Origin: a virus
Reading direction: 5' to 3' (one strand)
DNA length: 40,732 nt
Virus record (IMG/VR): IMGVR_UViG_3300034072_002233
Span: 1-40,732 of that record
The translations under genes and the position numbers were made by a program. Positions 1 through 40,732 of this stretch are shown here, in pieces. The notes beneath the pieces were generated by a model. It was not told where the DNA came from, did no database searches, and worked only from the letters and a program-made list of their open reading frames with translations. Numbering within the stretch: the first letter of the stretch is position 1; each line of letters starts with the position of its first letter.

Positions 1-1251
1 TTGCTCACCGATACACAGTGCAGGAAGGCGAAAGCCGCCGAAAAGCCCCAAAAACTGTTCGATGGACGCGGCCTGTATCTCTTCGTGGCGACGAGCGGCG
101 TCAAGTCATGGCGGCTCAAATATCGCTTCGGAGAGAAGGAGAAGACGCTGACGATCGGGCGCTATCCCGATCATTCTCTGCAAGAGGCGAGGGACGCCTG
201 TATCGCCGCGCACAAGCAGCTGGCGACGGGTATCGATCCATCGATGGACAAGCGGCAAAAGAAAGCGGCGCGCAACGCGGCTGCCGGCGCCACCTTCGAA
301 TCGCTGGCGCTGGCCTGGCATCAGGAGCAGGTTGCGACCTGGAGCGGGCGCTACGCCAAGACTGTGCTGAATGCGATCACCCGCGATCTGATTCCCTACT
401 GGGGGAAATATCCGATCGGCGAGATTACCAAGCCCATGGTGATCGAGCGATTGAAGGCAATCGAGAAGCGGGCGATCGAGACCGCGAAGCGGGCGCAGCA
501 GCACATGATCGAGATCTTCGACTTTGCGATCGGGCTGGGACACGACTTCGTAAACCCAGCGGCGACTCGCATTTCGCTCAAGCCGCTGCAGCAGGTGAAG
601 CGCCCGGCCATCACCAAGCTGGACGAGTTGAAGACCATGTTGTGGACGGTCGAGCAATCCAGGGCGCGGCCAGTCACGAAGCTTGCCTCGCGGTTCATCG
701 CGCTAACGGCCGTCCGACCGGGCGTGGTGCAGAGCTTGCCTTGGGCAGAACTGGATGGCCTGGATCGCGAGGATCCGATCTGGATCGTTCCTGCAGCCCG
801 GATGAAGCTATCGCAAGAACGCAAGCAGGAAGAGGCTTTCGATCATCACGTGCCGCTCGCCACGCAGGCGATGGAGGTGATTGCTTCGCTGAAGGTGCTG
901 ACGGGGCGTGGACCGCTGGCGTTCCCGCAGAGCCGATCGACGCGCAAGCCCCTGAGCGATGCCACGATTTCGAAGATGTATCGAGATTGCGGCTATACGG
1001 GCCAGCACGTGCCGCACGGATGGCGCTCGTCCTTCAGCACGATCATGAACGAACTTGCCGCCGCGCGCGATCGTCCGGAAGACCGAGCTATCATCGATCT
1101 CATGCTGGCGCATCGGCCGCGTGGGACCGAGTCGATCTACAATCGGTCGGTGTACATGCCGCGCCGGCGCGCGATCGCGCAGGAATGGGCGGACATGCTG
1201 TTGGAGGGGCTGCCACCAGCCTCTGCCCTGTTGGTTATGCCGAGCAGCTGA
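1..1251 (+). CDS. int: P4-type tyrosine integrase (int1)
   Basis: This is a 416-residue site-specific recombinase of the P4 family (DUF4102 arm-binding domain followed by a catalytic domain). Residues 1-90 carry the usual N-terminal motif with DGRGLYLFV. The catalytic set is visible: Arg239 in TAVRPG, Lys269, His339-x-x-Arg342 in HGWR, His371 and the nucleophile Tyr380 in IYNRS. Length is normal. The first codon is TTG at base 1; the protein begins where family members begin, so little or nothing is missing, but bases upstream are not in the window. The rep-like gene follows after 19 bp, probably in one transcript. If the window is circular, alpA lies directly upstream and its TGA is the in-frame stop that forces the TTG start. 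The protein belongs to the same subfamily as the integrase at 3335-4507 (both have HVPHGWR-SFSTIMNE), yet the two are clearly diverged. A function in integration or excision is well supported; the target site is unknown. Confidence 0.93.
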   Translation: MLTDTQCRKAKAAEKPQKLFDGRGLYLFVATSGVKSWRLKYRFGEKEKTLTIGRYPDHSLQEARDACIAAHKQLATGIDPSMDKRQKKAARNAAAGATFESLALAWHQEQVATWSGRYAKTVLNAITRDLIPYWGKYPIGEITKPMVIERLKAIEKRAIETAKRAQQHMIEIFDFAIGLGHDFVNPAATRISLKPLQQVKRPAITKLDELKTMLWTVEQSRARPVTKLASRFIALTAVRPGVVQSLPWAELDGLDREDPIWIVPAARMKLSQERKQEEAFDHHVPLATQAMEVIASLKVLTGRGPLAFPQSRSTRKPLSDATISKMYRDCGYTGQHVPHGWRSSFSTIMNELAAARDRPEDRAIIDLMLAHRPRGTESIYNRSVYMPRRRAIAQEWADMLLEGLPPASALLVMPSS

Positions 1252-1270
1252 CGCGCAAGGCGGTGCGCGC

Positions 1271-1987
1271 ATGACGGCCTGGTCCTTTGGCTCGGTCGCC
1301 GACCGCCTCGTTGCCAACAACAAGCCCGGCCGGCGCACGGAACAGCCGGTCCGCCGGCACAGCTACGACGTCAACGACCGACGCGCCCAGGTCTTCCGGC
1401 CGATCGGCGACGGAACGAAGGTCGGCGCCATGCGCTGGCGCGATCGCTATCTGCAGACAGCCGAAGAATATGATCGGCAGATGAAGAAGAAGGGGGAGCG
1501 CCACCCGCTCGGCGCCAACGCGCTGCGCGTGCTGAAGGCGCTGCTCTGGCTTCCCGGGCTGGACTTCAAGACCGGCCGGCTCGAGCCGGCGATCGCCACG
1601 ATTCAGGACCTGACCGGCTACGCGCGCAAGACCGTGGTCGACGCCATGCGGCGGCTGAAGGACCATGGCTTCCTGAATTGGGTGCGGCGCACGGAAAAGA
1701 CCGGCAACGAGCCCGGCGAGGGGCCGCGCGTCAAACAGGCGACCAACGCCTATTTCTTCGATCTGCACCGGATGCACAAGCGGGCACAGATGCGCCTGGT
1801 GCAGCTGCTGAAGAAGTGCATGCCCGTGGCCGGGCCCCCCAGTGCTGATAGCCTGGATGGCGCTGAGGTGGCCCGGGAACCTGCCTGTGATCCCAAACTC
1901 GCATCGATCCTGGCTCGTATGGAGGCGGCCTTCGAAGGGGAGGGTGCGAGTTCAGATACGGGTCGGAATCCCGGGAAAGAATTATAA
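1271..1987 (+). CDS. Winged-helix, replication-initiator-like protein
   Basis: This 238-residue protein has a central helix-turn-helix region (about residues 95-140, with LTGYARKTVVDAMRRLKDHGFLNWVRR). It resembles the winged-helix domains of plasmid replication proteins and DnaT/phage O-like initiators found on sphingomonad plasmids and mobile elements. The N-terminal 75 residues are basic and the C-terminal tail is acidic and poorly conserved in character. The ATG at 1271 was chosen because an upstream extension would read through the integrase gene in another frame. It sits 19 bp behind int1 and ends just before the hairpin cluster at 2064-2130. I see no helicase, primase or polymerase gene elsewhere in the window, so this is the best replication candidate. 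Its role is inferred from fold and context; it could instead be a transcription regulator. Confidence 0.7.
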   Translation: MTAWSFGSVADRLVANNKPGRRTEQPVRRHSYDVNDRRAQVFRPIGDGTKVGAMRWRDRYLQTAEEYDRQMKKKGERHPLGANALRVLKALLWLPGLDFKTGRLEPAIATIQDLTGYARKTVVDAMRRLKDHGFLNWVRRTEKTGNEPGEGPRVKQATNAYFFDLHRMHKRAQMRLVQLLKKCMPVAGPPSADSLDGAEVAREPACDPKLASILARMEAAFEGEGASSDTGRNPGKEL

Positions 1988-2063
1988 GAGGGATAAGGAC
2001 TGCCTTCGGCAGACGCTATTAGCGGTCACGCACGCACCCCCACCCCCCAATTTAACACCCCAG

Positions 2064-2130
2064 GCGCTCCCCCGCGCCGTAGGGGGCGGGAAGGCTGTGG
2101 CCTTCCCGCTTGGCTCCCCAGGGGGCCAAG
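2064..2130. terminator. Cluster of hairpins between convergent genes
   Basis: Three inverted repeats lie in the gap between the rep-like gene (+) and dam (-). The best is a perfect 10-bp stem, GCGGGAAGGC at 2086-2095 and GCCTTCCCGC at 2100-2109, with a TGTG loop. It is flanked by CGCTCCCCC/GGGGGCG on the left and by TTGGC-TCCCC/GGGG-GCCAA at 2110-2129 on the right. No long T tract follows on either strand, so factor-independent termination is not certain. The position between two converging operons fits a bidirectional terminator. Confidence 0.6.
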
Positions 2131-2133
2131 AGG

Positions 2134-2985
2134 TTAGGATCGCGCTTCGGCGCTGATCGGGGCGCGGTCGGCATCGTCGAGCGGGAAGTTGGCGATGATC
2201 AGCTCGCCCGCTCTCTTGGCCCGGCCGGTTGCTGCGGTCGAAACGCTGTATGTCACCTCGACCGGCTGGATCTCGAACCGCGAAAATGCAGCCCGCGCGC
2301 CAGGCGTATCGTTGATCGATAACAGGAAGCGCCCGCGGATCCCCGCGAGCTGTTCGGCCAGGCGCTCAAAATCATCCCGCGCGAAAACACCGGTGCCATA
2401 GTCCGTCTCGCAATCCCAATAGGGCGGATCGAGATAGAAGAGCATGCCCGGCCGATCGTAGCGCCGGATGAAGTCGCCATAGGGCAGGCGCTCGATGACG
2501 ACCGGCTGAAGCCGGTCCCGGATAGACGATAAGGTGGCGCGCAGCCGGGCGAGATTGAAGCGCGCCGGCGATGCGCTGTCGACGCCGAAACTGCGGCCGA
2601 CGACCTTCCCGCCGAAGGCCAGACGCTGCAGATAGAGGAAACGCGCGGCGCGCTCGATGTCAGTGAGGCCGGCCGGGTCGACCGCGCGCAGTCGGTCGAA
2701 TTCGGCTCGGCTGGCCAGCGTCCATTCCAGCTCGTCGACCAGGGCCTGATAATGCCGGCGCACCACACGGAACAGCGTGGTGACATCGCCGGATATATCA
2801 TTGATCGCTTCGAAACGCGGCCGGGCCGCACGGCGAAAGAATATCCCGCCCATGCCAACGAACGGCTCGGCATAGCCATCATGGTCGATCGACTGGATGA
2901 TGCTGCAGATCCGGCGCGCCAGGTTGCGCTTGCCGCCAAGATAGCCGGCTGCCGGGGAGATGGGGGTGATGGTTTCGAGGGTCAT
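2134..2985 (-). CDS. dam: DNA N6-adenine methyltransferase, D12 class (Dam-like)
   Basis: This 283-residue D12-class enzyme transfers a methyl group from S-adenosylmethionine to adenine N6. Motif YLGGKR near the N-terminus and FVGMGG at about residue 42 form the cofactor site, and the catalytic DPPYW motif lies at about residues 186-190. GATC is the usual target of the class, but specificity cannot be read from sequence. The ATG at 2985 is chosen because AAAGG lies 7 bp upstream; a TTG two codons earlier is possible. The start lies inside the com-like gene, an arrangement like Mu com-mom. Phages use such enzymes to protect their DNA from host restriction or to control their own genes. No partner restriction enzyme is present, so it is an orphan methylase. 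Confidence 0.9.
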   Translation of the reverse strand: MTLETITPISPAAGYLGGKRNLARRICSIIQSIDHDGYAEPFVGMGGIFFRRAARPRFEAINDISGDVTTLFRVVRRHYQALVDELEWTLASRAEFDRLRAVDPAGLTDIERAARFLYLQRLAFGGKVVGRSFGVDSASPARFNLARLRATLSSIRDRLQPVVIERLPYGDFIRRYDRPGMLFYLDPPYWDCETDYGTGVFARDDFERLAEQLAGIRGRFLLSINDTPGARAAFSRFEIQPVEVTYSVSTAATGRAKRAGELIIANFPLDDADRAPISAEARS

Positions 2986-3178
2986 GGTCAAGCCTTTTGG
3001 CGGCCGCTCGATCGGCGGTCGGGTTCGGGCTCACGGGCCTCAAGGAATTGAAAGCGCCGCAGCGGCGGCACTTGATCTCGATGACGCCGGCGATCGCGCC
3101 GGGCTCAGACTTGAAAAGCAGCGCGCGGCAGGATGCGCAGCGATTGGAAACGCAGGCGAAATCAATTGACGAATGCAT
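2879..3178 (-). CDS. com: Com-like zinc-finger translational activator
   Basis: The protein has two CxxC pairs (Cys14/Cys17 and Cys37/Cys40) spaced as in the Mu Com family, with the typical IKCRRCG-x-N core in the first 46 residues. In Mu, Com binds the mom mRNA and opens its ribosome-binding site. Here the reading frame goes on to 99 residues and overlaps the start of dam by 107 nt, so the second half is coded by the same DNA as the dam N-terminus and is probably unconstrained. The ATG at 3178 is chosen because the Cys-rich domain begins there. Com followed by a methylase is a recurrent phage pair. The family assignment is strong; activation of dam is inferred. Confidence 0.82.
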   Translation of the reverse strand: MHSSIDFACVSNRCASCRALLFKSEPGAIAGVIEIKCRRCGAFNSLRPVSPNPTADRAAAKRLDHDPRNHHPHLPGSRLSWRQAQPGAPDLQHHPVDRP

Positions 3179-3325
3179 GAGGGTTCGCTCCAACACCCCA
3201 GCCCGTTGCGCGGGTGCGGGGCGGCCAGTCGGCCAGCTGTGTCGTGGCGAGTGTAGTCCTCGTCGGTTCATCGGGTGGCAGCCCGGTAGCCCCCGCTCCC
3301 GGCGCCAGACGCACCGAAAGGGAAG

Positions 3326-3341
3326 CACATAAATTTATGTG
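3326..3341. promoter_or_regulatory. 16-bp perfect palindrome at the end of int2
   Basis: CACATAAATTTATGTG is a perfect palindrome and very AT-rich for this DNA. It overlaps the int2 stop codon (3335-3337) and lies about 150 bp upstream of com on the minus strand. It could be a protein-binding site or the core of a promoter for com-dam. No function is shown. Confidence 0.45.
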
Positions 3342-4507
3342 TTCAACATCGCGCCCCAACGCTCGAACAGGCTGCGACGTTGGTCGAGCAGCTGGGCGCG
3401 ATTATAGGCGGCCTCACTTTCGCTGGCGCCCTTGGGTGCATGGGCCAGCGCCAGATCGATCGCGGCGCGTTCGAGCGGGAACCGCTCATTCATGATCGTC
3501 GAAAAGGATGCGCGCCAGCCATGGGGGACGTGGCGGCCGGCATAGCCCGCGCGCTTGTAGAGCGCGCCGATCGCCGCCTCGTTGATCGGAAACACCGCGC
3601 CGGATCGGGTATCATACCCGATCTTCTCGATCTCTTTCAGCACAGCGACGGCCGCGTCGCTGAGCGGTACGATATGATCATTAGCGGCGTCGGCCTTGCG
3701 CGCCTTCTTCAGCTTCATCCGCTCGGCCGGGATGCGCCATAGCGGAGCGGCGCCGTCGAGATCCTCGAATTCTTCCCAGCGCGCGCCCAGCAGCGCGCCC
3801 ATCCGCACGGCGGTCAATGCCAGGAAGCGCGACGCCAGGCGCACGATCGGCGGGCCGCCGGCGCGATCGCACGCGGCGAGCAGCGCGCGCAGCTGGTCGA
3901 CATCGAGGAGAGCGGGCTGGTGGCGCGCGATCGGCGCGGGCCTTAGCGCGCGCGTCACGACGGCGGCGGGATCCTGGTCGATCAAGCCTTCAGCGATCGC
4001 GAAGCAGAAGACGGCCGAGATCCGTTGACGGATGCGCCGGGCCGTCTCGATCGATCCGCGCGCCTCGATGTCGCGCAGGACCTGCAGCACTGCCGGCGCG
4101 CCGATCGCGCCGATCGGCATGGCGCCTAACTCGGGAAAGACATCGCGCGCCAGGCTGTCGATGACATCGGCGCCGTGGCGCTCGGTCCAATGCTCCAGCT
4201 GCAGGGCGTGCCACTGACGCGCGACAAATTCGAACGTGCAAATTTGCACGGCGACTTTCCGCACCGACGGATCCACGCCCTGGGCGACCAAGCCGCGCGC
4301 GCCTTCGGCGCGATCGCGTGCGTCGACCAGCTGCAGGTCGGGCCATTGGCCCAGGCACAGCAGCTTCTCCCGGCCATCAATTCGATAGCGTAGCCGCCAG
4401 CTGCGTAGGCCGGTCGGCGTGATGAAAAGGAAGAGGCCGCGTTCATCGAACATTTTATAGGCGCGCGATCGCGGCCGCGCGGCTTTCACCGCGGCGTTAC
4501 TGAGCAT
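3335..4507 (-). CDS. int: P4-type tyrosine integrase (int2)
   Basis: This is a second, intact P4-family integrase of 390 residues. The DUF4102 arm-binding domain occupies about residues 1-90 (FDERGLFLFI) and the catalytic domain about 200-390, with Arg235, Lys265, His329/Arg332 (HGWR), His356 and Tyr368 in AYNR. No break or missing residue is seen. The ATG at 4507 has no clear ribosome-binding site. Upstream, beyond the divergent gene at 4541, lie direct repeats and a hairpin (4836-4875) that could be recombination sites. Downstream come com and dam on the same strand. Two complete integrases in one phage-size element are unusual; which one drives integration cannot be told from sequence. Confidence 0.93.
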   Translation of the reverse strand: MLSNAAVKAARPRSRAYKMFDERGLFLFITPTGLRSWRLRYRIDGREKLLCLGQWPDLQLVDARDRAEGARGLVAQGVDPSVRKVAVQICTFEFVARQWHALQLEHWTERHGADVIDSLARDVFPELGAMPIGAIGAPAVLQVLRDIEARGSIETARRIRQRISAVFCFAIAEGLIDQDPAAVVTRALRPAPIARHQPALLDVDQLRALLAACDRAGGPPIVRLASRFLALTAVRMGALLGARWEEFEDLDGAAPLWRIPAERMKLKKARKADAANDHIVPLSDAAVAVLKEIEKIGYDTRSGAVFPINEAAIGALYKRAGYAGRHVPHGWRASFSTIMNERFPLERAAIDLALAHAPKGASESEAAYNRAQLLDQRRSLFERWGAMLNT

Positions 4508-4540
4508 ATACCGATGTCCAGATTTTTGAAGGAGGTATTA

Positions 4541-4777
4541 GTGCGACCGACACCAGGGCAATTGATGCTGGCGCGGAATGCGGCTCACAACACCGAAGAA
4601 GGACGCTGGGTTTCCGTTTACGCCGGTGCTCATAGCTTGCTTTTTGTGGAGTGTTCGGTGGCAGATCTTGAAGAAGACCAGCCTGCTGCGTTGGTTGGTC
4701 TCGATCATGACGGGAACGAGATCATCGTCGATATCGCGCAGCTGACTGCTATCCGAGTGATTCCGCCGTCCGATTGA
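4541..4777 (+). CDS. Hypothetical protein, divergent from int2
   Basis: I do not recognise this 78-residue protein. It looks soluble and somewhat acidic, with alternating hydrophobic stretches typical of a small beta-rich fold (WVSVYAGAHSLLFVECSV, then NEIIVDIAQLTAIRVI). The GTG at 4541 is chosen because a near-perfect ribosome-binding site AAGGAGGT lies at 4529-4536; an in-frame ATG at 4514 lacks one. It is divergent from int2 with about 30 bp between the starts, and runs against the late operon, so it must have its own promoter. It may be a lysogenic cargo gene or a recombination accessory factor; neither is shown. Confidence 0.7.
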   Translation: MRPTPGQLMLARNAAHNTEEGRWVSVYAGAHSLLFVECSVADLEEDQPAALVGLDHDGNEIIVDIAQLTAIRVIPPSD

Positions 4778-4835
4778 CGACGGACAACCCCTCCGTCGCG
4801 CCCAGTCCATTAATGGCGGTTTTCCGCGATAAATT

Positions 4836-4861
4836 GGGTATGCGCCCAACGGGCGATACCC
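4836..4861. terminator. Strong hairpin after the late operon
   Basis: GGGTAT-G-CGCCC (4836-4847) can pair with GGGCG-ATACCC (4851-4861): 11 pairs with a single bulged G and an AAC loop. On the minus strand it lies just past the last lysis-module gene (4877-5059) and is followed by AATTTATC, so it may end the late transcript. It shares bases with the direct repeats at 4853-4875 and may instead belong to a recombination site. Confidence 0.5.
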
Positions 4862-4875
4862 CACGCGATACCCCA
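4853..4875 (+). repeat. Tandem 11-bp direct repeats, possible integrase arm sites
   Basis: GCGATACCCCA occurs at 4853-4863 and again at 4865-4875, a 12-bp period. A related inverted half (TTGGGTATGCG) begins at 4834. Repeats of this kind near an integrase start often bind the integrase N-terminal domain, as in P4 and lambda attP. They lie about 350 bp upstream of the int2 start. Assignment as an attachment region is inferred. Confidence 0.4.
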
Positions 4876-4876
4876 G

Positions 4877-5059
4877 CTAGACTTGGCTTTCGGCTTGATC
4901 CTCGCTAGAGCGACCGGGATCCCGACGCATTCTGTCATCGCGGCGTGCGTCGGGGTCACCTTCCCGCGTCAGGCGATCAATCGCCGCCTGGGCGAATGCC
5001 ACGGCGATGGTGCGGCCGATCCAGGCCGCGATTTTTCCGACCGGAATCTTCATGCGCAT
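4877..5059 (-). CDS. Small protein after the endolysin
   Basis: This 60-residue protein has a moderately hydrophobic N-terminal helix (about residues 8-27, KIAAWIGRTIAVAFAQAAI) and a very hydrophilic, Arg/Asp-rich tail. It overlaps the end of the endolysin gene by 10 bp, so it is likely co-translated and late. The position is where lysis accessory proteins or spanins are found, but there is no lipobox and no convincing transmembrane segment with a long periplasmic domain. Function unknown. Confidence 0.5.
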   Translation of the reverse strand: MRMKIPVGKIAAWIGRTIAVAFAQAAIDRLTREGDPDARRDDRMRRDPGRSSEDQAESQV

Positions 5060-5649
5060 TTCTCCAGGGGGACGTTGCCAATCCGCAGGTTGACCCAGCC
5101 GTTGCGGAAAACCTTCAGCTTTGCATTCGCCGCGATCAGTCGATCATATTCGGCCAGCTGCTTGGCATCGAGGCGGGGGATCATGGTCCGGCACAGCAGG
5201 ATGCGCTGACAGGTGCGGAAGCCGGCGACGGTCGCCGGGCCGACCTGGCCGTCCACCTTCAGCTTCAGCGTTGGGCAGACTTCGTTGAGCGATTGCTGGA
5301 AGAAGCGCGACGGCCGCGCCGGGCCCATATTGACGCTGGTGTCGAACAACTCGGTGGTGACCGCCGGATCCAGGTCGATCAGCGGGACGAAGCCGGGCTT
5401 CACCAGATAGCCCTGATAATAGATGCTGTTGACGACGGCATCCGGGATCGACTTCATCGGGCCGGTATAGCCATATTCGACGGCGACCTTCTTGGTGATC
5501 CCTTTGTTCGTCTCGCCGCCCGGGTCATTGGGGTGGTTCACATAGCCGCCTTCGACCTTCTTGGTCGGCGCCATGATTTCCAGGGCGATCGGCGACAAGG
5601 CAGTGAGCGCCGCGGCGGAGGCCGCGACGACAATCTTAATCTTGCTCAT
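5050..5649 (-). CDS. Endolysin, glycoside hydrolase family 108
   Basis: This 199-residue lysozyme-like enzyme cuts the glycan strands of peptidoglycan. The family signature EGGYVNHPNDPGGETNKGIT covers residues 33-52, with Glu33 the likely catalytic acid. A C-terminal peptidoglycan-binding-like region (residues 130-165) contains KVDGQVGPATV. Residues 4-26 form an Ala-rich, weakly hydrophobic segment after a Lys-rich start, as in signal-arrest-release endolysins, so secretion may not need the holin. It lies 4 bp downstream of the holin gene. Assignment is firm. Confidence 0.92.
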   Translation of the reverse strand: MSKIKIVVAASAAALTALSPIALEIMAPTKKVEGGYVNHPNDPGGETNKGITKKVAVEYGYTGPMKSIPDAVVNSIYYQGYLVKPGFVPLIDLDPAVTTELFDTSVNMGPARPSRFFQQSLNEVCPTLKLKVDGQVGPATVAGFRTCQRILLCRTMIPRLDAKQLAEYDRLIAANAKLKVFRNGWVNLRIGNVPLEKCA

Positions 5650-5653
5650 GATG

Positions 5654-5833
5654 TCAGTCCTTTCGGCCGGTCAGCCGCTTGGCGGTGTCGGTTTCCCAGA
5701 TCCGGATCGCGGTCCAGATGATCGTCATCAGCGCGGCGATCGAGGGCAGGATGTTGGCGATCGTGCCCAGCAGGACGCCAAAAGAGAGGCCATCGGCGAC
5801 GTGTTTCATCGCCGCCTGGTCAAAGTCGTTCAT
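5654..5833 (-). CDS. Holin
   Basis: This 59-residue membrane protein has a hydrophobic block at about residues 15-45 (SFGVLLGTIANILPSIAALMTIIWTAI) and a charged C-terminus (WETDTAKRLTGRK), as in small phage holins of the T7-like class II group. The ATG at 5833 begins the family-like MNDFDQ segment; the upstream extension is not hydrophobic and crosses a GC-rich hairpin leader. It is directly followed by the endolysin. Holins time lysis by opening the inner membrane. The call rests on size, topology and position. Confidence 0.82.
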   Translation of the reverse strand: MNDFDQAAMKHVADGLSFGVLLGTIANILPSIAALMTIIWTAIRIWETDTAKRLTGRKD

Positions 5834-5912
5834 TTTGCTGTCTCTGCTGTTATGGGATTTGCGACCCAAGCGTGACGACGCGCGGGTTGCCGGCTGCTCA
5901 GCGGTTGCCGGC

Positions 5913-5957
5913 GATCCCGGCGCCTGAACCGTGCTGTTGCAACCAGGCGCCGGGATC
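5913..5957. promoter_or_regulatory. 14-bp perfect stem-loop ahead of a small plus-strand gene
   Basis: GATCCCGGCGCCTG (5913-5926) pairs exactly with CAGGCGCCGGGATC (5944-5957) around a 17-nt loop. It lies between the holin and the 47-residue gene at 5977, and ends 9 nt before that gene's ribosome-binding site. No T tract follows on either strand. It may terminate or slow late transcription, or act as a leader structure for the plus-strand gene. Confidence 0.55.
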
Positions 5958-5976
5958 ATTGGGTAACGGAGGACAG

Positions 5977-6120
5977 ATGAAGACAGTCCGCGCCTATGCG
6001 CTTGCCGCCCTGGCCCTCATCACCATCATGAACATTGTCCCTCCGTTCGCCACCATCGCAAAGAACAAGCTGACTGCGGCTATTCCCTGGCTAGCGCGCG
6101 ACTTCGGCAAGGTCCGTTAA
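5977..6120 (+). CDS. Small hydrophobic protein opposed to the late operon
   Basis: This 47-residue protein starts at an ATG with a strong ribosome-binding site (AACGGAGGA, about 4 nt upstream). Residues 6-26 are hydrophobic (AYALAALALITIMNIVPPF), then a basic amphipathic tail follows, so it looks like a membrane peptide or a secreted peptide with an uncleaved signal. It runs against the late genes between holin and tail spike and ends 7 bp short of the tail-spike stop. Genes placed this way are often expressed in the lysogen. I do not recognise a family. Confidence 0.6.
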   Translation: MKTVRAYALAALALITIMNIVPPFATIAKNKLTAAIPWLARDFGKVR

Positions 6121-6126
6121 AGACCC

Positions 6127-8439
6127 TCAGTAACTCCGTTCCATGAAGGCGGTGATCTTGTCGGCGAAACGCTGGTTGCCCGGCCCTGTGTAAGGGTGCA
6201 GCCCGTCGCTGAACATCGTGGCACCGTTGTACGCGTTGATCCCGGACTCATGATACATGTCGAGGACCGGCACCTTGAGGGCGGCGCAGCGCTCCAGCAG
6301 CGCGGTCACATAATCGCGCAGATAGAGCCCGGCCGAATTGGGATAGAGGTCGGTATCCTTGCCGTCGCCGGCCGACAGGCGCGCGCGCCACACCGGAGCC
6401 CAGAACATCAGGCGGCAATTGGGATAGGCAGTCATGAAGTGACTGACCGCATAGTTGATTGCGCCCTTGAACGTGGTCCAGTCGGTGTCGCTGTCCGAGC
6501 CGATCGGCAGGTAACAGCCGAAGTCGTTGGTCCCGAACCCGATCACCAACGCGTCGAGTGCCGCATAACTAACCGTCTGTAGCAGCTGCACCGCCGTCAG
6601 CTGCGATCCGCCCTGGCCATTGTCGGAGAGATATTGAGCAGCGGCCAGCTGGTCCGTCCACACGCCACTGACCATCGCGTCGACCAGCCTGGTGAGGCCA
6701 AGCTCGCGCAGATAGTCGTTGAATGCATCCCCGACGAACTGGCGCCGCCCCATGGTGCATCCACTCATCCCTGCCTGATAGCCGTTGGCAAGCTCCAGAT
6801 CAGCAGCGATCGTTGCCGGCCAGGTCGAATAGGAAGTGCCCGCGCGGGTGATGCTGTCGCCGGTGAACACGACATTGCGACCAGACCAACGCGACTGGCG
6901 CACACGCTTCCAGACACCATAGCTATTGCCCGGCCGAATGTTTCGCTGCCACTTTGTGAGCACCCGAGAGAAGGCGACCCCGCAGAATTCCTGGATGACA
7001 TAGGTGCCGCCCCAGGATCGCACATTGAGGATGCCGGTCGCGGGCAGGTCCGCATCAGCCGGCGCGTCGCTCAGGGCCGCACCGATGATGTAATTGCCCT
7101 CCTTAAAATAGTCGTTGAACGACCCCGTGCTGACCGTCCCGTTGGCAGCATAGCTGTCCGCCAGCTTCGCGCGCGCGACCGACGCATCGGCAATAGCCCC
7201 GGCCACCGCGCTCCAGCCTGGAAAGCTGCTGGTCGAGATACGGCAGATACGCTCATATTTGGTGGTGATGGCGCTGCTGGTCACCGAATAGATCGTCTGG
7301 CGAATATAGTCGCCATAGTTGATGACCTCCAGCAGGCCAGAGGTGAGGCCGCCGGGCAGCGAGGCGACGCCGGTCTGAAGAATGTAGACGCCGGTGGAGA
7401 GCAGAGCATCGGCCGTACCGGTCGAAAATCCCCCCATCAGGCTGTAGGAGGTCGCCAGCTTGGCGCGACTGATAGACGCGTCGGCCACCGCACCCGCAAT
7501 GGTCTGCCAGCCTGGATAGCTCGACTGCGACGGGCGAATGATGCGCTGATACTGCGTCGTCAGCTGAGATGAGGTGGTGGTGAACAGCGTCTGGCGGATA
7601 TAATCGGTGAAGTTGTCGACGATCATCAGGCCGGTTGTCACGCCGGAGGGCAGATCGGTGACGCCGTCCTGGATCGTATAGGAACCCTGAGCGGTCAGTG
7701 CGTTGATGCTGCCGGTCGATGCCGCCGCGTTGTAGGCATAAGCGGTGGTGAGCTTGGCGCGCGATACAGCACCATCGACCGGGACGGACAGGTCCTGCCA
7801 GGACGGATAGCTGCTGACGGACGGGCGAATGATCCGCTCATATTTGACGCGGATCGCGCTCGATGAAGACGAGTAAAAGCGCTGGCGGATGAAATCGCCG
7901 CTATTCTCGACCTCCATCAGGCCCGAGGTGAGGCCGCCGGGGATATCGGAGACGCCCGACTGGATCACATATACACCGGTGTCGACCAGCGCGCCCAGCG
8001 ACCCGGAATTGACGGCGCCCTTGGCGCTATAGGTCGCCACCAGCTTGGCGCGGTCGATGGTGGAGTTAGGGACGATGGAGGTATCGGTCCAGCCCGGCAC
8101 GCTGGGCACGCCGGGGCGCACGATCCGTTCATAGCGCACACCGATCTGCGAAGAAGACACGGTGATGAAGGACTGGACCACGAACTCCTCGCCCGCAAAG
8201 CCAGCGACAGTCAGCAGACCTGTCGTCGTGCCAGCGGGCAGGCCGGTGACGCCATCCTGGACGATATAGGAGCCGGTGTTGGTGAGGCTGTCGATACTGC
8301 CCGTCGCGACCGTTGCGCGCAGGAACATTGTCTTGCTGGCGGTGTCGATAATCTGGTCAGCCGTAGCCGCCTGAGCGACGGCAGGGTCAATCGCCGGGAA
8401 CGCCCCAAGCGTTTTGATAGGACTCGCAATATCAGCCAT
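6127..8439 (-). CDS. Tail spike with pyocin-knob repeats and SGNH hydrolase
   Basis: This 770-residue receptor-binding protein has three parts. A short N-terminus (1-42) probably joins the tail. Five repeats of about 96 residues follow (about 44-137, 141-236, 240-332, 336-428, 432-515), each with TG-x-Y-x-x-Q-x-G...LP-G...G-L-x-V...RQ...RYERI-RP...W, like pyocin-knob carbohydrate-binding domains. The C-terminal SGNH/GDSL hydrolase domain (about 520-770) has GDS at 527-529, GTND at 636-639 and D745-x-x-H748, so the catalytic Ser, Asp and His are present. Such domains deacetylate surface polysaccharides. The ATG at 8439 has GGAGG 7 nt upstream and overlaps the stop of the preceding gene. It is the last tail gene before lysis, the usual place for a host-range protein. 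Confidence 0.85.
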   Translation of the reverse strand: MADIASPIKTLGAFPAIDPAVAQAATADQIIDTASKTMFLRATVATGSIDSLTNTGSYIVQDGVTGLPAGTTTGLLTVAGFAGEEFVVQSFITVSSSQIGVRYERIVRPGVPSVPGWTDTSIVPNSTIDRAKLVATYSAKGAVNSGSLGALVDTGVYVIQSGVSDIPGGLTSGLMEVENSGDFIRQRFYSSSSSAIRVKYERIIRPSVSSYPSWQDLSVPVDGAVSRAKLTTAYAYNAAASTGSINALTAQGSYTIQDGVTDLPSGVTTGLMIVDNFTDYIRQTLFTTTSSQLTTQYQRIIRPSQSSYPGWQTIAGAVADASISRAKLATSYSLMGGFSTGTADALLSTGVYILQTGVASLPGGLTSGLLEVINYGDYIRQTIYSVTSSAITTKYERICRISTSSFPGWSAVAGAIADASVARAKLADSYAANGTVSTGSFNDYFKEGNYIIGAALSDAPADADLPATGILNVRSWGGTYVIQEFCGVAFSRVLTKWQRNIRPGNSYGVWKRVRQSRWSGRNVVFTGDSITRAGTSYSTWPATIAADLELANGYQAGMSGCTMGRRQFVGDAFNDYLRELGLTRLVDAMVSGVWTDQLAAAQYLSDNGQGGSQLTAVQLLQTVSYAALDALVIGFGTNDFGCYLPIGSDSDTDWTTFKGAINYAVSHFMTAYPNCRLMFWAPVWRARLSAGDGKDTDLYPNSAGLYLRDYVTALLERCAALKVPVLDMYHESGINAYNGATMFSDGLHPYTGPGNQRFADKITAFMERSY

Positions 8440-10466
8440 TATTTGACCTCCACCGGCACGGCGCCGGTCAACTTGTTGGTGGATCGAAGGACGATGTAGT
8501 CGGCGGTGTGGCCGGCGGCGGTGGTGACGCTGACCACCGTCTTGACGTAGGACTCGCCAAAGCCGCCGATCGCGTAGCCGGTCGGATCGCCCAGCGAGGC
8601 GAGATAGGCGAAATAGACATATTGGTCGGCCGCCGTGGCGGTGAACGCCTTGGCCCGCCCGGCCGATAGCTCGCTGCCCGCCAGCGCGATCACCTGCGCC
8701 CCGGTCAGCGCGGCGTTGGCACTGACGCCCCAGAAGCGACGTGGCAGCTTGGTAAAGGTCAGCTTGCGCAGCCGGCCGTTTGCATTGAGGGTGATGATCG
8801 TGCCGTCCGCGATGCTGGTGGCGGGCGCTGCCTGCGCGGACCGGAACGTCTGGGCCAGCGCTGACCAGATGCCATAGCCGGTGGAATTGAGGTGCAGATC
8901 ATCGGCAGCCACGCGCAGGCTGCGCGGGATCACTTCATTGTTGCGGTCGATGAGATCGTTGCCACTGGTCCCGCCGCTCGCTAGCAGCACCTGGCGCAGA
9001 TCGCGGCCACTGCCGTCGACCGCATAATATTGCGGCCAGGTCGCGCGCATCCAGTCGTTAAGACCCTTGATGGTGGCGAGATTGGCCGATCCGGTCGGCT
9101 CATCCGGTGCATTGATGATCCCGAACAACAGGATGCGCTGCCCACGCGCCATGCGGATCATGGCGGTGATGTCAGCCCTGATCCGCGCCGGGTCGGTCAC
9201 ATTGTTGCGGCCGACGCAAATCCATAGCTCATGGCTCTGCATCGCCGCCGACCAGTCGGGCACGAACAGCGATCCCGCCGGCACGGTCACCGGGGCACCG
9301 CCCGCCTGCGTCATCTTGTAGACATTGGGTGCGGTCGCGGGCCGGTGGAGCATCGTCACCGCCACGCCGTTGATGGTGCCGGTGATCTGGTAGAGCGCGG
9401 ACGGATCACCATCGGCCGTGGTCAGCAGCGACGCGGGATTGGCGACATTGGGCGCGGCGCCGTTGAGCAGATCGACGGTCGCCTCGGCCCCGCTCGCCGG
9501 CAGCGTGTTGCCCGAAAGGGTGACATAGAGCGGCTGCGCGCCGACCCGCAGCGCCTGCTTGTAGCTGGTCTGCGCGCCCAGCGCGACGCGGGTGACGGTC
9601 AGGCCGGTCGCGGTGGCCAGCAGATCCGAATAGCCCGGCGACGACAGGCTATCGCCGATCACCAGCGCCTGCGTCTGCGCGGCCCATGCGGGCGGGGGGA
9701 TAGTGAGCGCGCGGGCGCTGCCGTCGAGATGGACGATATTCCCGCCCCAGCTGATCTTCTGGGCCAGCGGTGCGCCGTCCTCGGTCAGGATCGACCAGGC
9801 CAGCGCCAGCGACGAGGTGGTGGCGCCCAGTTCGCCATTGGTCGGGGTGGAGGCGAAGCTGGTGATCTCGGCGGGCTGGATCGCGTCGATCCGGTCGGAC
9901 AGGGCCGCGTCCCGCGCCTCGCTGGCGAGGACATTATTGTCCTGCTCCTCGCGGCTCTGATAGGCCTTCCACGCGTCGATGCCGGGGCCGTTGCCATCCT
10001 TGGTCCAGCTATACCAGCGCCCGCCCTCCACGACGAAGACATGGCGGCCATAATAGAGATATTCGCCGGTGATCGCGCCCAGCTGCGCGAACGTGTCGAG
10101 TGTCGCCTGGCGTTTCACCAGTTCGGTGTTGATGTTGCCAAGATTGAGGTTGATCGCGCCGAATGCGCCGTCGAGCGTCGCCTGAAGCTCCGCGTCGGTG
10201 CGCTGGCCGACCCAGCCGTCCACCCGCGCGCCTTCCGGCTCCTCCGGATCGACGGGCAGGCCATCCTCGGTCCAGACATACCAGCGCGCGCCCTCCACGA
10301 CATAGACCCACAGGCCATAGGGCGGGGCGGTGATGGCGTTGCGCTCGACGAAGGTGTCGACCGAGATCGCCGCGCGCGCCGTGCGGTCGACAGCGGCCTG
10401 CTGCTCTTCGCTCAGGCCGGGGCCAGGCATGCCGCGCAGGCGCGCCCGATAGACATTAAACGTCAT
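8439..10466 (-). CDS. Tail fibre protein with a second SGNH-type hydrolase domain
   Basis: A 675-residue tail protein. Residues 1-160 hold two related units of about 50 residues, each ending in VVEG-RWY-WT-DG, which fit a tail-binding collar. Residues about 265-545 form an SGNH-like domain: GDSLS at 271-275, GRNN at 419-422 in place of GxND, and D522-x-x-H525 in DDLHLNSTGYG. A beta-rich C-terminal domain follows. The start at 10466 is chosen because GGAG lies 9 nt upstream; an ATG at 10481 has none. It is translationally linked to the spike gene at 6127-8439. Two successive esterase-like tail proteins suggest attack on an acylated surface glycan. Activity is inferred. Confidence 0.75.
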   Translation of the reverse strand: MTFNVYRARLRGMPGPGLSEEQQAAVDRTARAAISVDTFVERNAITAPPYGLWVYVVEGARWYVWTEDGLPVDPEEPEGARVDGWVGQRTDAELQATLDGAFGAINLNLGNINTELVKRQATLDTFAQLGAITGEYLYYGRHVFVVEGGRWYSWTKDGNGPGIDAWKAYQSREEQDNNVLASEARDAALSDRIDAIQPAEITSFASTPTNGELGATTSSLALAWSILTEDGAPLAQKISWGGNIVHLDGSARALTIPPPAWAAQTQALVIGDSLSSPGYSDLLATATGLTVTRVALGAQTSYKQALRVGAQPLYVTLSGNTLPASGAEATVDLLNGAAPNVANPASLLTTADGDPSALYQITGTINGVAVTMLHRPATAPNVYKMTQAGGAPVTVPAGSLFVPDWSAAMQSHELWICVGRNNVTDPARIRADITAMIRMARGQRILLFGIINAPDEPTGSANLATIKGLNDWMRATWPQYYAVDGSGRDLRQVLLASGGTSGNDLIDRNNEVIPRSLRVAADDLHLNSTGYGIWSALAQTFRSAQAAPATSIADGTIITLNANGRLRKLTFTKLPRRFWGVSANAALTGAQVIALAGSELSAGRAKAFTATAADQYVYFAYLASLGDPTGYAIGGFGESYVKTVVSVTTAAGHTADYIVLRSTNKLTGAVPVEVK

Positions 10467-10866
10467 TGCGGCCAGCTCCATAGTTCACGAAAACATATCC
10501 ACCCACCGGCCGATCGAGGACCACGTCATCCACAATGACCATCAGGTCCCAGACATAGCGATCGGCCTCGCCTGCCTCGGGCTGGTTGAGGCCCGTGGGC
10601 ATGCCCGGGGGCACGACGACATGGGGCTTCAGTCGCAAAATCCGGTCGCCGGGCCGGGCGACGCCAAGGGCGAGATCTTCGGCGGTCGGGGCGATATCCT
10701 GATATTCGCAGGCCGGGATATCGAGGCAGGGCGTTCCGGTGTGGCCCTCATAGAGCCGCCACTGGATCCGACAGATCGCGCCGGCGGGGAAACTCCCCTT
10801 GAAGGCAAGGTCGATCGTCGGCTGCCACGCGGTACCGCGTGTCGCCACCAGGTCGAGTTGTTGCAT
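10456..10866 (-). CDS. Putative tail or baseplate protein
   Basis: This 136-residue protein begins after GGAG with a 5-nt spacing and sits between the large tip protein and the SGNH fibre. It looks beta-rich (AICRIQWRLYEG, RYVWDLMVIVDDVVL) and has the general look of an immunoglobulin-like upper baseplate domain, but I cannot name the family. Its gene overlaps the next one by 11 bp. A structural role is inferred from position. Confidence 0.6.
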   Translation of the reverse strand: MQQLDLVATRGTAWQPTIDLAFKGSFPAGAICRIQWRLYEGHTGTPCLDIPACEYQDIAPTAEDLALGVARPGDRILRLKPHVVVPPGMPTGLNQPEAGEADRYVWDLMVIVDDVVLDRPVGGYVFVNYGAGRNDV

Positions 10867-10878
10867 GATTGCTCCGGA

Positions 10879-12870
10879 TTAAGGGATATCGGCCGCGTCG
10901 AGCCGCGCGAGGATGGTGGCGATGTCGGCAGCAGTATATGTGCCGCCCAACTGAGTGGCGTTGCCGGCGTTGGTCGCCGTGGCGGCCGTCGCCGCCGATG
11001 CAGCGGTCAGCGTGCCGACCGTGACCGGTCCGAGGATCAGCCAGTCGCTAAGCCCGAATGCCGATCGGTAGCGCACACCCACCTGATAGCTGCCGCCCGA
11101 CGCCAGGCCGGTAAATTCCTTGCCGGTGCTGTCCGCGCCGGCGGTGAACTGGTCCGCCCATGCGATCGCGTCAAGGTCGGGATCAGGTTCAGGTTCAGGG
11201 TCAGGGTCAGGTGCAAGACGATAGGCAAAGTCGATCGAGGTGGCGCTGGGAGATTCGCACGCGCCCGCGATCACGATCGAGGGGACATCGCCCGTCCCGG
11301 CGCTCGCGGCCCAGCTGCTCTCCTCCGGCGTGTCCATCGCCGGCGTTGATGTGCTGTCGGTCACCGGCGCGGGCACGCCGACCTGTGACAGCGCCCATGG
11401 ATGCTTGTCAGGATCCTCGGTGCGCAGCGTCAGGGTGACGGTCGCGGTGGTGGGATCGAGCGCGCGCTTGATGATGATCACATCCTTGCCCGCGATCCAG
11501 CCGAAGGACTTGGCCCCTTCGTCGATGTGCAGGCAGTCGCCCGGACGGAAGCCGATCCAGCGCAGCTTGAGCGGCAGGACGATGGGACTGGCCTCGCGCG
11601 CATTGGCAATGTCATAGGCGGCAAGCTGCGCCGCCTGGTCCGGCGTCTCTCCCGCCTTGCACTGGACCATGGGATAGGTAACGGCCTTGGTCCGCTCGCG
11701 CCCGTCCTTGGCCAGATAGGCGGCATTCTGCACCGTCCCCGCCGGCACCTGCTCCCAGAAATGATCCTCGCTGGTATATTTGGGCGTGATGCCGTTGGGC
11801 CGGTCCCGCATCGTCTGACAGGTCGAGCTCGATCCCTCGCCGACCAGATCATCTTCGTAGATGGTGGCGATCGGGACGCGCGGCGTATTGACGTAGCAGG
11901 ACAGGATCGCGCCATGCCGGATCGGCTCGCCGCCGCCCGCCTGCGCCAGCGCCTTCATCACCTCCCACTTGTCATCGGCCGTGGTGACCCGGCCGCCCGA
12001 CTTCCAGCCATTGGCGTCCGCGATATTGGCGGCTTCGACATAGGCCGCGACATCGATCGCATCGATGCTGAGCCCAGCGCCGCCGACGCGGATATTGCTG
12101 GGCCCCTGATGCCAGCCCAGCGCAAAGGTCAGCGCCTGTATCCAGCCATTCTCGCTATAGACCCATGTCGTCTGGTCATCCCAGCGGCAGGGGCCATCAC
12201 CACCCGGAAACGTGCTGTCCTGGCGCGGATCATAGCAAAGCACCCATTCGCCCAGCCAGTTGAGCTGGGGTGTGCTGGTCAGCGTCTCGTCACCCTTGCC
12301 GTCAAACAGCAGGCTGTTCATCACGGCGGCATAGCCCGACAGCTTCGAGCCGCTGCCCCAGCCCGGCGGCGTGCCTACCCCGTTGGACAGCGCCATAGCC
12401 TCGGGGCAGGCGCCATACTGGATGTCCTGCCAGATGCGCGGCTGACCACCGATGGTATAGTGACCAAACAGCCCGCCCGAAAAGCTGATCGGCTCCTTGT
12501 CTATATAGGTCTGGGTGATCGCATGGACCGGCCCGCAGCCCGACAGGACGCTGACGATCGTGTCATAGGCGTTGTCGCGGCCATGCTGTTTGCGATAGCG
12601 GATGTCGCCGCTGGCGAGCGTGCGGCCGAACAGGATCGGGATCGGAGAATCCGGATCGGCGGTCCAGGTCGTCTGCACCCCGCCGACGCTCGGCTTCTTC
12701 GCCGTCATGGCACCGACGATGCTGGCTTCCAGCGCGACCGCCGTGGCGAAGGCCGATGCGGTGGCGGCCGAGACGCCCAGCGCGCCCGCCAGCAAGGTCG
12801 AACCGCCCCCGGTCGGGATCGCGGCGGCGATGGCGACGGCAAACGCCGCGATCCTGAGCGCCTTGGCCAT
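10879..12870 (-). CDS. Tail tip / host-specificity protein
   Basis: This 663-residue protein occupies the slot of lambda J or GTA gp15, directly after the NlpC/P60-like protein. Its N-terminus (about 1-55) is a Gly/Ala-rich hydrophobic segment of the kind seen in tail-tip proteins that contact membrane. A central hub-like region (about 75-490) follows, then an acidic Pro linker of alternating PD/PE at about residues 554-568, then a fibronectin-like C-terminal domain (about 570-630) and a small Ala/Thr-rich end. It probably forms the central spike that touches the cell first. The assignment is by order, size and architecture. Confidence 0.72.
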   Translation of the reverse strand: MAKALRIAAFAVAIAAAIPTGGGSTLLAGALGVSAATASAFATAVALEASIVGAMTAKKPSVGGVQTTWTADPDSPIPILFGRTLASGDIRYRKQHGRDNAYDTIVSVLSGCGPVHAITQTYIDKEPISFSGGLFGHYTIGGQPRIWQDIQYGACPEAMALSNGVGTPPGWGSGSKLSGYAAVMNSLLFDGKGDETLTSTPQLNWLGEWVLCYDPRQDSTFPGGDGPCRWDDQTTWVYSENGWIQALTFALGWHQGPSNIRVGGAGLSIDAIDVAAYVEAANIADANGWKSGGRVTTADDKWEVMKALAQAGGGEPIRHGAILSCYVNTPRVPIATIYEDDLVGEGSSSTCQTMRDRPNGITPKYTSEDHFWEQVPAGTVQNAAYLAKDGRERTKAVTYPMVQCKAGETPDQAAQLAAYDIANAREASPIVLPLKLRWIGFRPGDCLHIDEGAKSFGWIAGKDVIIIKRALDPTTATVTLTLRTEDPDKHPWALSQVGVPAPVTDSTSTPAMDTPEESSWAASAGTGDVPSIVIAGACESPSATSIDFAYRLAPDPDPEPEPDPDLDAIAWADQFTAGADSTGKEFTGLASGGSYQVGVRYRSAFGLSDWLILGPVTVGTLTAASAATAATATNAGNATQLGGTYTAADIATILARLDAADIP

Positions 12871-12873
12871 GGG

Positions 12874-13287
12874 TCAGGTCCTCCAGGCCGCGAGCAGCTG
12901 CAGGGGCTGCACGATCGCGGCGCCCTCCAGATCCTCCAGCCAGCACAGGATGCGGCCGTTGTTGATGCAGATGCCGAAGCACCCAAAGGGCGGTTCACCC
13001 GGCAGTTCGACGATATCGCCGATGATCCGCATGGCGGGCGTGATGCGGCGGCCCGGCAGCCAGTCGTCCAGGCAGGCCGCGCCGCTGCCGCCGTGCCGGC
13101 GCAGGAAGCGCTGCAGGCCAAGTGCGCTCTTCCACGTCCCGCCCTCGCCGATGCGTGGGCGGTGGCCCATGGCACGCAGATGGCTGATCACCATCTTGCC
13201 GCAGTCGGTCGAGCCGATCACGAGGGGTTGCCCCGCGAACCGGTTGACGGTCTGCAGGGTGGCGTTGCGCCGCTTGGCTATGTCCAT
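12874..13287 (-). CDS. DUF6950 / NlpC-P60-like tail protein
   Basis: This 137-residue protein has the DUF6950 pattern: a short N-terminal helix, then PLVIGSTDCGKMVISHLRAMG, with Cys29 in the position of the catalytic Cys of NlpC/P60 peptidases. The DIVEL-P and FGICINNGRILCWLEDLEG segments form the small beta barrel. In related phages and in gene transfer agents a peptidase of this type is placed just before the tip protein and opens peptidoglycan during entry. The His partner is less clear (GHRPRIG or the C-terminal half), so catalysis is uncertain. Confidence 0.75.
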   Translation of the reverse strand: MDIAKRRNATLQTVNRFAGQPLVIGSTDCGKMVISHLRAMGHRPRIGEGGTWKSALGLQRFLRRHGGSGAACLDDWLPGRRITPAMRIIGDIVELPGEPPFGCFGICINNGRILCWLEDLEGAAIVQPLQLLAAWRT

Positions 13288-13290
13288 GGC

Positions 13291-13947
13291 TTAAAAGCTG
13301 GCCTGTCGGTTGGTGTCGATCGCCTGGCGCACGGCCTTCCAGCCAGTCACCTTCTCCACGCCGCCGGTGGGCGGGTTCTGTCCCCAATAGCTGTTCTCGG
13401 TGACGCCGGTGACATGGTCCATGCCCTCTTCATCGGGCCAGACGCGCCGGTGAAAGTTGCTCGACATCACCCGGTCCTCATCGTTGAGCATCAGATAATC
13501 CATCTCGCTCACGATATCGAAATCGACCGAGCATTTGCGCAGGCCGAATGCGTGGACCGGGACGTCGATTATGCCCCGGATCAGCACATGCGGTTCGCCG
13601 ATCGACAGGCCGGTCGCATCGTCGCGCGCGCCGACCATGACGGTCACGACAGACCCCTGATTGTCGGGGTCTGACATCAGCGCGGCGGCGTCGTCATCCT
13701 CGGGAAGGATGGTGACCGACGTGCCGGGCGCCTCATCGCCAAAGCCATCCTCGATTTCGTCGATCGACGCCCACGAGCCGAAGCCGTCGACATGTCCATA
13801 ATAGTCCTGCCCGTCGATCTCGATCTCTGCCGACCCGTCGAGCAGGCGCACGTCCAGGCCCTCGGGCAACTGCATCCGCAGCGCACCGAACATCGTGACG
13901 CGCGCGCCGGCGAACGCGGCGTCGAGCGCGGGGGAGAGGATGGTCAT
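13291..13947 (-). CDS. Minor tail (hub-region) protein
   Basis: This 218-residue beta-rich protein contains SVDFDIVSEMDYLMLNDEDRVMSSNFHRRVWPDEEG followed by an aromatic WG-NPP segment, a pattern seen in minor tail proteins upstream of NlpC/P60 genes in siphophages. The position matches GTA gp13 or a lambda L-like hub domain. It shares a TGATG junction with the gene before it. The exact family is not certain. Confidence 0.65.
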   Translation of the reverse strand: MTILSPALDAAFAGARVTMFGALRMQLPEGLDVRLLDGSAEIEIDGQDYYGHVDGFGSWASIDEIEDGFGDEAPGTSVTILPEDDDAAALMSDPDNQGSVVTVMVGARDDATGLSIGEPHVLIRGIIDVPVHAFGLRKCSVDFDIVSEMDYLMLNDEDRVMSSNFHRRVWPDEEGMDHVTGVTENSYWGQNPPTGGVEKVTGWKAVRQAIDTNRQASF

Positions 13948-14564
13948 CAGGCCCGCTCCAACACGTCAAACACCAGGCCCACCGTCCGCCGCATGTCGAT
14001 CGGCCATGAGAAATTGTCGCCCACGATCCAGCCGGCGATGACCGGGCGGCGGATTTCCACCGGCTCGCCGCCCAGCAGCTTTCGCCGCAGCGGGCGGGTC
14101 AGTGTCAGCAGTCCCGCGCCATTGTCGTCCAGGATCGTCTCCGCCCCGGCGAAATAGAGATAGGGGTGGCCCCCACGTTCGATGTTGAACGCCTGGCCCA
14201 GCTTCACCGCATAGCCCGGAGAGGCGTCGGTGATCTGAACCGTGCGGCCACCGGCATGGGCGCCCACGATCGTGATCGGCGTACCGTCAGCGCGCATCGG
14301 CGCGCCGACATCGAAATCCACCTGCGAATATTCGAACAGCGCGCCATATTCCTTGGCCATCTGCGCCTGGGCCACCAGCTTGCGCCCGTCAGGTTCCATC
14401 CGCTCGGGCGGCAGGGTGAACTTGGCCGTATGGCCGCCGCCCAGACGGCCGATCCGGTTGGTGAAGCCGCCCATCACCGGCTGCTGCAGGACACCGGGGT
14501 CGGGCATGCCAGGCTCGGCCAGCTGCACCCTGATGTCGCGCAGATCGACAGGGTCGAAGGTCAT
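13947..14564 (-). CDS. Minor tail (distal-tail region) protein
   Basis: This 205-residue protein directly follows the tape measure, with a TGATG stop-start overlap at each end of the gene. The sequence is beta-rich with many Gly and Thr turns (GGFTNRIGRLGGGHTAKFTLPP; VKLGQAFNIERGGHPYLYFAGAETI). Its place matches distal tail or GTA gp12-type proteins that close the tail tube and seat the tip. I do not recognise a specific family. Confidence 0.65.
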   Translation of the reverse strand: MTFDPVDLRDIRVQLAEPGMPDPGVLQQPVMGGFTNRIGRLGGGHTAKFTLPPERMEPDGRKLVAQAQMAKEYGALFEYSQVDFDVGAPMRADGTPITIVGAHAGGRTVQITDASPGYAVKLGQAFNIERGGHPYLYFAGAETILDDNGAGLLTLTRPLRRKLLGGEPVEIRRPVIAGWIVGDNFSWPIDMRRTVGLVFDVLERA

Positions 14565-17011
14565 CAGCGGCGGCCCATGCGACGCGACGCACGCCGATCG
14601 CGGCGGCGGTTGCTGTCGGAGACGGCGCCGGCGGCGTTCTGGCGGCTGATCGGATCGGCGACCATGGCGGCGCGGCCATCGACCACGACATCGAAATAGG
14701 GCGACGGGACGATCTGGGCGATGCCACTACGGTAGCTTCCACCACCATTGTCATTCGCGATCGATAGGCGTTCGCCATAGCTGACATTAGCAATCGGCAG
14801 ACCGTTGAGCGATAGCACGTTACGATCGATGCCCTGGCGGCCCAGGACGGTCATGTCGCCGCCACCCGCAAAGCTGAATGCGCCTGACGCGTTTCGCGTG
14901 GCGACGTCGGCGGCCATGCTGTTGACGTTCGCATAAGCGGTGTCGATCGATCCGGAGAGCGAACTGCCGCCACCGAGTAACCGGCTGCCAAGTTTGAAGA
15001 TGCCACCGAGCAGGCCGCCCCCGCTTCCGCCGCCCACCGCCTGCTGCGCCTGGAACTTGATGAGGTCCGAGATCAACTGATTGAAAAGCTGGCCCGCCAG
15101 ACCCTTCAGTTTGAGCGTGTTCGCCGCAGCATCGCCCAGGCCATCGACCATGTTCTGGATCCCGTTGGCGGCAATATTCTCATAGGCCTCGTTAACCTCG
15201 GCCGCCGTGTCCGGAATGCTGTCGAAATAGCTCTCGAGCGGACCCATGGTCTGGCGGTTGATCTGCAGCGTGCTGCTTTCGCGCAGAGCTCCGAGTTGGT
15301 CCAGCTTCGCCTGGGCCAGCTTCTTTTCAGCCTCGGTGCTGTCATGGCGCGCCAGCACCTCCTCGGCCGACAGGCGCATGCTCTCCAGCTCATTGTCGAG
15401 CAGAGCCAGCTGCGTGGCCCGCCGCTCGACGGCCGTCGTGGCGAGCGACGCGCGGATCTGCAGCATCTCCTGTTCGCGCGCCAGGCTGTCCTGCGCCGTG
15501 CGGGTTTCCTCCGCCAGCAGCGCATCGTCCAGCTTCCAGTTGACCCGGCTATGCTCCAGTTCGGTGTTACGGTCGTTGGCCAGCTTCAGCTGCTTTGCCT
15601 GGGCGTCGGTCAGTTCACCCTGCTTCACACGGCTGTCGACGTCTGCGTTATAGGCGTGCTGCGCGCGATCGATTCGTTCATGCTCGATCTGCGCCTGGTG
15701 GCGCATATCCGACGTCAGATCCTGCTGCAGGCCGAGCTGGTCGTCGTAGAGCCGTGCCAGCTCGCGCTGATACCGCTCGTTCAATTCTTCGGTCCGATCC
15801 TTCGGCCCCTTTCGGGTGCGGCCAGGATTGGGGACGGGCAGCGCTCCATCGGGCGCAACTGATGTGGCAGGACCGGCTTTGCCATTGCTGTAGGAAATGG
15901 CTTGCCACAGGAGGCTGGTCTGACGCTGTACTTCAGCGGTTGCAGTTTCTAGAGTGCCGCCCTGAATGTTGCTATCGCCTGTATGACGGAAGGAAATCAG
16001 GGAGTTGTCAGCTCCTGCCTTCTGTCTCTCTTCCATCTCAGTTTTGGCTGACCTCAGGGCCTTCATCCGAAACTGAAGATCCATGTTCGCGTCAGCTTTA
16101 CTGCGCGCCATATAGTCGCCACCGATTGCACCGCCGATGCCACCCACGAGGGCGCCGGGAATGCCAAACCGGGATCCGAGGGTGATACCGGTGAGTGCTG
16201 CTGAGAGGCGAGGATATTCGTCGATATATTCGAGAGCCTTCGACGTCAGTGTCGCAAGCGCATTTGCCATGCCTAGGATCGCGCCGGCATTTTTGGCTAC
16301 AGCTTCAGCAAAGCGGGTGTCGAGCGTCAGCTTGATCTCGGCCAGCCGATCATTGGCCTCGGACGCGCCATCCGCCAGCTCGTCCGATAGCACCAGCCCG
16401 AGATCGCGCGCGCGCTGGCGCATCGTCTCTATTCCCCGGCTGCCTTGCGTCAGAAGTCCGTCAAGCTTTTGGCCCGTGTCACCGAACAGCTTCATCTCGA
16501 TCCGTGCCCGAGTGGCGGGGTCCTTGATCTTGGCGATCGCGTCGGCCAGCTTCGGCAAAACTTCCCCTGCCGAATAGACCCGGCCGTTAACGTCCTGCAC
16601 AGCTACGCCAAGGTCGCGGAAGACCGTCGCCTGCTCCTTCGTGCCGGCTTTCGCTTCCCCGATGGTCTTTGTCAGCTTCTTCAGGCTGTCATCCATCTCC
16701 TTCTGGGTAAGGTCGGCCTGGCTCGCCACATAGCGATATTCTTGCAATTCGCGGCGGCTGACACCAGCCTCGCTGGCGATGCCTTTAAGGGAGCCGGCAT
16801 AGTCGAGCGCGCGTTTCGTGGCCTGCACCGCTTCCACACCGATAAAGGCTGTTGCCAGATCCCCGATCGCTGCACGAACACCGCCGACTTCCTTCTTGAT
16901 GATCGCTGCGTCATTCTTGATCTTGGTGGTGGCGCGCGTAGATCCATGCTCGAACTGCGAAGTATCGAAGCCTAGCGTGACGCGAAGAGCGCCTATAACG
17001 TCTTTCGTCAC
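14564..17011 (-). CDS. Tail tape measure protein
   Basis: This 815-residue protein begins with the GALRVTLGFDTSQFEHG segment of phage tape-measure proteins, followed by long Ala-rich helices, a hydrophobic glycine-rich segment at about 270-310 (ALTGITLGSRFGIPGALVGGIGGAIGG), a Pro/Gly break near 400-410, a second coiled-coil region rich in Glu, Arg and Gln (about 410-590), and a Gly-rich end. Tape measures set tail length at about 0.15 nm per residue, which predicts a tail near 120 nm, normal for a siphovirus. The GTG at 17011 has AAGGAG 5 nt upstream. A small opposite-strand membrane gene separates it from the chaperone. Confidence 0.9.
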   Translation of the reverse strand: MTKDVIGALRVTLGFDTSQFEHGSTRATTKIKNDAAIIKKEVGGVRAAIGDLATAFIGVEAVQATKRALDYAGSLKGIASEAGVSRRELQEYRYVASQADLTQKEMDDSLKKLTKTIGEAKAGTKEQATVFRDLGVAVQDVNGRVYSAGEVLPKLADAIAKIKDPATRARIEMKLFGDTGQKLDGLLTQGSRGIETMRQRARDLGLVLSDELADGASEANDRLAEIKLTLDTRFAEAVAKNAGAILGMANALATLTSKALEYIDEYPRLSAALTGITLGSRFGIPGALVGGIGGAIGGDYMARSKADANMDLQFRMKALRSAKTEMEERQKAGADNSLISFRHTGDSNIQGGTLETATAEVQRQTSLLWQAISYSNGKAGPATSVAPDGALPVPNPGRTRKGPKDRTEELNERYQRELARLYDDQLGLQQDLTSDMRHQAQIEHERIDRAQHAYNADVDSRVKQGELTDAQAKQLKLANDRNTELEHSRVNWKLDDALLAEETRTAQDSLAREQEMLQIRASLATTAVERRATQLALLDNELESMRLSAEEVLARHDSTEAEKKLAQAKLDQLGALRESSTLQINRQTMGPLESYFDSIPDTAAEVNEAYENIAANGIQNMVDGLGDAAANTLKLKGLAGQLFNQLISDLIKFQAQQAVGGGSGGGLLGGIFKLGSRLLGGGSSLSGSIDTAYANVNSMAADVATRNASGAFSFAGGGDMTVLGRQGIDRNVLSLNGLPIANVSYGERLSIANDNGGGSYRSGIAQIVPSPYFDVVVDGRAAMVADPISRQNAAGAVSDSNRRRDRRASRRMGRR

Positions 17012-17041
17012 AGGAACTCCTTAAGGCAAGCGGGGGATTTT

Positions 17042-17317
17042 ATGAGCGCGATCTGGCAAGTTGTCGCATTTCTGGCCGCACTGGTTGGCGGCTTCCTGGT
17101 GCTGGGCAGTCTGGCGCCAAGTTACAGCGCGCCACAGACGGCCGCTCAGGCGGCAGTGGGCATCGGGATCGCGGCAATTCCATATTTCATCGCGTCAATG
17201 GCTCAGCGCGCTGAAATGACCCGGTTTCTTAAGCGGGCAGAACGGACGGAAGAGAAGACGGGAGATTCCGATTCAGTCGCTGCGCGGGTGAAGGACTTTC
17301 TGGTCGGCCGAGACTAG
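17042..17317 (+). CDS. Small membrane protein inserted between chaperone and tape measure
   Basis: This 91-residue protein has two clear transmembrane segments (about residues 5-26, WQVVAFLAALVGGFLVLGSL, and 36-54, AAVGIGIAAIPYFIASMA) and a charged cytoplasmic tail. It runs on the plus strand, against all surrounding tail genes, and fills the gap exactly: its TAG and the TAG of the frameshifted chaperone share the four bases CTAG at 17314-17317. A GGGGGA stretch lies upstream of the ATG. It must be transcribed from its own promoter, probably inside the tape-measure gene. Chromosomal small membrane proteins of this look are common, so it may be a captured cargo gene. In HK97 the superinfection-exclusion protein gp15 lies in the same slot. 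Confidence 0.75.
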   Translation: MSAIWQVVAFLAALVGGFLVLGSLAPSYSAPQTAAQAAVGIGIAAIPYFIASMAQRAEMTRFLKRAERTEEKTGDSDSVAARVKDFLVGRD

Positions 17318-18005
17318 GTCTCGGTGACAACCTGACCATATGTGGCCGCAAAGGCTTTCATACGGTGCCAGGCGATCTCAGGATCTTCCTCCTCACCCCT
17401 GGCTTGACGCAGCACGTCGCCGAGCGAATCCAGCTTCTCACTGAAGGCTGACCACCGCGCATTATGCCAGCTGATCTCCAACAGCATCAGCTGTTCGCGC
17501 TTCACTCGCTCGCCGTGACCCGCAAGTGCGCTGCGCAAGGTTCGAGGTGTCTGGTCCCAATAGCTATCGGGGTCGAAACCAGCCTCGCACCAGCGTTGGT
17601 GGAGCTTCAGCCAGTCCCAGTCTTCTTCTGCTTGGCCTTCGTCTTGACCTTCGCATCCGTAGGGTTTGGTGGCTTCCTCTCCTCCGCCGTCCCGAATGCG
17701 CTGGCCAGGCCAGCAAGGATTGCCACGTTGAAAATAGCGGGCCCATATTCCTCGATCAGCTCGCCGACCTGATAGAGATGATAATCCGGGTGATGTTTCC
17801 GGAGCCCCGCCCAGATCAGAACGCGGATCGTGTCCAGTGCCGGACCTGAGTGGGGGTCCTCCAGATCATCTAGGATCGCCCGTGATTTCTTCCCTAGCAT
17901 CGGCTCGGCAGCGCACAGCGCATTGACGCCCATTTTCAGCGTCAGCCTGATGGCCGCCTCGCCCTTGCCCAGGATGAGTGGCGCTTCACCGCGCAGCGGA
18001 TTCAT
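17314..18005 (-). CDS. Tail assembly chaperone, frameshifted long form (GT-like)
   Basis: A -1 shift at the heptamer 17661-17667 joins the short chaperone to an overlapping frame that stays open to the TAG at 17314-17316, giving about 230 residues. The extension is a convincing protein (DWDWLKLHQRWCEAGFDP, then a helical HGERVKREQLMLLEISWHN segment), of the size and character of the lambda T domain that contacts tube subunits. The extension has no good start of its own. Lambda-like phages make the G and GT forms in a fixed ratio to load the tape measure. The frameshift is inferred from frame relation and heptamer. Confidence 0.78.
17607..18005 (-). CDS. Tail assembly chaperone, short form (G-like)
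   Basis: This 132-residue protein lies between the tail tube and the tape measure, the standard slot for the chaperone. It is mostly helical (ILGKGEAAIRLTLKMGVNALCAAE; YQVGELIEEYGPAIFNVAILAGLAS), similar in layout to GTA gp10-like tail chaperones, and ends in a Lys-rich disordered tail after the slippery site. It shares a TGATG junction with the tail-tube gene. The short form is probably the major product. Confidence 0.8.
   Translation of the reverse strand: MNPLRGEAPLILGKGEAAIRLTLKMGVNALCAAEPMLGKKSRAILDDLEDPHSGPALDTIRVLIWAGLRKHHPDYHLYQVGELIEEYGPAIFNVAILAGLASAFGTAEERKPPNPTDAKVKTKAKQKKTGTG
17661..17667 (-). promoter_or_regulatory. Programmed -1 frameshift site AAACCCT
   Basis: On the minus strand the heptamer reads A AAC CCT in the zero frame, the canonical X XXY YYZ form. 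After slipping, the tRNAs re-pair on AAA CCC. It lies about 18 codons before the zero-frame stop (17607-17609), and the -1 frame is open across the site and on to 17314. This is the standard G/GT device of long-tailed phages. Confidence 0.82.
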
Positions 18006-18436
18006 CAGGCGGCCTTCGCGGAATGGGCTGCCATGCCGCTCGCCTGGAAGTTCAACACCGCTTCCTGTTTGCCGGTGAGCGGCATGTCCTGCGCGACATA
18101 GCCGGTCAGGATGGCATTGCCGGCGACTTGGCGCTTGGCGCCGGCTGCGCCATTATGGACCGACCGATAGGGTTTGGGATCCAGTACCGCCAGCATCGCC
18201 AGCAGCTTGGTATCTGCGTCGGATCCGGAGAGATAGTTGATCCGCACCGTCAGGGTACCCGGCTCAAGCAGGACCTCGCCCTTGTAGGTATGGGCGCCCT
18301 CGGTCTTGTGATGCGAGTCCTGATAGGTGGGCCGGGTCGGGCTGCTGGGCGTCACCGACAGCACCTCGGGGATTTCAAACTCTTCGCCGGCCACGTCGGT
18401 GAAGAAGAATTCTACGCCGAAATTCGGGTTCGACAT
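18005..18436 (-). CDS. Major tail tube protein
   Basis: This 143-residue protein directly precedes the chaperone. It has a short beta-rich fold (VEFFFTDVAGEEFEIPEVLSV; GTLTVRINYLSG; GNAILTGYV) with an Ala-rich end, like the small tail-tube proteins of lambda V/HK97 gp12-type phages. One copy number-rich gene in this slot is expected. The ATG at 18436 follows an AAGGAGT-like ribosome-binding site in GAGTAAGGTCC. Order in the module makes this assignment fairly secure. Confidence 0.82.
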   Translation of the reverse strand: MSNPNFGVEFFFTDVAGEEFEIPEVLSVTPSSPTRPTYQDSHHKTEGAHTYKGEVLLEPGTLTVRINYLSGSDADTKLLAMLAVLDPKPYRSVHNGAAGAKRQVAGNAILTGYVAQDMPLTGKQEAVLNFQASGMAAHSAKAA

Positions 18437-18441
18437 GGACC

Positions 18442-18852
18442 TTACTCCTTGTGGTAGATGGATAGGCGCAGCGTGCGCCCGAAAATAGTTGGTGCTCCGC
18501 CGACATCGATGGCGGGAATGTCCCGCTCGATATCGATGAAGCCATGGCTGAAGCTGATGCCGCCGACGGATGCAGTGCCTTCCAGCAGCAAGCCCAGGTC
18601 ATCGGCGATCGCGCGGGCCGCGGCATAGCTCTCGGCCATGACGTCGGCCTGGATCTGGCTGATGCGCAGCGCATCGCGGCCACCATGTGTATAGTCGCCG
18701 CCAAAATCGATCATGGTGAAGACAATCGCCGGCAGGCCTGCGCCCTCCGGCCGGTCGCCCCAATGGATCGCGCTGCCCCCTTCATACGCCGCGAGCTGCG
18801 GAGAAAAGGGGGCAGCCTCCGTGCGGGTGACCAGCGCCTCTTCGAAAGTCAT
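18442..18852 (-). CDS. Tail completion protein, DUF3168 family
   Basis: This 136-residue protein has the DUF3168 layout (FEEALVTRTEAAPFSPQLAA, a GDRPEGAGLPAIVF-M strand pair, SQIQADVMAESYAAARAIADDL helix, and a final TLRLSIYHKE strand). Members such as HK97 gp11 and lambda U-like proteins cap the tail tube next to the head. The ATG at 18852 overlaps the stop of the previous gene as ATGA, which decides the start; the longer frame is a shadow of that gene. Confidence 0.85.
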   Translation of the reverse strand: MTFEEALVTRTEAAPFSPQLAAYEGGSAIHWGDRPEGAGLPAIVFTMIDFGGDYTHGGRDALRISQIQADVMAESYAAARAIADDLGLLLEGTASVGGISFSHGFIDIERDIPAIDVGGAPTIFGRTLRLSIYHKE

Positions 18853-19331
18853 GACCGGCGCACCACGCGCGTCAGCGCATTGTCCAGCTCTTCGGCCAGT
18901 GCGATCGTCACCTCGCCCAGCACGTCGCCGGCGCTGACATTCCACGCCACTGACACATGGGGTTGCGGCGGGACCCAGCTAAGGCTGTCGCCGCGGCGAT
19001 GCATGAAACCGAACTCAAGCCAGGTGCCGACCGGATCGTTGGTGCCAGCATAGACCTCAGCATAATTCTTGCCCGCCCGCCGCGTGCGCTTCGCCTGCCT
19101 TTCGTTCAACTTCGTGCTGATCAGGAAACTGTCACGATAGGCATAGGCCGGCCGATCGGGCGTGGCGGATGGATCATCGGTAGGCGCAATATCCTTGACC
19201 GTGGTCAGGAACGGCACCAGGCCACGCTTGCCGGCGCGCTCCATGGCGTTTTTGCCCATCTGTTCGGGCAACGCATTGAGCGTGTCCAGCAGGGCGTCTA
19301 GCCCCTGAATATCGAACGTTCCACCACTCAT
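18849..19331 (-). CDS. HK97 gp10-family neck protein
   Basis: This 160-residue protein matches the HK97 gp10 family of head-tail or tail-completion proteins: an N-terminal GLDALLDTLNALPEQMGKNAMERAGKRGLVPF helix region, an IAPTDD-like loop, then TWLEFGFMHRRGDSLSWVPPQP and a long C-terminal helix. The start at 19331 forms an ATGA overlap with the gene before it. It probably helps seat the tail on the neck. Confidence 0.85.
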   Translation of the reverse strand: MSGGTFDIQGLDALLDTLNALPEQMGKNAMERAGKRGLVPFLTTVKDIAPTDDPSATPDRPAYAYRDSFLISTKLNERQAKRTRRAGKNYAEVYAGTNDPVGTWLEFGFMHRRGDSLSWVPPQPHVSVAWNVSAGDVLGEVTIALAEELDNALTRVVRRS

Positions 19332-19696
19332 GCGGCAACCCGCGTGGCGGTGAGGGCCAAGCCATCCGGCTCGATATCGCCTATGGCATGGATGTCCCAA
19401 ATCGGCGACTTCGTGGGATCGGCTTCGTTTAACGGATAGCGAATCCGAAAGCGGACGCTACCCGCGGGCAATGCCTCCCGCCGAATATCGAATGTGGCGG
19501 TCTGTGCGCCGCCGACCTGCGCGGCTTCACGCTGCTCGGAACCGGAGCCGAAATTCACTGCGGCCCAGGCGCGGCCAACCTCGCTCCAGATCTCTGAACT
19601 GGGCTGGCCAAATCCATCCTTACCGGTCCCGCGCTGCTCGATCGCAATGCGATAGGGACGGGCCGTGGCACGCAGCCGTTTTGGTTGGCGGATCAA
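19328..19696 (-). CDS. Head closure / head-tail adaptor protein
   Basis: This 122-residue beta-rich protein begins with a basic RAT-ARPYRIAIEQRGTGKDGFGQP segment and continues with WAAVNFGSGSEQREAAQ and VRFRIRYPL, the pattern of the phage head-tail joining (SPP1 gp16 / HK97 gp7-like) family that plugs the portal channel after packaging. Start and stop overlap its neighbours by 4 nt each. The assignment is good on both sequence pattern and order. Confidence 0.82.
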   Translation of the reverse strand: MIRQPKRLRATARPYRIAIEQRGTGKDGFGQPSSEIWSEVGRAWAAVNFGSGSEQREAAQVGGAQTATFDIRREALPAGSVRFRIRYPLNEADPTKSPIWDIHAIGDIEPDGLALTATRVAA

Positions 19697-20223
19697 AGCC
19701 AGATCCGATCATTGACGGTTGCTCCGAACAAGTCGAACGGCGTTCCGTCGAAACGCGACCGAACAGCCATCTTGATGGCCATGGAGATGTTGGCCGGCAG
19801 CGCATTGCCATAGCCGACCTGCAGTTGCACAGCGATCGGACCAGCCACCGGCCGCGTCGACGGCCAGACATTGCCCTGGCTGGGCCGGATACCCATCTCA
19901 AGGCCAGCCCCGAACAGTTCGTAGGCATCCGGTGCCAGATTGGTCTCAACGCCCGACACATCCTGGTACCGGATCTGGACGATATCCTGCACTGGGCCGA
20001 CGGAAAGGTGACCGAGATCAGCAAAGCGATCGGCACGGATCTCCACCACCTGGTCGCCTATGCGCGTCGATGTCATTTGTTCGACGTCGGCGACGGCGGC
20101 CTGGACGTGCATGCTGATCTCATCGTCCAGCGCGCTGCCATCGATCCGCAGGAACAGCTTCATAGCGGCCAGGTCAATGATATTGCCTGTTGCTGGCTCA
20201 ATGACGATCGGCGCGCTCAGCAT
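19693..20223 (-). CDS. Head-tail connector protein (gp6-like)
   Basis: This 176-residue protein resembles the HK97 gp6 / SPP1 gp15 connector family: LAAMKLFLRIDGSALDDEISMHVQAAVADVEQMTSTRI is the typical start helix bundle, followed by a beta core (PVQDIVQIRYQD, PIAVQLQVGYG) and a final helix before the C-terminus. A ring of these proteins binds the portal from below. It is four bases overlapped with the adaptor gene that follows. Confidence 0.85.
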   Translation of the reverse strand: MLSAPIVIEPATGNIIDLAAMKLFLRIDGSALDDEISMHVQAAVADVEQMTSTRIGDQVVEIRADRFADLGHLSVGPVQDIVQIRYQDVSGVETNLAPDAYELFGAGLEMGIRPSQGNVWPSTRPVAGPIAVQLQVGYGNALPANISMAIKMAVRSRFDGTPFDLFGATVNDRIWL

Positions 20224-20226
20224 GGA

Positions 20227-20568
20227 TCAGGCTTCCGTCGGCGGATCGCATTCGGCACCGAAGCCGGCATCGATCAGACGCTGAGCTTCGGACGGGCCGC
20301 CATCGGCCGCCGGAATGTCGCTGAAGGGGTGCTTGTCACCGCGGCTCAGGCAGAAATGTGGACCCGAGAGCCCGGTTTCCATCTGAAGCCAGCGCAGCGG
20401 CCCGGTTTCGATCGGCGCAACGGTCGCACTATCTCCAGCGATGGGCGGCGCATCAACCATCGGCGGACTTGTGTGCTCCGCCTGCGCCTCGCTAGGTGTA
20501 GAAATGACAGGCGCGGGCGTTGGCGCTGCAACCGGTGGGCGGCGAGCACCGCTGGGTTTTTTGGCCAT
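20227..20568 (-). CDS. Hypothetical head-region protein
   Basis: This 113-residue protein has a Pro/Ala-rich disordered first half (about residues 1-55) and a compact second half with a GDKHPF-x-D...EAQRLIDAGFG motif, which recurs in small proteins encoded after the capsid gene in siphophages. It may be a minor capsid or decoration protein. The ribosome-binding site AAGGA is inside a short hairpin (20569-20584). Function unknown. Confidence 0.6.
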   Translation of the reverse strand: MAKKPSGARRPPVAAPTPAPVISTPSEAQAEHTSPPMVDAPPIAGDSATVAPIETGPLRWLQMETGLSGPHFCLSRGDKHPFSDIPAADGGPSEAQRLIDAGFGAECDPPTEA

Positions 20569-20584
20569 ATAAGGATTTCCTTAT
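20569..20584 (-). promoter_or_regulatory. Hairpin that covers a ribosome-binding site
   Basis: ATAAGGA and TCCTTAT form a perfect 7-bp stem with a 2-nt loop directly before the ATG at 20568. The AAGGA half is the ribosome-binding site of the gene and the complementary TCCTT lies between it and the start, so folding would lower translation after the highly expressed capsid gene. Confidence 0.45.
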
Positions 20585-20591
20585 GCAAAGC

Positions 20592-20618
20592 GGCGGGGCG
20601 ACTATGCGCCGCCCCGCC
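20592..20618 (-). terminator. GC hairpin after the capsid gene
   Basis: GGCGGGGCG and CGCCCCGCC form a perfect 9-bp stem with a 9-nt loop, 21 bp beyond the capsid stop. On the minus strand it is followed by GCTTTGC, a weak T stretch. It may act as a partial terminator that raises capsid expression relative to the genes downstream, or protect the capsid message. Confidence 0.5.
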
Positions 20619-20639
20619 GTTCATATGCATCCCGTGGGA

Positions 20640-21914
20640 TTAAGCGGCGGCTTGAGCCAGATGCTTGATCGCGATCGGGTCGACCAGCTCGCCATCGTAA
20701 CGGATCAGCCCGGCCATGCCGACCTTGGGCCAGAAGCGCTCACGCACGGTGCCGATCAGCGGCGCGCCCACCTTGCGGACCCAGTAGCGGCTGAAATCGC
20801 CGAACAGGACGGACTTCGCGCTGGCGGCCATGGCCGGGACGTCGTCATTGATCGAATAGGGGTGATCGAGCAGCATTGCCGGCGCACCAACGCGAATGTC
20901 GCCCATGGTCCAGAGATAGTTGCCTTCGCCATCTTTCAGCTTGCGGATCGCCAGCAGCGTGCCGTCGGCAAACATCCACCGGCACTTCGGGCTACGGCGA
21001 TATGGCGCGCGAACCGAATGCTGGAGATCGAGCAGTTCGTCCGACGCGATAGCGGTGGCGCTGGCGGCGACCTTGCCCTGCGTACTGGCCGTGACGACGC
21101 CGTTGGCCTGACCCGCGCCCGAACCGGTGGTGAGCCGCGAGTTGGCCCGGCGGCCAAGACGTTCGCCCAGCGCCTCCGCGAGGAACTCTTCCAGATTGAA
21201 GACGGAGTCCTGCAGCAGCTCGAAGCTCAGCTTCACCCACGGGGTGGCATCGACATAAGCGTCGAGGCGCTTCTGTCCGAACGTCAGGTCGCCGCTGTCA
21301 TCGTCGGTCAGGTCGGCGCCTTCGTTTAGGCCCGACGCGGACCCGCTGGTATCGTCATTGGTCGGAATGTCGAATTCGTTGCCCGAACCGGTGGTGATGT
21401 CGCGCACGATGGCGCCATCGTACATCGGACCCCAATCCTTCATGGTCTTGACGATCTCATTCGCCAGTTCCTTGGGGACGGTGTAGCCGCCGGCGGCGGC
21501 GGTGCCGGCGATCTGGACGCGCACTTCCTGATGGCCACGGCGCAGCAGATCGCGCTGCTCCTTGGTCAAATCCTGTACGTTCCCGCCATCGCGCAGGCAG
21601 GCGTAGAAGGCGTCGCGATATTCAGCCTGCTGATCGCCCGGCTCGCCGCGACCGCCAGAGCGCTCTTCGCCATCGGGATTGAGCGGGCGCTGGCGGGCGC
21701 GACGCTCTTCGTCTTCGCGCTCGACCTTGGCCTGGCGCTCTTCGCGCGCGATCGACGCGTCCAGCTTGTCCAGGTCCGACATGAAATTGTCGTGGCGCTG
21801 CTCGAGCTCGGCCGTGCGGCTCTCGTCAGTGTTGTTCGTGATCTCATTCAGGGCATCGCGGGCCTGGGTTACCAGCTGGCCCCGCTTCTCCTGCAGTTCG
21901 GTCAAAGTGGGCAT
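20640..21914 (-). CDS. Major capsid protein, HK97 fold
   Basis: This 424-residue protein has an N-terminal charged coiled-coil of about 110 residues (Glu, Arg and Gln-rich), the delta domain that acts as internal scaffold and is removed by the protease, followed by the HK97 shell domain (AAGGYTVPKELANEIVKTM; WVKLSFELLQDSVFNLEEFLAEALGERLGRR; GAPAMLLDHPYSIND; FGDFSRYWVRKVGAPLI). The ATG follows AGGAG. It is flanked by a T-tailed terminator upstream and a GC hairpin downstream. Assignment is firm. Confidence 0.95.
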   Translation of the reverse strand: MPTLTELQEKRGQLVTQARDALNEITNNTDESRTAELEQRHDNFMSDLDKLDASIAREERQAKVEREDEERRARQRPLNPDGEERSGGRGEPGDQQAEYRDAFYACLRDGGNVQDLTKEQRDLLRRGHQEVRVQIAGTAAAGGYTVPKELANEIVKTMKDWGPMYDGAIVRDITTGSGNEFDIPTNDDTSGSASGLNEGADLTDDDSGDLTFGQKRLDAYVDATPWVKLSFELLQDSVFNLEEFLAEALGERLGRRANSRLTTGSGAGQANGVVTASTQGKVAASATAIASDELLDLQHSVRAPYRRSPKCRWMFADGTLLAIRKLKDGEGNYLWTMGDIRVGAPAMLLDHPYSINDDVPAMAASAKSVLFGDFSRYWVRKVGAPLIGTVRERFWPKVGMAGLIRYDGELVDPIAIKHLAQAAA

Positions 21915-21932
21915 GTCAATCTCCTGGACATG

Positions 21933-21954
21933 AAAAAGCCCGCCATGGGCGGGC
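21933..21954 (-). terminator. Intrinsic terminator between protease and capsid genes
   Basis: On the minus strand GCCCGCC, a CAT loop and GGCGGGC are followed by five T residues (complement of 21933-21937). This is a textbook factor-independent terminator, placed 19 bp before the capsid start and 51 bp after the protease stop. It lies in the middle of the head operon, so either it is partial, or late transcription ignores it, or capsid has another promoter. Confidence 0.75.
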
Positions 21955-22004
21955 GGAGGGGCGGGAAGCGGGAGGCTCCTGCCGGACCGGCTAAGCCGGG
22001 ATGG

Positions 22005-22631
22005 TTATCGGATGCGCCGCTCGATCTGAGCCTGCCGTGCCCGGCGGGCAGCGACGTTGGCGCTGGGCAGAACACGGTCGCGCTCCTCCCGGATCATCTC
22101 AAGGGAACGCAAGCCGACGCTTGTGTCCGGATAAGCGGGGAAGGCGGTGTAGGTGATCTCGAAGAGGTCCGCTTCGAGGATTGTGCGCTTGGGCGGATCG
22201 ACCGTTTCGTCCCATTCCTGTTTCCGGGTGATGAAGCCGAACGACATTCCGGGAATGTCTTTTCGTTCGATCTGGACGGCAAGGTCGCGGCCGTCGCTTG
22301 TGTCGGGCAGGTCGTTGGCGAATGCCAAGCCGGTGGCATCTTCCCGCAGGGAAAGAGTACCGGCCCCGGTCCGGCCGACCACGCGGCCATGGTCATGACT
22401 GTGCAAGGCGACGACATCACGTTCCCGAAGCGATTTGCTGAAGGCGCCCGGTGCGATCGTCTCCTTCCAATAGCCGCCGATATCGGTTTCGACGTTGAAC
22501 AGCGCGGCATAGCCGCTGGCGCTTCGGCCTTCGCCCTCGGTCGCGGCGCGGATTTCGAGACCCGGCGTGAAAGCTCGGACTTCGCGGCCTTCAGGATTCG
22601 GCTTGGGTGCCGGCATCTTCGCTATTCCCAT
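22005..22631 (-). CDS. Prohead maturation protease, HK97 family (U35)
   Basis: This 208-residue serine protease cuts the capsid delta domain during head maturation. It shows the family core: GYAALFNVETDIGG, the ETIAPGAFSKSL loop, LHSHDHGRVVGR (catalytic His), IPGMSFGF (catalytic Ser) and LFEITYTAFPAYPDTSV. A basic C-terminal tail follows. It overlaps the portal gene; an internal ATG at 22616 with upstream GGGA is an alternative start. Confidence 0.92.
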   Translation of the reverse strand: MGIAKMPAPKPNPEGREVRAFTPGLEIRAATEGEGRSASGYAALFNVETDIGGYWKETIAPGAFSKSLRERDVVALHSHDHGRVVGRTGAGTLSLREDATGLAFANDLPDTSDGRDLAVQIERKDIPGMSFGFITRKQEWDETVDPPKRTILEADLFEITYTAFPAYPDTSVGLRSLEMIREERDRVLPSANVAARRARQAQIERRIR

Positions 22632-23874
22632 CTTCGGATTTCGGTGCCTTCAGCACCGGTTGGGTACCCAGCGGCACAGTCGCGCCCTGGATATAAAGCT
22701 TCTTGCCGTGGCCGCTGGGATCTGCCGGACGGTTTTCGAGAGCGCGGGCCTCGTCCGGGGTCATCTGCGCAGTCTGGATCGCGCGAGCGAGGCCTTCGAT
22801 ACGATCCTTGAAGGCGCCGCGCTGCAGGCCATCGACATTATGCGAAACGTGACGCGAGCGGCCGCGTTGGCCGAACAGCTTCAGGTTCAATTCCTGTTCG
22901 AACTTGCCGACGTGATGGATGACGACGTGCTTGGCGAGCTGCAGATCCTGCTGTTCGGTATTGTTAAACGTGCCCTTCGTCAGATCATGGAGGAACACGG
23001 GCGGCAATTGATAGATGCGCGACGTCTCGCCGATCTGGAACTGGCGCCCCTCGACTGTCTGGCCCTTGGCCGGATCGGTGCCGATGGGGTTGAGCTTATG
23101 GCCTGGTGGCATGCCGAAAAACGGCGAGCCGCTCTTTTTTGCGAGATCGATAGCGCGCTGGATGTCCGCCTGCGCTCGCTTGAAGGCTTCGGCGCCCTGT
23201 GGCAGCGGGCCTTCGAGCGATAGCGGAGGTACGCCGCCGCCAGCGAAGAACGATCCCGCATAGTCATTCATAGCCAGCATCAGGCCGATCGACCGCTTGT
23301 TTTTATAGATCGGACTATAGGCGTCGAGTTGATTGCTTTTCAGCAGGAACGGCACGTCGATAACATCGGCCGCGGGATACTCTTTATTGTCGAACCGGTA
23401 GAATTTACGTCCGTTGCGCCGACGCACAGTCGTGTGATTGGGATCCATCGGCCAAAGCGCAACGACCTTGCTGCCTTTTCGCTCGATCCAAGTGCAACCA
23501 CGGCCACCGGTGAACACCTGCGTCCACATATATTCTCGCCAGCCCTGGCTGGTCCATTCGGGATTGGGCGCTTCGTTGAGCAGCATCTGCAGATCGCCGT
23601 CGACCCGCACATCCGCCCCATCGGCCCCCTTCTTGAACAGGTGAAGAGGAAGGCTCGCGTTTAGCTTCGACAGGAAATTGACTGCGCACCATACAGCGGG
23701 CACTTCCAGCGCAGTTTCGATCGTCACATGGGGCAGCTGCGCATCGTTGCCTATCAGGCCGAAGAAGGCGAGCAGGTCCTCGGTCGATGATCCAGTCGAG
23801 ACCATGGGGTTTTCCAGTGGGTTAAGCGAGCGTTGCTCGGCGCCACCGCGCTGGAATTCGAAGGCGATCCTCAA
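22591..23874 (-). CDS. Portal protein, HK97 family
   Basis: A 427-residue protein that forms the dodecameric DNA channel of the head. The N-terminal EQRSLNPLENP, the ETALEVPAVWCAVNFLSKLNASLPLHLF segment, GWREYMWTQVFTGGRGCTWIER and QLPPVFLHDLTKGTFNNTEQQDL are typical of the HK97 portal family. The TTG start at 23874 overlaps the terminase stop as TTGA and keeps the conserved N-terminal segment; the ATG at 23805 would lose it. Assignment is firm. Confidence 0.94.
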   Translation of the reverse strand: MRIAFEFQRGGAEQRSLNPLENPMVSTGSSTEDLLAFFGLIGNDAQLPHVTIETALEVPAVWCAVNFLSKLNASLPLHLFKKGADGADVRVDGDLQMLLNEAPNPEWTSQGWREYMWTQVFTGGRGCTWIERKGSKVVALWPMDPNHTTVRRRNGRKFYRFDNKEYPAADVIDVPFLLKSNQLDAYSPIYKNKRSIGLMLAMNDYAGSFFAGGGVPPLSLEGPLPQGAEAFKRAQADIQRAIDLAKKSGSPFFGMPPGHKLNPIGTDPAKGQTVEGRQFQIGETSRIYQLPPVFLHDLTKGTFNNTEQQDLQLAKHVVIHHVGKFEQELNLKLFGQRGRSRHVSHNVDGLQRGAFKDRIEGLARAIQTAQMTPDEARALENRPADPSGHGKKLYIQGATVPLGTQPVLKAPKSEDGNSEDAGTQAES

Positions 23875-25640
23875 CTGGACACCATGCTGTAATTGGGATC
23901 ATCCCAGGGAGAGGCTGGCACTTCTTCTTTCTCCTCGCCCATATGGGTGCCGATCGCGCTCATCAGCGCGACGGGATTGTCGATTTTCAGATGCGCCTGC
24001 CCCTCTGGCTTGTTGGGGTAGACATTGTCTTTCTTATCGGGGGTGCCGACGACGTTGGAGATTTCCCACTCCATCACCGGGTCGCCGCCATGAATGATCA
24101 GCCGGGCTCGCATTGCGGCATCCAGCTGCTTCATGGGCTCACTGAAATTGAGCACGGTGGGCCGATATTCGACGACCGGCACGCCCTTCTTGGCCATGCG
24201 CGTCGATAGCTGCGTTGCCTGAAACGGATCATAGGGTACGAATTCGACCTGGAAGAGCTCGATGGCCTCTTCGATGGCGGCCTCGATCTCGTCATAGTCG
24301 ACAATATTGCCGCTGGTGACGTCCAGCAAATCCTGCGCGTCCCAGCCCTGATAGGCCGGGACTTCTGCGACTGTGTCGCTCGGCAGAAAATACCGACCGA
24401 TCCGGATATAGGGATCTTCTTTCGTCGCCACCTCGCCGATCGGCAGAAACAGATATTCCAGCGCAGCGATATCGACCTTGGAAGCTAGATCCAGCCCGAG
24501 GATGACGCGCCGGCCGCGCAACCATTCCAACGCCAGCGCCTCGCGCGGATTTTCCGGAATTTCCGGGTCTTTGCATTTGCGCCATGCTTCAACGTCGAAA
24601 TAGGCAGCCTTGGCCGACACCCACAGGTTGAGATGCTTCGTCTTGAAGACACCAGCCTTGCGGGGCGTCGCGATCGCGTCGCGCTGCCGGGCCCGCAGAA
24701 AGTCCAGCGACACCGATACATCCGCGTTCGGATTGGCTTTCCGAAGCGCCAGCTCCGACTTCCAGTCGTCGCCCTCGTCGATCGAATATTCGACGAACAG
24801 GGTCTCGTCGTCCAGCGGCGGCCCGCCATTATGGCCGATGCCGGCGAGCTTTTTCCGTTCCTCCTGGATCAACGCATAACAGGGACCGGCAAGATTATCG
24901 CCGGCGGTGGTGATGAGCAGCTGCAGCGGTTGGTCCCGCGCGCCCATGCCGGTGACCATGGTGTCGACCTGGCCGTCATCGGCATGCTCATGATATTCGT
25001 CGTGGATCGAGCAGCTGGGCGACTGCCCATCGCCCGGATCCCCGATGATCGTTTCGAACTTTGATCCATCCTGGATCCGGCTGATCGCCTTGGCCGTGAT
25101 CTCGATGCCGAAACGGTTCTTCAGCGCCGGCGTCCGCTCCACCATCAGGCGAGCGGGCTTGAAGACCTCCCAGGCCTGCTTTTCATTGGTGGCGCCCGAA
25201 TAGACCTCGGCGCCGAACTCATTGTCGGCGCAGAGCATGTACAGGCCGATGCCGGCGGCGATCGCTGACTTGCCGTTCTTGCGCGGCACCACCAGGAACA
25301 GGCGACGGAACCGGCGCAGATTCTTGCGCGGCCCGGCCTTATGCAGCCACCCGAAGGTGACGCAGATGATCCAGATCTGCCACGGCTGAAGGACCAGCCG
25401 CTCTTTCGACCGCGCCCATTTCCCCTTGGAGTGGGGCAGCTTTTCGATGAAGCGGCAGGGCCGGCCCGCGGCATCCTCGTCGAAGATATAGGGAAACTTC
25501 GCCAACCGCGAACGGCTGAGCTTCAGCTCATCCAGGAACCGTCGGCACTGGAGCCGGATCTGCAGCCCGGCTGGAATCTTGCCGTTGCAGACGTCGCTCG
25601 CATATTTGCGCGCGATCGCCGCATAGTCTCGACCGTCCAC
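23871..25640 (-). CDS. terL: Terminase large subunit
   Basis: A 589-residue packaging motor of the HK97 group. The ATPase domain has Walker A VPRKNGKS at 118-125, an acidic Walker B region SCSIHDEYH at 209-217 and motif III ITTAG at 243-247. The nuclease domain contains GLDLASKVD near 382-390 and a DP pair near 471. Between them (267-279) is the motif GIGHNGGPPLDDE, found in many alphaproteobacterial phage proteins and of unknown role. The start is a GTG at 25640. TerL cuts concatemeric DNA and pumps it into the prohead. Confidence 0.95.
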   Translation of the reverse strand: MDGRDYAAIARKYASDVCNGKIPAGLQIRLQCRRFLDELKLSRSRLAKFPYIFDEDAAGRPCRFIEKLPHSKGKWARSKERLVLQPWQIWIICVTFGWLHKAGPRKNLRRFRRLFLVVPRKNGKSAIAAGIGLYMLCADNEFGAEVYSGATNEKQAWEVFKPARLMVERTPALKNRFGIEITAKAISRIQDGSKFETIIGDPGDGQSPSCSIHDEYHEHADDGQVDTMVTGMGARDQPLQLLITTAGDNLAGPCYALIQEERKKLAGIGHNGGPPLDDETLFVEYSIDEGDDWKSELALRKANPNADVSVSLDFLRARQRDAIATPRKAGVFKTKHLNLWVSAKAAYFDVEAWRKCKDPEIPENPREALALEWLRGRRVILGLDLASKVDIAALEYLFLPIGEVATKEDPYIRIGRYFLPSDTVAEVPAYQGWDAQDLLDVTSGNIVDYDEIEAAIEEAIELFQVEFVPYDPFQATQLSTRMAKKGVPVVEYRPTVLNFSEPMKQLDAAMRARLIIHGGDPVMEWEISNVVGTPDKKDNVYPNKPEGQAHLKIDNPVALMSAIGTHMGEEKEEVPASPWDDPNYSMVSS

Positions 25641-25643
25641 ACG

Positions 25644-26135
25644 CTAGAAATCGTCGAAGTCGCCGGCTTCCTGCTTATGCCCGCTGGCAATTTTCAGGGC
25701 GGCGGATGGGTTTAGCATAAGATCTCCCAGCAGCGACTGCGCATGGCGCAGTGCCTCCGACAGCATCGCGGCAGCCGGGTGGGCCTTGATCATCACCTGG
25801 ACCAGCCCGTTGACCAGTTTCTCGCTGCGATAAGTCGCGCCCTCGATCTTCAGCACCGCGTCGTACATCGCGATCTGCTCAAGCCGAACGGCGAGCAAGC
25901 CGACATGCTCTGCATAATGCGGACTGGATCGCTTCTGCTGCTCCAGGATGCCGGCGATCGCCGCGAAGAACGCGCACGCGGTTTCCGACAAATGCAGCGG
26001 AGCGATCATCGGACCTAGCGGCACGTCCTCATTGACTTTCGCGTCGCGATCGTCGCGATATGTGCCCTGCGTTTCTTTCAGCGCTGGGTCTTTCCGCTTG
26101 CGCCCCGCGCCGGACCGGGATCCACCTCTAGCCAT
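25644..26135 (-). CDS. terS: Terminase small subunit, P27 family
   Basis: This 163-residue protein starts with the P27-family SRSGAGRKRKDPALKETQGTYRDDR segment and then a helical region (ETACAFFAAIAGILEQQKR; HVGLLAVRLEQIAMYDAVLKIEGATYRSEKLVNG; HPAAAMLSEALRHAQSLLGDLML). It recognises the phage packaging site and hands DNA to TerL, whose gene follows directly. Assignment is firm. Confidence 0.93.
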   Translation of the reverse strand: MARGGSRSGAGRKRKDPALKETQGTYRDDRDAKVNEDVPLGPMIAPLHLSETACAFFAAIAGILEQQKRSSPHYAEHVGLLAVRLEQIAMYDAVLKIEGATYRSEKLVNGLVQVMIKAHPAAAMLSEALRHAQSLLGDLMLNPSAALKIASGHKQEAGDFDDF

Positions 26136-26309
26136 CCCAGGCCCCCATTTTTTACCCTTTGAATTTGACCGCGTAAGAAAATGTCCACAGGCGCGGTCCC
26201 GGAGGCCTGAAGGGGATAGTTTTGACCCTCCCCCCGGGGTGCCGGCGCGCCAAAACGAGCCGAATTGCGTCCGATTTCACTTGAATGCGACCGGTTTGCA
26301 GGTCGCCGA

Positions 26310-26648
26310 TCAGTCCGAATCGGTGCGGTTGCGACGCCGGGCGCGCGCCGATTCGCGCGCGGTCTTCGCTTTTGAATGTTGGTCGCAAAGACCTTGATAG
26401 TTGTCGCGATCGTTGCCGCCGCCTTCAGCGCGGTTGCGGATGTGGTCGGCGATCACGGTCCGCCTGGGCGGCGCGACGCCGGTGCGCAGGCACTCGCGGC
26501 ACCATGGCTCCTCAATCAGCACCTGCTTGCGGATAGCGTCATGACCAGCGTCATAGCCACGCTGCTGCCTGCTCTTGCCCTTGCTGGTCGCCCATGGTTC
26601 GGGTGGGCGCCAACCAGGCGGGCGAAAGCGGGGTGCCTGGGTTGGCAC
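26310..26648 (-). CDS. HNH endonuclease next to terminase
   Basis: This 112-residue protein has the HNH core: CRECLRTG, then VIADHIRNRAEGGGNDRDNYQGLCDQHSKAKT, with the two Cys pairs that hold a structural zinc and the His-Asn-His set. HNH proteins beside TerS-TerL are needed for cos cleavage in HK97 (gp74), so a cos-type packaging strategy is likely. The GTG start follows the stop of the preceding gene at once, with GAGG upstream. The 174 bp between it and terS hold no gene I can support and could contain the cos or pac site. Confidence 0.9.
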   Translation of the reverse strand: MPTQAPRFRPPGWRPPEPWATSKGKSRQQRGYDAGHDAIRKQVLIEEPWCRECLRTGVAPPRRTVIADHIRNRAEGGGNDRDNYQGLCDQHSKAKTARESARARRRNRTDSD

Positions 26649-26960
26649 TCAGGCCTCGCGAACGGTCGTCACGCTGAGATCGGCGATCAAGCCATCGCCA
26701 GACGCTTCAATATTGTGGACGTCCAGGTGGACTAAGACGAAGCCCGGGACATAGAGCGCATCATCGTCCAGCGTGTCGAGCCAGGCGCGATTGGCGGCGC
26801 CTTCGACCTGCATGGAGAGGGCATGGTCGACCAGATCATAGCGCGGATGGTTCACCGGTGTTGAGCCATCGCCAATGAAGTCGACCGTGCATCCGGCCAT
26901 CTCGGCCGAGCGTTCCAGCTCGCGCTTCAGCCGGTCGACGGCCATCACCACGAAGCTCAT
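26649..26960 (-). CDS. Hypothetical phage protein
   Basis: This 103-residue acidic protein is not recognised. It alternates helical and strand segments (VDRLKRELERSAEMAGCTVDFIGDGSTPVNHPRYDLVDHALS; VPGFVLVHLDVHNIEASG). The ATG at 26960 forms an ATGA overlap with the DUF3164 gene and decides the start. It lies between DUF3164 and HNH. Confidence 0.65.
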   Translation of the reverse strand: MSFVVMAVDRLKRELERSAEMAGCTVDFIGDGSTPVNHPRYDLVDHALSMQVEGAANRAWLDTLDDDALYVPGFVLVHLDVHNIEASGDGLIADLSVTTVREA

Positions 26961-27643
26961 CCCGCCGACACGTCGATCGTGATGCTCGTCCAGGGCGCCT
27001 GTGCATTGGCGCGCTGATACATGCGGATGTAGCGCTTGGAGCCGACGATGCGGAAGCTGTCGCGGATCGCCTGCATCGCACGCAACCACCGCTCGTCGGT
27101 GATGTCCAAGCGCAGCAGCGAGATGAGGTCGTTGCGGTTGATTCGGCCCTGGCTGTCGACGGCAAAGGCGCGGTTGATGATCGCGCGGATCTCGACGCCG
27201 CTGTCGGCCGACCATTCGCGCAGGCATTCGTCGACGATGCCCTTCGCCACCTGCAGCTCGGGCCCGAACGCGATCGCCTCGGACACTGCCACCACGATCT
27301 TGAACAGGCCGTCATAGCTGGTGAAGGTAAGGTTGCCCTTCGATCCGCCGCGCTTGGCCTGATATTCCTGCTCAAGCAACTCGACGAACTCGTCGACATC
27401 GTCGAAGCAATGCTGGCGGAAGCGGGCGACCTGAGCGGATAGCGGCAGGGCAAAGCCGATGATCTTGCGGACCAGCTCGTCCTGCAGCTTGTCGGCCGAC
27501 TTGACCGCGCCGTCGGGGATCAACCCACCGTCTGCGTTGAGCCAATAGATCTTGCTGTCGATCTCGCGGCGCCCGGGCGGGGGAGACACAGCGCCGTCGC
27601 CGGGGCGGGCGCTCGCTGTGCCGGCGGAAGGAACGTCGGTCAC
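26957..27643 (-). CDS. DUF3164 family protein
   Basis: This 228-residue protein matches DUF3164: KIYWLNADGGLIPDGAVKSADKLQDELVRKIIGFALPLSAQVARFRQHCFDDV, then KGNLTFTSYDGLFKI, and the C-terminal IINRAFAVDSQGRINRNDLISLLRLDI region. The family is common in early regions of Mu-like transposable phages, often near host-nuclease inhibitors; its biochemical role is not established. The first 25 residues are Pro/Gly-rich and disordered. Its presence in a siphovirus of the HK97 type shows mosaic origin. Confidence 0.85.
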   Translation of the reverse strand: MTDVPSAGTASARPGDGAVSPPPGRREIDSKIYWLNADGGLIPDGAVKSADKLQDELVRKIIGFALPLSAQVARFRQHCFDDVDEFVELLEQEYQAKRGGSKGNLTFTSYDGLFKIVVAVSEAIAFGPELQVAKGIVDECLREWSADSGVEIRAIINRAFAVDSQGRINRNDLISLLRLDITDERWLRAMQAIRDSFRIVGSKRYIRMYQRANAQAPWTSITIDVSAG

Positions 27644-27819
27644 CCGCGCTGGCTCCCATACATGCGATCAAAGATATCCTGCATGCGACCACCTGCATTA
27701 TGGGCTGCGTTCTGCGCCTTCAGCTGGGCGACGATCCCGCGAAGCCAGCGCTTCGTGACGCGGATTTCGCCATCACCTTCGGCAAGACGTTCCAGCGCCT
27801 CGATGTCGACCGTGCTCAC
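27640..27819 (-). CDS. Small hypothetical protein
   Basis: This 59-residue protein begins with a GTG that overlaps the previous stop as GTGA, which sets the start; the long upstream frame is a shadow. It is helical (VDIEALERLAEGDGEIRVTKRWLRGIVAQLKAQNAAH) with a short basic end. It overlaps the DUF3164 start by 4 nt. Function unknown. Confidence 0.6.
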   Translation of the reverse strand: MSTVDIEALERLAEGDGEIRVTKRWLRGIVAQLKAQNAAHNAGGRMQDIFDRMYGSQRG

Positions 27820-28028
27820 GCCGCGGCTGCCCTGCGCAAATCCGCGATGCGCGGCCAGCGATAGCCGATCGGCTGAAGCTCCGGCTCGGGACCGAGGATC
27901 AGGCCGCCGCGCGCCACGCGCACGGGCCGTTCCTTGCCCTCCGCATCTTTCACGATGCGAAAGGGCGTGCGACCATAGCCGCGCGCTTTCAGGCCGCGGA
28001 TCTCGATCCGGCGGGGGAGGCTGCTCAT
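27816..28028 (-). CDS. Small basic protein
   Basis: This 70-residue Arg-rich protein (IEIRGLKARGYGRTPFRIVKDAEGKERPVRVARGGLIL, then PIGYRWPRIADLRRAAAA) may bind nucleic acid or be a small structural adaptor. It is four bases overlapped with the next gene. I do not recognise a family. Confidence 0.55.
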   Translation of the reverse strand: MSSLPRRIEIRGLKARGYGRTPFRIVKDAEGKERPVRVARGGLILGPEPELQPIGYRWPRIADLRRAAAA

Positions 28029-28039
28029 GGACGTTTCCT

Positions 28040-28297
28040 TCAGAACCAGGCTTGGGACTTCGTTCCCTGCGTCCGCAGGTCGAGCGGCGGCGCAGACGGC
28101 GCCGGCTTCCGCTCGAAGGGGGCGACGATGGAGGCGGCGATGGCCCGGGCCCGCTCTTCGAGGTCAGCCAGACGATCGTCGTGGCGGCCGCGGTGGGGCA
28201 GGCGGGCATCGTGGATCAGCCGGTCCAGCGCATGGCTGGCATTTTCAAGGCTGTCAGGGATCGAGGGGCGGGGGGCAGCCCGATCGGTCATGGCCAT
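28040..28297 (-). CDS. Small helical hypothetical protein
   Basis: This 85-residue protein has a central helical segment (SLENASHALDRLIHDARL; DDRLADLEERARAIAASIVAPFE) between disordered Pro-rich ends. The ATG at 28297 has GGAGG 6 nt upstream. A terminator-like hairpin (28317-28348) lies directly upstream, so a separate promoter may serve it. Function unknown. Confidence 0.55.
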   Translation of the reverse strand: MAMTDRAAPRPSIPDSLENASHALDRLIHDARLPHRGRHDDRLADLEERARAIAASIVAPFERKPAPSAPPLDLRTQGTKSQAWF

Positions 28298-28316
28298 GGC
28301 GGGCCTCCATCGACGC

Positions 28317-28348
28317 AAAAGCCCGCCGACCTGGGGGATCGACGGGCT
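28317..28348 (-). terminator. Terminator-like hairpin within the leftward early block
   Basis: On the minus strand AGCCCGTCGA and TCGGCGGGCT pair with one mismatch around a C-rich loop, then TTTT follows (complement of 28317-28320). It separates the gene ending at 28421 from the gene starting at 28297. The 72 bp on its upstream side contain no gene I can see. Confidence 0.6.
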
Positions 28349-28420
28349 CTGGACGCAGTTCACGCGGGGTCGATTTGGCAGTTACGTGACGATTTGGGGA
28401 GGCTCGTTTTCGTAACGGCA

Positions 28421-28591
28421 TCATTTTTTCGGATGATCGTCGGCCAGTATCGCCATCAGGTGGAACATCCCGGGCCAATAGGGCCGAAACTCCAACTCGA
28501 TGCGGATCTCTTTTCCTGCCGGCACGGACCGCGCTTCCGTGGTGCCGACACGGACACCATCGATATAGATCTGCCGATCCTCCAGCTTCAC
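28421..28591 (-). CDS. Small beta-rich hypothetical protein
   Basis: This 56-residue protein starts with a GTG overlapping the previous stop as GTGA. It is rich in short strands (DRQIYIDGVRVGTTEARSVPAGKEIRIELEFRPYWPG) and ends in DDHPKK. The layout fits a small single-domain fold. No family is recognised. Confidence 0.55.
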   Translation of the reverse strand: MKLEDRQIYIDGVRVGTTEARSVPAGKEIRIELEFRPYWPGMFHLMAILADDHPKK

Positions 28592-29211
28592 AAAATCCCG
28601 GCCTGCGCGGCCAGCAGATCCGCCTTGGTGATTTCGCGCCGCACGCCCATGTAGATCTCCCTCCACAGGTGAAGCGCGTCGATCAGCATCTTGCGGCCAC
28701 GCGCCGCCGTCATGCTGTGCGCGTCGGCCGCGCGGACCAGGCCGACATCATGTACCACCATGTCCAGGACGAATGCCGCATCCTTGCCCATCTTCTCCCG
28801 CCATCGCGAATAGGCCATCTCGCTCCACACGGCGCCGATCGCCTCGCCGCCATCGCCATGCCGACTGACATCGACCCGTGTTTCCAGGCTGCAGGTCCGC
28901 ACCATGGCGTCGGCCATGATCCGCTCGGCGGCCGCCGCGATCTCCTGCGACCAGGCCAGCTCGTCGTCGGACACATAGCCCGACGCATGCAGCCGCGCGA
29001 TCGCCCCGGCACGGCGCCGGCGATGCGCCTCGTGGGTTTCGGGCGTTCCCGCATTCTTGTGATGCCACCGATCGAGCAGCTCTGCGCGCGCCTTGCGAAA
29101 ACCACGCTCCTCGATCGCCCGCGCGGGATGGCGACCTGCCCAGGCCCGCCGGCCCATCTCCGCATGGCTTAGCCCCTTATATGGACCTTCTTTTATCAGA
29201 TTCCCCGTCAT
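28588..29211 (-). CDS. Conserved phage protein of unknown function
   Basis: This roughly 207-residue helical protein has a segment of Arg-rich helix (ETHEAHRRRRAGAIARLHASGYVSDDELAWSQEI), then SLETRVDVSRHGD and a long helical C-terminus (FVLDMVVHDVGLV; RKMLIDALHLWREIYMGVRREI). Proteins of this type are recurrent in alphaproteobacterial prophages near the regulatory region; I know no function. The start is uncertain: ATG codons at 29277, 29211 and 29157 are possible, all overlapping or near the end of the preceding gene. Confidence 0.65.
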   Translation of the reverse strand: MTGNLIKEGPYKGLSHAEMGRRAWAGRHPARAIEERGFRKARAELLDRWHHKNAGTPETHEAHRRRRAGAIARLHASGYVSDDELAWSQEIAAAAERIMADAMVRTCSLETRVDVSRHGDGGEAIGAVWSEMAYSRWREKMGKDAAFVLDMVVHDVGLVRAADAHSMTAARGRKMLIDALHLWREIYMGVRREITKADLLAAQAGIL

Positions 29212-29632
29212 GCCCGTCCCGTTCATCAGATTGGCCGGCACCATGCGCGCGCGCATGGGCGGGCGGGAGGCTCGCATTCGTAACGGTGTCTGCGCTGACG
29301 ACCAGGCGGCCGTCCTGATCCAGGTCGATCAGAGGCGTCCCCGGCGGATTTATGATATAGCCGCGCGCTTCCAGCTCTCGCAGCACCATGTCAGCATGAT
29401 GGCGCGAGGGGATGGTGCCGCCCTTCTTGCCGGGCGTGCGATGCACCAGCTGCTCACGCTCCAGCTTGCGGATCGCGTCCTGCACGCGTGCCTTGTTGGT
29501 ATGGCACGCCGCCGCGATCGCGGAGAGCGACGGGCCGGAAAGGTAGCGATCATGATAGTCGCAAAGGAACCGATAGACCTGATCTTTCCGGCTCGGCATG
29601 TCCGGCGCCAGGCGGACCGCCTTGATCTCCAT
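29177..29632 (-). CDS. LexA-like winged-helix regulator
   Basis: This 151-residue protein has an N-terminal winged helix similar to the LexA DNA-binding domain (PSRKDQVYRFLCDYHDRYLSGPSLSAIAAACHTNKARVQDAIRKLEREQLV, about residues 13-65), but no S24 peptidase domain, so RecA-driven self-cleavage is not expected. The end (about 118-151) is hydrophilic and overlaps the next gene. Its leader (29648-29687) closely matches the leader of the shortened paralogue at 30547, which suggests shared or mutual control. GGGAGG lies 8 nt before the ATG. Confidence 0.75.
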   Translation of the reverse strand: MEIKAVRLAPDMPSRKDQVYRFLCDYHDRYLSGPSLSAIAAACHTNKARVQDAIRKLEREQLVHRTPGKKGGTIPSRHHADMVLRELEARGYIINPPGTPLIDLDQDGRLVVSADTVTNASLPPAHARAHGAGQSDERDGHDGESDKRRSI

Positions 29633-29647
29633 GTTCCACGCCTCCCT

Positions 29648-29687
29648 GCTGGCGGGAATGTAAGGGGGAAGGCGGCTAAAATCCAGC
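29648..29687 (-). promoter_or_regulatory. Conserved leader of LexA-like gene, copy A
   Basis: On the plus strand the core reads GGGAATGTAAGGGGGAA. It is nearly the same as the core upstream of the paralogue at 30762-30802 (GGGAACATAGGGGGAA). Both copies begin with GCTGG and end with AGC. The two GGGAA elements are about one helical turn apart, as expected for a bound protein. See also the finding on the paralogue pair. Confidence 0.5.
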
Positions 29688-29713
29688 GATCGACTTGGTC
29701 AAAGCCCTATCGG

Positions 29714-30007
29714 TCATGGCAGCGGATCCAGCATCTCCAGGATCCGTCCTCGCACGGCTGAAATGGCGTCGGCGGCGTCATCCGTCCGATCCTCCCAATC
29801 TTCGCCGCCCAATGTGCGGGCGACCTCCTCGACGATCGCAGCATGATCGCTGACGGCCGCGCGAATGATCGCGTCGATTACACGGACCATGCGAAAACTC
29901 CCGTCGATCTCGACGGAGGTGCCATGACTGCTCACGCTTTCGTCGCCCAGCTGCCGGCGCAATTCGTCCAGCGCCGCATCGGTTACCTTCTGTCGGAAGT
30001 CATCCAT
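29714..30007 (-). CDS. Small acidic helical protein
   Basis: This 97-residue acidic protein is almost wholly helical (FRQKVTDAALDELRRQLGDE; VRVIDAIIRAAVSDHAAIVEEVARTLGGEDWED; AISAVRGRILEMLDPLP). The ATG at 30007 is chosen because AGGAGG lies 9 nt upstream; the ATG at 30016 abuts it with no spacing. No family is recognised. Confidence 0.6.
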   Translation of the reverse strand: MDDFRQKVTDAALDELRRQLGDESVSSHGTSVEIDGSFRMVRVIDAIIRAAVSDHAAIVEEVARTLGGEDWEDRTDDAADAISAVRGRILEMLDPLP

Positions 30008-30060
30008 CGCGATCATCCTCCTGTTGAACTGGTTCGACCCGGCCGCCCTGGTACCGGCCT

Positions 30061-30287
30061 TCAACGCTCGAAATAGCGTGACCGCGCGAGGATGGCCTCG
30101 CCCTGCGCGGTAAGGATGTCGCCGCCCAGCAAGGTGCGGATCAGATTCTTGTTGATCAGCTCCGCGCGCGATCGGGGCGCGATAGCCAGGCCGCGCTTGA
30201 CGCGGTGAAGTGCAAGCAGATCTTCGTCGGTCAGCCGCAACAGGGAAGGCAGGGGCCGATATCGGCAAGGGTGCCGCCGCCGCTCAC
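30061..30287 (-). pseudogene. Small winged-helix-like gene with an apparent 1-nt frameshift
   Basis: From the stop at 30061 a convincing protein frame runs upstream (LPSLLRLTDEDLLALHRV, then RSRAELINKNLIRTLLGGDILTAQGEAILARSRYF) but has no good start: only a TTG at 30240 without a ribosome-binding site. In another frame a GTG at 30287 overlaps the previous stop as GTGA and codes MSGGGTLADIGP before ending early. The two frames join if one C is added to the four-C run (complement of 30252-30255), giving 75 residues. So this is a recently broken gene, a sequence error, or a slippage site. Confidence 0.55.
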
Positions 30288-30370
30288 AGCAGCTTCACCG
30301 CCACGACCAGCATGATCAGGATCAGCGAAGCCACGACCATGCCGTCGCTGATGATTTCCGGCCGCCTCAT
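30284..30370 (-). CDS. 28-residue membrane peptide
   Basis: A tiny frame codes a 28-residue peptide: a charged MRRPEIISDG start then a hydrophobic helix (MVVASLILIMLVVAVKLL) that spans a membrane. It starts with ATGA overlapping the preceding stop and ends with GTGA overlapping the next start. This chain of overlaps and the clean transmembrane segment are the main support. Function unknown. Confidence 0.55.
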   Translation of the reverse strand: MRRPEIISDGMVVASLILIMLVVAVKLL

Positions 30371-30546
30371 TGGGGGGGCGTTTTGATGGACAGGATTTTT
30401 CGCTGGGGCTTGGTGGCGTGCTCTGCCGCGTCCGCCTTTTGCCCGGTTGCTATTCCCCCGCCAATTCTATCGGCGCGATCATCCCTTTGATTGATGTTGT
30501 CCGCCCGATCCCCGTTTTCAACAGCATGATCCCCCGATCTGCTCAC
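30367..30546 (-). CDS. Small charged hypothetical protein
   Basis: This 59-residue, very hydrophilic protein (Asp, Arg, Gln and Lys-rich, with GDRADNINQRDDRADRIGG) starts at a GTG directly after the previous TAG, with AGGGAG 7 nt upstream. It looks disordered. It overlaps the membrane-peptide gene that follows by 4 nt. No family is recognised. Confidence 0.5.
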   Translation of the reverse strand: MSRSGDHAVENGDRADNINQRDDRADRIGGGIATGQKADAAEHATKPQRKILSIKTPPQ

Positions 30547-30747
30547 CTATTTTCTCCCTAAGCTAGCCCCCACCCGGTATGCGTCGCGTCCTGCGGTTTT
30601 CCATCTCCCGCCATCCACCGAGCAGATCTCGCTGATCGAAGGGCCGATTCCATAATCGCACCAATAGAGCTGGATGAAGCGCAGCACCTGGTTCTTCCTG
30701 CTCACCATTTCCGGCGACAGGCGGGGTATGTCCATCTCTAGGCCCAC
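30547..30747 (-). CDS. Shortened LexA-like paralogue
   Basis: The first 40 residues (RLSPEMVSRKNQVLRFIQLYWCDYGIGPSISEI) match the start of the LexA-like protein at 29177-29632, but the recognition helix and wing are replaced by an unrelated basic tail (CSVDGGRWKTAGRD...). The 66-residue product can therefore hardly bind DNA as LexA does. It may be a remnant or a partner-interfering form. A GTG start at 30747 has GGAGG 7 nt upstream. Confidence 0.6.
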   Translation of the reverse strand: MGLEMDIPRLSPEMVSRKNQVLRFIQLYWCDYGIGPSISEICSVDGGRWKTAGRDAYRVGASLGRK

Positions 30748-30761
30748 AGGGCGCCCTCCAG

Positions 30762-30802
30762 GCTGGAAGGGAACATAGGGGGAAAACCGTTGAAATTCTA
30801 GC
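30762..30802 (-). promoter_or_regulatory. Conserved leader of LexA-like gene, copy B
   Basis: Second copy of the leader described at 29648-29687, with core GGGAACATAGGGGGAA on the plus strand, starting 15 bp upstream of the GTG at 30747. Both copies keep GCTGG at the left, C-x-G after the core, AAA and AGC at the right. Confidence 0.5.
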
Positions 30803-31174
30803 TTACGAAGCGTGGGGAAGGAAACGGATCATCATGCCGGTGATGAATGTGATCAATGCGATGATGACCATGACCATCGTGGCCAGGGTCGTGAACATCC
30901 AGGGCTTGGTGGGCAGATGACGCAAATTCTCTTTGATGGTCGCGACGTCGACCTTCAGATTAGTCGTGTCGCTTTTGACCTCGCGGACGTCAGAGCGGAG
31001 TTCGCCCAAACGATCTTCTACGCTTTTTTTCCAGTCATCCGACATGCCGCCATGATTGTCACCACCACCTGAACCACGCAAGCGTTCTTTAAGGCCCTCG
31101 GGATCGGATTGCAGATCGCGCAGCTCTTTGGAGCGCTCGAACCAATGCTGAGTCCGGGGATCTGGTATCTCCAT
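30803..31174 (-). CDS. Tail-anchored coiled-coil membrane protein
   Basis: This 123-residue protein has a hydrophilic first half, a coiled-coil (about residues 45-88, WKKSVEDRLGELRSDVREVKSDTTNLKVDVATIKENL) and one C-terminal transmembrane segment (about 95-117, FTTLATMVMVIIALITFITGMMI). The topology resembles small phage and bacterial hemolysin-XhlA-like or exclusion proteins. It is in the immunity region, so expression in the lysogen is plausible. TGATG links it to the preceding gene. Confidence 0.65.
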   Translation of the reverse strand: MEIPDPRTQHWFERSKELRDLQSDPEGLKERLRGSGGGDNHGGMSDDWKKSVEDRLGELRSDVREVKSDTTNLKVDVATIKENLRHLPTKPWMFTTLATMVMVIIALITFITGMMIRFLPHAS

Positions 31175-31425
31175 CACCCAATTAGCCTCTTTTCGATCCA
31201 GTCATTGAACTTGTCCGTGGCTGCGTTGATCTCGACCATGCCTTCGTAGCTCGCATCGATATCGGCTTTGGCAATTTTGCCATCCTGCCAAAGATTGAGG
31301 AGTAGCCTGAAATTTATATAGTTATGTTTCGCCTGTCGGGATAACATATTCGCCAAGTGGAGGAGTAGATCGTCTTCGTTGATGATCAATCTCCTAGATT
31401 CCTTTTCGGTGTTGTCTTCACTCAT
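31174..31425 (-). CDS. Small acidic protein behind the repressor
   Basis: This 83-residue acidic helical protein (INEDDLLLHLANMLSRQAKHNYINFRLLLNLWQDGKIAKADIDASYEG) starts at an ATG with GAGGTG 6 nt upstream and overlaps the end of the repressor gene by 8 nt. It is likely co-expressed with the repressor in the lysogen. No family is recognised. Confidence 0.6.
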   Translation of the reverse strand: MSEDNTEKESRRLIINEDDLLLHLANMLSRQAKHNYINFRLLLNLWQDGKIAKADIDASYEGMVEINAATDKFNDWIEKRLIG

Positions 31426-31840
31426 TACTTTCACCTCGAATATCATTCGTGCGATCGTGCAACGTTGCGCCTTGGGGCGCGCCGCCCGCGTGAACCGTTT
31501 CGGACGGCTGAGCACCTCCCGCCATCGACCGGGCTATTTGCAGCAGGGCGCGGCGATCGGCCGGGGCGAGGTGACCGAAGTGTTCCATCATTTCCCGAGA
31601 TTCAGAATCCGCAGCAGGGGGAGCGGGCGCATCCTCGTTTGGATCATCGACCTCGCCCTCTAGGTAGGCTGGCGTCGTCCCCAGTTCGCGCGCAATGCGA
31701 TGCAGATAGCGCGAGCCGCTACTGGCACCTTGGAATAGCTTGGCAATCGTCTGTTGAGAGACGCCCACGCGCCGCGCCAGTTCTGCTTGGGAGATCTGGC
31801 GCTCTCCCATCACATCTCGCAGGCGGTCAGAATAGATCAT
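31418..31840 (-). CDS. XRE-family phage repressor (CI-like)
   Basis: This 140-residue protein has an N-terminal helix-turn-helix of the XRE/Cro-C1 family (RQISQAELARRVGVSQQTIAKLFQGASSGSRYLHRIARELGTTPAYLEG, about residues 14-62). The rest is a Pro-rich linker and a helical region; there is no S24/LexA peptidase domain, so induction probably works by another route. It is divergent from the Cro-like gene across 102 bp with overlapping palindromes. It very likely keeps the lysogenic state. Confidence 0.85.
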   Translation of the reverse strand: MIYSDRLRDVMGERQISQAELARRVGVSQQTIAKLFQGASSGSRYLHRIARELGTTPAYLEGEVDDPNEDAPAPPAADSESREMMEHFGHLAPADRRALLQIARSMAGGAQPSETVHAGGAPQGATLHDRTNDIRGESNE

Positions 31841-31857
31841 CGCGCGATTTTACACCC

Positions 31858-31869
31858 GTGGTTGTGGCA
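31858..31869. promoter_or_regulatory. 12-bp operator-like repeat, copy 1 (repressor)
   Basis: GTGGTTGTGGCA lies 17 bp upstream of the repressor start and is repeated exactly at 32550-32561, 16 bp upstream of the minus-strand gene at 32336. It contains GGTTGT, the half-site of the palindromes at 31901-31920. Confidence 0.6.
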
Positions 31870-31888
31870 CGAAATTGAATATGTGCTC

Positions 31889-31920
31889 TTGACTGGCCAT
31901 CAACCTAGGTTGTAACAACC
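31889..31920 (+). promoter_or_regulatory. Early rightward promoter and operator palindromes
   Basis: TTGACT (31889-31894) and TAACAA (31913-31918) form a plausible -35/-10 pair with an 18-bp spacer for the Cro-like gene. Two overlapping palindromes sit on it: CAACCTAGGTTG (31901-31912) and GGTTGTAACAACC (31908-31920). A repressor bound there would cover the -10 box. Half-sites GGTTGT also occur at 31860-31865 and just inside the downstream gene. Confidence 0.7.
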
Positions 31921-31942
31921 CTGTATGAATCAGGAGTCACCC

Positions 31943-32188
31943 ATGGTTGTTACTGCGCCTCGCATTGCTGAGGCTTTGGGGTCGCAGTCGGCGCTCGCCA
32001 GGCTTTGTGGTGTGAGCCAGCAGTCCGTATCTAAATGGGTGCTGCGCAATAAGGAGCTTCCCGCCGAACATGTTCTCGCCGTGGAACATGCCACCGGCAT
32101 TTCGCGCCACGATCTGCGCCCGGATATCTACCCGCGTGAGGCCAGCGCCACTGCCGGCGACGATCGTATCGAAGGGGTGCGGCCATGA
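31943..32188 (+). CDS. Cro/YdaS-like early regulator
   Basis: This 81-residue protein has a YdaS/Cro-type helix-turn-helix (IAEALGSQSALARLCGVSQQSVSKWVLRNKELPAEHVLAVEHATGISRHDLRPDIYP). It is the first gene of the rightward operon and divergent from the repressor, the position of Cro. AGGAG at 31932-31936 with 6-nt spacing sets the ATG at 31943; the ATG at 31925 lacks a site. It probably shuts off the repressor gene and starts lytic growth. Confidence 0.85.
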   Translation: MVVTAPRIAEALGSQSALARLCGVSQQSVSKWVLRNKELPAEHVLAVEHATGISRHDLRPDIYPREASATAGDDRIEGVRP

Positions 32189-32385
32189 GCTCACCCTTCA
32201 CGCCCGAACAGGAAGCGCGCTTGGTCGAGCTCATCCGCGAGCACTGCAAGCCTTACGATGCGGCGCTCGACGTGGTAATGGCTGTGACTGAACTCTCGCG
32301 CCAGGCGACTGTGTCGCGCAGCTGGCGCTTTGGGGTCACGCGGTCGGATCGTCCAGTCGAAGATGCTGGTGGAGATCCGAAATGA
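32185..32385 (+). CDS. Small early protein
   Basis: This 66-residue protein overlaps the Cro-like stop as ATGA. It starts with a helical FTPEQEARLVELIREHCKPYDAALDVVMAV segment and has a polar end. Its last 50 bp overlap the convergent gene at 32336. No family is recognised; the position suggests an early regulator or anti-host peptide. Confidence 0.6.
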   Translation: MSSPFTPEQEARLVELIREHCKPYDAALDVVMAVTELSRQATVSRSWRFGVTRSDRPVEDAGGDPK

Positions 32386-32533
32386 AGCGGCCCACCTCGC
32401 CCTCTTGGCCGCTGCCTTGCGCAGCCATGGCAATCTGCTTGCAGGTTTCATCGAAATGCTCGCGGCTGATCGCGCCGGTGCGGACCAGCCCTGCCAGTAC
32501 GCCGCGCAGGATGACTGCTGTCGCCTTGTCCAT
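32336..32533 (-). CDS. Isolated minus-strand small gene in the early region
   Basis: This 65-residue protein (TAVILRGVLAGLVRTGAISREHFDETCKQIAMAAQ, then GEVGRFISDLHQHLRLDD) is helical and looks like a genuine coding region; AAAGG lies 7 nt before the ATG. It runs against the early operon and has its own upstream region with an exact copy of the operator-like repeat found at the repressor promoter. It may be expressed in the lysogen or controlled by the same switch. Function unknown. Confidence 0.65.
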   Translation of the reverse strand: MDKATAVILRGVLAGLVRTGAISREHFDETCKQIAMAAQGSGQEGEVGRFISDLHQHLRLDDPTA

Positions 32534-32549
32534 GAAGTTTGCCTTTCGT

Positions 32550-32561
32550 GTGGTTGTGGCA
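32550..32561. promoter_or_regulatory. 12-bp operator-like repeat, copy 2
   Basis: Exact second copy of GTGGTTGTGGCA (copy 1 at 31858-31869), 16 bp from the start of the minus-strand gene at 32336-32533. Orientation and distance to the start codon match copy 1 within one base. Confidence 0.6.
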
Positions 32562-32580
32562 TTTCACACGATAGCCGGAA

Positions 32581-32605
32581 GGGGCCGGGTGTCGAGCCCG
32601 GCCCC
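32581..32605. terminator. 9-bp GC stem-loop
   Basis: GGGGCCGGG (32581-32589) and CCCGGCCCC (32597-32605) pair perfectly around a 7-nt loop; ATTTTG follows a few bases on. It is the first of two hairpins in the 375-bp gap between the small genes after cro and the next rightward gene, the place of lambda tR1. Confidence 0.5.
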
Positions 32606-32750
32606 GGAAGGCCCAATTTTGCTGCGCGCGCGCGGTTCATATCCCGGCGCTATCGCGGCTGCACCGTCCCGTCTCGGGCGTTCGCCGCACGCTTTTGCCC
32701 GCTTCCTTACCCCCAGCTCCCGACGTCGACCCGACTTCGCCGGGCAACCT

Positions 32751-32802
32751 GCCGCCGCCGGCACTGATCTGAATAACCGTCCGGCGGCGGCTCTTCTCTT
32801 TC
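32751..32802 (+). terminator. 11-bp stem-loop with pyrimidine tail
   Basis: GCCGCCGCCGG (32751-32761) and CCGGCGGCGGC (32781-32791) pair perfectly around a 19-nt loop, then TCTTCTCTTTC follows. It probably ends or slows early transcription before the gene at 32909. Apart from the two hairpins and copy 2 of the operator-like repeat, I see no gene between 32534 and 32908. Confidence 0.6.
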
Positions 32803-32908
32803 CGATGGGGCGCGCCGGTCGCTCCGGATCTGCTGCAGCCAATCTGGTCGATGGCGCGCGGTCCATCCCCTGCCTTCGGGTCGCACCTTTGCGGGGAGCC
32901 GGCAAATC

Positions 32909-33406
32909 ATGACCCTGTCACGTCCACCCTTGTCCCTGGATGCCGCGCTGGCGCGCATCGCCGGTCAGCTGCCCGGCGATTGGGAAAGAATGGCCGCGCT
33001 GACCGGCTATCAGAAACGTACCGTCCAGAAATGGGGGGCGTTCGATGTCGCCTCGGATGAGGGGGAGGCGCGGGACATACCGATGCGCGCCGCCATCGTC
33101 CTGGACATCGAATATCGCCGCGCTGGCGGCGCCGGTCGGCCCATCTACGACGCTTATGGCTATCTGCTGGGTGTCGACGAGGAAGAGCGCTTTGCCGACG
33201 CCTTCGACATCCTGCGCCACGCGGTCGATGTCGTGCGCGAAGTGGGCCAGGCCAAGGCCGCCCTGCTGGAGGCTGCCTTGCCCGACGCGACCGATGCCGA
33301 TCGGCGCGATGCGCAGCGCGAAATCATCGAAGCGATCGAGGCGATGAAAGCCGCGCTCCTCAATCTGGAGCGGCAGACGCCGCCGCGCCTGGTGGCGCCG
33401 CCGTAA
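32909..33406 (+). CDS. Putative early regulator with helix-turn-helix
   Basis: This 165-residue protein starts with LSLDAALARIAGQLPGDWERMAALTGYQKRTVQKWGAFD, a helix-turn-helix-like region, and continues with a helical acidic part (FADAFDILRHAVDVVREVGQAKAALLEAAL; RDAQREIIEAIEAMKAALLNLE). A GGGGAG stretch precedes the ATG. It lies just past the two early hairpins, about where lambda cII lies, but the resemblance is positional only. Confidence 0.65.
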   Translation: MTLSRPPLSLDAALARIAGQLPGDWERMAALTGYQKRTVQKWGAFDVASDEGEARDIPMRAAIVLDIEYRRAGGAGRPIYDAYGYLLGVDEEERFADAFDILRHAVDVVREVGQAKAALLEAALPDATDADRRDAQREIIEAIEAMKAALLNLERQTPPRLVAPP

Positions 33407-33512
33407 GGCGCGAACAGCGGCCCCCGCCGAAACGAACAGCCACCCAATGCCCGGCCGGCCCGGCGCGAACGCGCGCTTTCGGGAAGGCATTCCTGTTGCC
33501 CGGAGTATCGCC

Positions 33513-33716
33513 ATGAAGACTGATCGTCTGCTGCTGTCTGAGTTTCGCGCCGCGCTGCACGATATGGACAGCGACCTGATCGGCGTACGCCTGAACATCT
33601 GTCCTGGTGCCCGCTGTGCGGCAATCGAGCGCGCCCGTGCCCACCTCCGCGCCGCGATCGGCGAACTGACCGACGTCATGGCTGGTCCGCTGCTCGGGGA
33701 TCGGACGGCGGCATGA
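33513..33716 (+). CDS. Small early protein
   Basis: This 67-residue protein (TDRLLLSEFRAALHDMDSDLIGVRLNICPGARCAAIERARAHLRAAIGELTD) is helical and starts at an ATG with GGAG 7 nt upstream. The 106 bp before it contain GC-rich inverted repeats but no gene. It overlaps the next gene by 4 nt. Function unknown. Confidence 0.6.
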   Translation: MKTDRLLLSEFRAALHDMDSDLIGVRLNICPGARCAAIERARAHLRAAIGELTDVMAGPLLGDRTAA

Positions 33717-34114
33717 TGACGCCGGGCACCTATCTCAAACTGCGCCGCCAGGCGGCGGGCCTGTCGGTCGACGATGTCGCCGGCCTGGTCCATACCGCCC
33801 CGCACCTGGGCGCCTTCGATCGCTCTGCCTGGATCGGTCGGATCGAAAGCGACGTCGCCGCCATCAGCCCGGATGTCGTGCGCGCACTGGCGTCCGCTTT
33901 CCGCTTCGATCGGCGTGTGCTGCTGCGGCTGATCGATCTGCGCAGCTACGGCGCCGATATCGGCGTCACCCCGCGCATCTGCGCAATCTGCGCCTGCAGC
34001 GACGCCGATCCCTGCCTGGACGAACAGACCCGCCGGGCCTGCGCCTGGGTCAGTGCCGATCTCTGCAGCGGTTGCGCGCCCACCGCGAAAGAGGAGACCG
34101 CCCGTGCGGCCTGA
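33713..34114 (+). CDS. XRE-like regulator with C-terminal Cys-rich domain
   Basis: This 133-residue protein joins an N-terminal XRE-like helix-turn-helix (TYLKLRRQAAGLSVDDVAGL...RIESDVAAISPDVVRALASAFRFD) to a C-terminal metal-binding domain with ICAICACSDADPC and CAWVSADLCSGC, a CxxC-x-C...C...CxxC set that recurs in phage proteins and may hold zinc or an iron-sulfur cluster. It probably senses or stabilises through the metal; the target is unknown. ATGA overlap sets the start. Confidence 0.75.
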   Translation: MMTPGTYLKLRRQAAGLSVDDVAGLVHTAPHLGAFDRSAWIGRIESDVAAISPDVVRALASAFRFDRRVLLRLIDLRSYGADIGVTPRICAICACSDADPCLDEQTRRACAWVSADLCSGCAPTAKEETARAA

Positions 34115-34310
34115 AACCATCCATCCCATGGGCTGCGAATGCGGCCGTTGCAACGCGCCTCCTCGCCACCCGCTCTATCAGCAACCGGTCGTCGACCCGC
34201 GTGACATCGATGCCGCGCGCAAGGGGCTGATCGCCGGGCTCTGGGTCGGGGGCATTCTGACCGCCAGCAAATTTGGCCCCTCCATCATCGACTGGATGAC
34301 GTCGCGGTGA
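34104..34310 (+). CDS. Small protein with one membrane segment
   Basis: This 68-residue protein begins with a Cys/His-containing segment (MGCECGRCNAPPRH) and ends with a hydrophobic helix (KGLIAGLWVGGILTASKFGPSIIDWM). The GTG at 34104 has GAGGAG 7 nt upstream and overlaps the previous gene by 11 bp. The combination of a possible metal site and a membrane anchor is uncommon. Function unknown. Confidence 0.6.
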   Translation: MRPETIHPMGCECGRCNAPPRHPLYQQPVVDPRDIDAARKGLIAGLWVGGILTASKFGPSIIDWMTSR

Positions 34311-34579
34311 CCATGTCCCTTTCCCGTCAGGATGTGCAGTCCATCGAGCGCGTCAGCCAGGCAATGTCGTCCGGCTTCATCATGGCCGGCAGCACGATCA
34401 TGCTGCCCTTCGCCAATGATCCGCAAATCAGTCCGCTCGGCATGCTGCTCGGCATCGCCCAGGCGCACATCGATGGGCTGGCATCCGCGCTGACCACGCT
34501 CGAGCCCGAAACCCGCGAAAACATCATCGCCACCGTCCCGCAGCAGCTGCGGGTGATTATCGAAAGGACGCAAGGATGA
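34307..34579 (+). CDS. Small early protein
   Basis: This 90-residue protein starts with GTG overlapping the previous stop (GTGA), or at the ATG two codons on. It is helical ([65 protein letters not shown]). It is directly upstream of the gapR-like gene and overlaps it by 4 nt. No family is recognised. Confidence 0.6.
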
Positions 34580-34818
34580 GCGAGGGCAATATCGCAGCCG
34601 ACCAGCTGCGCCTTCTGATCGAGCGCATCGAGCGCCTCGAGGAAGAGAAGAAGGGCCTCGGCGACGACATCAAGGACGTCTATCTGGAAGCCAAGGCGAC
34701 CGGCTACGATGCCAGGATCATGCGCCAGATCATCCGCCTGCGTAAGATGCAGCCGCATGATCGCCAGGAGCAGGAGGCCATCCTTCAGACCTATCTCGCT
34801 GCGCTGGGGATGGAATGA
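34576..34818 (+). CDS. gapR: GapR-like nucleoid protein (DUF2312)
   Basis: This 80-residue protein matches the DUF2312/GapR family end to end: [52 protein letters not shown]. GapR of Caulobacter binds overtwisted AT-rich DNA ahead of moving polymerases and aids topoisomerases. A phage copy could help phage replication, compete with the host protein or shape the early operon. The family is largely alphaproteobacterial, which supports the host assignment. Confidence 0.92.
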
Positions 34819-35147
34819 TGGGCGCAGCGTCCGAAATCCTGCCGCCGATCGACAGCGCGCCGCTCGAGCCCTTCGCCATCCCGATCCTGCTGGACGAAGA
34901 GGGCTATGCCTGGATCCCGCACGGCTTTCGTGCCGGCTTGTTCATGTGGATGCATGTGGGCGAGGGGGCGGCCATCGGCTGGGCGCCCATCCCTGAACTG
35001 GACAAGGCCCTCGTCACCATCTGGGGCGGCAACCCCTTCGCGCCCACGGACGAGGCGATCGCCTTCGTCATCAGCCGGCGCGGCCTGCGTGGCATCATCG
35101 ACATGCTGACATCGATCGAGCGGCAGATGGACGCGTTCCATGCGTAA
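34815..35147 (+). CDS. Hypothetical early protein
   Basis: This 110-residue protein follows gapR with an ATGA overlap. It has beta-like segments with many aromatic residues ([40 protein letters not shown]) and a helical end ([17 protein letters not shown]). It is not recognised. Confidence 0.6.
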
Positions 35148-35301
35148 GCCCCGCACCGAACCGTACACGGCGTCGGAACTGCGCAGCATGTTCAGCGATG
35201 GCGACAGCGTCGCCACGATCTGCGCGCGTGCCTATCGCCTCGATCGCGCGATGACGAAGGACCGGGTCCGCGCGATCCTGTTTGACCAGGTGCCGGCGTG
35301 A
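35140..35301 (+). CDS. Small helix-turn-helix-like protein
   Basis: This 53-residue basic protein (TASELRSMFSDGDSVATICARAYRLDRAMTKDRVRAILFDQ) resembles a short DNA-binding helical unit of the kind used to recognise DNA by a Hin-like helix-turn-helix. Its ATG overlaps the end of the previous gene by 8 bp, and a TGATG junction leads to the next. Function inferred from pattern only. Confidence 0.55.
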   Translation: MRKPRTEPYTASELRSMFSDGDSVATICARAYRLDRAMTKDRVRAILFDQVPA

Positions 35302-35489
35302 TGTGCGCCGGCCTCCATGCGCGGATCGCCGCCAGCCATGTCCGCCTGCAGCGCGGTCAGGCCTGGTGCCGCGCCTGCGGCCGCAGCACCCGCGTCGATC
35401 CGGTCGGCGCCCTTCGCTTTGGCTGGCCCCGCTGCTGCGGCGCCACCATGACCATCGACGCCCCCGAGGAAAGGGGGGCGATGCAATGA
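35301..35489 (+). CDS. Small zinc-ribbon-like protein
   Basis: This 62-residue protein has two Cys pairs (CRACGRST and RCCG) separated by about 25 residues, as in a single zinc ribbon, and a helical N-terminus (GLHARIAASHVRLQRGQAW). Its role is unknown; it may bind nucleic acid or protein. Confidence 0.55.
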   Translation: MCAGLHARIAASHVRLQRGQAWCRACGRSTRVDPVGALRFGWPRCCGATMTIDAPEERGAMQ

Positions 35490-35614
35490 TCGTCTTCGCC
35501 TTCCTCGCCGCCTGCGGGGCCATTTTGTGGGATGGCGGCGCGCCTTTCTGGATCGCGCTAATGCCGCCGGGCGCAGGGCTGTTCTTCCTCTTTTCCGAAG
35601 GGGATGAGGAATGA
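35486..35614 (+). CDS. Small membrane protein
   Basis: This 42-residue protein has two short hydrophobic stretches (MIVFAFLAACGAILWDG; APFWIALMPPGAGLFFLF) and an acidic end, so it is likely an inner-membrane peptide. ATGA overlaps link it to both neighbours. No family is recognised. Confidence 0.55.
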   Translation: MIVFAFLAACGAILWDGGAPFWIALMPPGAGLFFLFSEGDEE

Positions 35615-35658
35615 TCCCGCTCTGCAGCCCCGCCGAAGCCGCGCAGGTGCAGCCATGA
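35611..35658 (+). CDS. 15-residue coupling frame
   Basis: A frame of 15 codons (MIPLCSPAEAAQVQP) starts in an ATGA with the stop before it and ends in an ATGA with the next start. Its main role is probably to carry ribosomes across to the gene at 35655. It may not make a stable product. Confidence 0.3.
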   Translation: MIPLCSPAEAAQVQP

Positions 35659-35894
35659 GCAGTACCGCCACGGAAGTCATGGCCGCCGCCCAGGCGGAGA
35701 TCGAGCGGCTCACCGAAGAAGCTGACGGTCTGGTCGCCACGATCCTGGAAGCCGTCGATATGGCCGAGCAGGTCCGCGACCTGCTGCTGGAGCGCATTCA
35801 GGGCAGCCCGGCCCGATCGGCTGCGCACAATGCCCGCGTGCGCGCCGACAGCCTGATCGCCCTGCTGACGGCGAAGACGGGGCGGCGGTCATGA
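35655..35894 (+). CDS. Small coiled-coil protein
   Basis: This 79-residue acidic helical protein (TEVMAAAQAEIERLTEEADGLVATILEAVDMAEQVRDLLLERIQG) looks like a coiled coil. The ATG at 35655 is set by the ATGA overlap with the mini-frame upstream. No family is recognised. Confidence 0.6.
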   Translation: MSSTATEVMAAAQAEIERLTEEADGLVATILEAVDMAEQVRDLLLERIQGSPARSAAHNARVRADSLIALLTAKTGRRS

Positions 35895-36160
35895 CCGACG
35901 AACAAGCCTATCGCCCATCCAACGGCAGCGAGGGCATGGCCTTCATTGCGCGCTGGTGCGACCGTTGCCGCAGCAATCAGGGCGGGGAGGCGGGCTGCCC
36001 GATCCTGTCCGCCACCATGGCCTTTCAGCTGTTCGATCCGGAATATCCCAGCGAGTGGCGTTGGAATGAACGCAGTGGGCCGCGCTGCACTGCCTTCGAA
36101 GCGCTCGATCAGTTCGAACAGCCGTTTGATCCTGCCGCCGCGATCGGACTGCTGCTGTGA
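35891..36160 (+). CDS. Conserved small Cys-containing phage protein
   Basis: This 89-residue protein has ARWCDRCRSNQGGEAGCPIL, then FQLFDPEYPSEWRWNERSGPRCTAFEA. The Cys set (CxxC plus two more) could hold one metal. Proteins with this pattern are common in phages of alphaproteobacteria; I know no function. It ends in GTGA, so translation could continue into the frame that leads to the ParB-family gene. Confidence 0.65.
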   Translation: MTDEQAYRPSNGSEGMAFIARWCDRCRSNQGGEAGCPILSATMAFQLFDPEYPSEWRWNERSGPRCTAFEALDQFEQPFDPAAAIGLLL

Positions 36161-36299
36161 AGACCGCCGCCCTCTGCGCCTGCGCGGTCTGCCACGCGCT
36201 CGATGCGCAATTTCCGAATGAAGGGCGTCAGCTCACGCTGATCGCCTCCCCGAAACGCCCGCCTGCCAACGCCGATAGCTCACCCCGGCAGGCGAAGCG

Positions 36300-36337
36300 G
36301 GTCCGGACCGATGCGTTGCCCTGTGTCGGTCCGGACC
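36300..36337. promoter_or_regulatory. Two GGTCCGGACC palindromes ahead of the ParB-family gene
   Basis: The 10-bp palindrome GGTCCGGACC occurs at 36300-36309 and 36328-36337, 28 bp apart centre to centre, within the 230 bp before the likely ParB-family start. They may be operators or parS-like sites. The same stretch stays open in the ParB frame back to a GTG at 36157 (Cys-rich MKTAALCACAVCH start), so it could alternatively be coding. Confidence 0.5.
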
Positions 36338-36390
36338 AAACTCCCCCTGAAAACCCACGCACAAAGAGGTGCTTATCCAGGAGAAGTCCC

Positions 36391-38607
36391 ATGTCCGTTA
36401 CCACGATGACGATCGACGCGCTATGCGTCTCCCCCTTCAATTGCCGCACCAACGAAGCCGACGCCAATGCCGTCCAGGGCATGGCCGATTCCCTCGCCGC
36501 GCGCGGCCAGCTCTATCCGCTGGTCGTGCATCCCATGTCGTCCAAGCGGGCGAAGAAACCGAAATATGGCGCGCTCGCCGGCGGCCGCCGCTACCGCGCC
36601 TTCGCCAAGCTGATCGCCGAGGGCAAGCTGCCCGCCGACCATCCTATCGAGGTCATCGTCCGCGACATCACGGATGAGGGCGAACTGCGCGAACTGAGCC
36701 TGGCCGAGAACCTGGTGCGCCGCGAGCTGCGCGCCTATGAAGTCTATGCCGCTGTTGCGCGCGCCCATAATGGCGGCGCCGGCCGATCGCTAAAGGACAT
36801 CGCCGACACCAACGGCCAGACGGTAGAGACGGTGCGGCAGTGGCTGCGCCTCGGCAATCTTCACCCCACCATCTTCGCTGCGCTGGAAGCTGGCGAGATC
36901 ACGCGCGAGCAGGCGAAGGCGCTCGGCGCCACCGAGGATGTCGCGCTTCAGCTGCACGTCTTCGAACAGATTGCGCGCTATGACGCGAACGACTGGCGCC
37001 GCGGCCCGGCGGAGATCCGCAAGCTGATGAAGATCGGCGATCGCGAGCTGGAGAAGATGCTCCGCTTCGTCGGCGAGGAAGCCTATCACCACGCTGGCGG
37101 TCGCTATGAGCTCGACCTGTTCGCCGACGATGCACAGCAGCGCGGCCGCGTCACCGACGAAGGCCTGCTGCTGCAGCTCGCCGACGAAAAGCTGGATGCG
37201 ATCCGCACCCGCGTCCGCCGCCAGACCGGCCGCGAGATCCGTTTCGAAACGCAGCCGCCGCAGCTGACGATCAGCGGCTATAACCAGGGCGAGGATCGCA
37301 GCCTGGAAATCATCGCGCAGGCGCAGCCGGCCGACGCGGCCGATGCGCAGTGGATCGCCCATGTCCGCTACGAGATGGCGCTGCACGAAGCGCGCGCCGA
37401 AGCGGCGCTGGCCGACGAGGAATTGTCGGACGATATCCGCGCCCACATCATCGCCGCGATCGACGAGGTCTATGAGCCGCTGGAAAACGAGCTGGCCTAT
37501 CTCGAAGATCGCATGACGATCGACCTGCCGGCGGGCCAGGTCTTCGCCACCCTGATCGTCGATGCCGATGCCAATGCGCAGCTGCGCTTCTGGTGGGCCG
37601 ACCGCAAGGCCAAGGCCAAGGCGGAAGCCGCCGCCCGCAAGCTGCCCGACGCGCCCGCGCCCCGGCCGGTGTCGGCCGGACCAATCGGCACGGCGCAGGC
37701 CGGCGCCGACGCACCGCGCCCGATCGTCCAGCCCGGCGCCGCCATCAACACGGGCGCCGGCTATGACCAGCGCGCAAAGGCCGACGCGCTGATCCGCGAC
37801 GAACAGGGGCTGACCGCCGACGGCGTCCAGATCATGCGCTCGATCCGCCGCGAGACGCTGCGCGCGGCCATGCTCAACGAAGCGTGGTCGGCCTGTACGC
37901 GCCGTGGCACCAGCGTTGCGCTCGACTATCTGCTCTGGTCGCTGATGCGCGATCGCGTCACCAACGCGGATCTGGCAAGCACCCGGTCGGAGGATCGCGG
38001 CCTGCTGGGCTTTGCCTATGTCCATGCCCCGCTGATCATCGGCGCGGGCGATCATCTCCAGCGCACCGAAGCGCACAAGATATGGCGTGCGGCCGTCGAT
38101 CGGTTGAAGGATCATCCCTCGGTCGCCGACAAGGATCTCGTCCAGGCATTCGACGCCTTCCGGGCAGAGGACTGGGCATGGAAACAGGAGGTGGCGGCGA
38201 TCGTCGCCGGCTGCGCCCTGGTCCGCTCCGCCAATGCCGCCGGCTACGAGGTGGAACTGCACGATCATATCGCGTTGCTGACCGGCTATGACGATCCGTT
38301 CAAGCTACGCGGCCTCGTCGAACCGACCGAGGAGCTGCTCGACCTACTGCCTAAGGCCAAGCAGCTGGAGCTGGTCCATCCCCATGTCAGCAACGGCGAA
38401 TATCTCGCCCTGGAAAAGCTGAAGGCGGCCGAATTGGTTGGGCCCGTCACCCGCGCGCTGAAGAAGGCCGCCGGCTGGGTCCACCCCATGCTGCAGTTCA
38501 GGCCGCGCCTCGCGGCTGTCGCCATCCGCGTGCCGACCTGCGCCACCCACATCGTCTCCACCGCCTATGAGGAGGCCGCGGCCGAAGCCACGGAAGAAGC
38601 CGCATGA
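36391..38607 (+). CDS. Large ParB-family DNA-binding protein
   Basis: This 738-residue protein has the ParB N-terminal domain: GGRRYRA at 64-70 (the CTP-binding GxRR motif), ENLVRRELRAYE at 106-117, and a helix-turn-helix at about 130-155 (SLKDIADTNGQTVETVRQWLRL). The remaining 580 residues are mostly helical, with an Ala/Pro-rich linker near 405-455, and I recognise no further domain. The ATG at 36391 is set by AGGAG 7 nt upstream; a GTG at 36157 would add 78 residues. There is no parA in the window. Similar large ParB proteins are found on alphaproteobacterial plasmids and prophages. Roles may include regulation, DNA compaction or segregation. Confidence 0.85.
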   Translation: MSVTTMTIDALCVSPFNCRTNEADANAVQGMADSLAARGQLYPLVVHPMSSKRAKKPKYGALAGGRRYRAFAKLIAEGKLPADHPIEVIVRDITDEGELRELSLAENLVRRELRAYEVYAAVARAHNGGAGRSLKDIADTNGQTVETVRQWLRLGNLHPTIFAALEAGEITREQAKALGATEDVALQLHVFEQIARYDANDWRRGPAEIRKLMKIGDRELEKMLRFVGEEAYHHAGGRYELDLFADDAQQRGRVTDEGLLLQLADEKLDAIRTRVRRQTGREIRFETQPPQLTISGYNQGEDRSLEIIAQAQPADAADAQWIAHVRYEMALHEARAEAALADEELSDDIRAHIIAAIDEVYEPLENELAYLEDRMTIDLPAGQVFATLIVDADANAQLRFWWADRKAKAKAEAAARKLPDAPAPRPVSAGPIGTAQAGADAPRPIVQPGAAINTGAGYDQRAKADALIRDEQGLTADGVQIMRSIRRETLRAAMLNEAWSACTRRGTSVALDYLLWSLMRDRVTNADLASTRSEDRGLLGFAYVHAPLIIGAGDHLQRTEAHKIWRAAVDRLKDHPSVADKDLVQAFDAFRAEDWAWKQEVAAIVAGCALVRSANAAGYEVELHDHIALLTGYDDPFKLRGLVEPTEELLDLLPKAKQLELVHPHVSNGEYLALEKLKAAELVGPVTRALKKAAGWVHPMLQFRPRLAAVAIRVPTCATHIVSTAYEEAAAEATEEAA

Positions 38608-38924
38608 GCAGCCTTTCCGACATCATGATCGCTATCATCCTGTCTCATCTGCCTCGACCGACTGAGGATTGGCAGGCTGGCGATCTCGCTATTTGCATCA
38701 GCATCGAGCGTTTCAGCGGCAATCCCGCCGATCCCAAGCTGGATGACATGCTTCGCGTGAAGCATGTCTGCGCTGGCGGACTGTTCCTGCACTTCGAAGG
38801 CAAGCCGGATGATATCCACTGGCTGGCCGCGAACTTCCGCAAGGTGAAGCCGGACAATGAGCCGGCCGCCGAAGAAGAATGGGTGCAGCAGCTGCAGAGC
38901 TTCCGCCGAAAGGAAGTCGCATGA
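38604..38924 (+). CDS. Hypothetical protein after ParB
   Basis: This 106-residue protein begins with an ATGA overlap. It has a helical start, then a beta-rich core (WQAGDLAICISIERF; LRVKHVCAGGLFLHFEGK; IHWLAANFRKVKPD) typical of a small barrel found in phage proteins that end in an acidic tail. Function unknown. Confidence 0.65.
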   Translation: MSSLSDIMIAIILSHLPRPTEDWQAGDLAICISIERFSGNPADPKLDDMLRVKHVCAGGLFLHFEGKPDDIHWLAANFRKVKPDNEPAAEEEWVQQLQSFRRKEVA

Positions 38925-39145
38925 GCGTCCACGCCCTGCAGCTGCAGATCGAACGCGAGGCGAAAGCCTGGGGCGACCGGCGCGCAATCGCCAAGCAGTC
39001 CGTCTCCACCACACCGGTACCGAGCATCCGGGGCGACACCGTCCCGGCACCGGCACCCGGCCTTCAGCCGGTCTATCGCGATCCCTGTTTCCGGTGCGGC
39101 GTGCGCGGCGACATCGGCTGCGATCACAGGGGCAAGGCGGCATGA
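38921..39145 (+). CDS. Small zinc-finger-like protein
   Basis: This 74-residue protein has a helical start (HALQLQIEREAKAWGDRRAIAKQS), a Pro-rich middle and a C-terminal CFRCG-x6-CDH motif that could bind zinc. ATGA overlaps on both sides. Function unknown. Confidence 0.6.
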   Translation: MSVHALQLQIEREAKAWGDRRAIAKQSVSTTPVPSIRGDTVPAPAPGLQPVYRDPCFRCGVRGDIGCDHRGKAA

Positions 39146-39675
39146 GGATCCTGCCGATCAGCCTTACCGAACCGGCATTGGCCCGTGTACGCGGCCTGCG
39201 CCAGACCGTGATCCGTCGCCCGGGAGAACTTCTCGCCCGGTGCCGCGCCGGCGATCGCCTGTGGGTGCGCGAGCCCTTCCATCTGCCGGTCGCGTTCGAC
39301 GGGTTCTCGCCCAGCCAGGCAGTCGAACGCTTCGCGAAGATCGCCTATGCCATCGACGGCGTGCCGGACGGCTTCGGTCGCCGGCGCTTCGCCCGCACGC
39401 TGCCGCGCGATTGTCACCGAATGCACCTGGTGCTGACCGAGGTGACGACCGGCTGGCTGCAGGACGTCAGCGATGAGGAGATCCAGCGGGATCATGGCCT
39501 GGCCGATCGCGTTGCCTTCGCCGCCAGCTGGAACGAGGTCGAGGCCGCCAACAGCATTGCCGGCACGCCGACCAGTTGGGCCGACAATCCGCGCGTCACC
39601 ATCCTGCGTTTCCAGCCCGTCTTCAACCCGATCGCCGACGCCGACTTCGCCAACCGCGAAAAGGCGGCGGCGTAA
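39142..39675 (+). CDS. ASCH/PUA-like phage protein
   Basis: This 177-residue protein shows the pattern of phage ASCH-like proteins: CRAGDRLWVREPF, then HRMHLVLTEVTTGWLQDVSDEEIQRDHG, and near the end SWADNPRVTILRFQPVF. ASCH domains are related to PUA folds and bind RNA or modified nucleosides. The usual Lys-x-x-Arg entry is replaced by VIRRPG. The start is set by ATGA. Confidence 0.72.
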   Translation: MRILPISLTEPALARVRGLRQTVIRRPGELLARCRAGDRLWVREPFHLPVAFDGFSPSQAVERFAKIAYAIDGVPDGFGRRRFARTLPRDCHRMHLVLTEVTTGWLQDVSDEEIQRDHGLADRVAFAASWNEVEAANSIAGTPTSWADNPRVTILRFQPVFNPIADADFANREKAAA

Positions 39676-40019
39676 TGAGGCGTATCCCTCTCATCTGGCG
39701 CGACGAGCAGGTCGGCACCATCGAAGTGCCGGATAGCTTCCGCATGCCGATCACCCAGGCGGAGCTGGATGCTATCCCCACCGCCTTTTTCGTCCGGTCG
39801 CGATCCTGGCTCTTCGATGTCAGGCAGGGCGACGTCGTCCTTCAGCTGCGCGGCGATGCTGGCCGTGAAGAAGTGGTGGCTGTGGCGTCCCACCGGATCG
39901 GTCCGGGCGACATCGGCTGCATCGTGAGCTTCGTCGCGGGCGCGGGTCATGAAGATGTCCAGGCCGATGAAGAGATGATCGCGCTGGCGGACCAGCTGCT
40001 GAAGGAACAGCGCGGATGA
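39675..40019 (+). CDS. Hypothetical early protein
   Basis: This 114-residue protein starts at a TAATG junction. It has strands at the N-terminus (RIPLIWRDEQVGTIEVPDSFRMPITQAEL) and in the middle (GDVVLQLRGDAGREEVVAVASHRIG) and an acidic helical end (ADEEMIALADQLLKEQRG). Not recognised. Confidence 0.6.
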   Translation: MRRIPLIWRDEQVGTIEVPDSFRMPITQAELDAIPTAFFVRSRSWLFDVRQGDVVLQLRGDAGREEVVAVASHRIGPGDIGCIVSFVAGAGHEDVQADEEMIALADQLLKEQRG

Positions 40020-40240
40020 GCCTGGAATATATCCGCCAGGCGTACAGCGTCCCTGCTTATCCAGGAAAACGGGTCTGCTATACCGGGGGTGACGAGCCTC
40101 GCCTCGGCACTATCGATGGGGCCAGCGGGGCTCATCTTCTCATCCGGCTCGACGGCATGCGTGACGCGCTGCCTTATCATGCCACCTGGGAGATCGAGTA
40201 TCTCGATCCGGCAGCGGCGGAGGGCGACGATGCCCTGTGA
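40016..40240 (+). CDS. Conserved small phage protein (MSLEYIR type)
   Basis: This 74-residue protein is one of a common phage type: MSLEYIRQAYSVPAYPGKRVCYTG, GTIDGASGAHLLIRLDG, YHATWEIEYLDP. It looks like a small beta barrel. Many proteobacterial phages carry it early; its role is not known. ATGA sets the start. Confidence 0.72.
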   Translation: MSLEYIRQAYSVPAYPGKRVCYTGGDEPRLGTIDGASGAHLLIRLDGMRDALPYHATWEIEYLDPAAAEGDDAL

Positions 40241-40508
40241 AGTCGTGACCATGCCGACGGGCGGACGAGCGATCGTCTGCTCGACCGGTCCCCGCAAGCG
40301 CTGCGCCTGCGGTCGGCCGGCGCCGTTCCTCTGTGACTGGAAGGTGCCCACACGCCGCAGCGGCACCTGTGACGCACCGATCTGCGCGACCTGCGCGACG
40401 TCTCCGGCCCAAGAAAAACACCTCTGCGGCACTCATGCCCGCGCCTTCCAGGCTTGGCAGGTCACACACCCCGTCCAGGCCGCAGCTCTTCAAGGGAAAA
40501 CTTCATGA
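40230..40508 (+). CDS. Cys-rich zinc-binding phage protein
   Basis: This 92-residue protein has CACGRPAPFLCDW, CDAPICATCA and HLCGTHARAFQAW, a set of Cys/His pairs for one or two zinc ions and a common pattern in phage early proteins. It overlaps the previous gene by 11 bp and the AlpA gene by 4 bp. Function unknown. Confidence 0.72.
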   Translation: MPCEVVTMPTGGRAIVCSTGPRKRCACGRPAPFLCDWKVPTRRSGTCDAPICATCATSPAQEKHLCGTHARAFQAWQVTHPVQAAALQGKTS

Positions 40509-40732
40509 ACGCGCAGCCCGTGCAGACGGCCGAGATCTCGGCCGATGACCGTTACCTCACGCTTCCCCAGGTCAAGGAGCGCGTGCCGAAGGGGACGACC
40601 ACGATCTACCGCTGGATCAAGCAGGGCCGATTCCCGCGCCCCTATTCGATCGGGCCGGGCTCCGTCGCCTGGCTGGAGCGCGAAATCCTCGCCTGGATGG
40701 CCAGCCATCAGAAAGCCGCAACCAACCACTGA
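40505..40732 (+). CDS. alpA: AlpA-family regulator / excisionase
   Basis: This 75-residue protein matches the AlpA family of small winged-helix proteins: YLTLPQVKERVPKGTTTIYRWIKQGRFPRPYSIGPGSVAWLEREILAWMASH. AlpA proteins turn on integrase genes or act as excision factors in P4-like elements. It ends exactly at the last base of the window. If the ends join, int1 follows without a gap, a usual partner for alpA. Confidence 0.9.
   Translation: MNAQPVQTAEISADDRYLTLPQVKERVPKGTTTIYRWIKQGRFPRPYSIGPGSVAWLEREILAWMASHQKAATNH

Follow-up and report, generated by a model that had tools for sequence, protein, structure and literature searches.

What role might a small membrane protein gene play when it lies in the middle of the tail genes of a phage but is read in the opposite direction? 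This question is raised by an ORF located between the genes for the tail-assembly chaperone and the tail tape measure protein (TMP) in the viral record IMGVR_UViG_3300034072_002233, the whole of which (40,732 nucleotides) was analysed and is called the window here. The ORF, referred to below as the slot gene, starts with ATG; all of the head and tail genes identified around it are on the − strand, and it is on the + strand (Table 1). The ORF itself, the PHROG assignments of its neighbours and the hydropathy of its product confirmed the description given in the initial annotation, namely a membrane-type gene of opposed strand placed exactly between the chaperone and the tape measure. The presence of both an integrase and a repressor indicates that the phage is temperate, and its host is probably a Sphingomonad-type bacterium, an assignment based on the relatives L016 (a Sphingopyxis metagenome-assembled genome, MAG) and L017 (Sphingobium) rather than on the record of the window itself. 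Near its left end, the window encodes two tyrosine integrases alike in architecture (1-1251, +, and 3335-4507, −), one of which may derive from a neighbouring element or from the host flank. ParB_N and HTH_ParB domains occur together in a protein of 816 aa (36157-38607, +), in what is otherwise an integrase-bearing phage.

Table 1 Features of the window that bear on the slot gene, with the basis of each assignment.
Feature	Position	Strand	Basis
Slot gene, PHROG 12304 family; predicted inner-membrane hairpin, 91 aa, basic C-terminal tail	17042..17317	+	Sequence, profile match, hydropathy, model
Divergent gap between TMP start and slot-gene start, 30 bp; G-rich ribosome-site-like run at 17032-17037	17012..17041	+	Sequence
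CTAG common to slot-gene stop (+) and chaperone-extension stop (−)	17314..17317	.	Sequence
Tail tape measure protein (TMP)	14564..17011	−	PHROG tape-measure families, E down to 5e-28
Tail-assembly chaperone, zero-frame part	17607..18005	−	phrog_2115 tail, E 1.6e-12
Chaperone −1 frame extension	17314..17660	−	Sequence, heptamer
A_AAC_CCT slippery heptamer	17661..17667	−	Right frame in 8/8 related chaperones checked
Probable tail tube protein	18005..18436	−	Weak Pfam match; position, conservation
Tyrosine integrase	3335..4507	−	Evidence for temperate phage
Phage repressor-like HTH protein	31418..31840	−	Domain match
Glycosyl hydrolase 108 endolysin	5050-5649	late strand	
Holin-like gene adjoining endolysin	5654-5959	late strand	

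The window has 64% GC and contains many non-coding ORFs as long as the slot gene, so that length alone is no proof of a gene; the proof comes instead from the conservation of sequence, slot and strand. Between the window and its relative L002, the slot genes differ at 20, 16 and 56 sites in codon positions 1, 2 and 3, respectively. Across the window and the relatives L002, L003 and L016, the dN/dS ratio was about 0.05-0.2, and the N-terminal 57 residues, which include both hydrophobic segments, were the most constrained part of the protein. Because the gene overlaps its neighbours at the stop only, this selection is its own. These data confirm that the ORF is a genuine gene on which purifying selection acts. 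As had been noted at the outset, its stop codon (TAG on the + strand, 17315-17317) does share bases with that of the chaperone extension (− strand, 17314-17316), and the shared CTAG of the window is replaced by TTAG in L002, L003 and L016. At the other end, any promoter of the slot gene must lie within the divergent gap or in the 5′ end of the TMP gene. An E. coli-type scan found no sigma-70-like site, a negative result that carries little weight where the host is a Sphingomonad. No synonymous-site constraint was found in the TMP 5′ end that would point to a conserved antisense promoter, and no terminator-like site was found for the gene.

The slot protein has one clear hydrophobic segment by the Kyte-Doolittle scale (residues ~1-28) and a second (~35-55) that is weaker in the window protein and clear in the remote homologues. 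AlphaFold2 placed helices at residues 2-22 and 30-74, in a low-confidence model (pLDDT 65) built from a 3-sequence alignment. The uncharged N-terminus and loop, together with the basic C-terminal tail, suggest by the positive-inside rule a hairpin with both termini inside the cell. The protein matched PHROG 12304, a small phage family without assigned function, with an E-value of 9.1e-6 (residues 1-55 on profile positions 1-54 of 67), as did the remote homologues in G398 (3.6e-4), G400 (4.9e-6) and G346 (3.5e-10), so that all of them are members of this family. The members have in common a hydrophobic first helix, the motif A-x-Q-x-x-A-x-x-A and, within the second helix, a P-Y pair, whereas the window-type proteins differ from the PHROG in having an extra basic C-terminal tail that ends in KDFLxGRD. 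Comparison with Pfam, NCBIfam, PADLOC and PDB gave nothing or sub-threshold noise, and the PADLOC defence models showed no homology to the slot protein. Searches with tblastn also returned nothing, either in phages (with the window protein, the L003 homologue and two remote homologues as queries) or in plasmids (with the window protein), which is weak evidence, since low-complexity filtering probably hides proteins of this kind.

The initial annotation had set against its own proposal the possible outcome that the gene belongs to a family widespread in chromosomes whose role is known and unrelated. This outcome was not borne out, as the family proved to be rare: profile searches with loose cut-offs detected it in 0 of 240 Alphaproteobacteria, 1 of 249 Pseudomonadota and 6 of 398 Sphingomonadales genomes. 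Not all of these matches are real, and, on the other side, the counts are lower bounds, since short membrane proteins are easily missed. The profile matches in G166 and G233 were discarded because they lie inside longer, evidently OmpH-like genes, as was that in G657, which lies inside a 422-aa frame. Two remote members (G272 and G593) are chromosomal. The member in the G398 prophage is opposed to the TMP gene but lies at its 3′ end and not in the chaperone/TMP slot; there (L031:10802-12056), a gene resembling a P22_AR_N antirepressor adjoins it and is likewise opposed to the TMP gene. In G346, the member shares a small island with genes for an integrase and an excisionase/AlpA-like protein (L049:7350-9833); the island is possibly a satellite.

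A search for the insert in the same slot elsewhere, as the initial annotation had proposed, was successful. L002 and L003, found in viral-contig scans, carry homologues with 68% and 64% amino acid identity to the window protein, and L016, which came from a genome scan, is very close to L003; all three keep the slot, the opposed strand and the overlapping stops. Remote PHROG 12304 homologues, also opposed and in the same slot, were found in L054 (the G400 prophage), L055 and L056. Furthermore, the slot of Sphingobium sp. AP50 (L004/L017) and of L008 is occupied by an opposed two-helix protein (family B; 35% identity between the two) that is unrelated to the window type (family A); treatment of A and B as one family was rejected by hhalign (probability 0.2%). 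The AP50 slot holds, in addition, a zinc-ribbon membrane gene (UPF0547), again opposed, and a second start resembling that of the TMP. This second start (MANDIIGAVRVTLRFDTSD) precedes the real one by ~0.5 kb, and the UPF0547 gene lies between the two (L004:6947-7500), an arrangement that is a duplication or insertion scar. In L036, L037, L042, L043 and L046 (all Sphingomonadales) as well as in Paracoccus phage Shpa, by contrast, the slot is empty, and the chaperone region abuts the TMP gene without room for an insert. As the same junction is filled in some phages and empty in others, the chaperone/TMP slot is a moron site.

Every slot insert seen in this analysis is opposed to the late operon, although the inserts represent few independent insertions, perhaps three, so that the common orientation alone is weak statistics. 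The companions of the membrane gene provide another line of evidence. In L054, HicA (PF07927, 3e-11) and HicB (PF05534, 8e-19) genes precede it on the same strand, while in L055 and L056 this place is taken by genes for a RelE toxin (PF06296, ~1e-9) and an HTH protein. Closely related prophages thus hold different toxin-antitoxin pairs at one position (L054:3322-3929 versus L055/L056:3304-3923), antisense between chaperone and TMP. The TMPs of L054 and L055 are 95.6% identical, and homologous DNA starts again ~55 bp ahead of the membrane gene, which shows that the toxin-antitoxin module was swapped and the membrane gene kept with a short leader. Toxin-antitoxin pairs work only if they are expressed in the lysogen; therefore, in the prophage, the opposed strand at this site is probably active. 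The opposed strand as such and the leader retained through the swap are further indirect hints that the membrane gene may be expressed independently from the prophage.

The TMP next to the slot has a mixed ancestry, with conflicting histories for residues 1-350 (the slot side) and 401-815. Between the window and L008, residues 401-815 are mostly 82-98% identical, whereas identity over residues 1-350 is 37% to 72%, except for residues 101-150 (84%). Over residues 1-300, the window TMP shares 74-90% identity with that of L003. In the tree of residues 1-350, the family-B carriers L004 and L008 grouped together (UFBoot 97% without G400 and 89% with it), while in the tree of residues 401-815 the window grouped with L008 (UFBoot 100%). 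The B-type slot gene therefore goes with the N-terminal half of the TMP and not with its C-terminal half, a pattern that plain physical linkage predicts as well and that does not imply co-adaptation.

Given that the gene adjoins that of the TMP, that the phage is temperate and that HK97 gp15 offers a precedent, superinfection exclusion at TMP-dependent DNA entry is the best single proposal for the function of the slot gene. In this tentative reading, to which we assign a probability of roughly 0.45, the gene is an opposed moron of a temperate siphovirus. Its orientation against the late operon would allow it to be made from the prophage while the tail genes are silent, and the product, a small inner-membrane hairpin, would protect the lysogen when a related phage attacks, by interfering as the TMP of that phage creates a passage for DNA across the inner membrane. 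In the lytic cycle, transcripts of the late operon would cross the slot antisense to the gene and should shut it down.

The precedent is informative both in its likeness and in its differences. HK97 gp15 is a predicted inner-membrane exclusion protein, which is escaped by hybrids with the tail tube and TMP genes of HK022 (PMC10883804). As the initial annotation had pointed out, gp15 occupies the same place, between a frameshifted tail chaperone and the TMP gene, and it too is a very small predicted inner-membrane protein of a temperate siphovirus. This positional part of the parallel held, but homology did not: the slot protein gave no BLASTP alignment with gp15 at E<=100, and hhalign gave a probability of 0.4%. 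Moreover, gp15 has 62 aa, one hydrophobic segment and a charged tail, and its gene is co-directional with the tail genes and followed by a putative terminator. The slot gene, judged from these comparisons, is not a member of the gp15 family (PHROG 5031 versus PHROG 12304), and by analogy its product may nevertheless work like gp15. Ltp of TP-J34 and Sie2009 of Tuc2009, compared here by description, are prophage-made and membrane-bound and stop DNA injection of long-tailed phages, as is proposed for the slot protein, and the exclusion by TP-J34 is overcome by changes in the TMP (PMC10883804). They differ in having Gram-positive hosts, and Ltp is a lipoprotein.

Several observations speak against exclusion, among them that the slot protein has no homology to gp15 or to any PADLOC defence model, that the promoter scan and the synonymous-site analysis were negative, that the G398 member lies at the TMP 3′ end, and that a few relatives are found in chromosomes or on the small island with an integrase. 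A serious, if somewhat unlikely, alternative is that the slot gene is a lysogen-expressed moron of other use, whose membrane protein would affect host fitness, stress or membrane physiology rather than phage entry. All of the anatomy described above would fit this equally well, relatives do exist outside phages (the G593 and G272 chromosomes and the G346 island), and the HicAB and RelE-HTH neighbours show that the slot accepts general cargo. Plain cargo, however, does not predict that an unrelated two-helix protein of the same size class should fill the same slot and strand beside the TMP gene, nor does the grouping of the B-type gene with the TMP N-terminal half favour it. A prophage defence that acts after entry, on the tail assembly of the invader, is very unlikely. 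Its model is Tab of Pseudomonas phage JBD26, which, in the excerpted account of PMC10884400, is a moron product of 83 residues that blocks tail assembly with the TMP as its target. Tab is thus a small moron of similar length to the slot gene, which for its part adjoins both chaperone and TMP; but Tab, compared by description, interferes with virion assembly inside the cell, its gene lies towards the head end of the late operon, and no membrane segment is reported for it in that excerpt, whereas the slot protein is a predicted two-helix membrane protein. Highly improbable, too, is a lytic-cycle membrane protein (a holin, antiholin or tail-assembly helper) that stands on the other strand by chance: a pair of hydrophobic helices with a basic tail is a holin-like build as well, but the late strand already carries an endolysin and a holin-like gene, late transcripts run antisense to the slot gene, and phages with an empty slot exist. 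That the ORF is spurious, as the supply of non-coding ORFs of such length at this GC content might allow, is a negligible prospect already contradicted by its low dN/dS, its third-position bias and the retention of slot and strand across divergent phages.

Beyond superinfection exclusion by the slot protein itself, an extended version of this reading can be formulated, in which the slot would be a locus of self-exclusion specificity where an opposed, prophage-expressed membrane protein is co-adapted and exchanged with the TMP N-terminal half, with toxin-antitoxin pairs joining the cassette. We consider this version unlikely. Three things are new here: unrelated inserts all keep the opposed orientation, the toxin-antitoxin companions have been swapped, and the TMP is a mosaic that makes the hypothesis testable. 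Because mosaics such as the window and L008 combine near-identical TMP C-terminal halves with different N-terminal halves and slot genes, the part of the TMP that an exclusion protein would read can be tested directly. If the exclusion reading is true, exclusion proteins of unrelated families lie next to the TMP gene in different phage lineages, and the opposed strand would provide this Sphingomonad phage group with a simple switch that is on in the lysogen and off in the lytic cycle. The chaperone/TMP slot would then be a place to look for unrecognised prophage defence genes in the phages of Sphingomonadales.
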